The notes beneath the pieces were generated by a model, which was not told where the DNA came from, ran no database searches, and saw nothing but the letters and a program-made list of their open reading frames with translations. Positions 1-64,000 of a stretch of DNA of 64,000 nt are shown here, piece after piece. Position numbers and translations under genes: made by a program. This DNA is from Geodermatophilus nigrescens (GTDB lineage: Bacteria; Actinomycetota; Actinomycetes; Mycobacteriales; Geodermatophilaceae): assembly GCF_900129495.1 (NCBI RefSeq), contig NZ_FQVX01000003.1, positions 930,001-994,000 of the forward strand, read 5' to 3'. Every line of letters begins with the position of its first letter. Within the stretch, counting starts at the first letter, position 1.

Positions 1-1
1 C

Positions 2-184
2 GACGACGTCCCGGTCGTGGTCGGCGGGATCATCCCCGACAGCGACGCGCGCCGGCTGCGCGAGCAGGGCGTGGCCCGGGTGTTCACGCCCAAGGACTTC
101 GGGCTCACCGACATCATGGGCCAGGTCGTCGACGTCGTCCGCGAGGCGAACGGCCTCGACGAGCGGGTCCCCGCGCCCGCCTAG
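2..184 (+). CDS. B12-dependent acyl-CoA mutase, C-terminal cobalamin-binding end (partial)
   Basis: Only the last 60 codons are in the window. The residues VPVVVGGIIPDSDA followed by VARVFTPKDFG are typical of the C-terminal flavodoxin-like cobalamin-binding domain of methylmalonyl-CoA mutase-family enzymes, which move the acyl-CoA thioester group by a radical mechanism. Whether this is methylmalonyl-, ethylmalonyl- (MeaA) or isobutyryl-CoA mutase cannot be told from the fragment. ccr, an epimerase and meaB downstream favour one of the first two. Its TAG stop overlaps the stop of the convergent GAF-EAL gene in the palindrome CTAG. Confidence 0.8.
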   Translation, partial: DDVPVVVGGIIPDSDARRLREQGVARVFTPKDFGLTDIMGQVVDVVREANGLDERVPAPA

Positions 185-1395
185 GCGGTCTGCTCGTCGG
201 CCGCCCGGTCCAGCGGGGCCGGGCGGCCGAACAGGTGGCCCTGCCCCAGCCGGACGCCGCGGGCGAGCAGCGCGTCCCGCTCGGCGGCGGTCTCCACGCC
301 CTCGGCCACCAGCGCGGACCCGGTCTCGGCGGCGAAGGCCACCATCGCGGCGGTCATCGCCTGCCGGGCCGGGTCGGCGTCCACGCCGCTGACCAGCGCG
401 ATGTCGAGCTTGATGGTGTCCGGGCGCAGCCGAAGGATGTGCCGCAGGCTCGCGTAGCCGGCGCCGGCGTCGTCGACGCTCAGCCGGATGCCCGCCCGTC
501 GCAGCGGCTCGACGGCGACCAGCACGGCCGGGTAGTCCTCGATCGGCGAGTGCTCGGTGACCTCCACCGTCAGCGGCGTGGCGGCGGCGCCCTCGACGAG
601 GGTGCGGCCCACGGCCGGCACGAGCAGCGCGTCGGGGGAGAGGTTGACCGCCAGGCGGGTGCCGGGCGGCAGCCGGTCGGCCAGCTCCAACGCCGAGCGC
701 ACCGCCAGCAGCTCCAGCTCCACGCCCAGCCCGACCGCCGCGGCGTCGGAGAACAGCGTCGCGGGGCCCTCCTCCCGGCCGGGGAAGCGGGCCAGCGCCT
801 CGTGCGCCACCACCCGGCCCGAGCGCATGTCCACGACCGGCTGCAGGTGGATCGTCACCGCCCGGCGGGTGAGGACGTCGACAACGCGGTCGCGCCGCGC
901 GGTGAGCTCGGCCTCGGCGAACTCCTCGGCGGCCAGCCGCTCGCCGATCAGGTCGGCCAGCATCTCCACCGTGCGCACCGCGGCGCCGTCGAGGTGCTCA
1001 CCGGCGTCGCGGCTGAGGCAGCAGAGCATCCCCAGCGGGCGCCGGTCGACGTCGCGGACCGGGGCGCCGACGTAGGAGCCGATGCCCAGCGCCTCGGTGA
1101 CCGCCAGGTCGCGGGTGACCGGGTTGCGGTCGGCCGCGGTCACCACGGGCGGCAGCTGGCCGGAGAGCACCCGCACGCAGAAGGACTCCTCCAGCGGCAG
1201 CGACATCCCCTCGCTCACGTTCATGGCGTCGAGCGCGCCGGTGGCCGAGGTGACCTCCTGCCGGCCCTCGGTGAACACCGACAGCCACGCGACGTCCATG
1301 TCGAGCCGGGTCCGGGCGAGGTCGAGCAGCCGGTGCACCCAGTCGTCGGAGGGAGCGGACGTCGGGGGAGCGGCGAGCGACCGGGGAGAGCCCAC
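181..1395 (-). CDS. GAF-EAL domain c-di-GMP phosphodiesterase
   Basis: The 404-residue protein has an N-terminal GAF-like sensor domain (about 18-155) and a C-terminal EAL domain (about 165-395). EAL domains hydrolyse the second messenger c-di-GMP to pGpG. The catalytic set looks complete: HEAL near residue 200, the Asn of NLSPDALL, the Glu of EVTEH, the pair in DDAGAGYAS, the Lys of TIKLD, the Glu of AEGVE and the Gln of GQGHLFG, so activity is likely. There is no GGDEF domain and no membrane segment, so it is probably a cytosolic sensor. The GTG start has CAGGAT 6 nt upstream, which suggests a leaderless mRNA. The ligand of the GAF domain is unknown. Confidence 0.88.
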   Translation of the reverse strand: MGSPRSLAAPPTSAPSDDWVHRLLDLARTRLDMDVAWLSVFTEGRQEVTSATGALDAMNVSEGMSLPLEESFCVRVLSGQLPPVVTAADRNPVTRDLAVTEALGIGSYVGAPVRDVDRRPLGMLCCLSRDAGEHLDGAAVRTVEMLADLIGERLAAEEFAEAELTARRDRVVDVLTRRAVTIHLQPVVDMRSGRVVAHEALARFPGREEGPATLFSDAAAVGLGVELELLAVRSALELADRLPPGTRLAVNLSPDALLVPAVGRTLVEGAAATPLTVEVTEHSPIEDYPAVLVAVEPLRRAGIRLSVDDAGAGYASLRHILRLRPDTIKLDIALVSGVDADPARQAMTAAMVAFAAETGSALVAEGVETAAERDALLARGVRLGQGHLFGRPAPLDRAADEQTA

Positions 1396-1455
1396 CCCGG
1401 CATCCTGACGGTTGGGAGAGCGCTTGCCCAGCGGTGGCGGAACGGCGTCGGACGG

Positions 1456-2178
1456 CTACCGGCGCGGGCCGAAGCGGACGTCGACGCCCGGGGAGAACAG
1501 CACGCTGTCCGGCGGGCCGCCGACCCCCGGCAACCCGGCGGCGGCCAGCAGGTCGCCGTCCCAGGTCAGCAGCTCGGCGCGGTGCAGCGGCCAGGCCGGG
1601 TGCTCGTTGGGCCAGTAGCGGGTGCGGCCGAGCGTCGTCTGGTGCAGCCCCCACCGGCCGGTGAGGAACCGCTCGAGCGGGCCGGGCGCGGCCAGCCGCT
1701 CGCCCACCCGCAGCTCCACCCGCCCGCCGGCGCCGCGGGGGCCGGGCCAGCGGCGGCGCGAGGTGTAGGTGAGCCGGTCGCCGTCGCGGGCGAACCGCAT
1801 CCGCGACCACAGGTAGGGCAGTCCGGCGGCCCGGGCGACCAGCACCGGCAGCAGCCGGTCGGCGTCGAGGGACCGGAAGACGACGCCGCGGCGGCCCTGC
1901 GCGTCGACGGAGTACAGCCGCACGTTGGTCTCGAGGAACGAGCCGACCCACGGCAGGCCGGGGGAGCCCAGGACGCCGATGCGCCGCATCCGGAACGGCA
2001 CGAGGCCCACCCAGCTCGCGCCGTCGTGCACGTCGGGCTCGGTGCCGGCGGGCAGCAGCGGCGCGACGACGGCGGGGTCGACCGCCCAGTGCACGAACGC
2101 GACGTCGCGCCAGCCCTGCGTGAACAGCGTCCGGCCGGCGGCGCGCGGCGCGGTGTCGGTGACCTCCTCGGGCTGCAC
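1456..2178 (-). CDS. DUF2071 (YqjF-like) family protein
   Basis: This 240-residue protein matches the DUF2071 family, which has an acetoacetate-decarboxylase-like fold and no established reaction. Family hallmarks are the N-terminal WRDVAFVHWAVDP, the LLPAGTEPDVHDG segment, SWVGLVPFRM, FLETNVRLYSV and the late HPAWPLHRAEL. No signal peptide or membrane helix is seen. The only available start is GTG, with a GGAGG unusually close (1 nt) upstream, so the start is uncertain. It lies between the EAL gene and a divergent hydratase-like gene, and the context gives no functional clue. Confidence 0.75.
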   Translation of the reverse strand: MQPEEVTDTAPRAAGRTLFTQGWRDVAFVHWAVDPAVVAPLLPAGTEPDVHDGASWVGLVPFRMRRIGVLGSPGLPWVGSFLETNVRLYSVDAQGRRGVVFRSLDADRLLPVLVARAAGLPYLWSRMRFARDGDRLTYTSRRRWPGPRGAGGRVELRVGERLAAPGPLERFLTGRWGLHQTTLGRTRYWPNEHPAWPLHRAELLTWDGDLLAAAGLPGVGGPPDSVLFSPGVDVRFGPRR

Positions 2179-2237
2179 GCCTCCAGCCTCCCCAGCGGCG
2201 TTGCCCGCGGCGACCCCGCCGTGGTGAGGTCGGCCAC

Positions 2238-3011
2238 ATGACCGCTGAGGGTGCGCCCCGCGTCGAGCGGGACGGCGACGTCGTCCGCATCACCATGTGC
2301 CGGCCGCGGAGGCGCAACGCGCTGTCCCGCGACCACCTGGAGCAGTTGCTGGCCGCGGTGCGCGAGGTGGGGGAGGGCGACGCCGCCGGCATCGTGCTCG
2401 CGGGCGAGGGGCCGGTGTTCAGCGCGGGCCACGACTTCGCCGACGTCCTCGACGCCCCGCTGACCGACGTGCGCAGCCTGCTGGCGCTGTGCACCGAGCT
2501 CATGCAGGCGATCGAGCAGGTGCCGCAGGTCGTCGTCGCGCGGGTGCACGCGCTGGCCACCGCCGCCGGGTGCCAGCTGGTGGCCTCTTGCGACCTGGCC
2601 GTCGCCGCCGAGTCGGCCGGTTTCGCCGCGCCGGGCGGGAAGGGCGGCTGGTTCTGCCACACGCCGATGGTGCCGATCGCCCGCAACGTCGGCCGCAAGC
2701 GCGCGATGGAGCTGGCGCTCACCGGCGACGTCATCGACGCCCGCACCGCGCTGGACTGGGGCCTGGTCAACCGGGTGGTCCCCGACGACGAGCTGGACGC
2801 CGCCGTCGACGAGCTCGTGGCGCGGGCGACCCGCGGCTCGCGGGCCAGCAAGGCGTGGGGCAAGCGGACGATGTACGCCCAGCTCGACCGGCCCGAGCGC
2901 GACGCCTACGCCACGGCCGTCGAGGTCATGGCCGCGGCCAGCCAGCTCGACGGCGCCCGCGAGGGCATGGCCTCGTTCCTGGAGAAGCGGCCCGCGGTCT
3001 GGACCGACTGA
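2238..3011 (+). CDS. Enoyl-CoA hydratase/isomerase family protein
   Basis: The 257-residue crotonase-fold protein has the oxyanion-hole segment VFSAGHDFADV and a second one around TAAGCQLVASCDLA. The usual glutamates of true enoyl-CoA hydratases (as in GGGxELA) are not at the expected place, where AAGCQLVA is seen. It therefore resembles ECHDC3-like or other divergent crotonases, and its reaction on an acyl-CoA substrate cannot be assigned. The ATG start is preceded at leaderless spacing by TGAGGT, a poor -10. Nearby acyl-CoA genes (mutase upstream, 3HCDH downstream) support a role in acyl-CoA metabolism. Confidence 0.8.
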   Translation: MTAEGAPRVERDGDVVRITMCRPRRRNALSRDHLEQLLAAVREVGEGDAAGIVLAGEGPVFSAGHDFADVLDAPLTDVRSLLALCTELMQAIEQVPQVVVARVHALATAAGCQLVASCDLAVAAESAGFAAPGGKGGWFCHTPMVPIARNVGRKRAMELALTGDVIDARTALDWGLVNRVVPDDELDAAVDELVARATRGSRASKAWGKRTMYAQLDRPERDAYATAVEVMAAASQLDGAREGMASFLEKRPAVWTD

Positions 3012-3061
3012 TCGGGGGACCCTGCCGGGCCGCCCGCGGCCGCGTCGGATAGACAGTCCGC

Positions 3062-3592
3062 ATGTCCGAGGTGACGCGGTCCGACGCCGGCTGGCTCTCC
3101 CGCGAGGAGATGGACCTCGCGCGGGAGCGCCTGCCGATCCTGTACGTGGACGCCGTGCCGGTGCGGGTGGACGGCCAGGGCGTCGTCACCGCCGTCGGCC
3201 TGCTGCTGCGGATCGGCGAGGACGGGCAGGTGAAGCGGGCGCTGGTCTCGGGCCGGGTGCTGCACCACGAGCGGGTCCGCTCGGCGCTGCTGCGGCACCT
3301 GGAGAAGGACCTCGGCCCGCTCGCGCTGCCGCGCGTCCCCCCGGCACCGCAGCCCTTCACCATCGCGGAGTACTTCCCGACGCCGGGCGTGACGCCGTTC
3401 CACGACCCCCGCCAGCACGCCGTCTCGCTGGCCTACGTCGTGCCGGTCGAGGGCGACTGCGCGCCGCAGCAGGACGCGCTGGAGCTCACCTGGTTCACCC
3501 CGGACGAGGTGCGCGGGTCGACCGTGCTGGCCGAGCTGGCCGGCGGGCAGGGCACGCTGCTCCTGCAGGCGCTGGCCCACCTCGGCGTCTGA
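3062..3592 (+). CDS. Nudix-like hydrolase family protein (DUF4916 type)
   Basis: The 176-residue protein resembles the actinobacterial Nudix-related DUF4916 family. It opens with GWLSREEMDLAR, continues with LPILYVDAVPVRVD, and keeps a Nudix-like strand pattern to the end. The region expected to hold the Nudix box (around HHERVRSALLRHLEKDLG) lacks the canonical REUXEE residues, so pyrophosphohydrolase activity is doubtful. TAGACA lies 6 nt before the ATG, a near-match to a leaderless -10. The stop is 9 bp from the convergent lipoprotein gene. Confidence 0.7.
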   Translation: MSEVTRSDAGWLSREEMDLARERLPILYVDAVPVRVDGQGVVTAVGLLLRIGEDGQVKRALVSGRVLHHERVRSALLRHLEKDLGPLALPRVPPAPQPFTIAEYFPTPGVTPFHDPRQHAVSLAYVVPVEGDCAPQQDALELTWFTPDEVRGSTVLAELAGGQGTLLLQALAHLGV

Positions 3593-3601
3593 GCCACCGG
3601 G

Positions 3602-4438
3602 TCAGCGCCCGAGGTCGGCGCAGCCCGTCTCGTGCGGGAGGACCGGCCGGAACGTGACCGACCAGCGGGCGCCGTCGGGCGTGACCCACGGCGTGAGGGC
3701 GTTCGCCGACGCGGCCGCGGCCAGCACGTCGGCGCCCTCGCGGCCGGTGGCGCTCACGCAGGTCAGGCCCGCGCCGAGCGGCGTCCCGGGCAGCTCCGGC
3801 CCGGGCCAGGCGACGTCGGGCTGCGGCAGCTCCGGGTCGCCGCCGGGATGCGGCTGCACCACGGCGGCGACGGTCTGCGGGACGTAGGGCTCGCTCGGCC
3901 CGGTCTGCGAGGTGAGCTCGTCGACCAGCCCGCGCAGCCGCGTGCGGGCCTCCGCCTGCTCCGGCGTCACCGAGTCGTCGGGCGTCTCGGACAGGGCGTA
4001 GACCTCCCGCACCGCCGTGCCGCCGCCGGTGACCAGGGTGAAACGGGTCGTCGGCGCGTCGGCCACCGGTGGGTCGCCGAGGTCGCCGGACTCCTCGACG
4101 CCGGCGTCGACGGCGGCCTGCACGAGGTCGCGGACGACGTCCTCGCCGACCTGCTGCACCTGCACGTTCGGCAGCGCCGGCGCCGGCCAGATCTCGATCT
4201 GCGGGCCCTGGGTGAGGATCCGCCCGTCGCCGTAGACGCTCACCACGGGCAGCCGGGCGGCGAGCTCGTCCGGCGTGGTGAAGCCGCCCGTGTGCGCCAC
4301 CTGCAGCACCAGCCCGGGCGGCAGCGGCGCCGGGTCGGGGGAGGGTGCCGCGGCGTCCCCGCCGCCCCCGGCACAGGCCGCGAGCGAGAGCGCCAGGGCG
4401 AGCAGGCCGGCCGCGCGGGCCGTCGACGTCGTCGTCAC
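3602..4438 (-). CDS. Secreted lipoprotein of unknown function
   Basis: The 278-residue protein starts with a short signal peptide ending in the lipobox LAAC ([12 protein letters not shown]), followed by a Gly/Pro-rich linker, so it should be a lipid-anchored extracytoplasmic protein. The rest is a soluble domain with no motif I recognise. Two cysteines near the C-terminus (LTCVSATG and ETGCADLG) could form a disulfide. I chose the GTG at 4438 because it places the signal peptide at the N-terminus; longer readings in this frame run through the divergent nucS gene. It ends 9 bp from the Nudix-like gene. Confidence 0.75.
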
Positions 4439-4490
4439 GGTCGTGCGACGCCCGACCCCGGCCGCGGGGTTCCCGTCGTGACCGGACCGG

Positions 4491-4496
4491 TACCGT
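4491..4496 (+). promoter_or_regulatory. Putative leaderless -10 of nucS (TACCGT)
   Basis: TACCGT ends 8 nt before the GTG chosen for nucS. This matches the TANNNT spacing seen before several other first genes of transcription units here. Inferred from sequence only. Confidence 0.45.
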
Positions 4497-4504
4497 CGGC
4501 GCCC

Positions 4505-5188
4505 GTGCGCCTGGTCATCGCCCGTTGCTCGGTCGACTACATCGGGCGGCTGACCGCCCACCTGCCCCTCGCCACCCGGCTGCTGCTGGTGAAGGCCGAC
4601 GGCTCGGTGTCGGTGCACGCCGACGACCGCGCCTACAAGCCGCTCAACTGGATGACCCCGCCCTGCACCCTCAAGGACGAGCTCGTCGACACCCCCGACG
4701 GCCGGGCCGGCACCTGGACGGTCACCAACAAGGCCGGGGAGCAGCTGGTCATCACGATCGAGGCGGTCGAGCACGACAGCTCGCACGAGCTCGGCGTGGA
4801 CCCGGGCCTGCAGAAGGACGGCGTCGAGGCGGAGCTCCAGCGGCTGCTCGCGCTGCACGTGGAGACCTTCGGCGCCGGCTGGACGCTGGTGCGCCGGGAG
4901 TACCCGACGGCGATCGGCCCGGTCGACCTGCTCTGCCGGGACGCCGACGGCCGCACGGTGGCGGTGGAGATCAAGCGGCGCGGGGAGATCGACGGCGTCG
5001 AGCAGCTCACCCGCTACCTGGAGCTGCTCAACCGCGACCCGCTGCTCGCGCCGGTCAAGGGCGTGTTCGCCGCGCAGGAGATCAAGCCGCAGGCGCGGGT
5101 GCTGGCCGGCGACCGCGGCATCGACTGCGTGACCGTCGACTACGCCGTCCTCAAGGGCACCGACGACCCGACGCAGCGCCTGTTCTGA
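4505..5188 (+). CDS. nucS: Mismatch-specific endonuclease NucS
   Basis: NucS (EndoMS) makes double-strand cuts at DNA mismatches and is the core of non-canonical mismatch repair in Actinobacteria that lack MutS/MutL. The 227-residue protein has the family N-terminal domain ([26 protein letters not shown]) and a C-terminal RecB-like nuclease domain with the D...ExK pattern in [12 protein letters not shown] and VAVEIKRRG. The C-terminal QRLF fits the clamp-binding motif reported for NucS. The GTG at 4505 gives the usual length and follows TACCGT by 8 nt, so the mRNA may be leaderless. The next gene (3HCDH) has its own promoter region. Confidence 0.95.
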
Positions 5189-5190
5189 GC

Positions 5191-5206
5191 CCTACCCAGG
5201 GGTAAC
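5191..5206. promoter_or_regulatory. Variant GTTACC-N4-GGTAAC operator upstream of 3HCDH
   Basis: CCTACC-CAGG-GGTAAC matches 10 of 12 defined positions of the palindrome found perfectly before ccr and nearly perfectly before etfB. The right half is intact and the left half has two changes. It starts just after the nucS stop and lies about 60 bp before the dehydrogenase start. It would be the weakest of the three sites. Confidence 0.5.
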
Positions 5207-5264
5207 CGCCGCCGTCCCGGGTGGGAGACTGCCCCGGTCGGAACGGGTACGGAGGGATGGCAGC

Positions 5265-7046
5265 GTGGCCAGAGAACTGACCGAGGTCGGCGTGGTGGGG
5301 CTCGGCACCATGGGTGCGGGCATCGCCGAGGTCCTGGCCCGCGCGGGCCTGTCGGTGACCGCCGTGGAGATCAGCGAGGACGCACTCGGCCGCGGCCGCG
5401 GGCACGTCGAGCAGTCGACGGACAAGGCGGTCTCGCGCGGCAAGCTGGAGCCGGCGGAGCGCGACGCGATCCTCGGCCGCATCCGGTTCAGCACCTCGCT
5501 GGAGGACCTCGCCGCCGCCGAGCTGGTCGTCGAGGCCGTCCCGGAGCGGATGGAGCTCAAGACCGACCTGTTCGCGAAGCTCGACAAGATCTGCCCGCCG
5601 GACACCATCCTGGCCACGAACACCTCGAGCCTGTCGGTGACCGAGCTGTCGGTGGCCACCGGCCGCCCGAGCAAGGTCATCGGGATGCACTTCTTCAACC
5701 CGGCGCCGGTCATGAAGCTGGTCGAGGTGGTGCGCACGGTGGTCACCGAGCCCTCGGTCATCGAGGACGTCGAGGCCCTGGCCGCCCGCCTCGGCAAGGT
5801 CGACGTGACGATCGGCGACAAGGCCGGCTTCATCGCCAACGCCCTGCTGTTCGGCTACCTCAACCACGCGGTCTCCATGTACGAGAACCGCTACGCCAGC
5901 CGCGAGGACATCGACGCCGCCATGCGGCTGGGCTGCGGCCTGCCCATGGGCCCGCTCGCGCTCATGGACCTCATCGGCATCGACACCGCCTACGAGATCC
6001 TCGACACGATGTACAAGCAGTCGCGCGACCGGCTGCACGCCCCGAGCCCGGTGATCAAGCAGATGATGACCGCGGGCCTGCTGGGCCGGAAGTCCGGCCG
6101 CGGCTTCTACACCTACGCCGGCCGCGACTCCGCCGAGGTCGTCCCCGACGCCGCCACGCCGCCGGCCGGCGGCGCCGCCGAGGGCGCGCGCCCGGTCTCG
6201 CTGGTCGGCGTCGTCGGCTCGGGCACGATGGCCACCGGGATCATCGAGGTCGTCGCCAAGGGCGGCTACGACGTCGTCTTCCAGGCCCGCTCGCCGGAGA
6301 AGGTCGAGGCGGTCCGCACGGCGCTGGCCCGGTCGCTGGACAAGCAGGTGGCCCGCGGGCGCCTGGACGAGGCCGGCCGCGACGAGGTGCTCGGCCGGGT
6401 CCGCGGCACGACGTCGCTCGACGACCTCGCCGACCGCGACCTGGTGATCGAGGCCGTCGTCGAGTCGCTGCCGGTCAAGCAGGCGCTGTTCGCGGCGCTG
6501 GGGGAGATCGCCAAGCCGGGCGCGGTCCTCGCGACGACGACCTCGAGCCTGCCGGTCATCGAGTGCGCCAAGGCCAGCGAGCGCCCCGGCGACGTCGTCG
6601 GCCTGCACTTCTTCAACCCCGCCCCGGTGATGAAGCTCGTCGAGGTGGTCAGCACCATCGCCACCGCCCCCGACGTCGCGGCCACCGCGCACGCGGTCTG
6701 CGCGCAGCTGGGCAAGCACGCGGTCTCCTGCACCGACCGCGCCGGGTTCATCGTCAACGCGCTGCTGTTCCCCTACCTCAACGACGCGGTGAAGATGCTC
6801 GAGGCGCACTACGCGACCGCCGACGACATCGACGCCGCCATGAAGGTCGGCTGCGGCTACCCGATGGGTCCCTTCGAGCTGCTCGACGTCGTCGGCCTCG
6901 ACGTGTCGCTGGCGATCGAGCGGGAGCTCTACACCGAGTTCCGCGAGCCCGGCTTCGCGCCGGCGCCGCTGCTCGAGCACCTGGTCACCGCCGGGTACCT
7001 CGGCCGCAAGACCGGCCGCGGGTTCCGGGACCACTCCGGCCGCTGA
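5265..7046 (+). CDS. Tandem-fused 3-hydroxyacyl-CoA dehydrogenase
   Basis: The 593-residue protein is two complete 3-hydroxybutyryl/3-hydroxyacyl-CoA dehydrogenases in series; single-copy homologues have about 290 residues. Each half has a Rossmann motif (GLGTMGAGIAE, then GSGTMATGIIE), the catalytic-His segment HFFNPAPVMKLVEVV, the Asn segment AGFIANALLF or AGFIVNALLF, and the C-terminal helical domain. Both copies keep their key residues, so both may be active. The enzyme interconverts 3-hydroxyacyl-CoA and 3-ketoacyl-CoA with NAD(P). The GTG start has a GGAGGGA Shine-Dalgarno about 8 nt upstream. An acyl-CoA-type operator candidate lies upstream. Confidence 0.9.
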   Translation: MARELTEVGVVGLGTMGAGIAEVLARAGLSVTAVEISEDALGRGRGHVEQSTDKAVSRGKLEPAERDAILGRIRFSTSLEDLAAAELVVEAVPERMELKTDLFAKLDKICPPDTILATNTSSLSVTELSVATGRPSKVIGMHFFNPAPVMKLVEVVRTVVTEPSVIEDVEALAARLGKVDVTIGDKAGFIANALLFGYLNHAVSMYENRYASREDIDAAMRLGCGLPMGPLALMDLIGIDTAYEILDTMYKQSRDRLHAPSPVIKQMMTAGLLGRKSGRGFYTYAGRDSAEVVPDAATPPAGGAAEGARPVSLVGVVGSGTMATGIIEVVAKGGYDVVFQARSPEKVEAVRTALARSLDKQVARGRLDEAGRDEVLGRVRGTTSLDDLADRDLVIEAVVESLPVKQALFAALGEIAKPGAVLATTTSSLPVIECAKASERPGDVVGLHFFNPAPVMKLVEVVSTIATAPDVAATAHAVCAQLGKHAVSCTDRAGFIVNALLFPYLNDAVKMLEAHYATADDIDAAMKVGCGYPMGPFELLDVVGLDVSLAIERELYTEFREPGFAPAPLLEHLVTAGYLGRKTGRGFRDHSGR

Positions 7047-7050
7047 GGCC

Positions 7051-7362
7051 GTGCCGCGCCGGGGACGACGGAGCAGCGGGGGGCGGCCGGGGGGCCGCCC
7101 CCCGCTGTCGCGTCGCCCCGAGCCGGTCGAGGAGGCCAGCGACGGCGACTGGGTCGTCCGGCAGCTGAGCGGCGCCGCGAGCACCAAGGCCTACCGCTGC
7201 CCCGGCTGCGACCAGGAGATCCGGCCCGGCACGCCGCACGTGGTCACGTGGCCCGCCTACGCCCGCGACTCCGACCTCGAGCCGTGGGACACCGACTCCG
7301 CGGCCGACCTGCGCCGGCACTGGCACACCGCCTGCTGGCGGGCCCGCGACCGCCGCCGTTAG
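7051..7362 (+). CDS. Small zinc-ribbon-like actinobacterial protein
   Basis: The 103-residue protein has a basic, low-complexity N-terminus and a conserved core, KAYRCPGCDQEIRPGTPHVV, with a later RRHWHTACW. The CxxC pair and the H..C pair could bind one zinc ion. Similar short proteins are common in Actinobacteria, often labelled ATP/GTP-binding without evidence; I know of no tested function. It follows the 3HCDH gene by 4 bp, and the strong hairpin at 7075-7106 lies inside its first codons, so expression after the upstream gene may be limited. Its stop overlaps the convergent sortase stop. Confidence 0.7.
   Translation: MPRRGRRSSGGRPGGRPPLSRRPEPVEEASDGDWVVRQLSGAASTKAYRCPGCDQEIRPGTPHVVTWPAYARDSDLEPWDTDSAADLRRHWHTACWRARDRRR
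7075..7106 (+). terminator. GC-rich hairpin, candidate terminator of 3HCDH
   Basis: A perfect 14-bp inverted repeat with a GGGG loop starts 28 nt after the dehydrogenase stop. It has no T-tract. It overlaps the 5' codons of the next small gene. Confidence 0.5.
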
Positions 7363-8036
7363 ACGAGCCGCGCGAAGACCACCACGTTGTCCTCGTAGCT
7401 GCGCACCGAGCGGTCGAAGGCGCCGCCGCAGGTGACCAGCCGCAGCTGGGCGTCGGCGGTGGGGCCGTAGACCGCCTCGGTGGGGAAGGCGTCCTTCGGG
7501 TGCCGCTCGACGCCGGTGACGGTGAACCGGGCGGTCGTGCCGTCGGAGCGGTCGACGAGCACCTCGTCGCCGGGGGCGAGCTCGCGCAGCCGGAAGAACA
7601 CCGCGGGGCCCGCGGTCGAGTCGACGTGCCCGGCCACGACCGCGGGGCCGGTCTCGCCGGGCACCGGCCCGTCGGCGTACCAGCCGGCCAGCGCGAAGTC
7701 GGCGGGCGCCTCGAGCGCGCCGGCGCCGTCGAGGCCGAGGTCGACCAGCGCGCTGTCGACGCCGATCGCCGGCACCCGCACCCGGGTGGGCACCGCCGTC
7801 GTCGCGGGCGGCCGGGCGGCCAGCACCACCGGGCCGGCCGACGACGGGGCCGGCGACGGGGCCGACGACGGTTCCGCCGCGCCGGCCGGGGATGGCGACC
7901 CGGGCGCCAGCAGGACGGCCGCCCCGGCGGCCAGGGCGAGCACCCCGACGACGGCGCGCAGCAGCACCGCCCCCCGCCGGCGGGGTGCGCGGTGCCGCGC
8001 GCGGCGGGGGGCGGTGCGCTGCCGGGTGGAGGTCAC
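7359..8036 (-). CDS. Class F-type sortase
   Basis: Sortases are membrane transpeptidases that attach surface proteins to the cell wall. The 225-residue protein has an N-terminal membrane anchor (VVGVLALAAGAAVLLAPG), a Pro/Ser linker, and a sortase domain from about residue 85. The catalytic triad is visible: His in VAGHVDST, Cys in LRLVTCGG and Arg in FDRSVRSYEDN. It is translationally coupled (4-bp overlap, GTGA) to the upstream DUF4397 gene, so that exported protein is the obvious candidate substrate. The GTG at 8036 was chosen for this overlap and because it puts the membrane segment at the N-terminus. Confidence 0.88.
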   Translation of the reverse strand: MTSTRQRTAPRRARHRAPRRRGAVLLRAVVGVLALAAGAAVLLAPGSPSPAGAAEPSSAPSPAPSSAGPVVLAARPPATTAVPTRVRVPAIGVDSALVDLGLDGAGALEAPADFALAGWYADGPVPGETGPAVVAGHVDSTAGPAVFFRLRELAPGDEVLVDRSDGTTARFTVTGVERHPKDAFPTEAVYGPTADAQLRLVTCGGAFDRSVRSYEDNVVVFARLV

Positions 8037-8920
8037 CGCGCCCGCGGGCCGGCGGCGTGCCGGGCGCGGGCGGCGTGCCCCGGGCCGGCGGCTGCGGTGC
8101 GCCGGGAGGCGACCAGCAGCAGCCCGCCGCCCGCGGCGAGCGAACCGGCCGTCGCGGTGAGCACGACCGGCAGCGACGGGGAGTCCCCGGCCGTCCCGCC
8201 GGCACCCGCCTCCACGCCGCCCGCGGGGACCACGCCGGGGCTGGCCGCGTCGAGCGCCGTCTGCACGCTCAGGCCGCCACCCGGGCGGTCGAGGACGAGC
8301 ACGCTGTAGACCGAGCCCGCGTCCACCTGCACCGGCAGGTCGGTGGCCTGCCCGCCCTCGGGCGTGACGCTGATGCTGGTGGCGCCGGCAGGCACGTCCA
8401 CGTAGCCGGTGGTCTCGGCGAAGGCGAGGTCGGTGGCCACCGACGGGCCGCCGGGCACGGCGACGTCGAGGGTCGGCGCGCTCGCCGCGGCGGCGATCAC
8501 GCGCACCCGCGAGGACCCGGCCGCGGGCGGCGTCAGGTCGTCCTCGAGCACCTCGAGGCCCAGGTCGGCGAAGGGCCCGACGCCGGCCACCGTGCGGGCG
8601 GAGTCGGTGCCCACCTGCACCGTCGTCGACAGCACGGGCGGGCTGTCGGGGGCGGCGCCCGCGGCCCGCATGCTGATGGCGTACGTGCCGACCGGGACGG
8701 TCTGGTAGTCCGACACCGTGCCGTAGCCGACCGCCGGGAACACCTGCCCGGCGGCGGGGTCGGCGACCGAGTCGACGTACACGTCGACCGCGGGGGTGTC
8801 GGGCGACAGGTGCGCCAGGCGCAGCAGCCCCCCGTCGGCGGCGCTCGCCGCGGGCAGCGGCAGGCCCGCCAGGCCCGCCGTCAATGCCGCCACCGCCAGG
8901 ACCCGGCTCGTCCTCGTCAC
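8033..8920 (-). CDS. DUF4397 secreted protein with C-terminal membrane anchor
   Basis: The 295-residue protein has a Sec signal peptide ending near AASAADG, two DUF4397-like beta domains (from RLAHLSPDTPAVDVYVD and from SRVRVIAAAASAPTLDVA), and a C-terminal hydrophobic helix followed by a basic tail. That is the architecture of a cell-surface protein. The segment before the helix, SPSLPVVLTATAG, is not a canonical LPXTG signal. It is the first gene of a two-gene operon with a sortase (4-bp overlap), which suggests anchoring by that sortase. The GTG start has a GGGGAGGA Shine-Dalgarno nearby. The function of DUF4397 is unknown. Confidence 0.82.
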   Translation of the reverse strand: MTRTSRVLAVAALTAGLAGLPLPAASAADGGLLRLAHLSPDTPAVDVYVDSVADPAAGQVFPAVGYGTVSDYQTVPVGTYAISMRAAGAAPDSPPVLSTTVQVGTDSARTVAGVGPFADLGLEVLEDDLTPPAAGSSRVRVIAAAASAPTLDVAVPGGPSVATDLAFAETTGYVDVPAGATSISVTPEGGQATDLPVQVDAGSVYSVLVLDRPGGGLSVQTALDAASPGVVPAGGVEAGAGGTAGDSPSLPVVLTATAGSLAAGGGLLLVASRRTAAAGPGHAARARHAAGPRAR

Positions 8921-9046
8921 TGCGTCCTCCCCGTGTACGAACCCGCGCTGCTCGCGGCACCCCGCGCACCGGCGGAGCCGGGCGACCGCCCCACGTCTAC
9001 CCCCCGCCCGGGCGGGTCGCACGCCGAGGTCCGTCCGGGCGCGCCG

Positions 9047-10018
9047 TCAGCCCGCCGCGGCGCTGACCAGGGCGTCGGGCGTGGAGGCGTAGTGGAAGGA
9101 CACCAGCACGCCCGCGTCGGTCACCTGCACGTCGTCGGGGCGGTAGGGCGGCAGCTGGGCGTCGAGCCACTCGCGCAGCGACGCCGTGGCCGCCGCGTCG
9201 GCGGGCACGGGCGCGCCCGCCACGGCGCCGACCAGCACCCGCCGGGCCGGGGCGTCGCCGGCCTCCTCGCCGGGCAGCGCGGGGAACCCGGCGATGCGCA
9301 CGCCCTCCCGCGCGGCGACGGCGGCGAGCATGCTCAGCAGCCGCGCGTCGACGTCGCCGGACCGCAGGACGGCCGTGACCGCGGGGTCCTCGCCGGTGGC
9401 CGGGTTGGCCAGCAGCGCGTCGGCCAGCGCGCGGCGGCGGTCGAGCTCCTCGGCGGTCGGCTCGGCCGGCGCGGGGTCGACCACCAGCATCCGGCTGCCG
9501 TCCCCGGGCCGGTCGAAGGCGGCCACCACCCGCGCGCCCTCCGGCGCCGGCCCGACGACGGCGAGCAGGCTCCCCGAGGACGCGCTCTGCTCGGCGGGGC
9601 GCAGCCGGTCGGCCGGCACGCCCTCTGCCGCGAGCTCCTCGCGGACGCCGGCCGTGGCGGCGAGGTCGGTCGACGGCGGGAGCGCGGCGGCCAGCCAGTC
9701 GGCAGGTGAGGTCGCGCCGGCGGCGGGAGACGCCGCGGCGGCGGTCGACCCGGACGACGGCGCGGCCGGGGACGGGCCGGTGGTGCTGCCGCCGGCGTCG
9801 CCGGTCAGCCGCGGGACGAACGCGGCGCCGACGACCAGTACGGCGAGCACGAGGGCCAGCAGCGTGCCCCGGCCCGGCGGTCCCGACAGGGCCGGGCGCC
9901 GCCGGTGCCGGGCGCGGGAGGGCGTCCGCGCCGGGGCGGCACCGGGCGCGGGGCCGTCGTCGTCCTCGGGAGCGGCGTGCCGTGGTCCGGTGCCCTCCGG
10001 TCCGGCGGCGTCAGGCAC
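9047..10018 (-). CDS. Single-pass membrane protein, unknown function
   Basis: This 323-residue protein is not recognised. It has a Pro/Arg-rich cytoplasmic N-terminus, one membrane helix (about residues 51-68, LLALVLAVLVVGAAF), an Ala/Ser/Gly-rich linker and an extracytoplasmic domain of about 200 residues with no cysteine motif. The C-terminal part, with DWLAAALPPS and later EWLDAQLPPYRPDDV, looks like two related modules. The GTG start has TAGGCA 6 nt upstream, which suggests a leaderless transcript. Its neighbours are envelope genes, so an envelope role is possible but unproven. Confidence 0.6.
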   Translation of the reverse strand: MPDAAGPEGTGPRHAAPEDDDGPAPGAAPARTPSRARHRRRPALSGPPGRGTLLALVLAVLVVGAAFVPRLTGDAGGSTTGPSPAAPSSGSTAAAASPAAGATSPADWLAAALPPSTDLAATAGVREELAAEGVPADRLRPAEQSASSGSLLAVVGPAPEGARVVAAFDRPGDGSRMLVVDPAPAEPTAEELDRRRALADALLANPATGEDPAVTAVLRSGDVDARLLSMLAAVAAREGVRIAGFPALPGEEAGDAPARRVLVGAVAGAPVPADAAATASLREWLDAQLPPYRPDDVQVTDAGVLVSFHYASTPDALVSAAAG

Positions 10019-10092
10019 GGGTCCTGCCTACCCTGCCGGGCCGCCGTCCGCGCGCCGGTCGCGCTGCGTCGCCGGAGAAGTGCGGGCGGGTC

Positions 10093-11514
10093 TCAGCGCC
10101 GCCCGGGGACGGCCGGCTGGCTGCCGGTGTCCCGCGGGTCGACGGCCGGCTGGACCTGCGTCTGCGGGTCCTCGCCCGGGGCCCGGGACTCCTCGGCCGG
10201 GGCGCCCTCGGGCCGGGCGCTGTCGGGCCGGGCGCTGTCGACGCGGGTCGAGCCGCCGGAGTGCCGGCCCTCGTCCTGCGCGCTGGTGTGCACCGGGCGG
10301 ATCGACTGCGTCTGCTCGGGCGAGGCGCCGGGCGGCTGCGTGGCCGGCTGGGTCACCGGCTGCGGCGCGGTCGCCGCCCGGCCGGGCGCGGGCCGCGGCG
10401 GCGCCGTCTGCGGGCCCCCGGCGGGCTGCGCCGCGGGCTGGACGGCCGTCTGGACGGCGGTCTGCGGGCCGACCGCCGGCTGCATCCCGGTCTGCGGGCC
10501 GACGGCGGGCTGCATGGCCGTGGGCGGGCCCTGCGGCTCGCGGCGGGGGAGGCGCGCCTCCTGGGTCGCCCCCGGCCGCGGCTGCTGCGCCGGGGCCTGC
10601 GGGGCCGTGCCCTGGGCCGCCGGACCCTGGGCCGCCGGGGCCTGCTGGCCCTGCGGGGCGGGACCCTGCTGGGGCTGCTGCGGGCCCGCCGGGCGGCGCT
10701 GCGGGCGGTCGCCGAGCTCGGGCAGGGCGGACAGCACCCGCCGGGCCTCGACGAGGCGGCCGGTCAGCTCGTCACGGATGCGGCGGATGGCGGCGGCGGA
10801 GGCCTCGGCCTCGCCGACGATGCGGGCGGCGTGCGCTTCGGCGGCGGCGACCCGGTCCTGCGCGGCCTGCACCGACGCGCGCTCGCGCTCGTCGGCGGCG
10901 CGCGCGGCCTCGTCGCGGCGGGCGCGCTGCGCGATGTCGAAGTCCTGCTCGACCTTGGTGCGGCGGGCCTGGGACTCGGCGTCGAGGCGGGCGACCTTCT
11001 CCTGCGCCTTGGTGACCAGCTCGTCGGCGCGGATCTGCGCCTTGCTGGCGATCTGCTCGGCGTTCTGCCGGGCCTCGGCGAGCATCCGTTCGACCTCGGC
11101 CCGCCCGGCGGCGTGCCGCTCGAGCATCGCGCGCTCCTCGGCGGCGGTCTGCTCGCGCAGCGCGCGGGCCTCCTGCTCGGCGGCGCCGCGGATGTCGGCG
11201 GCCTCCTCCTCGGCGAGCCGGAGCATGTGCGAGATGCGCTCGCTCATGTTCTCGAACGTGGCCGGGCCCTGGTTGGCGGCCCTGCGGCGCAGCTGGTCGA
11301 TCTCCGCGTGCATCGCCGAGAGCTGCCCGGCGAGGTCGCTGACGCGGCCGGCCGCGGCGTCCCGGTCGGCGAGCGCCACCCGGATGTCGGCCTCGAGACG
11401 CTCGATCGTCTCGGCCACCTGGTGGCGGTCGAAGCCCCGCAGCACCACGTCGAACGAGTGCTGTGCCTCGCGCATGGGCAGCAGGTCGCGGCGGGGATCG
11501 GTCATGCGGTTCAT
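10093..11514 (-). CDS. DivIVA-like coiled-coil protein with Gln/Pro-rich tail
   Basis: The 473-residue protein starts with a DivIVA-like segment (SFDVVLRGFDRHQVAETIERLEADI), continues as a long coiled coil rich in Ala, Glu and Arg to about residue 275, and ends in a disordered tail of Gln, Pro and Ala. The tail carries a 10-residue repeat (MQPAVGPQTG) plus variants. DivIVA/Wag31-type proteins organise polar growth and division sites at the membrane, so a scaffold role is likely. Two starts fit: ATG at 11514, or ATG at 11505, which has GCGAGG at better spacing (9 nt) and is preferred. It lies downstream of ccr but behind two hairpins. Confidence 0.75.
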   Translation of the reverse strand: MNRMTDPRRDLLPMREAQHSFDVVLRGFDRHQVAETIERLEADIRVALADRDAAAGRVSDLAGQLSAMHAEIDQLRRRAANQGPATFENMSERISHMLRLAEEEAADIRGAAEQEARALREQTAAEERAMLERHAAGRAEVERMLAEARQNAEQIASKAQIRADELVTKAQEKVARLDAESQARRTKVEQDFDIAQRARRDEAARAADERERASVQAAQDRVAAAEAHAARIVGEAEASAAAIRRIRDELTGRLVEARRVLSALPELGDRPQRRPAGPQQPQQGPAPQGQQAPAAQGPAAQGTAPQAPAQQPRPGATQEARLPRREPQGPPTAMQPAVGPQTGMQPAVGPQTAVQTAVQPAAQPAGGPQTAPPRPAPGRAATAPQPVTQPATQPPGASPEQTQSIRPVHTSAQDEGRHSGGSTRVDSARPDSARPEGAPAEESRAPGEDPQTQVQPAVDPRDTGSQPAVPGRR

Positions 11515-11623
11515 CCTCGCAGAGTCGGGGGGTGTCGTCAGCGTGTCGGACGGGGCCCGCGCCGCGGGCCACCGAGCCCCCGGACCGCGCCCCGTCGGTC
11601 AACGAAGCGGTCCCCCCCGGGGT

Positions 11624-11652
11624 GCCCGGGCGCCCGCGAGGGGCGCCCGGGC
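11624..11652 (-). terminator. Second hairpin downstream of ccr
   Basis: A perfect 12-bp stem (GCCCGGGCGCCC and its complement) with loop GCGAG lies between ccr and the DivIVA-like gene. There is no T-tract. It probably acts together with the hairpin at 11668-11699. Confidence 0.6.
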
Positions 11653-11667
11653 GGGCAGCATGCCACG

Positions 11668-11699
11668 GTCCCCGGACCCGGTCGACCGGGCCCGGGGAC
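11668..11699 (-). terminator. Hairpin immediately downstream of ccr
   Basis: A nearly perfect palindrome with 16-bp arms and one mismatch, centred on GGTCGACC, begins 5 nt after the ccr stop. With the second hairpin it separates ccr from the DivIVA-like gene. Confidence 0.65.
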
Positions 11700-11704
11700 G
11701 GTGG

Positions 11705-13057
11705 TCACACGCCGCGGAAGCGGTTGATCGCGGCGAGGTGCTTCTCGCGCTTCTCGGCGTCCTTGACGCCGAGGCCCTCCTCGGGGGCGAGGGTCAGCAC
11801 GCCGACCTTGCCCTGGTGGAGGTTGTGGTGGACGTCGTAGGCGGCCTGGCCGACCTCGTCCATGGCGTAGGTCTTCGACAGGGTCGGGTGCACGAGCCCC
11901 TTGTCGATGAGCCGGTTGGCCTCCCACGCCTCCTTGTAGTTGGCGAAGTGCGAGCCGACGATCCGCTTGAGGTTCATCCACAGGTAGCGGTTGTCGTAGG
12001 AGTGCATGTAGCCGCTGGTGGAGGCGCAGGTGACGATCGTGCCGCCCTTCTTGGCGACGTAGACGCTCGCGCCGAAGGTCTCGCGGCCGGGGTGCTCGAA
12101 CACGATGTCGACGTCGTCCCCGCCGGTCAGCTCGCGGATCCGCTTGCCGAAGCGCTGCCACTCCCTGGGGTCCTGGGTCTGCTCGTCCTTCCAGAACCGG
12201 TAGCCCTCGGCGGAGCGGTCGATGACCAGCTCGGCGCCCATCGACCGGACGATGTCGGCCTTCTCGGGGGAGGAGACGACGCAGACGGGGATGGCGCCGC
12301 CGTTGAGCGCCATCTGGGTGGCGTAGGAGCCCAGGCCGCCCGAGGCGCCCCAGATGAGGACGACGTCGCCCTGCTTCATGGCCGCGCCGTTGCGGCTGAC
12401 CAGCTGCCGGTAGGCGGTGGAGTTGACCAGCCCGGGGGCGGCCGCCTCCTCCCACGACAGGTGGGCGGGCTTGGGCATGAGCTGGTTGCTCTTGACCAGC
12501 GCCAGCTCGGCGAGGCCGCCGAAGTTGGTCTCGAAGCCCCAGATCCGCTGCTGCGGGTCCATCATCGTGTCGTCGTGGCCGGCCGGGTCCTCGAGTTCGA
12601 CCGACAGGCAGTGGGCCACGACCTCGTCGCCGGGCTTCCACTTGTTGACGCCCGCGCCCACCTCGAGCACGACGCCGGCGAGGTCGGAGCCGACCACGTG
12701 GTAGGGCAGGTCGTGGCGCTTGGTGAGGTCGTTCTGGCGGCCGTAGCGCTCGAGGAAGCCGAAGGTGCTGACCGGCTCGAAGATCGACGTCCAGACGGTG
12801 TTGTAGTTCACCGACGACGCCATGACGGCGACGATCGCCTCGCCCGGGCCGAGCTCCGGGGTGGCGACCTCCTCCACGTGCAGCGACTTGCGGGGGTCCT
12901 TCTCCTTGGGAGGCAGGCCCGCGAACATGTCCTGCTCGTCCTTGCGGACCAGCACGGCCTTGTAGGACTCCGGCACCGGCAGGCCGCCGATGTCACTGAG
13001 CTGGTCGGCGAGGATGGCGTCCCTGATGGCGTCCACGTGTGTCTCCCGGGTCTTCAT
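11705..13057 (-). CDS. ccr: Crotonyl-CoA carboxylase/reductase
   Basis: Ccr reductively carboxylates crotonyl-CoA with NADPH and CO2 to (2S)-ethylmalonyl-CoA. This is the key step of the ethylmalonyl-CoA pathway for acetate assimilation and a source of extender units. The 450-residue MDR-family protein has the usual length, the family N-terminus (GLPVPESYKAVLVRKDEQDMF), SVNYNTVWTSIFEPVS, the FE pair in IWGFETNFGG and the His in IVGSHFANYKE (residues linked to CO2 binding in studied Ccr), and the NADPH motif GASGGLGSYA. A palindromic operator lies 29 bp upstream, and two hairpins follow the gene. The epimerase gene upstream on the same strand has its own start signals. Confidence 0.95.
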   Translation of the reverse strand: MKTRETHVDAIRDAILADQLSDIGGLPVPESYKAVLVRKDEQDMFAGLPPKEKDPRKSLHVEEVATPELGPGEAIVAVMASSVNYNTVWTSIFEPVSTFGFLERYGRQNDLTKRHDLPYHVVGSDLAGVVLEVGAGVNKWKPGDEVVAHCLSVELEDPAGHDDTMMDPQQRIWGFETNFGGLAELALVKSNQLMPKPAHLSWEEAAAPGLVNSTAYRQLVSRNGAAMKQGDVVLIWGASGGLGSYATQMALNGGAIPVCVVSSPEKADIVRSMGAELVIDRSAEGYRFWKDEQTQDPREWQRFGKRIRELTGGDDVDIVFEHPGRETFGASVYVAKKGGTIVTCASTSGYMHSYDNRYLWMNLKRIVGSHFANYKEAWEANRLIDKGLVHPTLSKTYAMDEVGQAAYDVHHNLHQGKVGVLTLAPEEGLGVKDAEKREKHLAAINRFRGV

Positions 13058-13085
13058 TGGCTCGGAGGGTGGTGCGGTGCGGCGG

Positions 13086-13103
13086 AGGTTACCGATGGGT
13101 AAC
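13086..13103. promoter_or_regulatory. Perfect palindromic operator GGTTACC-N4-GGTAACC upstream of ccr
   Basis: The 18-bp site GGTTACCGATGGGTAACC has perfect 7-bp arms and a 4-bp spacer. On the ccr strand its distal half contains TAACCT (complement of 13085-13090), a plausible -10 about 28 nt before the ATG. A repressor bound here would block transcription. Related sites lie at 5191-5206 and 46946-46963. Confidence 0.7.
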
Positions 13104-13164
13104 CGGGCGTCGCGAGGGCGGTCGGCGAGACCGTGGCGGACGTCTCACCCGGCCCGGCGACGGG

Positions 13165-13620
13165 TCAGTGCGCGGTGCGGGCGGGCTCGACGAGCTCGAC
13201 GAGCACCCCGCCGGCGTCCTTGGGGTGGACGAAGTTGACGCGGCTGTCCGACGTCCCCCGCCTCGGGGTGTCGTAGAGCAGGCGCAGGCCGCGCTCGCGC
13301 AGCGTGGCGCTGACGGCCTCGACGTCGTCGACGCGGAAGGCGAGCTGCTGCAGGCCGGGGCCCGACCGCCCGATGAACTTGGCGATCGTCGACTCGGGGG
13401 TGAGCGGGGCGAGCAGCTGGATGCGCGTCTCCCCGGTGCCGACGGCGAGCATCGCCTCCCGGACGCCCTGCTCCTCGTTGGTCTCCTCGTGCACCGAGCG
13501 CACGCCGAGGGTGTCCGCGTAGAAGGCGATCGCCTCGTCCAGGTCGGGGACGGCGATCCCGACGTGGTCGATGGTCGTGAACAGCTCGGCGGGCAGACCC
13601 GCGGGGGCGTCGGCGGTCAT
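13165..13620 (-). CDS. mce: Methylmalonyl-CoA epimerase
   Basis: The enzyme interconverts (2R)- and (2S)-methylmalonyl-CoA, linking propionyl-CoA carboxylation or the ethylmalonyl-CoA pathway to methylmalonyl-CoA mutase. The 151-residue protein is a vicinal-oxygen-chelate fold with metal-binding residues in TTIDHVGIAVPDLD, IQLLAPLTPES, GPGLQQLAFRVDD and the C-terminal VNFVHPKDAGGVLVELVEP. I took the ATG at 13620 over a TTG six codons earlier. CAAGAT lies 6 nt upstream of this ATG, compatible with a leaderless transcript. The gene is divergent from a thiolase and upstream of ccr. Confidence 0.92.
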   Translation of the reverse strand: MTADAPAGLPAELFTTIDHVGIAVPDLDEAIAFYADTLGVRSVHEETNEEQGVREAMLAVGTGETRIQLLAPLTPESTIAKFIGRSGPGLQQLAFRVDDVEAVSATLRERGLRLLYDTPRRGTSDSRVNFVHPKDAGGVLVELVEPARTAH

Positions 13621-13738
13621 CGGGCCATCTTGGCGCAAGACGTCTGAGACGACTCTCCCGTGTGGCGGGCATCACGCCCCGCGGGTCCGCCCCGGACCGC
13701 CCGCTGCCCGGCGGACGACGGGACCCCCGGGCGGCCCG

Positions 13739-13767
13739 TCGACCCGGTTGGAGAACCGATCTATCCT
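13739..13767 (+). promoter_or_regulatory. Putative promoter of the thiolase-meaB operon
   Basis: TCGACC (-35) and TATCCT (-10) are separated by 17 nt, which predicts a leader of about 84 nt before the thiolase ATG. The match is moderate. The divergent epimerase shares this 237-bp region. Confidence 0.4.
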
Positions 13768-13857
13768 GACCGGCAGCCCGTTCGCCGCGACTCGCTGTCC
13801 TGCGGGTGCGGCCCGATCCGCGGTCGCCAGCGTCGGCGACGCGCCCTTGGAGGCAGC

Positions 13858-15048
13858 ATGTCCCGCTCGGTCATCGTCGGCGGCGCCCGGACCCCGATGG
13901 GCCGGCTCCTCGGCTCGCTCAAGGACTTCTCCGCCGCCGACCTCGGCGGCGTCGCCATCAAGGCGGCCCTCGAGCGCGCGGGCATCAGCGGCGACCAGGT
14001 CGACTACGTGATCATGGGCCAGGTCATCCAGGCCGGCGCCGGCCAGAACCCGGCCCGCCCGGCCGCGGTCGCCGGCGGCATCCCGATGACGGTCCCGTCC
14101 TTCACGCTCAACAAGGTCTGCCTGTCCGGCCTCGACGCGATCGCGCTGGCCGACCAGCTCATCCGCGCCGGCGAGTTCGACGTCGTCGTCGCCGGCGGCA
14201 TGGAGTCGATGACGCAGGCGCCCCACCTGCTGCCGAGCTCCCGCACCGGCACCAAGTACGGCGACGCCACGCTGGTCGACTCGATGGCCCACGACGGCCT
14301 GTCGGACACCTTCGACCAGATCGCCATGGGCGCCCTGACCGAGCGCGCCAACGCGCAGTACCAGCTCACCCGCGAGGAGCAGGACGCCTTCGCCGCGGAG
14401 AGCCACCAGAAGGCCGCCCGCGCCCAGAAGAACGGGGTCTTCGACGAGGAGATCACCCCCGTCCTCATCCCGCAGCGCAAGGGCGACCCCATCGAGTTCC
14501 GCGAGGACGAGGGCATCCGCGCCGACACCACGGTCGAGACCCTCGCCAAGCTCAAGCCGGCCTTCGCCAAGGACGGCACCATCACCGCCGGCACCGCCTC
14601 CCAGATCTCCGACGGCGCGTGCGCGGTGGTCGTCATGTCCGCGGAGAAGGCCGCCGAGCTCGGCTGCACCGTGCTCGCCGAGATCGGCGCGCACGGCGTC
14701 GTCGCCGGTCCGGACGCCACGCTGCAGAGCCAGCCGTCGCGGGCGATCCAGAAGGCCTGCGCCCGCGAGGGCATCGACCCGAAGGACCTCGACCTCGTCG
14801 AGCTCAACGAGGCCTTCGCGGCGGTGGGCATCGTGTCCACCCGCGAGCTCGGCATCGACCCGGAGAAGGTCAACCCGAACGGCGGCGCGATCGCGCTGGG
14901 CCACCCGGTCGGCATGAGCGGCGCCCGGATCGTCCTCGACCTGGCCCTGGAGCTGCGTCGTCGCGGCGGCGGCGTCGGGGCGGCCGCGCTGTGCGGCGGT
15001 GGCGGCCAGGGCGACGCGCTGATCCTGCACGTGCCCGCGAAGGCGTGA
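13858..15048 (+). CDS. Acetyl-CoA acetyltransferase (thiolase)
   Basis: The 396-residue thiolase condenses two acetyl-CoA to acetoacetyl-CoA or cleaves 3-ketoacyl-CoA. It shows the nucleophilic Cys in [11 protein letters not shown], the [13 protein letters not shown] segment, NEAFAAVG, the catalytic His in [10 protein letters not shown] and the C-terminal Cys in [12 protein letters not shown]. The ATG at 13858 follows GGAGG by 4 nt; the longer reading upstream has no thiolase homology. Acetoacetyl-CoA formation feeds the 3-hydroxybutyryl-CoA/crotonyl-CoA branch that ends at Ccr, so the neighbourhood is coherent. The stop overlaps the meaB start by 4 bp. Confidence 0.93.
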
Positions 15049-16079
15049 CCTCGGACGGCGTCGTCCTGGACGGCACGGCCGTCGCGACGCCCGGCCCCGT
15101 CGCCCCCCGTGGGCGGCGGGGCCGGCGCGCTGTCGACGTCCCCAACCTCGTCGCCCGCGCCCGCGACGGCGAGGCCCGCGCGGTCGCCCGGCTGATCTCG
15201 CTGGTCGAGGACGCGAGCCCGGTCCTCCGCGAGGTCGCCGCGGCGCTGGCCCCGCACACCGGGCACGCGCAGGTCATCGGCCTGACCGGTTCGCCCGGGG
15301 TGGGCAAGTCCACGACGACGACGGCGCTGGTCCGCGCGCTGCGGGCCGCCGGCCGGCGGGTGGGCGTGCTCGCCGTCGACCCGTCCTCGCCGTTCTCCGG
15401 CGGCGCCCTGCTCGGCGACCGGGTGCGGATGCAGGACCACGCCGGCGACCGCGGCGTCTACATCCGGTCGATGGCCTCCCGCGGCCACCTCGGCGGGCTG
15501 GCCTGGGCGACCCCGCAGGCGCTGCGCGTGCTCGACGCGGCCGGCTGCGACGTGGTGCTGGTGGAGACCGTCGGCGTCGGGCAGTCGGAGCTGGAGATCG
15601 CCTCGCTCGCCGACACCACGCTCGTGCTCGTCGCGCCCGGGATGGGCGACGGCATCCAGGCGGCGAAGGCGGGGATCCTCGAGGTGGCCGACGTGTTCGT
15701 CGTCAACAAGGCAGACCGCGACGGCGCCGACACCACCGTGCGCGACCTGCGGTACGCGCAGTCCCTCGGCGGGCGGCACACCGGCCCGGGCGCGTGGCGA
15801 CCGCCGATCGTGCGGGCCGTGGCCTCGCGCGACGAGGGGATCGACCGGGTCCTCGCCGAGGTCGGGGAGCACCGCCGCTGGCTGGACTCCTCCGGCGAGG
15901 GCGCCCGCCGCCGCGCCGAGCGGGCCGCCCGCGAGATCGAGGCGATCGCGCTGGCCGGGTTGCGCGAGCGGATGGGCGAGGTGCGCGGGTCGGCGGCGCT
16001 GGGCGCGCTCGCCGCCGAGGTGGTGGCGGGGGAGACCGACCCCTACCGCGCCGCCGACCGGCTCCTCGCCTCGTTGTGA
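15045..16079 (+). CDS. meaB: Methylmalonyl-CoA mutase-associated GTPase MeaB
   Basis: MeaB is a G-protein chaperone that protects and reactivates adenosylcobalamin-dependent methylmalonyl-CoA mutase. The 344-residue protein has the P-loop [30 protein letters not shown], the DCD-like strand [13 protein letters not shown] and the guanine-specificity motif VNKAD. The GTG at 15045 overlaps the thiolase stop (GTGA), so the two genes are translationally coupled. It supports the idea that the mutase at the left edge belongs to the same metabolic module. Confidence 0.94.
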
Positions 16080-16116
16080 CCGGGCGGCTCCCAGGTCCCG
16101 CGGGCAGACTGTCCCG

Positions 16117-17583
16117 GTGAACGGGAAGCCGGACGCCGTCGTCGTCGGATCGGGACCCAACGGCCTGGCCGGAGCCCTCCGGCTGGCCGCCGCGGGACTG
16201 CGGGTGCAGGTGGTCGAGGCGGCCGACAAGCCCGGTGGCGGGATGCGCACCGAGGAGCTCACCCGGCCCGGCTACCGGCACGACACCTGCTCGAGCGTGC
16301 ACCCGATGGCCGCCGCCGCGCCCTTCTTCCGCGAGTTCGACCTGCCCAGCCGCGGCGTGCGGCTGGTGCACCCGGAGATCGCCTACGCGCACCCGCTCGA
16401 CGGCGGGCGGGCGGCGGTGTCGCGGTACTCGCTGGAGGAGACCGCCGAGGGCCTCGGCTCCGACGGCGCGGCCTACCGGCGGCTGTTCGAGCCGCTCGTC
16501 GAGCACGGCCAGGACGTCATCGACTTCTTCCTCATGAGCCGGCTGCGGCGGCTGCCCACCCGCAGCGTCGGCGCGATCACGCACTTCGCGCTCAACGCGC
16601 TGCCCAACGTGCGCTGGCTGGTGCACCGGTACTTCGAGACCGACGAGGCGCGGGCACTCATCGGCGGGGCGGCCGCGCACGGGATGCTCGACCTCGGCCG
16701 GCCGCTCACCGCGGGCCTGGGCATGGTGCTCGGGATGCTGGCCCACCACCGCGGGTGGCCGCTGGTCGAGGGCGGCTCGCAGCGGCTGGCCGACGCGATG
16801 GTCACCGCGCTCGAGCAGCAGGGCGGCGAGGTGGTGACCGGCCACCGGGTCACCGACCTGCGCGAGTTCGACGGCGTCCCCGCGGTGCTGCTCGACACGA
16901 CGCCCGGGGCCTTCGTCGAGATGGCCGGCGACCGTGTGAACCCGGGCTACCGGCGCTGGGTGTCGCGGTACAAGCACGGGCCGGGCGTCTTCAAGGTGGA
17001 CTGGGTCCTGTCGGAGCCGGTGCCCTGGACCAACCCCCAGGTGCGCCGCGCGGGCACCGTCCACGTCGCCGGCGACCTCACCGAGACGATCGCCGGCGAG
17101 GCGGCGTCCGCGGCCGGCCGGATCACCGACAAGCCCTACGTGCTCGCCGTCCAGCCGACCGTCGTCGACCCGACCCGGGCGCCCGAGGGCGGGCACGTGT
17201 TCTGGGCGTACGTGCACGTGCCGCACGGCTCGCCGGTGGACATGACCGACGCCATCGAGGCGCAGGTGGAGCGCTTCGCCCCCGGCTTCCGGGACACGAT
17301 CGTCGCGCGGGCGGTGAAGAACGCCCCGGCGATGGAGGCGTGGAACCCCAACCACGTCGGCGGGGACATCTCCAACGGCGAGGCGTCGCTGCGGCAGATG
17401 CTCGCCCGCCCGGTGCCGCGGTGGAACACCTACAAGACGCCGGTCGACGGCGTGTACCTCGCCTCGGCGGCCACCCCGCCCGGGCCCGCGGTGCACGGCG
17501 CGTGCGGCGACAACGCGGCCCGCGTGGCGCTGCGCGAGGTGTTCGGCGTCCGCGATGTCCCGCGCCTGCGCCCCGCCGCCTGA
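16117..17583 (+). CDS. FAD-dependent oxidoreductase, phytoene desaturase-like
   Basis: The 488-residue protein begins with a dinucleotide-binding motif (VVVGSGPNGLAGALRLA) and a GGGMRTEEL segment typical of the CrtI/phytoene dehydrogenase-like superfamily, and ends with the FAD-binding region YLASAATPPGPAVHGACGDNAA. Substrates in this superfamily vary (carotenoids, retinoids, others). No carotenoid genes are nearby, so the reaction is unknown. The GTG start has CAGACT 6 nt upstream. The gene ends before the palindrome at 17614-17670, which probably terminates it. Confidence 0.85.
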   Translation: MNGKPDAVVVGSGPNGLAGALRLAAAGLRVQVVEAADKPGGGMRTEELTRPGYRHDTCSSVHPMAAAAPFFREFDLPSRGVRLVHPEIAYAHPLDGGRAAVSRYSLEETAEGLGSDGAAYRRLFEPLVEHGQDVIDFFLMSRLRRLPTRSVGAITHFALNALPNVRWLVHRYFETDEARALIGGAAAHGMLDLGRPLTAGLGMVLGMLAHHRGWPLVEGGSQRLADAMVTALEQQGGEVVTGHRVTDLREFDGVPAVLLDTTPGAFVEMAGDRVNPGYRRWVSRYKHGPGVFKVDWVLSEPVPWTNPQVRRAGTVHVAGDLTETIAGEAASAAGRITDKPYVLAVQPTVVDPTRAPEGGHVFWAYVHVPHGSPVDMTDAIEAQVERFAPGFRDTIVARAVKNAPAMEAWNPNHVGGDISNGEASLRQMLARPVPRWNTYKTPVDGVYLASAATPPGPAVHGACGDNAARVALREVFGVRDVPRLRPAA

Positions 17584-17613
17584 CACCCGCTCTGCCGCTC
17601 CGGCCCGCCGCGT

Positions 17614-17670
17614 CGAGATCCGTCCGAGGGTCGTTCTGCGCCCCTGATGACGCCCCTCAGGCGGATCTCG
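17614..17670. terminator. Long imperfect palindrome between convergent genes
   Basis: Arms of 21 nt (17614-17634 and 17650-17670) match at 18 positions, with the outer 9 bp (CGAGATCCG/CGGATCTCG) perfect, around a 15-nt loop. The right arm covers the last codons of the DUF559 gene. It could stop transcription from both sides. It resembles the inverted repeat at the other end of that gene. Confidence 0.6.
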
Positions 17671-18625
17671 GTGCGGCGAGCAGTGTCCGCAGGCGGGTGA
17701 GCAGTTGCGCGGGGTCCCGCAGGTCCGCGGCCGTGACGAAGACGACGAGCCAGCCGGCCGCGGTGAGGCGGTTGAGCCGCTGCCGGTCGGCGCGGAACTG
17801 CACGGGGTCGGCGTGCCAGAGCCCGTCGTACTCGACGGCGATGCGCCGGTCGGGCCAGGCGAGGTCGACCCGGGCGACAAAGCGCGTGCCGTCACGGACG
17901 ACGTGCTGGGCGACGGGTCGCGGCAGCCCCGACCTGAGCAGGAGCAGCCGGAGCCTCGTCTCCTGAGGGGACTCGGCGAGCCCGTCGGCCAGCGCCAGGA
18001 CGCTCCGGACGTGGCGGCAGTCCCGGCCCGTCAGCGCGGCCGCCGCCTCGCGCAGGGCCGCCAGGTCGAGGAGCCCGGTACGGAGGAACCGGTCGACGTC
18101 GACGACCGCGTCCTCGAGCGGGCGGGTTCGGGCCAGGTCCAGGGCCGTGCGGAGGGGCGTGGTCACGCGGGTGCCGCGCCGGGTCGCTGTCTCGTCCGCG
18201 CGGAGGTGCCGCCGGGTGAGGACGATCCCGGGCACCTCGCCTGCGCGGACGGAGGGCGTGACGGTGCAGGTGACGTCGTCAGCGGCCTCCGCCAGGGCCA
18301 CTCCCCACAGGACGGCGGCGCTGCGCCCGCTCACGACGGCGCCCGGGAGCAGCAGCCGGCTCACCGCCAGGGCCCGGACGGCGTGGTCCACCTGCGCCGT
18401 GGTGCACGCGTAGACGTCGGGGAACAGGCGCCGCCAGGCCGAGCTGCGCAGCTGCGACCGCGTCAGGAGCCCGGCCCGGACGACAGCGGAGCCGCGGAAG
18501 ACCCGGCCCACCAGCTGGGTCGGGCGGGCCGGCGGTCGGGACACGGGTGGGGATGCTGCCGCTCCCGCCGGCGCGACGTCGGCGTCGTCCACAGGCGGCA
18601 CCGAGATGCGGTCCTGGGCGGTCAT
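17657..18625 (-). CDS. DUF559 (Vsr-like nuclease fold) protein
   Basis: The 322-residue protein has an N-terminal region like AbiEi-type winged-helix/DUF4095-like proteins (GLLTRSQLRSSAWRRLFPDVY) and a C-terminal DUF559 domain of the very-short-patch-repair endonuclease fold. Residues that fit a PD-(D/E)XK-like site are the Glu of SPQETRLR, the Asp of RVDLAWPDRRIAVEYDG and a nearby basic patch. The family is abundant in Actinobacteria and its role is untested; defence or DNA repair are guesses. Palindromes sit at both ends of the gene. The start could also be ATG at 18655. It is divergent from a MarR gene. Confidence 0.78.
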   Translation of the reverse strand: MTAQDRISVPPVDDADVAPAGAAASPPVSRPPARPTQLVGRVFRGSAVVRAGLLTRSQLRSSAWRRLFPDVYACTTAQVDHAVRALAVSRLLLPGAVVSGRSAAVLWGVALAEAADDVTCTVTPSVRAGEVPGIVLTRRHLRADETATRRGTRVTTPLRTALDLARTRPLEDAVVDVDRFLRTGLLDLAALREAAAALTGRDCRHVRSVLALADGLAESPQETRLRLLLLRSGLPRPVAQHVVRDGTRFVARVDLAWPDRRIAVEYDGLWHADPVQFRADRQRLNRLTAAGWLVVFVTAADLRDPAQLLTRLRTLLAAPRSA

Positions 18626-18659
18626 CGGGGCCCGGGTGACGACGCTGAGCCGCATCTCG
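18602..18659. repeat. Inverted repeat over the start of the DUF559 gene
   Basis: CGAGATGCGG (18602-18611) and CCGCATCTCG (18650-18659) form a perfect 10-bp inverted repeat around the ATG at 18625. The arms share CGAGAT..G and GTCATC with the palindrome at the 3' end of the same gene. Confidence 0.65.
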
Positions 18660-18684
18660 CCGGGGGACGGACGATCAGCCCAGG

Positions 18685-18690
18685 TAGCGT
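18685..18690 (+). promoter_or_regulatory. Putative leaderless -10 of the MarR gene (TAGCGT)
   Basis: TAGCGT is separated by 7 nt from the ATG at 18698, the spacing expected if transcription starts at the start codon. Confidence 0.5.
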
Positions 18691-18697
18691 CGGGCGC

Positions 18698-19231
18698 ATG
18701 GTCCGGGCGCTGGGGCTGCCGTTCGACCCGATCGAGCGCGCGGGGGAGACCTGGGAGCAGCACTTCGGGCCCGCCTCGGCGATGCGCGCGGCGACGTCGG
18801 TCTTCCGGGTCCAGCAGATCCTGCTCGCCCGCTTCGACGAGGTGCTGCGCCCGCACGGGCTGACCTTCGCCCGCTACGAGGTGCTCGTGCTGCTCACCTT
18901 CAGCCGCACCGGGCAGCTGCCGCTCAAGGTCATCGGCAGCCGGCTGATGGTGCACCCGACGAGCGTCACCAACGCCATCGACCGGCTCGCCGCGGCCGGC
19001 TACGTCGACCGCCGACCCAACCCCGCCGACGGCCGCGGCGTGCTCGCCGGCATCACCGAGCGCGGCCGCGCCGTGGTGGAGGCCGCCACCGGGGAGCTGA
19101 CCGCGCTCGGCTTCGGCCTCGACGACCTGCCCGAGGCCGAGCAGGAGACGCTGTTCGAGCTGCTGCGCCGGGTCCGCCTGGGCGCCGGCGACGTCGCCGG
19201 GCTCGACCCCGCCCCGTCCGCCGAGGGCTGA
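18698..19231 (+). CDS. MarR-family transcriptional regulator
   Basis: The 177-residue protein has a MarR winged helix: LTFARYEVLVLLTFS, the recognition helix region HPTSVTNAIDRLAAAGYVDRR with the DGRGVLAGITERG wing, and flanking dimerisation helices. MarR proteins usually repress their own or neighbouring genes and respond to small ligands. Targets are unknown; it is divergent from the DUF559 gene and upstream of a thioredoxin-like gene. TAGCGT 7 nt before the ATG predicts a leaderless mRNA. It is the only classical DNA-binding regulator in the window, so it is one candidate, not a favoured one, for the GTTACC-N4-GGTAAC sites. Confidence 0.88.
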   Translation: MVRALGLPFDPIERAGETWEQHFGPASAMRAATSVFRVQQILLARFDEVLRPHGLTFARYEVLVLLTFSRTGQLPLKVIGSRLMVHPTSVTNAIDRLAAAGYVDRRPNPADGRGVLAGITERGRAVVEAATGELTALGFGLDDLPEAEQETLFELLRRVRLGAGDVAGLDPAPSAEG

Positions 19232-19257
19232 CACGGCGCGTCCGCGCCGGTGGGATC

Positions 19258-20235
19258 ATGGGAGCCATGCAGCCCACCCGTCCCGGACGCCCCGACCCGC
19301 GCGCGCAGGCCCAGCAGGCACAGCTGGCCGCCTCCCTCGCCGGTGCGGTCGACCTCGCCGCCGTCAAGGCGCGCTCCGAGGCCGCCGCCCGGGCCCAGGC
19401 AGCGCCGCCGCCCAGCGCCGCGGCCCCCGCGGGCGCGCCCGGCTCGGCGGTCGTCGACGTCACCGAGGCCACCTTCCAGACCGAGGTCCTCGACCGCTCC
19501 TTCCAGGTGCCGGTCGTCCTCGACCTGTGGGCCGAGTGGTGCGGCCCCTGCAAGCAGCTGTCCCCGGTGCTCGAGCGCCTCACCGCCGAGGGCGGCGGCT
19601 CGTGGGTGCTCGCCAAGGTCGACGTCGACGCCAACCCGGCGCTGGCCCAGGGCCTGCGCGTGCAGGGCATCCCCGCGGTCAAGGCCGTCTGGCAGGGGCA
19701 GCTGGTCGCCGAGTTCACCGGCGCCATCCCCGAGGAGCAGGCCCGCCAGTTCGTCACCGAGCTGGTGCGCGCCACCACCGGCGGCGCCGTCCCCGGCGCG
19801 GCCGAGGGCGAGGACGACGGCCTCGAGGACCCCCGCCTCGACGCCGCCGAGGCCGCGCTCGAGCGCGGTGACCTCGAGGCCGCCGAGGCCGCCTACGCCG
19901 CGATCCTCGAGGCCGAGCCCGACCACCCGGTCGCCGGTCTCGCGCTCAGCCAGGTGCGGCTCATCCGCCGAGCCGAGGACGCCGGCCCCGACGCCGTCGC
20001 GCAGGCGGACGCCGCCCCCGACGACGTGGCGGCGCAGACCCGCGCCGCCGACTTCCTGCTCGGCACCGGCGACGTCGAGGGCGCCTTCGCCCGCCTGGTC
20101 GACACCGTGCGGCGCACGGCCGGCGAGGACCGCGACGCCGCGCGCGTGCACCTGGTCGGGCTGTTCGACGTCGTGGGCGCCGAGGACCCCCGGGTCGTCG
20201 CCGCCCGCCGTCAGCTGATGGCCGCCCTGTACTGA
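19258..20235 (+). CDS. Thioredoxin-TPR protein (YbbN/CnoX-like)
   Basis: The 325-residue protein has an Ala/Gln-rich N-terminus, a thioredoxin domain (about 65-180) with the intact redox motif WAEWCGPCK and the cis-Pro in VQGIPAVKAV, and a C-terminal region of TPR-like helices (EAALERGDLEAAEAAYAAILEAEPDHP). This matches YbbN/CnoX-type proteins, which act as holdases or co-chaperones. The WCGPC motif is kept, unlike SXXC in E. coli CnoX, so redox activity is possible. ATGs at 19258 and 19267 both fit. It ends 7 bp from the convergent metallopeptidase gene. Confidence 0.88.
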   Translation: MGAMQPTRPGRPDPRAQAQQAQLAASLAGAVDLAAVKARSEAAARAQAAPPPSAAAPAGAPGSAVVDVTEATFQTEVLDRSFQVPVVLDLWAEWCGPCKQLSPVLERLTAEGGGSWVLAKVDVDANPALAQGLRVQGIPAVKAVWQGQLVAEFTGAIPEEQARQFVTELVRATTGGAVPGAAEGEDDGLEDPRLDAAEAALERGDLEAAEAAYAAILEAEPDHPVAGLALSQVRLIRRAEDAGPDAVAQADAAPDDVAAQTRAADFLLGTGDVEGAFARLVDTVRRTAGEDRDAARVHLVGLFDVVGAEDPRVVAARRQLMAALY

Positions 20236-20242
20236 CCCGGGG

Positions 20243-21637
20243 TCACACGCCGACGTCGCAGCTGGCCGCGCCGTTCAGGAAGCCGGCGCGGAACAGGTCG
20301 ACGAGCTGGAAGCCGGTCAGCTCGACGTCGGCGAGCACGTCCGGGTCGTTGCCGTACTCGAGCAGGAACTGCACGCTCTCGTCGAGGTCGCCGGGCGAGA
20401 TCGTCACCGAGGTCAGCTGGGCGTTGTAGACCTGCGCGGAGTACCAGCCGGTGAGGCAGACCGCCGACTGCAGGGCCGCGGTGTCGTCGGTGGACAGGTC
20501 GAGCTGGTCGCGGGCGGCGAGCGAGTACGGGATCGCGACCCCGGTGACCAGCGCGAAGTCGCCGAGGTCGTAGGCGGCCGAGGCGAAGTCGGCGTCGTAG
20601 GCGACCAGGCCCGACCCGTCGCCGCCGTCGGGGCAGTACACGAGCGCGACGTCGGACGGCGCGCAGGACGGCGGGCCGTCGGTGCTCTGCAGCTCCGGCT
20701 CGGTGAACTGCGCGTCGAGGACCTCGGTGAACGCGCGGTCCCAGAACTCCGGCAGCGATGCCGCGAGGATGTCCTCGGTGTCGGGGAAGGGCGCGTTGCC
20801 GCCGCTGGCGAAGTCGGCGTCGCTGGTGAACTCGCCCTGGGTGAAGACCCGGTCGGGGCCGAAGCGGTCGCGGCAGGCCGTCGCGCCGTCGTCGAAGCCC
20901 TCCTGGAAGGCCGAGACCCGGTCGAAGTAGGAGCCGTGCGCCTGCTGCTCGCCGGAGCCGGTGCCCACCGGGTCGCGCAGCAGGAAGTAGCCGCGCAGCA
21001 GCTGGTCGAGGTCGGCGGTGTCGACCGAGGAGTACTCGCCGTTGCCGTCGGCCACCCAGGCCGTCCACGCGCCGGCGAGGCAGTCGGCCTGGGTCTCCGT
21101 GGCGATCGACGTCCGCGGGTAGCCCACCCGCCCCTGCACGGCGTGGCCGAACTCGTGCGCCATCACCAGCTGCGGCAGCACCTCGCCGTACTGGGAGGCC
21201 AGCTCGCCGAGGAAGGCGCGGTCGTAGCTGATCGAGTCGGAGTTCGGCACGCCCTGCGAGGAGCAGTAGAAGGCGTTGTTCTCCAGGTCGCGCGGGTCGG
21301 TGCCGCAGCCGATGCCCTCGGGGTAGGCCGCCGGGTCGATGTCGTCCGGGTCGACGCTGAAGTAGCCGCCGGCCAGCGGCGGGAACTGCTCGCCGTAGAC
21401 GTCGGGGAACGTCTGCGACCAGTAGGTCTCCAGGTCGGCCAGGGCGTTGCGCGACAGCGCGTCGATCGGGTTGTCGGTGGAGCCGACGATCTGCAGCGTC
21501 CCGTCGTCGACCGACTGCGAGGGCATGCCCTGCAACGACGGCGTGCCGATGACGACGTAGGAGCACGCCGACGTCGCGAGGACGCCGAGCGTGGCCACGG
21601 CGGCGAGCAGGCCCCGGGAGCGCGCTGTCTGGCTCAT
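20243..21637 (-). CDS. Lipoprotein neutral zinc metallopeptidase (copy 1)
   Basis: The 464-residue protein has a signal peptide with lipobox TSAC and a zincin motif HEFGH in LVMAHEFGHAVQGR, followed by ETQADCLAGAW, whose acidic residues suit a third zinc ligand. This is the COG2321/YpfJ-like putative neutral zinc metallopeptidase family. It should be anchored outside the membrane; substrates are unknown. Paired cysteines suggest disulfides. The next gene upstream is a paralogue of almost equal length and layout, but a 16-bp hairpin lies between them, so they are probably separate transcripts. Confidence 0.88.
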   Translation of the reverse strand: MSQTARSRGLLAAVATLGVLATSACSYVVIGTPSLQGMPSQSVDDGTLQIVGSTDNPIDALSRNALADLETYWSQTFPDVYGEQFPPLAGGYFSVDPDDIDPAAYPEGIGCGTDPRDLENNAFYCSSQGVPNSDSISYDRAFLGELASQYGEVLPQLVMAHEFGHAVQGRVGYPRTSIATETQADCLAGAWTAWVADGNGEYSSVDTADLDQLLRGYFLLRDPVGTGSGEQQAHGSYFDRVSAFQEGFDDGATACRDRFGPDRVFTQGEFTSDADFASGGNAPFPDTEDILAASLPEFWDRAFTEVLDAQFTEPELQSTDGPPSCAPSDVALVYCPDGGDGSGLVAYDADFASAAYDLGDFALVTGVAIPYSLAARDQLDLSTDDTAALQSAVCLTGWYSAQVYNAQLTSVTISPGDLDESVQFLLEYGNDPDVLADVELTGFQLVDLFRAGFLNGAASCDVGV

Positions 21638-21649
21638 CAGCGCGCCCTT

Positions 21650-21689
21650 ACCCGCGCCGGCGCCGTCCGAACGCGGCGCCGGCGCGGGT
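21650..21689 (-). terminator. Strong hairpin between the two metallopeptidase genes
   Basis: A perfect 16-bp inverted repeat with an 8-nt loop fills the 59-bp gap, just after the stop of copy 2. It should uncouple the expression of the two paralogues. Confidence 0.7.
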
Positions 21690-21696
21690 GGGGAGG

Positions 21697-23082
21697 TCAG
21701 AGCCCGATGTCGCAGCCGGCCCCGCCCTCGAGGAAGCCGTCGCGGAAGGCGTCGACCATCTCGAAGCCCGACAGGTCGGTGTTCGGGAAGACGCCGTCCT
21801 CCTGGCCGTAGGTGAGCAGGAAGACGGCGGCCTCGTCGACGTCGCCGGGGGAGAGGCTGCCGATCTGCTCGAAGTCGCCGGTCCAGAACCGGGCGGTGTA
21901 CCAGCCGGTCAGGCAGACGGCCGACGAGATCGCGGCGGCGTCGTCGACCGGCAGGTCCAGCTGCGCGCGGACGGCCTGCGCGTAGCCGACCGAGACGGCC
22001 GCCGCGACGGCGAAGTCGCCGATCTGCTCGTAGGCGCCGCCGAGCAGCTCGCCGTCGACGTAGACGGTGTCGTCGGCCTCGCAGTAGCCGACGTCGCGGT
22101 CCTCGGCGCCCATGTCGCCGCAGTCGGGCGCCGTGCCCTCGAAGGTCTCGATGGCCGGCGCGGTGAACTGCGCGCCCAGGCCCGGGAACACCGACTCGTA
22201 GAACGCGGGGAGGGTCTGCTCGACCAAGCCGCCGATCTCGTCGATCGGGGCGTTGCCCTCGTTGTCGAGGTCGTCCTCGGTGAGGAACTCGGTGGCGGTG
22301 AACAGCCGGTCCTCGGTGAAGTCGTCGCGGCAGGTGCCGACGCCGCCCTCGAAGCCGGCGTAGAAGCCCGACAGCCGGTCGAAGCCCGAGCCGTGCGCCC
22401 GGTCGTCGTCGGGGGCGAGACCCACCGGGTCGCGCAGGCCGATGAAGCCCAGGACGACGCTGTCGAGCTCCGACATCCGCAGCGCCGTGTGCTCGGCGTT
22501 GCCGTCGACCACCCAGCGGGTGAAGGCGCCGGCCAGGCAGTCGGCCTGGGTCTCGACGACGATCGTGGAGTCGGCGAAGCCGAACCGGCCCTGCATCGCG
22601 TGGCCGATCTCGTGCGCCATCACCGCGGGGCCGAGGTAGGGCCCGTTGGCCTCGCTGAGCTGCTGCAGCAGCGCCCGGTCGTAGGCGACGACGTCGCAGT
22701 TCGGGTCGTAGTGGGCGTTGTTCGCGACGCCCTCCGGGTCCTCCGGCGCCTCCGCGCAGCCGATCCCGGTGGCCGGGTAGGCCGACTCGTCGATCGCGGT
22801 GGAGTCGACCGAGAAGTAGCCGCCGGTGATCGGCTGGTACTCCTCGCCGAAGAACTCCGGGTACGCCTCGGACCAGAAGGCGTCGAGGTCGGCGAGGGCG
22901 TTGCGCGCCCGCCGGTCGGCCTCGGTGTCGGCCGAGCCGGTGATCGGGAAGTCGGCGGCGGCGACGTCGGCCGGCACCCCCGGGCCGGGGGCCGCGGCAC
23001 CCGCGACGGTGCCCGAGCACCCGGCGAGCAGCACGCTGCCCACCGCGAGCACGGCGAGTCCGGGGCGTCGGGCATGCCTCAT
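21697..23082 (-). CDS. Lipoprotein neutral zinc metallopeptidase (copy 2)
   Basis: The 461-residue paralogue of the neighbouring gene has lipobox LLAGC, the motif HEIGH in VMAHEIGHAMQGR and ETQADCLAGAF. The two share the order of blocks from NALADL..W through GGYFSVD, the HExxH region, the CLTGWY segment and a C-terminal GFxxVDxFRxGFL. A gene duplication is the simple explanation. The start at 23082 has GAGGAGGAA about 9 nt upstream; longer readings lack a proper signal peptide. Substrates are unknown. Confidence 0.88.
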   Translation of the reverse strand: MRHARRPGLAVLAVGSVLLAGCSGTVAGAAAPGPGVPADVAAADFPITGSADTEADRRARNALADLDAFWSEAYPEFFGEEYQPITGGYFSVDSTAIDESAYPATGIGCAEAPEDPEGVANNAHYDPNCDVVAYDRALLQQLSEANGPYLGPAVMAHEIGHAMQGRFGFADSTIVVETQADCLAGAFTRWVVDGNAEHTALRMSELDSVVLGFIGLRDPVGLAPDDDRAHGSGFDRLSGFYAGFEGGVGTCRDDFTEDRLFTATEFLTEDDLDNEGNAPIDEIGGLVEQTLPAFYESVFPGLGAQFTAPAIETFEGTAPDCGDMGAEDRDVGYCEADDTVYVDGELLGGAYEQIGDFAVAAAVSVGYAQAVRAQLDLPVDDAAAISSAVCLTGWYTARFWTGDFEQIGSLSPGDVDEAAVFLLTYGQEDGVFPNTDLSGFEMVDAFRDGFLEGGAGCDIGL

Positions 23083-23208
23083 CGCGCGGTGTTCCTCCTC
23101 TGCCGGTGCCGGCAGCGGAGCCGGCGGGACCGTCCGGCGCCGCCGGGGGCGGCGCGGAGCCGGGCCATGATGCACGGACCGGGAGGAGCGCGGAACGGGT
23201 CTGCGCGC

Positions 23209-23239
23209 GGCCCCGCCGCGCGGGGAGCGCGGCGGGGCC
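23209..23239 (-). terminator. Hairpin downstream of glgB
   Basis: A perfect 13-bp stem (GGCCCCGCCGCGC and complement) with a 5-nt loop begins 32 nt after the glgB stop. It is likely the end of the glgE-treS-mak-glgB operon. Confidence 0.68.
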
Positions 23240-23271
23240 GGGGGAGCGGAGCCGGGGAACGCGGGCGGGCG

Positions 23272-26220
23272 TCAGCCCTCGTGCAGCAGCCAGAGGGTGC
23301 CGAGCGGGGGAGCGGAGACGGTGGCCGAGAACGGCTGGCCGTGCCAGGACTCCTCGACGGCGTCGACGCCGCCGTAGTTGCCGACGCCGGAGCCGCCGTA
23401 GCCCTCGGCGTCGGTGTTGAGCACCTCGCGCCACCGGCCGCCGCGCGGCAGGCCGATGCGGTAGCCGTGGTGCGGCGACCCGGAGAAGTTGCAGACGACC
23501 GCCAGCGCCTGCCCCGGCGTCTGCCCGCCGTCGGGCGTCGTGCCGCTGTCGCCGGACTCGGCCGCCTCCGTGGGCGTGGGGACGTCGGCGACCTTCGGCC
23601 GGCCGTAGCGCAGGAAGGTGACGACGTTGCCGCCCGCGTCGTTGGCGTCGATCCACTGGAACCCGGCCGGGTCGACGTCGAGCGACCACAGCGCCTCGGT
23701 CTCGCGGTAGCGGGCGTTCAGGTCGGTCACCAGCTCCAGCACGCCGCGGTGCGCGGGGTCGTCGAGGTGCCACCAGTCCAGCGAGCGGCTCTCGGCCCAC
23801 TCGCCGTCCTGCGCGAACTCCGAGCCCATGAACAGCAGCTGCTTGCCGGGGTGGGCCCACATGTAGGCGAGGTAGCCGCGGACGCCGGCCAGCTGCTGCC
23901 ACCGGTCGCCGGGCATCTTCCGCAGCAGCGAGCCCTTGCCGTACACGACCTCGTCGTGGCTGATCGGCAGCACGTAGTTCTCGGAGTAGGCGTACATCAT
24001 CGAGAACGTCAGCTGGTTGTGGTGGTAGCTGCGGTGCACCGGCTGGCGGGCCACGTAGGCCAGCGAGTCGTGCATCCAGCCCATGTTCCACTTGAAGCCG
24101 AAGCCCAGGCCGCCGAGGTGGGTGGGCCGGGTGACGCCCGGCCAGGCGGTCGACTCCTCGGCGATGGTGACGACGCCGGGGACCTCGCGGTAGATCGTGG
24201 CGTTGACCTCCTGGAGGAAGGACACCGCCTCCAGGTTCTCCCGCCCGCCGTGCACGTTGGGCACCCACTCGCCGTCCTCGCGCGAGTAGTCGAGGTAGAG
24301 CATCGAGGCCACCGCGTCGACGCGCAGGCCGTCGATGTGGAACTCCTGCGCCCAGAACAGCGCGTTCGCGACGAGGAAGTTGCGCACCTCGGTGCGGCCG
24401 AAGTTGAACACGAACGTGCCCCAGTCCGGCTGCTCGCCGCGGCGGGGGTCGGCGTGCTCGTAGAGCGCGGTGCCGTCGAAGCGGCCCAGCGCCCAGGCGT
24501 CCTTGGGGAAGTGCGCGGGCACCCAGTCGACGATGATCCCGAGGCCGGCCTGGTGCGCCCGGTCGACGAGGTACCGGAAGTCGTCGGGGCTGCCGAACCG
24601 CGACGTCGGCGCGTAGTAGCTCGTGACCTGGTAGCCCCACGAGCCGCCGAACGGGTGCTCGGCGACGGGCAGGAACTCCAGGTGGGTGAACCCGGCGGAG
24701 ACGGCGTAGTCGACGAGCTCCTCGGCCAGCTCCCGGTAGGACAGCCCCTGCCGCCACGAGCCGAGGTGCACCTCGTAGATGCTCATCGGCCGCTCGTGCC
24801 AGCCGCCGCGCTCGCGCGCGGCCAGCCACTCGTCGTCGCGCCACTCGTGGGTGGACTCGGTGACGACGGAGGCGTTGAGCGGCGGCACCTCGGTGGCGAA
24901 CGCCATCGGGTCGGCCTTCTCGCGCCACACGCCGTCGGCGCCGAGCACGTGGAAGCGGTAGCGGCTGCCGGCCTGCACGCCGGGCACGTAGATCTCCCAG
25001 ACGCCGATCGAGCCGAGCTGGCGCATCGGGTAGGAGCGGGCCTCCCAGTAGTCGAAGTCGCCGGTGACCTTCACGCCCTGGGCGTTGGGTGCCCACACGG
25101 CGAAGGAGACGCCCTCGACCCGGCCGCGCGGGGTGTCGTAGCGGCGGACGTGCGCGCCGAGCACCTCCCAGAGCCGCTCGTGCCGGCCCTCGCCGACCAG
25201 GTACTGGTCGAGCTCGCCGAGGGTCGGCAGCCAGCGGTAGGGGTCGTCGACGAGGAAGGTGTCGGTGCCGCCCTCGCCGTTGCCGTAGCTGACGTCGAGC
25301 CGGTAGTCACCGGGCTGGCTCGGGAGACGGGCCTCGAAGACGCCGCCCGGGTGGATCTGCCGGGCGTCGTAGCGGGCGTCGTCCTGGTCGACGACGGCCA
25401 CGGCGGCGGCGTCGGGGCGCAGCGCGCGCACCACCCAGCCGTCGCCGGACGGGTGCGCGCCGAGGACCCGGTGCGGGTCGCGCGACCAGCCGTCGACGAT
25501 GGCCCGCAGGTCCTCCTCGGTCACCTCGTCGACGGGGTCGTGGTCGCCCTCGCCGCCGGCGCCGGAGGCGAGCCCGCCCCCGTCGCCGGGGGCCGGCTCG
25601 GCCGACGCGTCGGAGGGGGCCTCCGACGGCGACTGGGACGGGGCCTCCGACGGCGACTCGGACGGCGACTCCGACGGCGACTCGGACGGCGACTCCGACG
25701 GGGCCTGCGGCGTCATCGGCGTCGCCGGGTCGGGGTCGGGCGCCTCCGGCTGCTCCGCGGGGGCGCCGGTCGGCGACCCGGGCTCGGCGATCGGCGCCGG
25801 CGCCACCACCGGCGTCGCGGTGCCGCCCTGCTCGGCGATCACCTGCTCGGCGGGCTCGGCGGCGGTGTCGGCGACCGTCCGCTTGGCCGGCGCGCGCTTG
25901 CGGGTGGCCTTCGCGGGGGCGCCGTCCCCGGCGGCCGCGGCGGCCTTCTTCGTCGTCCGCTTCGCGGCCCTGGCCGGTGCGGCGGGCTCGGCCGCGCCGT
26001 CGCCGTCCGCGAGCGCGGCTGCGGCGGCCTTCTTCGCCGGGGCCTTCTTCGCGGCGGCCTTCTTGGCCGGGGCGCGCTTGCGGGCCGGCGTCGGGTTCAC
26101 GATCGGCTCGCTCTCGGCCGCCTCGGCGGCAGCCGCCTTCTGCTCGACCACCCGCTGCAGCTCGTCCTTGGTCGCCGGCGCCTCGGGGGTCTCGTGGCCG
26201 GTGGAGTCGCTCGTCGTCAT
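23272..26220 (-). CDS. glgB: 1,4-alpha-glucan branching enzyme with long basic N-terminal tail
   Basis: GlgB makes alpha-1,6 branches in glycogen-type glucan and is the last step of the GlgE pathway. The catalytic part (from about residue 232) has CBM48 and GH13 domains: [15 protein letters not shown] (nucleophile Asp), [12 protein letters not shown] (acid/base Glu) and [13 protein letters not shown]. The protein is 982 residues against about 730 for M. tuberculosis GlgB. The extra N-terminus has a Lys/Ala/Pro region like histone H1 tails (46-115) and an SESP repeat (about 172-206). A short extra Thr/Gly-rich insert lies near [13 protein letters not shown] in the C-terminal domain. It is the last gene of its operon, 58 bp after maltokinase. 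Confidence 0.95.
25603..25703 (-). repeat. 12-bp tandem repeats encoding SESP in glgB
   Basis: About seven imperfect copies of a 12-bp unit (TCGGAGTCGCCG-like on the coding strand) encode Ser-Glu-Ser-Pro. The unit is a multiple of three, so slippage would change tail length without breaking the frame. Confidence 0.7.
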
Positions 26221-26278
26221 CGTCGGGGTGCCGTCCTCTGCTGCCGTCGTCTCGTCTGCGTGCGGTGCGGTGCGGGCC

Positions 26279-27660
26279 TCAGGCCTCGCCGGCGGTGAGC
26301 CGGGAGAGCGACTGGAGCGGGATCATCAGCCAGTTCGGCCGGTTGCGCGCCTCGTAGACGCACTCGTAGACGGCCTTGTCCGCCTCGAAGGCCCGCAGGA
26401 GAGGGGAGTCCCCGCACGGGTCGATCCCGCTCGCCGCCGAGTAGCCCGCACAGAAGGCGCCGCGGTTGCGCACTGCCCACTCCTGCGCCCGGTACGCGCG
26501 CTGGGGGTCGTCGGGCTGCTCCACGAGCATGTGACGTGCGGCGTAGTCGAAGCTGCGCAGCATGCCCGCCACGTCGCGCATCGGGCTGTCGAGCTGCCGC
26601 CGCTCGGCCAGCGGCCGGGCCGGCTCGCCCTCGAAGTCGAGCACCACCCAGCCGGTCGCGGTGCGCAGCACCTGGCCGAGGTGGAAGTCGCCGTGCACCC
26701 GCTGGCGCACCACCGTCTCGGGGCTGTCGGCGACCGCGGCGTAGACCGCCCGCAGCCGCTCGAGGTGCTCCTCCAGCTGCGGGACGACGGCCAGCGCCGC
26801 CTCGAGCCGCTCGCCCATGCCCCGTGCGGTGGCGGCGAACCAGTCGCGGTCAGCCGCCTCGGTGGGCAGCACCCGCGCGAGGTCGGCGTGCACCGACGCC
26901 GTCGCCGCGCCCAGCCGCTCGCTGTCGGCGGCGAAGTCGCCGCCCACCTCGTCGGCGTGCAGGTCGCCCTCGGCGTAGAGGTCGCGCACGCTCGCGGTGG
27001 CCAGCCGCCAGCCGTCGCTGGCGTTCGGCACGAAGGTCTGCAGCATCGCCACGGTGGCGGGCTCGCCGTCGGGGGTGTCGATCTCGACGTGGCCGAGCAG
27101 CGGGGCGATGTGCGGGTTCTCGGTGCGGCGCAGCGCCTCGCCGATCTCGACGTCGGGGTTGAGCCCGGGCTCGAGCCGGCGGAACAGCTTGAGGATGGCG
27201 TCCTGGCCGTAGACGAGCGAGGTGTTGCTCTGCTCGGTGGAGATGACGTCGCCGGGCACGCCCTCGGGGATGGCGGAGCTCCCCGACGGGGAGAAGTGCA
27301 TCGGCCCGACGGTCGAGGCGGCGGCCAGGTGGGTCAGCCACGGCGTCGTGGCGTCGCGGTCGCGCAGCGCGTCGTAGGCGTAGTTCTCCCGGTCGGCGCC
27401 CTCGGCGTCCTTCACCGGCACGGCGCCGACGAAGGCCGAGGTCAGGTCCTCCTCCGGGTGCGCCCGCCACGACAGCGGCACGAGGTAGGTCTCGACGGCG
27501 CCGTCGGCGTAGGTGACCCGGACGCGGTGGACCGAGAGCACCGGCTCGGAGCGGGAGAGGAAGAAGCCCTCCTCGCTCACGTCGGCCCACTCGCGGCCCT
27601 TGCCGCCGAACCAGCGCTGGTGCGGCATCCAGTCCCGCAGGACGTGGGCCAGGGCGGTGC

Positions 27661-27664
<4 letters not shown>
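26279..27664 (-). CDS. mak: Maltokinase
   Basis: Maltokinase (Pep2) phosphorylates maltose from TreS to maltose-1-phosphate, the donor for GlgE. The 461-residue protein has the family N-terminus ([14 protein letters not shown]), a kinase-like fold with [11 protein letters not shown] as catalytic loop and [13 protein letters not shown] as metal-binding segment, and a C-terminal [13 protein letters not shown]. The ATG at 27664 overlaps the treS stop (ATGA). In some mycobacteria treS and pep2 are fused; here they are separate but coupled. Confidence 0.95.
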
Positions 27665-29511
<1,847 letters not shown>

Positions 29512-29566
29512 CGGAGCGGGTCGTCCTCGCGGTTCAGCGGTGGTCCGGGGAAGGGGCGGTCGGCGC

Positions 29567-31594
29567 TCAGCGGACCGGTGGGGGCCAGGTGACCGGCCGG
29601 GGGAGGTGCACCGAGAAGACGTGCGCGGGCTCCCAGTAGGGGTCGAGCTCGACGTAGTTGAACTGGCCCCAGTCGTAGCGCGCGCCGGTGATCTCGTCGG
29701 TCACGGCGAACCGCTCGTGCCAGTCGAGACCGAGCGCCGGCAGGTCCAGCGACGTCGTCCCGATCTGCCGGTTCTGGCTGTCGAGCGCGCAGACCACGAG
29801 GACGGCGTCCTGCGAGCCCGGGTCGGTCTTGGAGAAGCAGAGCAGGTTGCCGTTGTCGACGCCGTGGAAGCGCAGCGTGCGCAGCTGCTGGAGAGCGGGG
29901 TGCGCGCGCCGGATCTCGTTGAGCCTGCGCAGGTAGGGCGCCAGGCTCCGCCCGGCGGCCTCGGCGCCGGCCCAGTCGCGGGGACGCAGCCGGTACTTCT
30001 CGCTGTCGAGGTACTCCTCGCTGCCCGGCTTGACCGCCACGTGCTCGAACAGCTCGTAGCCGCTGTAGACGCCCCAGGTCGGGCTCATCATCGACGCGAG
30101 CACCGCACGGATCTTGAACATCGGCGGGCCGCCGTACTGCAGGCTCGCGTGCAGGATGTCCGGGGTGTTCACGAAGAAGTTCGGCCGCATGTAGTGCGCG
30201 TTGGAGGCGAGCTCCCGGCCGTACTCCTCGATCTCCTCGCGGCCGGTCCGCCACGTGAAGTACGTGTAGGACTGCGTGAAGCCGATCCGCGCGAGCTGGT
30301 GCATCATCGCCGGCCGGGTGAACGCCTCGGCCAGGAACAGCACGTCGGGGTCGGTCTCCTTGACCTTCCAGATCAACCAGTGCCAGAAGTCCAGCGGCTT
30401 GGTGTGCGGGTTGTCGACGCGGAAGATCCGCACGCCGGCGTCCATCCACACGCGCACGACCCGCAGCACCTCGGCGTAGATGCCCTCGGGGTCGTTGTCG
30501 AAGTTGACCGGGTAGATGTCCTGGTACTTCTTCGGCGGGTTCTCCGCGTAGGCGATCGTGCCGTCGGGCTTGGTCGTGAACCACTCCGGGTGCTCGGCCA
30601 CCCACGGGTGGTCGGGCGCGGCCTGCAGCGCGAGGTCGAGCGCCACCTCCATGCCGAGGGAGCGGGTGCGCTCGACGAAGGCGCGGAAGTCCTCCATCGT
30701 CCCGAGCTGCGGGTGGACGGCGTCGTGCCCGCCCTCGGCGCTGCCGATCGCCCACGGCGAGCCGACGTCGTCGGGGCCGATCTCGTTCGGGTTGCCGCCC
30801 GGGAACTGGGCGGTGTTCGGGCCCTTGCGGTTGACCGTGCCGATCGGGTGGATCGGCGGCAGGTAGACGACGTCGAAGCCCATGTCGGCGATCGCCGGCA
30901 GCCGGTCGGCGGCGGTGGTGAAGGTGCCGTGCGTGGGCTGCCCGCCGACGACGGCGCCCTCCGAGCGGGGGAAGAACTCGTACCAGGAGCCGTAGAGCGC
31001 GGTCGGCCGGTCGACCCACACCTCGTGGTCGGCGGTCGGGGTGACCAGCTCGCGGACCGGGTGGCCGTCGAGGTACCGCTGCAGGCCGGTGGCCAGCGCC
31101 GGGGCGACGCGCTCGTGCAGGCCGCGCGTCTCGTCGCGCAGCGCGGTGACCGCGTCGGTGAGCCGCCCGCGCCACTCGTCGTCGGCGTCGGCGGCCACGC
31201 GCTCGAGCAGCCGCGCGCCCTCCTCGAGGTCGTTGGCGAGCTCGGCCGGGCCCTGGCCGGCGTCGATCTTCACCTCGACGGCGTGGTGCCAGGTGGCCAG
31301 CGGGTCGCTCCACGCCTCGACGCGGAAGGTCCAGCGGCCCTCCCGGTCGGGCACGACCGTGGCGATCCAGCGGTCGGGCTCCTCGCCGTAGCGGCGCATG
31401 CGGGTGAAGGCACCGCGCGTGCCGTCGGGAGCGGTCCAGACGACGTCGGCGGCGACGGCGTCGTGGCCCTCGCGGAACACGGTGGCCGTGATCGGCAGGT
31501 GCTCGCCGACCACGGCGCGGGCCGAGAAGGACCCGCAGGACACGACGGGGGCGACATCGGAGATGCCGAGGCGGAGGTCAGGTCGGCGAGTCAT
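29567..31594 (-). CDS. glgE: Alpha-1,4-glucan:maltose-1-phosphate maltosyltransferase
   Basis: GlgE elongates alpha-1,4-glucan with maltosyl units from maltose-1-phosphate. The 675-residue GH13_3 protein has an N-terminal beta domain, [19 protein letters not shown], the nucleophile in [16 protein letters not shown], the Glu in [13 protein letters not shown] and the C-terminal [19 protein letters not shown]. The ATG at 31594 was preferred over a longer start because TAGCGT lies exactly 7 nt upstream, predicting a leaderless mRNA. It is the first gene of glgE-treS-mak-glgB and divergent from glgP. Confidence 0.95.
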
Positions 31595-31601
31595 CGCGGC
31601 C

Positions 31602-31607
31602 ACGCTA
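31602..31607 (-). promoter_or_regulatory. Putative leaderless -10 of glgE (TAGCGT)
   Basis: On the minus strand TAGCGT is followed by 7 nt and the glgE ATG. The shared 142-bp region also holds the glgP promoter. Confidence 0.5.
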
Positions 31608-31724
31608 TCCAGCCGGGGGGTCGCCCACACCTCGGCCGGGGGCCGCCCACCCGTCCGGTTCCGGCACGTCCCGGTGCCGTGACGGGTGTGATCCGTCCAC
31701 CCTGTCGCGCGGGGCCCGCCTGAC

Positions 31725-31730
31725 TAGGCT
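31725..31730 (+). promoter_or_regulatory. Putative leaderless -10 of glgP (TAGGCT)
   Basis: TAGGCT is followed by 6 nt and the GTG start of glgP. No Shine-Dalgarno is present, as expected for a leaderless mRNA. Confidence 0.55.
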
Positions 31731-31736
31731 CGCGCC

Positions 31737-34286
31737 GTGCGAGCACTCCGTCGGTTCACCGTCCGGGCGGCCCTCCCCGAGGCCCTCACACCCCTGTCCC
31801 AGCTGGTCATGAACCTGCGCTGGTCCTGGCACGCCGAGACCCGCGACCTGTTCGAGACGCTGGACCCCGACCTCTGGCGCCGGTGCGGCAACGACCCGGT
31901 GAAGGTCCTGGGGGAGGTGTCGGCCGAGCGGCTGGCCACGCTCTCCACCGACCGCCGGTTCCTGCGCCGCCTCCAGGACGTCGTCGACGACCTCGAGGAC
32001 TACCTGTCCGCCGAGCACTGGTACCAGTCGCTGGGGCCCGACGCCCCGCGGTCGATCGCCTACTTCTCCGCCGAGTTCGGCATCACCGAGGTGCTGCCGC
32101 AGTACTCCGGCGGCCTGGGCATCCTCGCCGGTGACCACCTGAAGGCCGCCTCCGACCTCGGCGTCCCGCTGATCGGCGTCGGGCTGCTCTACCGGGCCGG
32201 CTACTTCGAGCAGGGTCTGTCGGCCGACGGCTGGCAGCTCGAGCACTACCCCTCGCTCGACCCGCACGGCCTGCCGGTGAAGCTGCTGCGCCAGCCCGAC
32301 GGGTCGGCCGTCGTCATCTCCGTGCCGCTGCCCGAGGGCCGCACGCTGCACGCGCACGTCTGGCGGGCGCAGGTCGGCCGGGTCTCGCTGCTGCTGCTCG
32401 ACAGCGACATCGAGGAGAACACCCCGGCCGAGCGCGTCGTCACCGACCGGCTCTACGGCGGCGACGAGGACCACCGGCTGCGCCAGGAGATGCTGCTCGG
32501 CATCGGCGGCGTGCGGGCGCTGCGCGCCTACTGCCAGCTCACCGGCACCCCGCAGCCGGAGGTGTTCCACGCCAACGAGGGCCACGCCGGCTTCCAGGGC
32601 GTCGAGCGGATCCGCGAGCTCACCGAGTCGCACGGGCTGACCTTCACCGAGGCGCTGCAGGCCGTCCGCGCGGGCACCGTGTTCACCACCCACACGCCGG
32701 TCCCGGCGGGCATCGACCGCTTCCCGCGGGCGCTGATCGAGCGCTACTTCGCCGGCTTCGGCGTCCCGCTCGAGCACCTCATCCCGCTCGGCGCCGAGGA
32801 CGACCCGGCGAAGTTCAACATGGCGCACATGGGCCTGCGGCTGGGCCAGCGGGCCAACGGCGTCAGCGAGCTGCACGGGCACGTCAGCCGCGGGATGTTC
32901 AGCGACCTGTGGCCGGGCTTCGACGAGACCGACGTCCCGATCGGCTCGATCACCAACGGCGTGCACGCCCCCACCTGGACCGCCCGGGAGCTCGTCGAGC
33001 TCGGCACCCAGACCTCCCGCAGCGGCGACCCGTTCGAGGGCGCCGGCGCCGCGGTGTTCGACGGCGTGGACCGGATCCCGGCGCTGGAGCTGTGGAACAC
33101 CCGCCGGATGCTGCGCGGGCGGCTGGTTGAGGAGGTCCGCCGCCGGCTGCGGGAGACCGCGCTGTCGCGCGGCGCGGCCGAGGCCGAGGTCGGCTGGACC
33201 GACACCGCCTTCGACCCCGACGTCCTCACCATCGGCTTCGCCCGCCGGGTGCCGTCCTACAAGCGGCTCACCCTCATGCTGCGCGACCCCGAGCGGCTGC
33301 GGGCGCTGCTGCTGGACCCCGACCGGCCCGTGCAGCTGGTCATCGCAGGCAAGAGCCACCCGGCCGACGACGGCGGCAAGCAGCTGATCCAGCAGATGGT
33401 GAAGTTCGCCGACGACCCGGCCATCCGGCACCGCATCGCGTTCCTGCCCGGCTACGACATCGGCATGGCCCGCTACCTCTACTGGGGCTGCGACGTCTGG
33501 CTGAACAACCCGCTGCGGCCGCTGGAGGCCTGCGGCACCTCGGGCATGAAGGCCGCGCTCAACGGCGGGCTCAACCTCTCCATCCGCGACGGCTGGTGGG
33601 ACGAGTGGTTCGACGGCCAGAACGGCTGGGCGATCCCGACCGCCGACGGCGTCAGCGACCCGACCCGCCGCGACGACGTCGAGGCCCGCGCCATCTACGA
33701 CCTGCTGGCCACCCAGGTGCTGCCGCGGTTCTACGAGACCGACCGCGACGGCATCCCGACCCGCTGGGTGGAGATGGTGCGGCACACGCTGCGCGAGACC
33801 GGGCCGAAGGTGCTGGCCACCCGGATGGTCCGCGACTACGTCGAGCACCTCTACGTCCCGGCCGCGGGCTCGGCCCGGTCGATGGCCGACGGCGGCTACG
33901 CCCCGGCGCGCGACGAGGCGCAGTGGCGGGCCCGGCTGCTGGAGAACTGGAGCAGCGTGCGGGTGGCGCACGTGGAGGCCACCGGCGCCGGTGACACCCC
34001 GGAGATCGGCTCGACGCTGGCGCTGCGCGCCGAGGTGGAGCTGCCGCACCTGACGCCGGGCGACGTCGAGGTGCAGGCCGCCTACGGGCGGGTCGACGAC
34101 GCCGACGGGCTGCACGAGGTGACCACGGTGCCGATGGCGCACGAGCACACCGAGGGCTCCCGGCACTGGTTCACCGCCACGCTGCCGCTGGAGCGCACCG
34201 GCGCCTTCGGCTACACCGTGCGCGTGCTCCCGCACTCCGAGCACCTGGCCGACCCGGCCGAGCTGGGGCTGGTCCGCTCGGCCTGA
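31737..34286 (+). CDS. glgP: Alpha-glucan (glycogen) phosphorylase
   Basis: GlgP (GT35) releases glucose-1-phosphate from alpha-1,4-glucan. The 849-residue protein belongs to the actinobacterial type with an N-terminal DUF3417-like domain (PLSQLVMNLRWSWH). It has YFSAEFGITEVLPQYSGGLGILAGDHLKA-type segments (seen from 32061), the phosphate-site region VPSYKRLTL and the PLP-lysine motif in GTSGMKAALNGG. It is divergent from the synthetic glgE operon, so synthesis and breakdown genes share one intergenic region. A 12-bp hairpin follows the gene. Confidence 0.95.
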   Translation: MRALRRFTVRAALPEALTPLSQLVMNLRWSWHAETRDLFETLDPDLWRRCGNDPVKVLGEVSAERLATLSTDRRFLRRLQDVVDDLEDYLSAEHWYQSLGPDAPRSIAYFSAEFGITEVLPQYSGGLGILAGDHLKAASDLGVPLIGVGLLYRAGYFEQGLSADGWQLEHYPSLDPHGLPVKLLRQPDGSAVVISVPLPEGRTLHAHVWRAQVGRVSLLLLDSDIEENTPAERVVTDRLYGGDEDHRLRQEMLLGIGGVRALRAYCQLTGTPQPEVFHANEGHAGFQGVERIRELTESHGLTFTEALQAVRAGTVFTTHTPVPAGIDRFPRALIERYFAGFGVPLEHLIPLGAEDDPAKFNMAHMGLRLGQRANGVSELHGHVSRGMFSDLWPGFDETDVPIGSITNGVHAPTWTARELVELGTQTSRSGDPFEGAGAAVFDGVDRIPALELWNTRRMLRGRLVEEVRRRLRETALSRGAAEAEVGWTDTAFDPDVLTIGFARRVPSYKRLTLMLRDPERLRALLLDPDRPVQLVIAGKSHPADDGGKQLIQQMVKFADDPAIRHRIAFLPGYDIGMARYLYWGCDVWLNNPLRPLEACGTSGMKAALNGGLNLSIRDGWWDEWFDGQNGWAIPTADGVSDPTRRDDVEARAIYDLLATQVLPRFYETDRDGIPTRWVEMVRHTLRETGPKVLATRMVRDYVEHLYVPAAGSARSMADGGYAPARDEAQWRARLLENWSSVRVAHVEATGAGDTPEIGSTLALRAEVELPHLTPGDVEVQAAYGRVDDADGLHEVTTVPMAHEHTEGSRHWFTATLPLERTGAFGYTVRVLPHSEHLADPAELGLVRSA

Positions 34287-34301
34287 CCCGGGATCACCCG
34301 T

Positions 34302-34345
34302 CACGCCGGTCGCAGCGTCCCCACCGGGCGCGCGCGACCGGCGTG
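34302..34345 (+). terminator. Hairpin downstream of glgP
   Basis: CACGCCGGTCGC and its exact complement GCGACCGGCGTG flank a 20-nt GC-rich loop, 15 nt after the glgP stop. No T-tract is present. Confidence 0.55.
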
Positions 34346-34384
34346 GCGGTGGCCGCCGGGCCGCGCGGACCCCGGCCCGGTCAC

Positions 34385-34390
34385 TAGGCT
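34385..34390 (+). promoter_or_regulatory. Putative leaderless -10 of the FHA gene (TAGGCT)
   Basis: TAGGCT is followed by 7 nt and the ATG at 34398. Confidence 0.5.
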
Positions 34391-34397
34391 GGCGCGC

Positions 34398-35408
34398 ATG
34401 CCCGACCGCTGTGAAGTCCTGCCCGGAGACGCCGTCGTCGCCCGACGCGGCGGTGGCCTGCTCTGGGTGGACGCTCCCGGCTCGCCGGCGCTCGTCGCCG
34501 CCCTGCACGCCTGCCTGGGCGTCGCCGGCCCCGGCGCCGACCGCGTCCTGGCCGCCGTCGCCGCGCAGGTGCACTCCCTGGGGAGCGGGTCGGCGTCCTT
34601 CGCGCTCGTCCTGACCGACTCCCAGGGTGGCGCGGGCACCGGCGTCGCGCTCTGGTCGGGCAAGGGCCAGCCCGCCGTCGACGGCGTCCCGGTCTCCGGC
34701 CAGCCCACCGAGGGCTGCAGCCTCGCCGCGGGCTTCCCGCTCGGCGGCACGCTGTACGTCGGCCCCGGCCAGGCCGCCCCGTCGATGCCGCCCGGCGTCG
34801 CCTACGACCTCACCGAGGGCACCGTGCCCGGCTCCGGCGCGCTGCTGCACCTCGCCGCCGCCGCGTCCGCCGGCGCCGCGGTCCCGCCGTCGGCCCCCGC
34901 GCAGCCGTCGTCGTTCACCGCCGGCTCCGACGCCGGGTTCGCCGGCCCCTCCTCCTTCGGCGCCGCGCCGTCCTACACCCCGGGCGGCTCCTCGGCCGCG
35001 TCGTCGGCGCCCTCCCGCGCCGACGAGGGCGAGGAGACGGCGTTCTGGAAGCCCGACAGCGCCTCCGCGCCGGTGCTCCGGTTCGACGACGGCCTCGTCG
35101 TCACCGTCGACGAGGACCTGGTGCTCGGCCGCCGCCCCGACAGCCACGAGCTGGTGACCGCGGGCAACGCCCGCCCGGTGCCGATCGCCGACACGCAGAA
35201 CGTGCTGTCCTCGGCGCACGCCGCCATCCAGCGCCAGGGCCGCGAGGTCACCCTCACCGACCTGGGCTCGCTCAACGGCACGCACGTCGCCGGCCCCGAG
35301 GCCACCGAGTGGACGCAGCTCGAGCCCGGCGTCGCCCACCCGCTCTCCGACGGCGACCGTCTCCTGCTCGGCTGGACCGTGATCACGTACGAGCAGCCGC
35401 AGGAGTAG
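34398..35408 (+). CDS. FHA-domain protein
   Basis: The 336-residue protein has an unrecognised N-terminal domain (about 1-150) that may be globular, a Ser/Ala/Gly-rich linker and a C-terminal FHA domain (about 240-330). FHA domains bind phosphothreonine peptides; the visible signature is GRRPDS, LSSAHAAIQRQG and GSLNGTHV. It may report on Ser/Thr kinase signalling, and a receptor kinase is encoded 9 kb away, but there is no direct link. There is no membrane helix. It is convergent with glgX across a strong hairpin. Confidence 0.8.
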   Translation: MPDRCEVLPGDAVVARRGGGLLWVDAPGSPALVAALHACLGVAGPGADRVLAAVAAQVHSLGSGSASFALVLTDSQGGAGTGVALWSGKGQPAVDGVPVSGQPTEGCSLAAGFPLGGTLYVGPGQAAPSMPPGVAYDLTEGTVPGSGALLHLAAAASAGAAVPPSAPAQPSSFTAGSDAGFAGPSSFGAAPSYTPGGSSAASSAPSRADEGEETAFWKPDSASAPVLRFDDGLVVTVDEDLVLGRRPDSHELVTAGNARPVPIADTQNVLSSAHAAIQRQGREVTLTDLGSLNGTHVAGPEATEWTQLEPGVAHPLSDGDRLLLGWTVITYEQPQE

Positions 35409-35420
35409 CGGCACCGCTCC

Positions 35421-35460
35421 CGGCGAGAGCCCCGGTCCCCGCGGACCGGGGCTCTCGCCG
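35421..35460. terminator. Bidirectional terminator between FHA gene and glgX
   Basis: A perfect 18-bp inverted repeat (left arm CGGCGAGAGCCCCGGTCC) with loop CCGC fills the gap between two convergent genes. It is the strongest hairpin I found in the window. Confidence 0.8.
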
Positions 35461-35462
35461 TG

Positions 35463-37610
<2,148 letters not shown>

Positions 37611-37673
37611 GCCGCGATCGTGCCCGGTCCGCCTCCCGGGCGGCGGGACCAGGGGTGCTGTTTGGATGGGGCC

Positions 37674-38486
37674 GTGTCGAGCAGCGCCGCACCCCCCGGA
37701 GCCGAACCGGTCGTCGAGATGCGCGGGGTGGACGTCGTGCGCGGCACCTCGCACCTGCTGCGCGGGGTCGACTGGACCGTCCTGCCCGACCAGCGCTGGG
37801 TGGTCCTCGGTCCCAACGGCGCGGGCAAGACGACGCTGCTGCAGCTGGCCGGCGCGCACATGCACCCGACCCGCGGCGAGGTGCGGCTGCTCGGCGAGAC
37901 GATGGGCGCCGTCGACGTCTTCGAGCTGCGGCCGCGGATCGGCCTGACCAGCGCCGCCCTGGCCCAGCGCATCGAGCCGGGCGAGCGCACCGGCGACGTC
38001 GTCCTGTCGGCGGGCTACGCCGTCGTCGGGCGGGGCAGGGAGCGCTACGACATCCACGACCTCACCCGTGCGGCGCTGCTCATGCAGCAGTGGGGCGTGC
38101 AGTCGATCGCCCACCGGCCGTTCGGCACGCTCAGCGAGGGGGAGCGCAAGCGGGTGCAGATCGCCCGCGCGCTCATGCCCGACCCGGAGCTGCTGCTGCT
38201 CGACGAGCCCGGCGCCGGCCTCGACCTCGGCGGCCGCGAGGACCTGGTCAGCCGGCTGTCCGACCTCGCCCGCTACCTGTTCGCCCCGGCGCAGGTGCTG
38301 GTCACCCACCACGTCGAGGAGATCCCGCCGGGCTACACGCACGCGCTGCTGCTGCGCGGCGGCGGGGTGGTGGCCTCCGGCCCGCTCGGCCAGGTGCTCA
38401 CCGGCGAGACGCTGTCGGAGACCTTCGGCCTGCCCCTGCAGCTCACCCGCGACGACGGCCGGTTCACCGCCCGCCGCCGGTCCTGA
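37674..38486 (+). CDS. ABC transporter ATP-binding protein
   Basis: The 270-residue ATPase has Walker A GPNGAGKTT, the signature LSEGERKRV, Walker B LLLLDEPGAGLDLGG and the switch His in VLVTHHVEEIPPGYTHALLL. The ...HHVEEIPPG type is typical of the YlmA/ModF-like group of stand-alone ATPases, which often lack an adjacent permease, as is the case here. Its transport substrate, if any, is unknown. TTGGAT lies 6 nt before the GTG start. A separate enoyl-CoA hydratase gene follows. Confidence 0.88.
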   Translation: MSSSAAPPGAEPVVEMRGVDVVRGTSHLLRGVDWTVLPDQRWVVLGPNGAGKTTLLQLAGAHMHPTRGEVRLLGETMGAVDVFELRPRIGLTSAALAQRIEPGERTGDVVLSAGYAVVGRGRERYDIHDLTRAALLMQQWGVQSIAHRPFGTLSEGERKRVQIARALMPDPELLLLDEPGAGLDLGGREDLVSRLSDLARYLFAPAQVLVTHHVEEIPPGYTHALLLRGGGVVASGPLGQVLTGETLSETFGLPLQLTRDDGRFTARRRS

Positions 38487-38501
38487 CGCCTCCTGCCTGG
38501 C

Positions 38502-38507
38502 TAGGGT
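38502..38507 (+). promoter_or_regulatory. Putative leaderless -10 of the enoyl-CoA hydratase (TAGGGT)
   Basis: TAGGGT is followed by 7 nt and the ATG at 38515. Confidence 0.5.
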
Positions 38508-38514
38508 GCCGGGC

Positions 38515-39303
38515 ATGGCTGGAACACCGGAGTTCGTGACCCTGTCGGTCGAGGACGGGGTGGGCACGATCCGCCTCGACCGGCCGAAGATGAACGCCAT
38601 CGACGAGCAGCTGCACACCGAGGTGCGCGCCGCCGCGGTGCAGGCCGCCGAGCGCGCCGACGTCCGCGCGGTGGTGCTCTACGGCGGCGAGCGGGTGTTC
38701 GCCGCGGGCGCCGACATCAAGGCCATGTCGCAGCTCGACGGCACCGCGATGGTCGCCTGGGGCCGCGAGCTGACGAACTCCTTCACCGCCGTCGCGCGGA
38801 TCCCCAAGCCCGTCGTCGCGGCGATCACCGGCTACGCCCTCGGCGGCGGCTACGAGCTCGCGCTGTGCGCCGACTTCCGGGTCATGGGCGCCGGGGCGAA
38901 GGTGGGCCAGCCCGAGATCCTGCTCGGCGTCATCCCCGGCGCCGGCGGCACGCAGCGCCTGGCCCGCCTGGTCGGCCCGGCCAAGGCGAAGGACCTCGTC
39001 TTCACCGGCCGGCACGTCGGCGCGGAGGAGGCCCTGGAGATGGGCCTGGCCGACGCCGTGGTCCCCGACGCCGAGGTGTACGACACCGCCGTCGCCATGG
39101 CGCGCAAGTTCGCCGCCGGGCCGCCGCTGGCCCTCGCGGCGGCCAAGCGGGCGGTCGACGAGGGGCTGGACCTGCCGCTGCAGGGCGGCCTGGAGCTGGA
39201 GAGCCGGTTGTTCGCCGAGCTCTTCGACACCGAGGACCAGGCCACCGGCATGCGCTCGTTCCTGGAGAGCGGCCCGGGCAAGGCGACCTTCACCGGCCGC
39301 TGA
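38515..39303 (+). CDS. Enoyl-CoA hydratase
   Basis: The 262-residue crotonase hydrates trans-2-enoyl-CoA in beta-oxidation. It has the oxyanion-hole segment VFAAGADIKAM and both catalytic glutamates (GGGYELALCAD and GQPEILLGVIPGAGGTQRL), unlike the divergent homologue at 2238. The ATG start at 38515 is preceded by TAGGGT with 7 nt between, so it is probably a leaderless, separate transcript although only 28 bp lie after the ABC gene. It resembles mycobacterial EchA8-type enzymes. Confidence 0.93.
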   Translation: MAGTPEFVTLSVEDGVGTIRLDRPKMNAIDEQLHTEVRAAAVQAAERADVRAVVLYGGERVFAAGADIKAMSQLDGTAMVAWGRELTNSFTAVARIPKPVVAAITGYALGGGYELALCADFRVMGAGAKVGQPEILLGVIPGAGGTQRLARLVGPAKAKDLVFTGRHVGAEEALEMGLADAVVPDAEVYDTAVAMARKFAAGPPLALAAAKRAVDEGLDLPLQGGLELESRLFAELFDTEDQATGMRSFLESGPGKATFTGR

Positions 39304-39423
39304 GGGCTTCCCGTCGCCGACTGTTCCGCCGCCGGCCACCGGATCCCGCCTCCCGGACGGTCCGGTTCTGTCACCATCCGCACGGCCTTCCGGCCGTTCC
39401 GTTCCCTTCCCCTGGAGGACCCC

Positions 39424-40575
39424 GTGCGAAGCACCCCCACCCTGAGGACCGCGTCCGTGCTGGCGGCCGCTGCCCTCGTGCTCACGGCCTGCGGAGGGGG
39501 GAGTGACGACGGCGGCTCCGGCGGCGGGGGCGGCGGCGACGCGGCGAGCGCGCGCTCGGCCGAGGACCTCGGCGGCATGGACGCCCTGGTCGAGGCCGCG
39601 CAGGCCGAGGGCGAGCTCAACGTCATCGCGCTCCCGCCGGACTGGGCGAACTACGGCGAGATCATCTCCGCCTTCGAGGAGGAGTACGGGATCACCGTCA
39701 ACAGCGCGCTGCCCGACGGCTCCAGCCAGGACGAGCTCAACGCCGTCGAGAGCCAGCGCGGCCAGGACCGGGCGCCCGACGTGCTCGACCTCGGCACCGC
39801 CTTCGCCCGCCAGGCGCAGGCCCAGGACCTCCTCGCGCCGTACCAGGTGGAGACCTGGGACGAGATCCCCGAGGGCCAGAAGGACCCCGAGGGCCACTGG
39901 TACAACGACTACGGCGGCTACATCTCCATCGGCTGCAACGCCACGGTGATCGCCGAGTGCCCGACCAGCTTCGCCGACCTGCTCGACCCGCAGTACGCGG
40001 GCCAGGTCGCGCTCAACGGCAACCCCACCCAGGCCGCGGCCGCGTTCGCCGGCGTCTGGGCGGCCTCGCTGGCCAACGGCGGCAGCCTCGACGACATCGG
40101 CCCGGGCATCGACTTCTTCGCCCAGGTGAAGGAGGCCGGCAACTTCAACCCGGTCGAGATCACCCCGGCCACCATCCAGAGCGGTGAGACGCCGCTGGCC
40201 ATCGACTGGGACTACCTCAACGCCGGCCTGACGGAGACCCTCGCCGCCGACGGCGTCGAGTGGCAGGTCGCCGTCCCGAGCGACGGCCTGTTCGGCGGCT
40301 ACTACAGCCAGGCGATCAGCGCCTACGCCCCGCACCCGGCCGCGGCGCGGCTGTGGCAGGAGTTCCTCTACTCCGACCGCGGCCAGAACCTCTACCTGGC
40401 CGGCGGCGCCCGCCCCGTCCGGCAGGCCGCGATGGAGGAGGCCGGCACCGCCGACGCCGAGGCGCTCGCCGCCCTGCCGCCGGTCGAGGGCACCGCGGAG
40501 TTCCCGACCCAGGAGCAGGAGACCGCCGCGCAGCAGGTGGTCGCCACCCGCTGGAACCAGGAGATCTCGGGCTGA
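39424..40575 (+). CDS. ABC transporter substrate-binding lipoprotein
   Basis: The 383-residue protein has a signal peptide with lipobox LTAC, a Gly-rich linker and an extracellular solute-binding domain (ELNVIALPPDWANYGEIISAFEEEYGI onward). It looks like the polyamine/iron(III)/thiamine-type binding proteins, but the ligand cannot be assigned. GGAGG lies 5 nt before the GTG. It is the first gene of a four-gene importer operon (binding protein, two permeases, ATPase) with overlapping ends. The 120-bp upstream region has a weak ACGGCC-TTCC-GGCCGT repeat and no clear promoter. Confidence 0.9.
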   Translation: MRSTPTLRTASVLAAAALVLTACGGGSDDGGSGGGGGGDAASARSAEDLGGMDALVEAAQAEGELNVIALPPDWANYGEIISAFEEEYGITVNSALPDGSSQDELNAVESQRGQDRAPDVLDLGTAFARQAQAQDLLAPYQVETWDEIPEGQKDPEGHWYNDYGGYISIGCNATVIAECPTSFADLLDPQYAGQVALNGNPTQAAAAFAGVWAASLANGGSLDDIGPGIDFFAQVKEAGNFNPVEITPATIQSGETPLAIDWDYLNAGLTETLAADGVEWQVAVPSDGLFGGYYSQAISAYAPHPAAARLWQEFLYSDRGQNLYLAGGARPVRQAAMEEAGTADAEALAALPPVEGTAEFPTQEQETAAQQVVATRWNQEISG

Positions 40576-41474
40576 GCACCGTCGTCGAGAGCCCCGCGCC
40601 GGCGTCCCCCCGGGGGCGCCGGCGCGGGCGTCTGCTGCCCCTGCTGGGGATCGTGCCGTTCCTGCTCTACGTCGCGGTCTTCCTGCTGCTGCCGGTCGGC
40701 GTGCTGGCCGTCGAGGCCTTCCGCGCGGTCGACCCGGTCACCTTCGAGGAGTCCTGGTCGACGGCGAACCTCGGCGCGATCGCCGAGGGCGCCTACGCCC
40801 GGTCCTACGCCGGGAGCCTGCGGCTGTCGGCGATCACCGCGGTGCTCGGCGCCGTGCTCGGGCTGGCGCTCGCGTTCGCCGTCGTCACCAGCCGCCGCGG
40901 CCGCCTGCTGCGCCGCCTGGTGCTCACCGCGTCCGGCGTGCTGGCCAACTTCGGCGGCATCCCGCTGGCGTTCGCCTTCATCGCCACGATCGGCACGCAG
41001 GGCGTGGTCACCGCGGTGCTCACCGGCCCGCTCGGGCTCGACGGCTTCTCGCTGTACTCGATGACCGGCCTGGCGCTGGTCTACCTCTACTTCCTGGTCC
41101 CGCTGATGGTGCTGACGATCGTCCCGGCGATCGAGGCGCTGCGGCCGCAGTGGCGGGAGGCCGCCGAGGTGCTCGGCGCGAGCCGCTGGCAGTACTGGCG
41201 GCACGTCGGCGGGCCGGTGCTCGCCCCGCCGGTGCTCGGCGCCACGGTGCTGCTGTTCGCCTCCGCGTTCGCCGCCTACGCCACCGCCCGCGCGCTGGTG
41301 GGCAGCAGCGTGCCGCTGGTGACCCTGCAGATCGCCGACTCGCTGTCGAGCAACGTGATCGTCGGCGCGGAGAACCTCGGCAAGGCGCTGGCACTCGGGA
41401 TGGTCGTCCTCGTCGGCCTGGTGATGGTCTTCTACACCTGGGTGCAGCGGCGCGCGTCGCGGTGGCTCGCGTGA
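40572..41474 (+). CDS. ABC transporter permease, apparent CTG start
   Basis: The 300-residue inner-membrane permease has six predicted helices and the EAA loop EAAEVLGASRWQYWRHV. No ATG, GTG or TTG lies in frame between the upstream stop region and the first membrane helix. A CTG at 40572 overlaps the preceding stop as CTGA, in the same way that GTGA or ATGA couples the other genes of this operon, and AGGAG (40559-40563) lies 8 nt upstream. A CTG start is therefore likely. The nearest GTG is inside the first helix and would truncate it. Confidence 0.88.
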   Translation: MSTVVESPAPASPRGRRRGRLLPLLGIVPFLLYVAVFLLLPVGVLAVEAFRAVDPVTFEESWSTANLGAIAEGAYARSYAGSLRLSAITAVLGAVLGLALAFAVVTSRRGRLLRRLVLTASGVLANFGGIPLAFAFIATIGTQGVVTAVLTGPLGLDGFSLYSMTGLALVYLYFLVPLMVLTIVPAIEALRPQWREAAEVLGASRWQYWRHVGGPVLAPPVLGATVLLFASAFAAYATARALVGSSVPLVTLQIADSLSSNVIVGAENLGKALALGMVVLVGLVMVFYTWVQRRASRWLA

Positions 41475-42364
41475 GCGCCACCTCCGCCGGCCTGTCCACC
41501 GCGGCGGTCGCCGGCGCCGGCGGGGTGGAGCCGGAGACGCCGGTCCGCGCCGCCCGCCGCGGCCGCGGCTGGTGGCGCTGGGCGGTGTTCGCCGTCCTCG
41601 GCCTGTACTTCCTCGTCCCGCTGGCCGCCTCGACGTGGTTCACCCTGCGCAGCCGCGACGGGGTCACCGCCGACGTCTACACCGGCATCCCGACGGCGGA
41701 GGGGTTCGCCGAGAACCTCGGCCGCTCGCTGCTGCTCGGCGTGCTCACCGTGGTGATCGCGCTGCTGCTCATGGTGCCCACGGTGGTGCTCGTGGAGCTG
41801 CGGCTGCCGCGCTGGCGGCCGGTGGTCGAGCTGCTCACCCTGGTGCCGCTGCTGCTGCCGCCGATCGCGCTGGTGGTCGGCGTGCGCAGCGTGCTCGCCT
41901 GGGCGCCCGACCACTTCTACGGCACCCCGCTGGCCGAGGCGTTCTTCGCGCTCCAGGAGCCGGCGCTGCCGTGGATCCTGGTGCTCGTCTACGTCGTGCT
42001 GGCGCTGCCGTTCGTCTACCGCGCGCTCGACGCCGGCGTCCGCGGCGCGCAGCTGCGCACGCTCACCGAGGCGGCGCGGGTGCTCGGCGCCTCGTGGCCG
42101 CGGCTGATGCTCACCGTCGTCCTGCCGGTGCTGCGCACGTCGGTGCTCAACGCCGCCTTCATCACGCTCGCGCTGGTGATCGGCGAGTTCACCGTCGCCA
42201 ACATCCTCGGCTTCGAGACCTTCCCCACCTGGATCGTGCGCATCTCGGGCTCCCAGCCGCGGCTGTCGGTCGCGGTCTCGGTGCTGTCCCTGCTGCTCAC
42301 CTGGGCGCTGCTGCTGCTCATCTCCGCGCTGGACCGCCGGCGCCGCGAGGAGGACCCCGCATGA
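41471..42364 (+). CDS. ABC transporter permease
   Basis: The 297-residue second permease has about six membrane helices, starting at WAVFAVLGLYFLVPLAAS, and the EAA loop EAARVLGASWPRLMLTVVLP. Its GTG overlaps the first permease stop by 4 bp (GTGA), and its stop overlaps the ATPase ATG (ATGA). It pairs with the first permease to form the membrane channel. The substrate is unknown. Confidence 0.92.
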   Translation: MSATSAGLSTAAVAGAGGVEPETPVRAARRGRGWWRWAVFAVLGLYFLVPLAASTWFTLRSRDGVTADVYTGIPTAEGFAENLGRSLLLGVLTVVIALLLMVPTVVLVELRLPRWRPVVELLTLVPLLLPPIALVVGVRSVLAWAPDHFYGTPLAEAFFALQEPALPWILVLVYVVLALPFVYRALDAGVRGAQLRTLTEAARVLGASWPRLMLTVVLPVLRTSVLNAAFITLALVIGEFTVANILGFETFPTWIVRISGSQPRLSVAVSVLSLLLTWALLLLISALDRRRREEDPA

Positions 42365-43449
42365 CCGCCGTCCGACCGGCCGCGCCGGCCGACCTCCGGG
42401 AGGCGCCGGGCGTCGCCGTCCGGCTCGAGGGGCTGACGCGCCGCTACGGGTCGGTGCTCGCCCTCGACGGCCTGGACCTGGAGATCGCCGGCGGGGAGTT
42501 CCTCGCCCTGCTCGGCCCGTCGGGCTGCGGCAAGACGACGGCGCTGCGGGCCATCGCCGGCTTCGAGGTGCCCGACGCCGGCCGGATCCGGTTCGACCGC
42601 CGCGACGTCACCGGGCTGCCCCCGGCCAAGCGCGACGTCGGCATGGTGTTCCAGGCCTACAGCCTGTTCCCGAACATGACCGTGGCCGACAACGTCGCCT
42701 ACGGCCTGCGGGTGCGCCGACGGGACAAGGCCGAGCGGGCGGGCCGGGCCGCGGAGCTGCTCGAGCTGGTCGGGCTCGCCGACCGCGGCGGCCGCTACCC
42801 GCACCAGCTCTCCGGCGGGCAGCAGCAGCGGGTGGCCCTGGCCCGCGCGCTCGCCGTCGCCCCGCAGGTGCTGCTGCTCGACGAGCCGCTGTCAGCCCTC
42901 GACGCCCAGGTGCGCGTGCAGCTGCGCGAGGAGATCCGCCGCATCCAGCTCGAGCTCGGCACCACCACGGTGTTCGTCACCCACGACCAGGCCGAGGCCC
43001 TGTCGGTGGCCGACCGGGTCGGCGTCATGCGCGCGGGGCGGCTGGAGCAGGTGGCCTCGCCCGACGAGCTCTACGAGCGCCCGGCGACGGCGTTCGTGGC
43101 CGGCTTCGTCGGCACGATGAACCGGATCCCGGCGCAGCTCGGCGACGGCGACGTGGAGTTCCTCGGCGTGCGCCGCGAGGTCCTCGGCGCCACGGCGGCG
43201 GCCGGCCCCGCGACCGCGCTGGTGCGCCCCGAGGCGCTCACCGTGACCGCCGACCCGGACGGCGCCGGCCGCGTGGTCACCCGCACCTTCTCCGGCGCCA
43301 CCACCCGCCTGGCGGTCGCGCTGCCCGACGGCGTGGAGGTGCAGGCCGACGTCGCGAGCGCCGACAGCCAGGGCCTCACCCCCGGCACCGCGGTCACCGT
43401 CACGCCGGCCGAGCGGCCGGTGCTCGTGGAGCCCGCGTCCGCGGACTGA
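42361..43449 (+). CDS. ABC transporter ATP-binding protein (PotA/FbpC-like)
   Basis: The 362-residue ATPase has Walker [13 protein letters not shown], the Q-loop [20 protein letters not shown], signature [15 protein letters not shown], Walker [15 protein letters not shown] and a C-terminal TOBE-like domain. This is the standard form of ATPases that serve polyamine, iron, thiamine or phosphonate importers. It closes the four-gene operon, 3 bp before the convergent kinase gene. Confidence 0.93.
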
Positions 43450-43452
43450 GGC

Positions 43453-45594
43453 TCACGCGGTCAGCTGGTAGACCACGACCGTGGCCTCGTTGAGGTTGGT
43501 GACGTAGGCGCGCTCGCCGTCGGGGGAGACCGCGACGCTGGTCGGCCCGTCGCCCGTGTACGGGTTCGCGGTCACGGTCAGCGTCTCGGCGTCCACCACG
43601 GACATCGTGTCGGACCCCACGTCGGCGGTGTAGAACCGGCGCCCGTCCGGCGCCCACGTCAGGTCCTGGGGGCTCGTGCCGACGGGCCCGTAGTCGACGA
43701 CGTCCCCGGTCGTGGCGTCGATGACGTGGACGTCGCTGCTGTCGTAGGCGACGACGGCCACGCGGGTGCCGTCCGGGGAGACCGCGACGCTGTGCGGTGA
43801 GACCCCGGCGGGGATCTGCTGCAGCACCCGGCCGCCGTCGGTGAGGTCCAGCACCGAAAGCACGTTCGACTCGTGGTTGGCCGTCCAGGCGCGCGTCCCG
43901 TCGGCGGAGACGGCGATCCAGTGCGGGTTGCGCGGGACGTCGTAGGAGTCGACGTCCGTGGCCGTCGCGGTGTCGAGGACCTCCACCCGGCCCTCGTCGT
44001 GCAGTGGCACGTACAGCCGCGTCCCGTCGGGGGAGGTCTCCGGCGCGTAGGGCCGCAGGCCGACCTCGACCGTGTCGATCACCTCGTTGGTGGCGGTGTC
44101 GACGAACGCGACGTGGTTCTCGGTGTAGTCGGCGTTGGTGACCGTGATGTAGGCGCGGCTGCCGTCGGGGGAGAAGGTGACGAACTGCGGCGGCCCGGCC
44201 TCGATCCGGATGCGCGAGACCACCTGCAGGGAGTTGGTGTCGAAGACGCTGACGATGCCCTCCGCGCGGTGGGCGATGTAGGCGTAGCGGCCGTTGGGCG
44301 CGACCGCCATGTAGCCCGGCGTGGGCGGGACCGAGATGGGCCCACCCAGCTGGGTGGGCACGGCCACGCTGGGGGCGGGTCCGGCGCTCGGCCGGGGCGG
44401 CGCGGTGGTGCTGTCGGGGGCCAGCGTCCCGGACGCCTCCCCGCTCGTCCCGGCCGCCGCGGCGGGGTCGCCGTCGCCTCCCTCGGGCCACAGCCACCAG
44501 GTGAGGCCGCCGGCGGCGAGCACGAGCGCGGCCGCCGCGGCCAGGGCGGCGCGGCGGGCACGGCCGCGGCGGGCCGGCCGGCCGGCCGGGACCGGCCCCG
44601 GCGGCACCGGCCCCGGCGGCACCGGTCCCGGCGGCGGGGCGAGCGGCTGCACGGAGCTGTGCGCGCCGTCGCGGGAGTGCACCCCGAGCACGGTGGGCGC
44701 CGCGCCCGACAGCCCTGCACCCGGCAGCCCGGCGGCCGGGACGGTCCGCGCCGGCGCCTCCCGCGGGGCCCCCCGCGCGCCGTCCCGCAGCGCCTCCCGG
44801 GCCGCCGCGATCAGGGCGGTGGGGGTGGGGTAGCGGTCCTCGGGCCGCTTGGCCATCCCGCGCGCGACGACGTCGTCGAGCCCGGGCGGCAGCCCCGGCA
44901 CCACGTCGCTGGGACGTGGCGGCTCGGCGTAGAGGTGCGCGTAGAGCAACGCCGGCAGGTCCTCGCCGCCGAAGGGCTTGCGCGCGGTCAGCGTCTGGGC
45001 GAGCACGCAGGCGAGCGAGTAGACGTCGACCCGGCCGTCGATCGGCTGGTCGGTGAAGCGCTCGGGCGCCATGTAGTCCAGCGTCCCGACGGTGGCGCCC
45101 GTGATGGTCAGCGACGTCCGCGTGCTGCCCACCGACCGGGCGATGCCGAAGTCGACGACGTAGACGAAGTCGTTCGGGGTCACCAGCACGTTGCTCGGCT
45201 TGACGTCGCGGTGCACCAGGCCGTCGGCGTGCGCGGCCTCGAGCGCCTCGGCGACCTGGGACAGCAGCGCCAGCGCCCGCGCGGGCGGCAGCGGCCCGTC
45301 GCGCAGGATCGCGCCGAGGTCGCGGCCGTCGACCAGCCGCATGTCGATGTAGAGCCGGCCGTCGATCTCGCCGAAGTCGTGGATGGGGACGACGTGCGGC
45401 TCGCGCAGCCGGGCGGCGACGTGCGACTCGCGGCGGAAGCGCTGGGCGAACTCCGCGTCGTGGTTGAGCGCCTCGGGCAGCAGCTTGAGGGCCACGAGCC
45501 GGTCGAAGCGGGTGTCGCGGGCCCGCCACACCTCGCCCATGCCGCCGGCGCCGATCATCTCCTCCAGGACGTAGCGGCCGAACTCGCGGGGCAT
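43453..45594 (-). CDS. Receptor-type Ser/Thr kinase with extracellular beta-propeller
   Basis: The 713-residue protein has an N-terminal Hanks-type kinase (about 10-270: [42 protein letters not shown]), a Pro-rich juxtamembrane segment with PPGPV repeats, one membrane helix (about 345-362) and an extracellular domain of YVTN-type beta-propeller blades ([48 protein letters not shown]). The layout is like M. tuberculosis PknD, whose sensor is an NHL propeller. The ligand is unknown. GAGGAG lies about 8 nt before the ATG. It is divergent from a Cds1-like gene. Confidence 0.9.
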
Positions 45595-45658
45595 GGGCGC
45601 GCTCCTCGGCTGCCCGGCCCGCGGACCGCGGCCGGGCGTGGACGTCCGGGTCGCGCGG

Positions 45659-45664
45659 AGACTA
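45659..45664 (-). promoter_or_regulatory. Putative -10 of the kinase gene (TAGTCT)
   Basis: On the minus strand TAGTCT lies about 65 nt before the kinase ATG and would give a leader of roughly 57 nt with a Shine-Dalgarno. The 213-bp divergent region also holds an 11-bp inverted repeat (45676-45686 with 45716-45726). Confidence 0.35.
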
Positions 45665-45807
45665 GGAACCGCGGCGTCCCGCCGGGAGCCGCGTCCGCCC
45701 GGCGCCGGCTCCCCGCCCGGCGGGACCGCCGCGTCCCGCCGCTGCGCCACCCCGCCGCGACGGAGGGTGCGCGCCGCCGTCCGGCCGGCCTGCACGAGGA
45801 TGGCCGG

Positions 45808-46914
45808 GTGGAGCACCCCGGCACCGGCGACGTCGACCGTTCCGACCCCGCCGGCCGCGCGTGGGTGGAGCGGGCGATCGCCGCCGTCGAGGCCGACGCG
45901 GTGCGCAGCGCCGACACCCACCTGCTCGTCTACCCGCTGCCGCCGGAGTGGGGCGTCGACCTGTACCTGAAGGACGAGTCGACGCACCCGACCGGCAGCC
46001 TCAAGCACCGCCTGGCCCGCTCGCTGTTCCTGCACGCGCTGTGCTCGGGCTGGATCACCGAGGGCAGCACCGTCGTCGAGGCCTCCAGCGGGTCGACGGC
46101 GGTGAGCGAGGCGTACTTCGCCCGGATGCTGGGCCTGCCCTTCGTCGCGGTGATGCCGGTCTCCACCAGTCCGGAGAAGGTCGCGCTCATCGAGTTCCAC
46201 GGCGGGCGCTGCGCGTTCGTCGACGACGCGTCGGCGATGTACGACGAGGCGCGCCGGCTGGCGGCCGAGACCGGCGGCCACTACCTCGACCAGTTCACCC
46301 ACGCCGAGCGGGCCACGGACTGGCGCGGCAACAACACCATCGCCGAGTCGGTGTTCGAGCAGATGGCCCTCGAGCGCCACCCGGTGCCGGAGTGGGTCGT
46401 CGTCGGCGCGGGCACCGGCGGCACGAGCGCGACCTTCGGCCGCTACCTGCGCTACCGGCGGCACCCGACCCGGCTGGCCGTCGTCGACCCGGAGGGGTCG
46501 GCGTTCTTCCCCGGCTGGGTGGAGGACGAGCCGGGGTGGACCACCGGCACGGCCTCGCGCATCGAGGGGATCGGCCGGCCGCGCGTGGAGCCGTCGTTCC
46601 TACCCTCGGTGGTCGACCGGATGATCCGCGTGCCCGACGCCGCCTCGCTGGCCGCGGTGCGGCACCTGGAGCGGGCGACCGGCCGGCGGGCCGGCGGCTC
46701 GACCGGCACCAACCTGTGGGGCGCGTTCCGGCTGGTCGCCGAGATGGTCGCGGCGGGCCGCACCGGCAGCGTCGTCACCCTGCTCTGCGACGGCGGTGAG
46801 CGGTACGCGCACACGTACCACTCCGACGCCTGGGTGGCGTCCCGCGGGATGGACCTCGCGCCGTACGCAGCGGTACTGGACGAGTTCGCCGCGACCGGCC
46901 GCTTCCCGGCGTGA
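45808..46914 (+). CDS. cds1: PLP-dependent cysteine synthase-family protein, Cds1-like
   Basis: The 368-residue fold-type II PLP enzyme has the lysine in [15 protein letters not shown], the substrate loop [11 protein letters not shown] and the glycine-rich phosphate loop [29 protein letters not shown] at the start fits the Cds1 (Rv3684) L-cysteine desulfhydrase type, which releases sulfide, pyruvate and ammonia from cysteine. Cystathionine- or cysteine-synthase activity is the alternative. GAGGAT lies 6 nt before the GTG. It is divergent from the receptor kinase gene. Confidence 0.75.
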
Positions 46915-46945
46915 CGGGCCTCACCCGCACCCCGGCACGGCGCTC

Positions 46946-46963
46946 CGTTACCCCGCAGTAACC
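46946..46963. promoter_or_regulatory. GTTACC-N4-AGTAAC operator upstream of etfBA
   Basis: CGTTACCCCGCAGTAACC matches the ccr operator at 11 of the 12 core positions. Its right half holds TAACCT (46959-46964), a plausible -10 about 70 bp before etfB, as in the ccr site. Confidence 0.68.
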
Positions 46964-47032
46964 TCCACTATCGGAGCCAGGCGGGCCGCGGGCCCGCGTC
47001 CCCCATGACCGATCGCGGAGGTAGGTCTGGCG

Positions 47033-47812
47033 ATGAACATCGTCGTTCTGGTCAAGCAGGTCCCCGACTCCGGCACCCAGCGCTCGCTGGACCCGTCGGA
47101 CAACACCGTCGCCCGCGCCACCGCGGACAACGTCATCAACGAGATCGACGAGTACGCGATCGAGGAGGCACTGCAGGTCCGCGACCGCGAGGGTGGCGAG
47201 GTCACCGTGCTGACCGTCGGTCCCGCCTCGGCCACCGACGCGATCCGCAAGGCCCTGTCGATGGGCGCGGACAAGGCCGTCCACGTGGTGGACGACGCGA
47301 TCCACGGCTCGTGCGCGATCCAGACCTCCGGGGTCCTGGCCGCGGCGCTGCAGCAGATGCAGTACGACCTGGTGCTCACCGGCGCCACGTCCACCGACGG
47401 CCAGGTCGCCGTCATGCCCGCGCTGCTCGCCGAGCGGCTCGGCCTCCCGCAGCTGTCCGGTGCGCAGAAGCTCACCGTCGAGGGCTCGACCGTCAAGGTC
47501 GAGCGGCAGACCGACGGCGGCTTCTGGGCACTCGAGGCGCCGCTGCCGGCGATCGTGTCCACCTGGGACACCATCAACGAGCCGCGCTACCCCTCCTTCA
47601 AGGGGATCATGGCCGCCAAGAAGAAGCCGGTGGAGACCAAGTCCCTGGCCGACCTCGGCGTCGACCCCTCCGCCGTCGGCCTCGCCACGGCGACCAGCCA
47701 GGTCGTGGACTTCTCCGGCCGGCCGCCGAAGGGCGAGGGCGTGAAGGTCACCGACGAGGGCGACGGCGCCGAGAAGCTCGTGGGCTTCCTCGCCGAGCAG
47801 AAGCTCGTCTGA
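47033..47812 (+). CDS. etfB: Electron transfer flavoprotein beta subunit
   Basis: EtfB pairs with EtfA to carry electrons from acyl-CoA dehydrogenases to the membrane quinone pool. The 259-residue protein has the family start MNIVVLVKQVPDSG, NEIDEYAIEEALQV, AMP-binding GPASATDAIRKALSMGADKA and GVLAAALQQMQYDLVLTG. GGAGGT lies 10 nt before the ATG. The leader contains a hairpin at 46981-46997 (7-bp stem, GCG loop) and the operator candidate at 46946-46963. It is the first gene of an etfBA operon. Confidence 0.95.
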   Translation: MNIVVLVKQVPDSGTQRSLDPSDNTVARATADNVINEIDEYAIEEALQVRDREGGEVTVLTVGPASATDAIRKALSMGADKAVHVVDDAIHGSCAIQTSGVLAAALQQMQYDLVLTGATSTDGQVAVMPALLAERLGLPQLSGAQKLTVEGSTVKVERQTDGGFWALEAPLPAIVSTWDTINEPRYPSFKGIMAAKKKPVETKSLADLGVDPSAVGLATATSQVVDFSGRPPKGEGVKVTDEGDGAEKLVGFLAEQKLV

Positions 47813-47850
47813 CCCGGCCCGGATCGAAGCGAAGAGGAGACTGAACATCC

Positions 47851-48816
47851 ATGGCAGAGGTCCTGGTCCTCGTCGAGCTGAACCCGGCCGACGGCACCGT
47901 CCGCAAGGGCACCCTCGAGGCGCTCACCGCCGCGCGGGCACTCGGTGAGGTCTCGGCGGTCGTCGCCGGCGGCCCCGGTGTCCTCGGCGGCACCCGCGAG
48001 CAGCTCGCCCAGTACGGCGCGGCGAAGGTCTACGTCGCCGAGTCCCCGGAGATCGACGAGTTCCTCGTCGCCCCCAAGGCCGAGGTGCTGGCCCAGCTGG
48101 TGCAGCAGGTCTCGCCGGCCGCCGTCGTCATCCCGTCCTCCCCGGAGGGCCGGGAGGTCGCCGGCCGGCTCGCGCTCAAGACCGGCAGCGGCTTCCTGAC
48201 CGACGTCACCGAGATCGCCGCCGACGGCACCGCCACCCAGGTGGTCTTCGCCGGCGCGCAGATCGTGCACTCGAAGGTCACCGTCGGGACGCCCATCTAC
48301 ACGCTGCGCGGCAACTCCGTCGCCCCCGAGCCGGCGCCGGCCGCCGGTGAGGAGGTCCCGGTCCAGGTACAGCTCTCCGAGCAGGCCAAGCTCACCCGCG
48401 TCGTCGACAAGGTCGTCGAGCAGAAGAGCAACCGCCCCGAGCTGACCGAGGCCTCGATCGTCGTCTCCGGCGGCCGCGGCGTGGCCAGCGCGGAGAACTT
48501 CTCGATCATCGAGGCGCTGGCCGACTCGCTCGGCGCCGCCGTCGGTGCCTCGCGCGCCGCCGTCGACTCCGGCTTCTACCCGCACAGCTTCCAGGTCGGG
48601 CAGACCGGCAAGACCGTCTCGCCGCAGCTCTACATCGCCGTCGGCATCTCCGGTGCGATCCAGCACCGCGCCGGGATGCAGACCTCGAAGACCATCGTGG
48701 CCGTCAACAAGGACCCCGAGGCCCCGATCTTCGAGCTGGCCGACTTCGGCGTCGTCGGCGACCTGTTCCAGGTCGCCCCGCAGGCCACCGAGCTCATCAA
48801 GGTCCGCAAGGGCTGA
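47851..48816 (+). CDS. etfA: Electron transfer flavoprotein alpha subunit
   Basis: The 321-residue EtfA holds the FAD: the C-terminal domain shows [38 protein letters not shown] and [24 protein letters not shown]. It follows etfB by 38 bp with GAAGAGGAGA as ribosome binding site. With the acyl-CoA dehydrogenases expected elsewhere it supports beta-oxidation. A 14-bp perfect hairpin (48894-48925) ends the operon. Confidence 0.96.
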
Positions 48817-48893
48817 CGAAGGACCTCCCTGCCCCCCACGGCTCGCGAGCTCGCCGCGGGACCCCGCAGGGAGGCCGTTCCATCGCGTTCCGT

Positions 48894-48925
48894 GGGCGCC
48901 GACCCCCTCCCGGGGGTCGGCGCCC
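48894..48925 (+). terminator. Terminator of etfBA
   Basis: A perfect 14-bp inverted repeat (GGGCGCCGACCCCC and complement) with loop TCCC lies 77 nt after the etfA stop. A second, longer-range repeat (CCTCCCTGC at 48824, GCAGGGAGG near 48866) lies before it. Confidence 0.7.
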
Positions 48926-48964
48926 GTCGGCGTTCGGGGCACTCGTAGAGGGACAGGGGGACCG

Positions 48965-50353
48965 GTGGGCGGGCGGGACGTGGCGACGGCGAGCATCTGG
49001 GACGCCGCGCACCGGCGGACGACGGTCGGCCTGCTGACGCTGGTCACCCTGGTCGCCTTCGAGGCGATGGCGGTCGGGACGGCGATGCCGCGCGCGGTCG
49101 CCGAGCTCGACGGCGTCGCCTGGTACGCGTGGACGTTCAGCGCGTTCCTGGTGACCTCGGTCGTCGGCATGGTGGTCGGCGGCGAGGTGGGGGACCGCCG
49201 TCCCCCGGGACCGGGCGTCCTCGCGGGCGTGGTGGTGTTCGCCGCCGGCCTGGTCGTCGCCGGCCTCGCGCAGCACATGGCCGTGCTCGTCCTCGGCCGC
49301 GCCGTGCAGGGACTGGGCGCCGGGGTGGTCATCGTGCTGCTCTACGTCGTCGCCGGGCAGGCCTACGACTCCCGGCTGCGCCCCAGCCTGTTCGGCGCGT
49401 TCGCCGCGGGCTGGGTGCTGCCGGCGCTGCTCGGGCCGCTCGCGGCCGGGCTGCTGACCACGCACGTCGGCTGGCGGGCGGTCTTCCTCGGGCTGGTGCC
49501 GCTGGTCGCGGCCGGCCTGGTGCTGCTCCTCACCGGGGCGCCCGGCGGGACCCCGCCCGCGGACGCGGCGCCGTGGCGGAGCCGGGCCGGGTGGGCGCTG
49601 CTGGCCGGTGCCGGCATCGCCGCGCTGCAGTACGCCGCGCAACGGCTCGACCTCGCCGCCGCCGGCATCGCCGTCCTCGGGGCGGCCGCCCTCGCCGCGG
49701 GCCTGCGCCGGCTGCTGCCGCGCGGCACCGTGCGCGCCCGCCGCGGCATCCCCGCCGTCGTCGCCTCCCGCGGGCTGCTGGCCGGGGCCTTCTTCGGCAT
49801 GGACGCCCTGCTGCCGTTCGTGCTGACCGAGCAGCACGGGTGGAGCGCGGCCACCGCCGGGCTGCCGCTGACCGCGGGCGCGGTCGGCTGGGTGGTCGCC
49901 GCCCAGCTGCAGGGCCGGCGGCCCGACGTCCCCCGGCAGCGGGTGCTCCGGCTGGGGGCCCTGGTGCTCACCGTCGGCGTGGCCGCCACGGCCACCGTCG
50001 CGGTCCCCGCCCTGGGCGGCTGGCCGGCCTACCTGACGTGGGGGCTCGCCGGGGTCGGGATGGGGCTCGGCATGCCCAGCGTCGGGGTGCTGCTGCTCGA
50101 CCAGTCGCCGGAGGCCGAGCGCGGGGCCAACTCCGCCGCGCTGCAGATCTCCGACGCCACCGCGTCGGCGATCTGCGTCGGGCTCTCGGGCGTGCTGGTG
50201 GCCGGCGCCGCCGACGCCGGGGGGCCGCTGTGGCCGGCCGTGTTGGCCGCGGTCGCCGTCCTGACCGTCCCGGCGCTGCTGACCGCCCGGGTGGCCGGGC
50301 GCACGGTCGCGCCGGCGGCGGATCCGTCGTGCGCGACTAACCTGGGCCGGTGA
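48965..50353 (+). CDS. MFS transporter
   Basis: The 462-residue membrane protein has about 12-14 hydrophobic helices, beginning with [23 protein letters not shown], and a drug/H+-antiporter-like loop motif ([11 protein letters not shown]). The C-terminal [24 protein letters not shown] resembles DHA-type exporters. Substrate unknown. GTG at 48965 or at 48980 are both possible starts; the first has GGGGGA close upstream. The last 4 bp overlap the cysteine desulfurase start, so that gene's promoter lies inside this coding region. Confidence 0.85.
50338..50343 (+). promoter_or_regulatory. Putative leaderless -10 of the cysteine desulfurase gene (TAACCT)
   Basis: TAACCT, inside the last codons of the MFS gene, is followed by 6 nt and the GTG at 50350. 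It could give the downstream genes an independent start. Confidence 0.42.
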
Positions 50354-51536
50354 CCTACCTCGACCACGCGGCCACCACGCCGGTGCTCCCCGAGGTGCTG
50401 GCCGCCATGACCGAGCAGTGGGGCCGGGTCGGCAACGCCTCGTCGCTGCACGCGAGCGGCCGCGCCGCCCGGCGGGCCGCCGAGCAGGGCCGTGAGCGCC
50501 TCGCCGAGGCCGTGGGCGCCCGGCCGTCGGAGGTGCTGTTCACCGGCGGCGGCACCGAGAGCGACAACCTCGCGGTCAAGGGCCTGTACTGGGCGCGGCG
50601 GGACGCCGACCAGCGCCGTCGCCGGCTCGTGGTCAGCCCGGCCGAGCACCACGCCGTCCTCGACAGCGCCGAGTGGCTGGCCAAGCACGACGGCGCCGAG
50701 GTCACCTGGCTGCGGCTGGAGCCCACCGGCCGGGTCACGCCCGACGCGCTGGCCGACGCGCTCGGCGACGGCACCGACGTCGCGGTCGCGAGCGTGATGT
50801 GGGCCAACAACGAGATCGGCACCGTCAGCGACGTCGCCGCGCTGGCCGAGGTGGCGCACGCCGTCGGCGTCCCGCTGCACACCGACGCGGTGCAGGCCGT
50901 GGGTCAGGTGCCGGTCGACTTCGGTGCCAGCGGCGTCGACGCGCTCACCCTCACCGGGCACAAGCTCGGCGGGCCGATGGGCGCCGGCGCCCTGCTGCTG
51001 CGCCGCGACGCCGAGTGCGTGCCGCTGCTGCACGGCGGCGGCCAGGAGCGCGACGTCCGCTCCGGGACCCTCGACGTGCCGGCGATCGTCGGTCTCGCCG
51101 TCGCGGCCACCACCGCCGTCGCCGCGCGCCCCGAGCGGGCCGCCCGGCTGGCGGCGCTGCGCGACCGGCTGGTGGCCGGGGTGCTCGAGCAGGTGCCCGA
51201 CGCGCAGCTCAACGGCCCCCCGCTCGACGACGTCGTGGCCGGCGGGCCCGGGCGGCTGCCGGGCAACGCGCACCTGTCCTTCCCCGGCGCCGAGGGCGAC
51301 GCGCTGCTCATGCTGCTCGACGCCCGCGGCATCGAGTGCTCCACCGGCTCGGCGTGCAGCGCCGGCGTCGCCCGGCCCAGCCACGTGCTCACCGCCGTCG
51401 GCGCGCAGGCCGACCGGGCGCGCAGCTCGCTGCGGTTCAGCCTGGGCTCGCCGAGCACGGACGACGACGTCGACGCGCTGCTGGCCGTCATCGCCCCGGT
51501 GGTCGAGCGCGCCCGCCGCGCGGGGATGGGCCGCTG

Positions 51537-51537
<1 letters not shown>
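50350..51537 (+). CDS. Cysteine desulfurase (IscS/NifS family)
   Basis: The 395-residue PLP enzyme takes sulfur from cysteine as a persulfide for Fe-S clusters and tRNA thiolation. Visible are [20 protein letters not shown], the PLP-lysine motif [14 protein letters not shown] and the active-site Cys loop [20 protein letters not shown]. It is followed, with a 1-bp overlap (TGATG), by mnmA, for which it is the natural sulfur donor. This pairing matches iscS-trmU in other actinobacteria. Confidence 0.93.
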
Positions 51538-55818
<4,281 letters not shown>

Positions 55819-55898
55819 CCTGTCCGCCGTCCGCGCGCGTTCGGGGAGGCCCGGTGCGGGGGTAGGGGCGGGGCCCACCCGCTCCGGAAGGACCCCGC

Positions 55899-56294
55899 GT
55901 GTCGCTGCCCGACGCCCTGCTCGACCTGCTCCGCCGTCCCAGCCCCTGCTTCCTCGCGACGCTGATGCCCGACGGGTCGCCGCAGCTGACCCAGACGTGG
56001 GTCGACACCGACGGGCGCGACGTCCTGATCAACACCGTCCGGGGCCACCAGAAGGTGCGCAACGTCGAGCGGGACCCGCGGGTGTCGCTCAACGTGGCCG
56101 ACCCCGACGACCCGAGCCGCTACTTCGAGGTGCGCGGCCGTGTGGTCGAGGTGACCGAGGAGGGCGCGCGCGAGCACATCGACGAGCTCGCGCAGCGCTA
56201 CATCGGCGGGCCGTACCCGTGGTTCGGCGGCCGGGACCAGGTGCGCTTGATGGTGCGGATCAGCGCGGACAAGGTCACCTCGCCGCGCGGCTGA
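55899..56294 (+). CDS. PPOX-class F420/FMN-binding protein
   Basis: The 131-residue split-barrel protein belongs to the pyridoxamine-5'-phosphate-oxidase-like group, probably the F420-dependent FDOR-B type common in Actinobacteria. Family features are PCFLATLMPDGSPQLTQTWVD, GRDVLINTVRGHQKVRNVERDPRVSL and a C-terminal RISADKVTS. Substrate unknown. GGAAGGA lies 7 nt before the GTG. Its last 20 bp overlap the end of the convergent methyltransferase. Confidence 0.85.
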   Translation: MSLPDALLDLLRRPSPCFLATLMPDGSPQLTQTWVDTDGRDVLINTVRGHQKVRNVERDPRVSLNVADPDDPSRYFEVRGRVVEVTEEGAREHIDELAQRYIGGPYPWFGGRDQVRLMVRISADKVTSPRG

Positions 56295-57041
56295 CCCCCG
56301 GTTCCTCCGGCCCTTCCCCCGGCTTCCGCCACGCGGAGACGTGCGCGCGGCTGTCCGAGGTGAAGGGCCGGCGGTGCCAGTCCGCCCAGCGGCCCGCGGG
56401 CACGAGGCCGGCGAGCCGCGCCATGAGGTCGAGCTCGGCGGGCCACACGTAGCGGAACGGGATGGACCGCGCCTCGGGGCGGCCGCCGGTGAGCGTCCAG
56501 TGGTGCGAGACGAGGCGCTGCTCGGCGACGTCGTACTCGTCGACGCCCAGCCGGTCGGCCGAGACGGAGAACGGGCGGGCGCGCTCGCCGGGCGGGAGCC
56601 GTTGCAGGTCCGGGACGCCGACCTCGACGACGACGTGCCCGCCCGGCCCAGGTGGCGCGCGGCGTTGGCGAAGCAGGCGACCTGTTCGTCCTGGCTGGTC
56701 AGGTTCATCACCGTGTTGACGACCAGGTAGACCGGAGGGAAGGTGCCCTCGACCCGGGTGGTGGCGAAGCCGCCGACCGTGACGCCGATCCGCTCGGCGC
56801 TGGGCTCGGCGCGCAGCCGGGCGAGCATGTCGGGGGAGAGGTCGATGCCGTGCACGGGGACGCCGCGTGCGCTGAGCGGGAGGGCGAGCCGGCCGGTGCC
56901 GATGCCGAACTCGAGCGCGGCGCCGTCGCCGGCCAGGTCGACCGCCGGATCGACCACCGCGGGCGCGGACATCGCGGCGGAGGACTCGTCGTAGTGCTCG
57001 GCGACGGGCCCGGCGAAGTGGTCGACGGCCATACCGGTCAC
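56275..57041 (-). pseudogene. SAM-dependent methyltransferase with a -1 frameshift
   Basis: The first half (from GTG 57041 or ATG 57032) reads as a class I methyltransferase: HFAGPVAEHYDESS, the SAM motif ALEFGIGTGRLALPL and HGIDLSPDML. After RHLG the frame loses homology. Inserting one G at GGCC near 56645 (CCCGGCCC to CCCGGGCCC on the plus strand) restores HLGPGGHVVVEVGVPDLQRL and continues without a stop to FTSDSRAHVSAW and a TGA at 56275-56277. So one base is missing, either by real mutation or sequencing error in a GC run. The restored end overlaps the PPOX gene by 20 bp. Confidence 0.82.
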
Positions 57042-57084
57042 CGTGCCCCCGCGCCGGGGCGGGGTGCGAGCCTTTTCGGCTCCC

Positions 57085-59190
57085 TCACCAGGGCGGCGGC
57101 TCCGTGCTCGCGGTGAGGCCGCTGGGGGTGGTGACGGTGAGGGTGCCGTCGGGCTGCAGCGTGTGCGTCCAGCCGGGGGCCTGGTGCTTGCCGCGGTGGT
57201 GGCCGGTGCAGAAGCCGGTCAGGTTGGCGGCGGAGGTGGGTCCGGCCGGCCAGGGGGTGGCGTGGTCGAGTTCGCCCTTTCTCGGGACGGGGCGGCGGCA
57301 GCCGGGGAAGCGGCAGCGGCGGTCGCGGGCGCGGACGTGCCGGTCGAGGGCGGCGCCGGGCCGGTAGCCGTCGGTCCCGGCGGGTGCGTGCAGGCCGGTC
57401 CCGGCGCGAGTGGCGCGGCGGAGGCCGGGCAGGTCGGTGAGGGCCAGCAGGGCGCCGGTGAGGGCGTGGGTGACGGCGATGCGGGGCCGGTCGGCGAGGC
57501 CGCCGCCGGCGGTGCGTCCGAGCAGGTCGGCGAGCTCCGCTCGGGTGGCGTCGGTGGCTCGCGCCAGGGCGGTGATCGCGTCGGCCGCTGCGGTCACGCG
57601 GCCGGCCGGGCCGTGCGCCCAGGCGCCCTCGTCACTCGCGTCGGCGCGTTCGGCGGTGGCCACCAGGCGACGGGCACGACCGATCGCCCGCTCGGCGTCG
57701 AGCAGCGCGGCACTGGCGTCGCTCACGGCGTCATCGGCGCGGGCCCACCAGCCGTCGGGCTCGGGTGGGCCGGGGCGGTCGGGCGGTAGGTCTGGGTCGT
57801 GGTCGGCCCGGTCGTCGGGATCGAGGTCGCCCCGGGGTGGTGACCATCCGGGCGGTGGCCCGGGGTCGTCATCGAGCGCGGGGTCGAGGTCGGCGTAGAG
57901 CTCGCCGGTGGCGACGCGGCGTTCGATCCCGGCCCACCAGGCGGCGTCGGCCTCCAGTTCGGCGATGTGCTGGGCGATGGCGGCGTCGCTCAGGCCGCGC
58001 AGCGGGTCCTCGCCCTTGACCAGGCTGACGCCGGCGGTGGCGGTGCCGGAGGTGGTCGGCTCCGGGGGATCGGTGTCGTCCGCGGTGGTGGCGGCGCTCG
58101 GTGCGGTGGCCCCTGCGGGGTTCGCGCCGGCGAGGTCCTGCTCGGCGGGGTCCTGCTCGGCGGGGTCCTGCTCGGCGGTGTCCTCGACGGCGGTGTCCTC
58201 GGCGGGTGCCGGGGCATCCTCGGTGGCGCTGTCCTCGGCCGCGGTGGCGTCGGAGGCGGTGACGCGGGCGCCGGTGAGGGCGGCGAGCAGGGCGCGGACG
58301 ACCTCGGCCGGGACGACCTGGCCGTCGATCTCGCACGGCTGGTCACCACCGAGCAGCGCGCCGATCGGGGCGACCACGGTGAGCACCACCTGCACCGGCG
58401 ACAGCCCGTTCTCCCCGGGCCGCAGCACCAGGTCGAGCAGGGCGTCGGCCATCTTCTGGCCCCGCGTGCGGCCGTCGTCGGGCAGGGCGTCGGCGTAGGC
58501 GCCCAGCGCGGCCATGAGCGCCGCGGCCTCGGGCGTCGTGAGCAGGGCGGAGACGACCGCCATGCCGTCGCAGGAATCGGGCCGGCACGAGAGGCCGCGG
58601 CGCGTGATGGCGCGCGCGAGGTCGTCGGCCGCGGACCGGGCCTTGCGCTTGAGCACCTCGCGGCGGGCCTTGTCGCGCAACTGCGCCGGCGTGCACACCG
58701 CGCCGCGGCGGGCGGACCAGGCGAGCAGGTCCCGCTCCAGCGCGGCGCGCACCGTGTCGTCGGCGACCGGCGCGACGTGGTCGAGCAGCGCGGCCACGTG
58801 CCCGGCGTGGACGGCACCGGCCTCGAGCGCGTCGAGGGTGGCCGGTAGCCGGTGGACCAGCGTCAGCGACCGCACCAGCAGCGCCTCGGCGGCGTTCGAG
58901 GTGAGCGACAGCGCCACGCACAGCTCCTGGGTGGCCCACTCGCTCACCGAGCGCAGCAGCTCCGGCCGCGCCGCCCACCGCTCCGCCGCCATCGCCCCGC
59001 GCGTGCCCTGCGGCCGATCCACCGACGACGGCCGGGAGAGCGCGAACGCCGCCACAGCCCGGTACCGCAGCGCCGCCTGCCGCGACACCTCCCGATCACA
59101 CGCCTGCACTGACCCCAGCGGCCCGGACGCCCACCCCGCGGCAGGCGCCCCGGCGGGAGCGGGCAGGACCGTCGTCACGCCTTCGATCAT
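57085..59190 (-). CDS. DUF222 / HNH endonuclease (13E12-type)
   Basis: The protein of about 701 residues has a DUF222 domain (HRLPATLDALEAGAVHAGHVAALLDHV) and a C-terminal HNH nuclease domain (CRFPGCRRPVPRKGELDHATPW, GFCTGHHRGKHQAPGW). In between is a low-complexity stretch with AEQDP repeats. The family corresponds to the 13E12 repeats of M. tuberculosis; its members are often multicopy. A LexA-like palindrome overlaps the ATG at 59190. A TTG at 59214 (709 residues) and a GTG at 59178 are alternative starts. It interrupts the ligA-to-gatC neighbourhood, which suggests acquisition there. Confidence 0.85.
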   Translation of the reverse strand: MIEGVTTVLPAPAGAPAAGWASGPLGSVQACDREVSRQAALRYRAVAAFALSRPSSVDRPQGTRGAMAAERWAARPELLRSVSEWATQELCVALSLTSNAAEALLVRSLTLVHRLPATLDALEAGAVHAGHVAALLDHVAPVADDTVRAALERDLLAWSARRGAVCTPAQLRDKARREVLKRKARSAADDLARAITRRGLSCRPDSCDGMAVVSALLTTPEAAALMAALGAYADALPDDGRTRGQKMADALLDLVLRPGENGLSPVQVVLTVVAPIGALLGGDQPCEIDGQVVPAEVVRALLAALTGARVTASDATAAEDSATEDAPAPAEDTAVEDTAEQDPAEQDPAEQDLAGANPAGATAPSAATTADDTDPPEPTTSGTATAGVSLVKGEDPLRGLSDAAIAQHIAELEADAAWWAGIERRVATGELYADLDPALDDDPGPPPGWSPPRGDLDPDDRADHDPDLPPDRPGPPEPDGWWARADDAVSDASAALLDAERAIGRARRLVATAERADASDEGAWAHGPAGRVTAAADAITALARATDATRAELADLLGRTAGGGLADRPRIAVTHALTGALLALTDLPGLRRATRAGTGLHAPAGTDGYRPGAALDRHVRARDRRCRFPGCRRPVPRKGELDHATPWPAGPTSAANLTGFCTGHHRGKHQAPGWTHTLQPDGTLTVTTPSGLTASTEPPPW

Positions 59191-59198
59191 ACGTTCGA
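59183..59198. promoter_or_regulatory. LexA-like SOS box over the DUF222-HNH start
   Basis: On the gene strand TCGAAC-GTAT-GATCGA differs by one base from the mycobacterial/actinobacterial SOS box TCGAAC-N4-GTTCGA. It overlaps the ATG at 59190. In M. tuberculosis 13E12 genes are reported in the LexA regulon. Confidence 0.6.
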
Positions 59199-59240
59199 AC
59201 CGAGACCCGAACAACCTCTGTGGACGGACGAACCCGCAGG

Positions 59241-59909
59241 TCAGACCGGTGGCAGGTGGGCGACCGACGTCGCGATGCCCGTCAAGTGTGTGAGCCGCAG
59301 CAGCTCCGACCGGCGGAACGCCGGCCCGCCGGACCGGCCCAGCAGCACGGCCGTGTCGGGGGCGCCGAAGGGGGCGGCCATCATCTCGATCGCCATCTCC
59401 TGCCAGCGCTCAGGCACCCAGTCGTCCTCGCTGGGCAGCAGCAGCGGCGAGGACAGCGGCAGCCACGGCAGCGCCATGCCCTCCAGCGCGGGCGCGGCGT
59501 CGGAGGCGGCGAGCACCACGGCCGAGCCGTCGCCGGAGGCCTGCAGCACGGCTGCCCACCCGGCGTGGAACACCCGCGGCATCTCGGCGGCCAGCAGCTT
59601 CACCGCGGTGCCCTCGGCCGCCCGCGCCAGCGCCTCGAGCAGGTCGAGCTCGCGGTGGGTGTCCAGCGGCCCGGCGAAGGGCCGCAATGACTCCACCTGC
59701 ACGCCGGGCACCGCCTGCGCGGCGGTGATCAGGCTGTCGGGCAGCCGGTCGGGCGGCAGGTCGACGACGATGTCGTCGACGGCCACGCCGCCCCCGCGCT
59801 CGAGCACGTCGACGGAGACGATGTCGATCCCCGCGGTGCCCAGCGCGGTCGCCACGGCACCCAGCAGGCCGGGCCGGTCGGGGACCACCAGGCGCAGGAG
59901 ATAGGACAC
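59241..59909 (-). CDS. ACT-domain protein
   Basis: The 222-residue protein begins with an ACT domain (LLRLVVPDRPGLLGAVATALGTAG) and has a second region with similar strand pattern (ALARAAEGTAVKLLAAEMPRVFHAG) and a C-terminal domain of unknown type. ACT domains bind amino acids or other small ligands. The gene lies next to gatC on the opposite strand, as the ACT protein Rv3013 does in M. tuberculosis. GGAGG lies 5 nt before the GTG. It could regulate a nearby amino-acid-linked process, but no target is visible. Confidence 0.82.
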   Translation of the reverse strand: MSYLLRLVVPDRPGLLGAVATALGTAGIDIVSVDVLERGGGVAVDDIVVDLPPDRLPDSLITAAQAVPGVQVESLRPFAGPLDTHRELDLLEALARAAEGTAVKLLAAEMPRVFHAGWAAVLQASGDGSAVVLAASDAAPALEGMALPWLPLSSPLLLPSEDDWVPERWQEMAIEMMAAPFGAPDTAVLLGRSGGPAFRRSELLRLTHLTGIATSVAHLPPV

Positions 59910-60063
59910 GGTTCCTCCGCTGACGACATCGAGGTGCAGGACGATCCGCGTCGATCGAGTAGGCAGCTTCCCCCATGGCCGGGTCCCGGGTCGAGGTGCG
60001 ACGCGGGGACCGGGGCGTGGGATGCGTCCCCTCGGCGGTCGGAGCGGCCCGGGCGCCGCCGCG

Positions 60064-60103
60064 TAGGCTGAGCGGGTTGCGTCCCTGGCGCCGGCGCGGC
60101 GCC
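60064..60103 (+). promoter_or_regulatory. Putative -10 and leader hairpin upstream of gatC
   Basis: TAGGCT (60064-60069) would start transcription near 60076, giving a leader of about 50 nt. The leader has a perfect 7-bp hairpin (60087-60103, loop GCG), and GGAG 12 nt before the ATG. This is one of the few genes here with a clear leader. Confidence 0.45.
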
Positions 60104-60126
60104 GACGACAGGAGTCCCGCCCCAGC

Positions 60127-60459
60127 ATGAGCACCGAGTCCACCCCCGACCGCGGGGCGACGCCCGCCCTCGGCCGCCAGGACATCGCGCACCTCGCGCG
60201 ACTGGCCCGGCTCGCCGTCACCGACGAGGAGCTCGACCGCTTCGCCGGCCAGCTCGGGGCGGTGCTCGACGCGGTGGCCCAGGTGCAGCGCGCCGACGCC
60301 GGCGACGTCGCCCCCACCACGCACGCCGTCCCGCTGACCAACGTCCTGCGGCCCGACGTCGCCACGCCGAGCCTGCCCCGCGACGTCGTCCTGGCCGGCG
60401 CCCCCGCCGCCGAGGACGACCGCTTCCGCGTCCCACGCATCCTGGGGGAGGAGGAGTGA
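60127..60459 (+). CDS. gatC: Asp-tRNA(Asn)/Glu-tRNA(Gln) amidotransferase subunit C
   Basis: GatC is the small linker subunit of GatCAB, which converts Glu-tRNA(Gln) and/or Asp-tRNA(Asn) to the amidated forms. The 110-residue protein shows the conserved start [23 protein letters not shown] and late [14 protein letters not shown] overlap couples it to gatA. Confidence 0.94.
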
Positions 60460-61952
60460 GCGACCTCACCGCCCTGACCGCCGTCGAGCTGCAGGCGGCG
60501 CTGTCCGCCGGCGAGACCTCCGCCGTCGAGGTCACCCGCGCGCACCTCGACCGGATCGCCGCCGAGGACGGCGCCCTCGGCGCCTACCTCTTCGTCGACG
60601 ACGACGCCGCGCTCGCCCGCGCCGCCGAGATCGACGCCTCCGGCGCCGCCGGCACCGGCCTGGCCGGCATCCCCGTGGCGCTCAAGGACGTCTTCGTCAC
60701 CGAGGGCGTGCCCACCACCAGCGGCTCGCGGATCCTCGAGGGCTGGCGCCCGCCGTACTCGGCCACCGTCGCCACCCGGCTGCAGGAGGCCGGCACGGTG
60801 CTGCTCGGCAAGACCAACATGGACGAGTTCGCCATGGGGTCCTCCACCGAGAACTCCGCCTACCGGCCCACCCGCAACCCCTGGGACCACGACCGGATCC
60901 CCGGCGGCTCCTCGGGTGGGTCGAGCGCCGCGGTCGCCGGCCGGCTCGCGCCGCTCGCGCTCGGCACCGACACCGGCGGCTCGATCCGGCAGCCGGCCGC
61001 CGTCACCGGGCTCGTCGGGCACAAGCCGACCTACGGCTCGGTGTCGCGCTACGGCCTCATCGCCTTCTCCTCGAGCCTCGACCAGGCCGGCCCGATGGCC
61101 CGCACGGTCATGGACGCCGCCCTGCTGCACGAGGCCATCGGCGGCCACGACCCGCGCGACTCCACGAGCATCGACGCGCCCGTCCCCACCGTCGTCGAGG
61201 CGGCCCGCCGCGGCGCCACCGGCGACCTGGCCGGCCTGCGCGTCGGCGTCGTCCGGGAGCTCGGCGGCGAGGGCGCCCGCGAGGGCTACGAGCAGGGCGT
61301 GCTCGACCGGTTCGCCGAGGCGGTCGCGCTGCTGGAGGCCGCCGGCGCCGAGGTGCGCGAGGTGACCTGCCCGTCGTTCGGGCTGGCGCTGCCCGCGTAC
61401 TACCTGATCGCGCCGAGCGAGGCGTCGTCGAACCTGGCCCGCTTCGAGGGCATGCGGTTCGGCATCCGCGTGGGCGACGACGGCAGCCGCGACGTCGACG
61501 AGGTCATGGCGCTCACCCGCGAGCAGGGCTTCGGCCCCGAGGTGAAGCGCCGGATCATCCTCGGCACCTACGCGCTGTCGGCCGGCTACTACGACGCCTA
61601 CTACGGGCAGGCGCAGAAGGTGCGCACGCTGATCACCCGCGACTTCACCGCCGCGTTCGACGGCGGCGTCGACGTCCTGGTCAGCCCCACCAGCCCGACC
61701 GTGGCCTGGTCGATCGGCGCCCGCGTCGACGACCCGCTGGCCATGTACGCCGCCGACCTGTGCACCCTGCCGGCGAGCCTCGCCGGCGTCCCGGCGATCT
61801 CGGTGCCGTGCGGCCTGTCCGACGGCCTGCCGGTGGGCCTGCAGGTGATGGCGCCCGCGCTGGCCGACGACCGCTGCTACCGCGTCGCCGCCGCCGTCGA
61901 GGCCGCCCAGGGCGCGCCGCTCACCGACCGCCTCGCGGAGCGTGCCGCGTGA
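60456..61952 (+). CDS. gatA: Asp-tRNA(Asn)/Glu-tRNA(Gln) amidotransferase subunit A
   Basis: GatA is the glutaminase/amidase that delivers ammonia to GatB. The 498-residue amidase-signature protein has the triad residues: Lys in IPVALKDVF, Ser in [12 protein letters not shown] and Ser in [13 protein letters not shown]. The GTG overlaps gatC by 4 bp, and its stop overlaps the next small gene by 4 bp. gatA is separated from gatB by that gene. Confidence 0.96.
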
Positions 61953-62131
61953 ACGGCGCCCTCAAGGCCGCCTGGGGCCTGACCGCGTTCGTCGTCCTCG
62001 CCGGGCTCGTGCTCTGGCTGACCACCGGCCGCGCGGTGTTCGCCGTCTTCATCGTCCTGGGGCTGCTGACCGGCGTCGGCGCCTGGCTGACCGGGCGCAG
62101 CACCGCCCCGAAGGGAGACCCCACCCCGTGA
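61949..62131 (+). CDS. Small two-helix membrane protein between gatA and gatB
   Basis: The 60-residue protein has two hydrophobic segments ([18 protein letters not shown] and [20 protein letters not shown]) and a short polar C-terminus, so it should span the membrane twice. Its GTG overlaps gatA and its TGA overlaps gatB, both by 4 bp, so it is co-translated with the amidotransferase genes. I do not recognise the family. In M. tuberculosis pfkA lies between gatA and gatB. Confidence 0.7.
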
Positions 62132-63633
62132 GCGAGACCCGCAGCGAGACCCTGGTCGAGTTCGACGACGTCCTCACCCGGTACGAGCCGGTCATCGGCC
62201 TGGAGACCCACGTCGAGCTGGGCACCGAGTCGAAGATGTTCTGCGGCTGCGCGACCACCTTCGGCGCCGAGCCCAACACGCAGACCTGCCCGGTGTGCCT
62301 CGGCCTGCCCGGCTCGCTGCCGGTGGCCAACGCCGCCGCCGTCGAGTCGACGATCCGCATCGGCCTCGCGCTGGGCTGCCGGATCGCGTCCTGGTCGCGC
62401 TTCGCCCGGAAGAACTACTTCTACCCGGACATCCCGAAGGGCTTCCAGACCAGCCAGTACGACGAGCCGCTGTGCACCGCCGGGCACCTCGACGTCGAGG
62501 TCGACGGCGAGACCTACCGCGTGGAGATCGAGCGGGTGCACCTCGAGGAGGACACCGGCAAGAACCTGCACGTCGGCGGCGCCACCGGCCGCATCCACGG
62601 CGCCGACCACTCGCTGGTCGACTTCAACCGCGCCGGCATCCCGCTGGTCGAGATCGTCACCCGCCCGGTCGCCGGCGCCGGTGCGAAGGCCCCCGAGGTC
62701 GCCCGCGCCTACGTGACCGAGCTGCGCGAGATCATCCAGGCGCTCGGCGCCTCCGACGTCCGGATGGAGCAGGGCAGCCTGCGCTGCGACGTCAACACCT
62801 CGCTCGCGCCGATCGGCAGCCTGGAGTGGGGGACCCGCACCGAGACCAAGAACGTCAACTCGCTGCGGTCGGTGGAGCGTTCGGTGCGCTACGAGATGCG
62901 CCGCCAGGCCGCCGTCCTCGACGCGGGCGGGCGGGTCGTGCAGGAGACCCGGCACTTCCACGAGGACACCGGCAGCACCTCGTCCGGGCGGAGCAAGGAG
63001 GAGGCCACCGACTACCGGTACTTCCCCGAGCCCGACCTCGTGCCGCTCGCGCCCGACGCCGAGTGGATCGAGAAGCTGGCGGCCGGCCTGCCCGAGCTGC
63101 CCGCCGCCCGCCGCCGCCGGCTGCAGGAGGAGTGGGGCCTGTCGGCCACCGAGCTGACCTGGCTGGTCAACGCCGGGGCGCTCGGGCTGGTCGAGCAGAC
63201 CGTCGCCGCCGGGGCCACGCCGGCCGACGCCCGCAAGTGGTGGCTGGGGGAGCTGGCGCGCCGGGCCAACGACGCCGGCGTCGAGCTGGCCGACCTCGCC
63301 GTCACCCCGGCCCAGGTCGCCGAGCTGACCGCGCTGGTCGCCGAGGGCACGATCAACGACAAGCTGGCCCGCCAGGCGCTCGACGGCGTGCTGGCCGGCG
63401 AGGGCGACCCGCGCGCCGTCGTCGAGGCCCGCGGCCTGGCGGTGATGGGGGAGTCCGACGAGCTGGTCGCCGCCGTCGAGGCCGCGATCGCCGGCGCGCC
63501 GGACGTCGTGGAGAAGGTGCGCGGCGGGAAGGTCCAGGCGCTCGGCGCGCTCGTGGGCGCGGTCATGAAGACCACCCGCGGCCAGGCCGACGCCGCGACC
63601 GTTCGCCGGATGCTCGAGGAGCGCGTGCGATGA
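62128..63633 (+). CDS. gatB: Asp-tRNA(Asn)/Glu-tRNA(Gln) amidotransferase subunit B
   Basis: GatB activates and binds the mischarged tRNA and joins it to the ammonia from GatA. The 501-residue protein has the family start [15 protein letters not shown], the zinc-site Cys residues in [11 protein letters not shown] and [28 protein letters not shown], and the C-terminal tail domain ([16 protein letters not shown]). AAGGGAGA lies about 11 nt before the GTG. Confidence 0.96.
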
Positions 63634-63689
63634 CACTGCGGTCCTACCGGACCGCACCGCGGCCACGTGCCGTCCCCGACGTGCGCTGA
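63630..63689 (+). CDS. Possible 19-residue ORF coupled to gatB
   Basis: An ATG overlaps the gatB stop by 4 bp (ATGA) and opens a 19-codon frame rich in Arg and Pro ([19 protein letters not shown]). The overlap matches the coupling style of this operon, but the length and composition give no support. It may be chance. Confidence 0.2.
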
Positions 63690-63754
63690 GCCCGTCCGCC
63701 GCACCCGCCGGGGACCCCTCCGGGGCCCGCCACCGGGCACGGCACCGCGGGCCG

Positions 63755-64000
63755 CTACAACGGCGAGTTGCCGGTCGAGGACGGCGGCAGGATGCGCAGC
63801 ACCTTGTCGTCGTCCTCGGCGGGCGCGCCGATCCCGTCTCGGTTCGACGTGGTGATCCACAGCGCGCCCTCGCCGTCGAGGACGACGGTGCGCAGCCGGC
63901 CGTAGCGCCCGGTGAGCAGCTGCTCGGGCTCCTCGCTCACGGTGCCCTCGCCGTCGACCTGGACGACGGTCACCTGCTGCCCGTCGAGGGTGCCGAGGAA
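63755..64000 (-). CDS. Glucose/sorbosone dehydrogenase-like protein (partial, C-terminal end)
   Basis: Only the last 81 residues are present; the gene starts beyond the right edge. Segments LTGRYGRLRTVVLDGEGALWITTSNRDG and DDDKVLRI fit the PQQ-dependent sugar dehydrogenase (GSDH) beta-propeller family. In M. tuberculosis the GSDH-like lipoprotein gene lppZ lies close to gatB, so this may be its counterpart. Substrate and cofactor unknown. Confidence 0.75.
   Translation of the reverse strand, partial: FLGTLDGQQVTVVQVDGEGTVSEEPEQLLTGRYGRLRTVVLDGEGALWITTSNRDGIGAPAEDDDKVLRILPPSSTGNSPL

Follow-up and report, generated by a model that had tools for sequence, protein, structure and literature searches.

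The window analysed here is a stretch of 64,000 nucleotides from Geodermatophilus nigrescens, in which a short palindrome lies between two genes of the forward strand:

4505..5188, + strand: nucS, encoding endonuclease NucS, the upstream neighbour (NCBIfam NF002876, 401.9 bits, cut-off 252)
5191..5206, + strand: candidate operator of the FasR type, CCTACC-CAGG-GGTAAC (CCTACCCAGGGGTAAC), with one half intact, one half weakened and TACC-N4-GGTA intact
5225..5230, + strand: GAGACT, a -10-like element 18 bp downstream of the operator, a putative promoter element as judged from conservation only
5265..7046, + strand: candidate target gene, encoding a 593-aa fusion of two 3-hydroxyacyl-CoA (3-hydroxybutyryl-CoA) dehydrogenase modules (NCBIfam NF005875, 680.7 bits, and Pfam)

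The palindrome had been predicted from the letters alone as a degenerate operator copy ahead of a tandem dehydrogenase gene, and its sequence and its position at 5191-5206 agree exactly with that prediction. It lies within the 76-bp non-coding gap between nucS and the fused dehydrogenase gene: the nucS stop codon occupies 5186-5188, the site begins 2 nt further on, and 58 nt separate its end from the GTG start codon at 5265. The dehydrogenase is indeed a tandem, with NF005875 matching in two stretches and Pfam PF02737 and PF00725 each doing the same. The right half-site, GGTAAC, is complete, the spacer of 4 bp is present, and the left half, CCTACC, shares four of six bases with GTTACC, as originally described. 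The description as degenerate holds in part: the left half is weakened, but the inner TACC-N4-GGTA is fully symmetric, and the left half deviates in its outer two bases alone. Given this symmetric core, and given that C at position 2 recurs in 7 of 36 sites (the 5191 site counted in), we regard the site as only mildly degenerate. It also contains a core of the FasR type, TAC-CCAGGG-GTA at 5193-5204, comparable to the TAC-N6-GTT and TAC-N6-GTA of the DNA crystallised with FasR.

Two further copies of the palindrome are present in the window, and the 5191 site is kin to the perfect one before ccr, as had been proposed:

11705..13057, - strand: ccr, the crotonyl-CoA carboxylase/reductase gene (TIGR01751, 607.8 bits, cut-off 378.55)
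13088..13103, - strand: perfect operator GTTACC-CATC-GGTAAC, 30 bp before ccr
46947..46962, + strand: operator GTTACC-CCGC-AGTAAC, 70 bp before etfB
47033..47812, + strand: etfB, the electron transfer flavoprotein beta subunit gene (best NCBIfam match NF040731, 170.2 bits, below the cut-off of 445)

Across this genome, sites with zero to two mismatches precede genes for a thiolase, an acyl-CoA synthetase, a 614-aa FadE, a 789-aa iron-sulphur protein and a mutase-family protein, as well as ccr, etfB, the fused dehydrogenase gene and a FasR-like TetR gene. The iron-sulphur protein is read as EtfD-like; its assignment as EtfD, and that of the methylmalonyl-CoA mutase-family protein as ethylmalonyl-CoA mutase, are presumptive and follow from family membership. 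The gene caller set the sites of the mutase and FasR-like genes inside ORFs. Because the relatives' homology begins at ORF residue 17-19, the mutase start was placed after the site, and the ORF that overlaps the site of the FasR-like gene on the other strand was taken as spurious. A site at C2:98449 lies after the stop codon of a thioesterase gene and before the acyl-CoA synthetase gene, and the latter was taken as its target. Two operators 23 bp apart (L007:3978-3993 and L007:4001-4016), one of which also begins CCTAC, stand before the 614-aa FadE gene; in two Mycobacteriaceae genomes (L236, L243) the EtfD-like gene likewise has a pair of operators ahead of it, 25 bp apart.

A symmetric weight matrix was trained on 35 orthologous operators from relatives' genomes, the 5191 site being excluded. 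Within the window it scores the sites at 13088, 46947 and 5191 at 25.6, 16.9 and 15.0, respectively, and the fourth-ranking position at 6.9. The score of 15.0 is near the bottom of the relatives' range (lowest 14.6, next 16.8). In 4 Mb of simulated DNA (second-order Markov), scores of at least 15.0 occur at 0.75 per Mb; therefore, a match within one given 76-bp gap is very unlikely to arise by chance. The 4.74-Mb genome contains 40 places within two mismatches of GTTACCNNNNGGTAAC, two of them perfect and five with one mismatch, against 3 for the reversed control pattern, which is a rough comparison as the dinucleotides differ. In the window alone, 41 places within three mismatches of the 5191 pattern were found versus 27 expected. 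Of the 40 genome places, 23 were read in their gene context; several of the 23 lie in or beside genes without an evident link (among them L012, L015-L017, L019-L023, and window positions 6984 and 30791). The targets recur in varying subsets across eight other family genomes, and relatives' sites beside genes without an evident link include L115, L134, L136, L144, L145 and L158. In four family genomes (L118, L120, L132, L147), an operator precedes an apparent CitE/HpcH-type CoA lyase gene (family tested in L132), possibly a further step of the ethylmalonyl-CoA pathway.

The dehydrogenase is present in 54 of 57 family genomes, and 52 upstream regions were read after G018 (match begins at a contig edge) and G028 (start unreadable) had been dropped. 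The best match to GTTACCNNNNGGTAAC has no mismatch in 10 regions, one in 11, two in 11, three in 3, four in 5 and five in 12; shuffled 200-bp regions reach two mismatches or fewer in 0.3% of cases, the real scan having spanned about 300 bp. Of the 52 orthologous regions, 36 have the core TACYN4RGTA no more than 200 bp upstream of the gene, compared with 0.25% in shuffled DNA, so the position is conserved in the family, in line with the original prediction. By genus handle, the core is found in 4/10 regions of g1 (the window's genus), 3/3 of g2, 1/1 of g3, 9/9 of g4, 0/4 of g5, 5/6 of g6, 0/1 of g7, 0/3 of g8, 1/1 of g9, 8/8 of g11 and 5/6 of g12. When named genomes were scanned and the best 80 loci kept, the core preceded the gene in 4 of 8 Geodermatophilaceae, 6 of 9 Pseudonocardiaceae and 2 of 13 Micromonosporaceae, and in none of the 32 Streptomycetaceae or the remaining 18 loci; inside or near the gene body at these loci it arises by chance in 1 of 480 windows.

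Comparison with relatives thus has a divided outcome: the family keeps the core, but in the window's genus the operator is absent from six of ten genomes, the five nearest on the tree among them, yet GAGACT is kept in five of these six and reads GACACT in the sixth, which inside the genus is the outcome that had been named as refuting the original prediction. The named neighbours by identity include Geodermatophilus obscurus (95%) and G. siccatus (90%). A tree of the regulator locus (DNA of 17 genomes, quick method) groups the host genome with five relatives that lack the site and requires at least three changes, that is, several losses, or a loss and a re-creation. Since the host sits among relatives lacking the site, chance re-creation of the 5191 site is possible. 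The family-wide core and its absence from six of ten genus genomes therefore point to a family-wide operator that is eroding in the window's genus; at 5191 it is eroding, or has been remade, in this lineage.

The likely binding protein is encoded elsewhere in the genome:

C4:784052-784690: FasR-like TetR regulator gene, with a site of its own upstream

Among 23 NCBIfam families, the best match of this TetR protein is FasR (NF053731) at 245 bits, versus 42.8 bits for the Bacillus FadR model. This score misses the FasR equivalog cut-off of 330 bits, which is why we call the regulator only FasR-like. Among solved structures, M. tuberculosis FasR (6o6p, E 8e-57) is the best match, with 95 of 201 aligned residues identical; in the stretch that we take to be the helix-turn-helix (MDDIADRAGVSKPVLYQHF), identity rises to 18 of 19 residues. 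The regulator was found in 56 of 57 family genomes. Upstream of its gene, in 30 family regions, the best site has one mismatch in 12, two in 6, three in 3 and more in 9.

Judged from these sequence comparisons, the palindrome at 5191 is very probably a real but weakened binding site for a fatty-acid-sensing regulator. We further consider it likely that the site is an eroding operator of the FasR-like TetR regulator, part of a beta-oxidation and crotonyl-CoA regulon that is most likely repressed until acyl-CoA builds up. The reading draws on several direct observations: the site itself, the way it is conserved, the palindrome it shares with other genes, the operator found at the regulator gene and the resemblance to mycobacterial FasR DNA (see below). 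The regulator would bind GTTACC-N4-GGTAAC, probably as a dimer, and would control its own gene together with those for the thiolase, the fused 3-hydroxyacyl-CoA dehydrogenase, FadE, the acyl-CoA synthetase, EtfB, the EtfD-like protein, Ccr and the mutase. It would most likely repress by covering the promoter; a build-up of long-chain acyl-CoA would then cause it to leave the DNA and release the breakdown genes. Because one half of the 5191 site is weakened and the nearest relatives have no site, the dehydrogenase gene is probably under looser control here than in the rest of the family.

A less likely but serious alternative is that the operator is already dead in this genome, either left over or re-created by chance and in neither case still bound, and that the dehydrogenase is expressed without it. 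The losses in the genus, including those in the five nearest genomes, would agree with this, as would the weakened left half and the gap to GAGACT, which measures 18 bp in the host and 29 bp in the genus's three other operator-bearing genomes. Nevertheless, TACC-N4-GGTA is intact, and the score remains within the relatives' range, albeit near its bottom, at a level that chance yields just 0.75 times per Mb. An operator that is eroding, and probably still bound by the FasR-like regulator, remains the reading we prefer.

The direction of control is suggested by the position of the operator in the promoter. The distance from the operator to the -10-like element is 9 bp in nine g4 genomes, 18 bp in the host, 21 bp in four g6 genomes and 25-30 bp in the other 22. 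At 5191, the right half-site would fall where the -35 box of a GAGACT promoter is expected. At the regulator gene, the right half of the operator merges into a -10-like TAACAT, 10 bp before the ATG. The distances may cluster near 9, 18-21 and 25-30 bp, about one DNA turn apart, too few of the cases being independent for a firm call. The acyl-CoA synthetase promoter (L006:3933-4016) has the order operator, 29 bp, GAGACT, like many of the relatives' dehydrogenase promoters.

The regulator might instead activate, helping RNA polymerase at this promoter as FasR is reported to do at mycobacterial fas, a reading we consider less likely. It would be in keeping with the description of FasR as an activator of fas-acpS in the available part of PMC7382501, and with the 22 of 36 regions in which 25-30 bp separate the end of the operator from the -10-like element, so that it sits upstream of a -35 position. 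In all nine g4 regions, however, the operator ends within the core promoter, and at the regulator gene it overlaps the -10-like element itself. Given this overlap and the variable spacing, repression by promoter covering fits better than activation.

At the level of the class, a search at E 1e-35 detected the regulator in 129 of 148 genomes, and 84 of the 148 carry the exact palindrome GTTACYNNNNRGTAAC. Exact sites are present in 82 of the 129 genomes with the regulator versus 2 of the 19 without it, absence meaning no match at E 1e-35 (Fisher p 2e-5, kinship ignored). Of 87 sites from the fetched class-wide loci, which are a subset of the sites in the 148 genomes (L235 omitted as a duplicate of L221), 46 lie within 900 bp of a relative of FadE (21), EtfB (13), the EtfD-like protein (8, including two tandem pairs), the thiolase (3) or Ccr (1), one of the 46 being weak (L218, 35% identity). 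The other 41 have no relative of a reference target within 900 bp at E 1e-20. In one Mycobacteriaceae genome (L224), an isocitrate lyase ORF (NF011645, 784 bits) has an exact palindrome some 110 bp ahead of it, which links the palindrome to the glyoxylate shunt.

A similar palindrome is found in the DNA bound by FasR. The 25-mer crystallised with M. tuberculosis FasR, its sequence taken from the accessible portion of PMC7382501, recurs with one to three mismatches in four of nine Mycobacteriaceae genomes searched. In its context this DNA is GTTAC-N6-GTT joined to TAC-N6-GTAAC, two adjoining, imperfect copies of the present palindrome set back to back. In each copy the outer half is full and the inner half weaker, and another GTTAC-N6-GTAG follows downstream. 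Of the four genomes, L276 was tested, and its adjoining gene encodes a FAS I domain (PF22690). The same portion of PMC7382501 describes three inverted repeats in the fas promoter and neighbouring FasR dimers on the crystal DNA.

Binding of the palindrome by a different member of the TetR family rather than by the FasR-like protein is, in our estimation, quite improbable: the FasR-like gene itself has such a site, the regulator and the palindrome co-occur class-wide, and the crystal DNA of mycobacterial FasR, as given in that portion of PMC7382501, matches the palindrome. These points stand against the observation that similar palindromes can be common to TetR regulators of fatty-acid metabolism, and we retain the FasR-like protein as the likely binder. 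Finally, two readings can practically be dismissed, that the match is accidental and that it is a transcription terminator of nucS: the inverted repeat does begin just past the nucS stop codon, but on inspection by eye only 2 nt are left for the loop and no T run follows, the relatives' site lies 74-124 bp before the dehydrogenase start even where no nucS end precedes it (for example in G038), and chance is ruled out by the matrix score with its simulation, the conserved upstream position and the genome-wide excess.

Counting against a FasR-like operator are the six of ten genus genomes without the site, the sub-threshold score of the regulator, the activating role reported for mycobacterial FasR, the three or more mismatches of the regulator's own best site in 12 of 30 regions and the 41 of 87 class-wide sites without targets. 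Taken alone, the 5191 site is a modest case of one regulon member losing its operator. With its sibling sites, it implicates one likely regulator in both beta-oxidation electron transfer (etfB, etfD) and the crotonyl-CoA branch of soil actinobacteria; it suggests that FasR, known from mycobacterial fatty-acid synthesis, is also at work on breakdown genes. In the open-access literature searched, TetR-type mycobacterial FasR is reported only at fas-acpS, and neither this operator copy nor its regulon was found; a term search within the available parts of PMC13083937 and PMC8593149 found no regulator of etfBA or etfD. A broader proposal, to which we give an even chance, is that throughout the Actinomycetes TetR proteins of the FasR type sense acyl-CoA and regulate fatty-acid breakdown, with fadE, etfB and etfD as the older targets, ccr and the mutase as additions of the Geodermatophilaceae, and FAS I activation as an added mycobacterial duty. 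Such control across Actinomycetes was likewise not found in the open-access literature searched. If it were true, one signal (rising acyl-CoA) would act through one protein to turn synthesis down and breakdown up.

Among known systems, mycobacterial FasR (Rv3208) has sites of the same GTTAC-N6-GTAAC palindrome type at the fas-acpS promoter, according to the available parts of PMC7382501 and PMC7652896; the former reports that M. tuberculosis FasR loses DNA binding with long-chain acyl-CoAs of C16 and longer. The two proteins are nearly identical in the presumed helix-turn-helix stretch, and both systems belong to fatty-acid metabolism. The present targets, however, are beta-oxidation and crotonyl-CoA genes and not FAS I, the sites are mostly single, and control is presumed to be repression, in contrast to the activation reported for FasR. 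TetR repressors of the FadR/PsrA type control fad and etf genes of beta-oxidation and are relieved by acyl-CoA, much as we propose here, although their operators differ from this palindrome. CcrR of Methylobacterium is by description a comparable regulator, also of the TetR type and tied to the ethylmalonyl-CoA pathway, but is alphaproteobacterial. The Streptomyces protein named FasR (SCO2386) is presumably unrelated to the TetR-type FasR. The name is also in use in Corynebacterium, besides Streptomyces (PMC7324645, available part). The kind of operator is already known from FasR, and the copy at 5191 is a further one.
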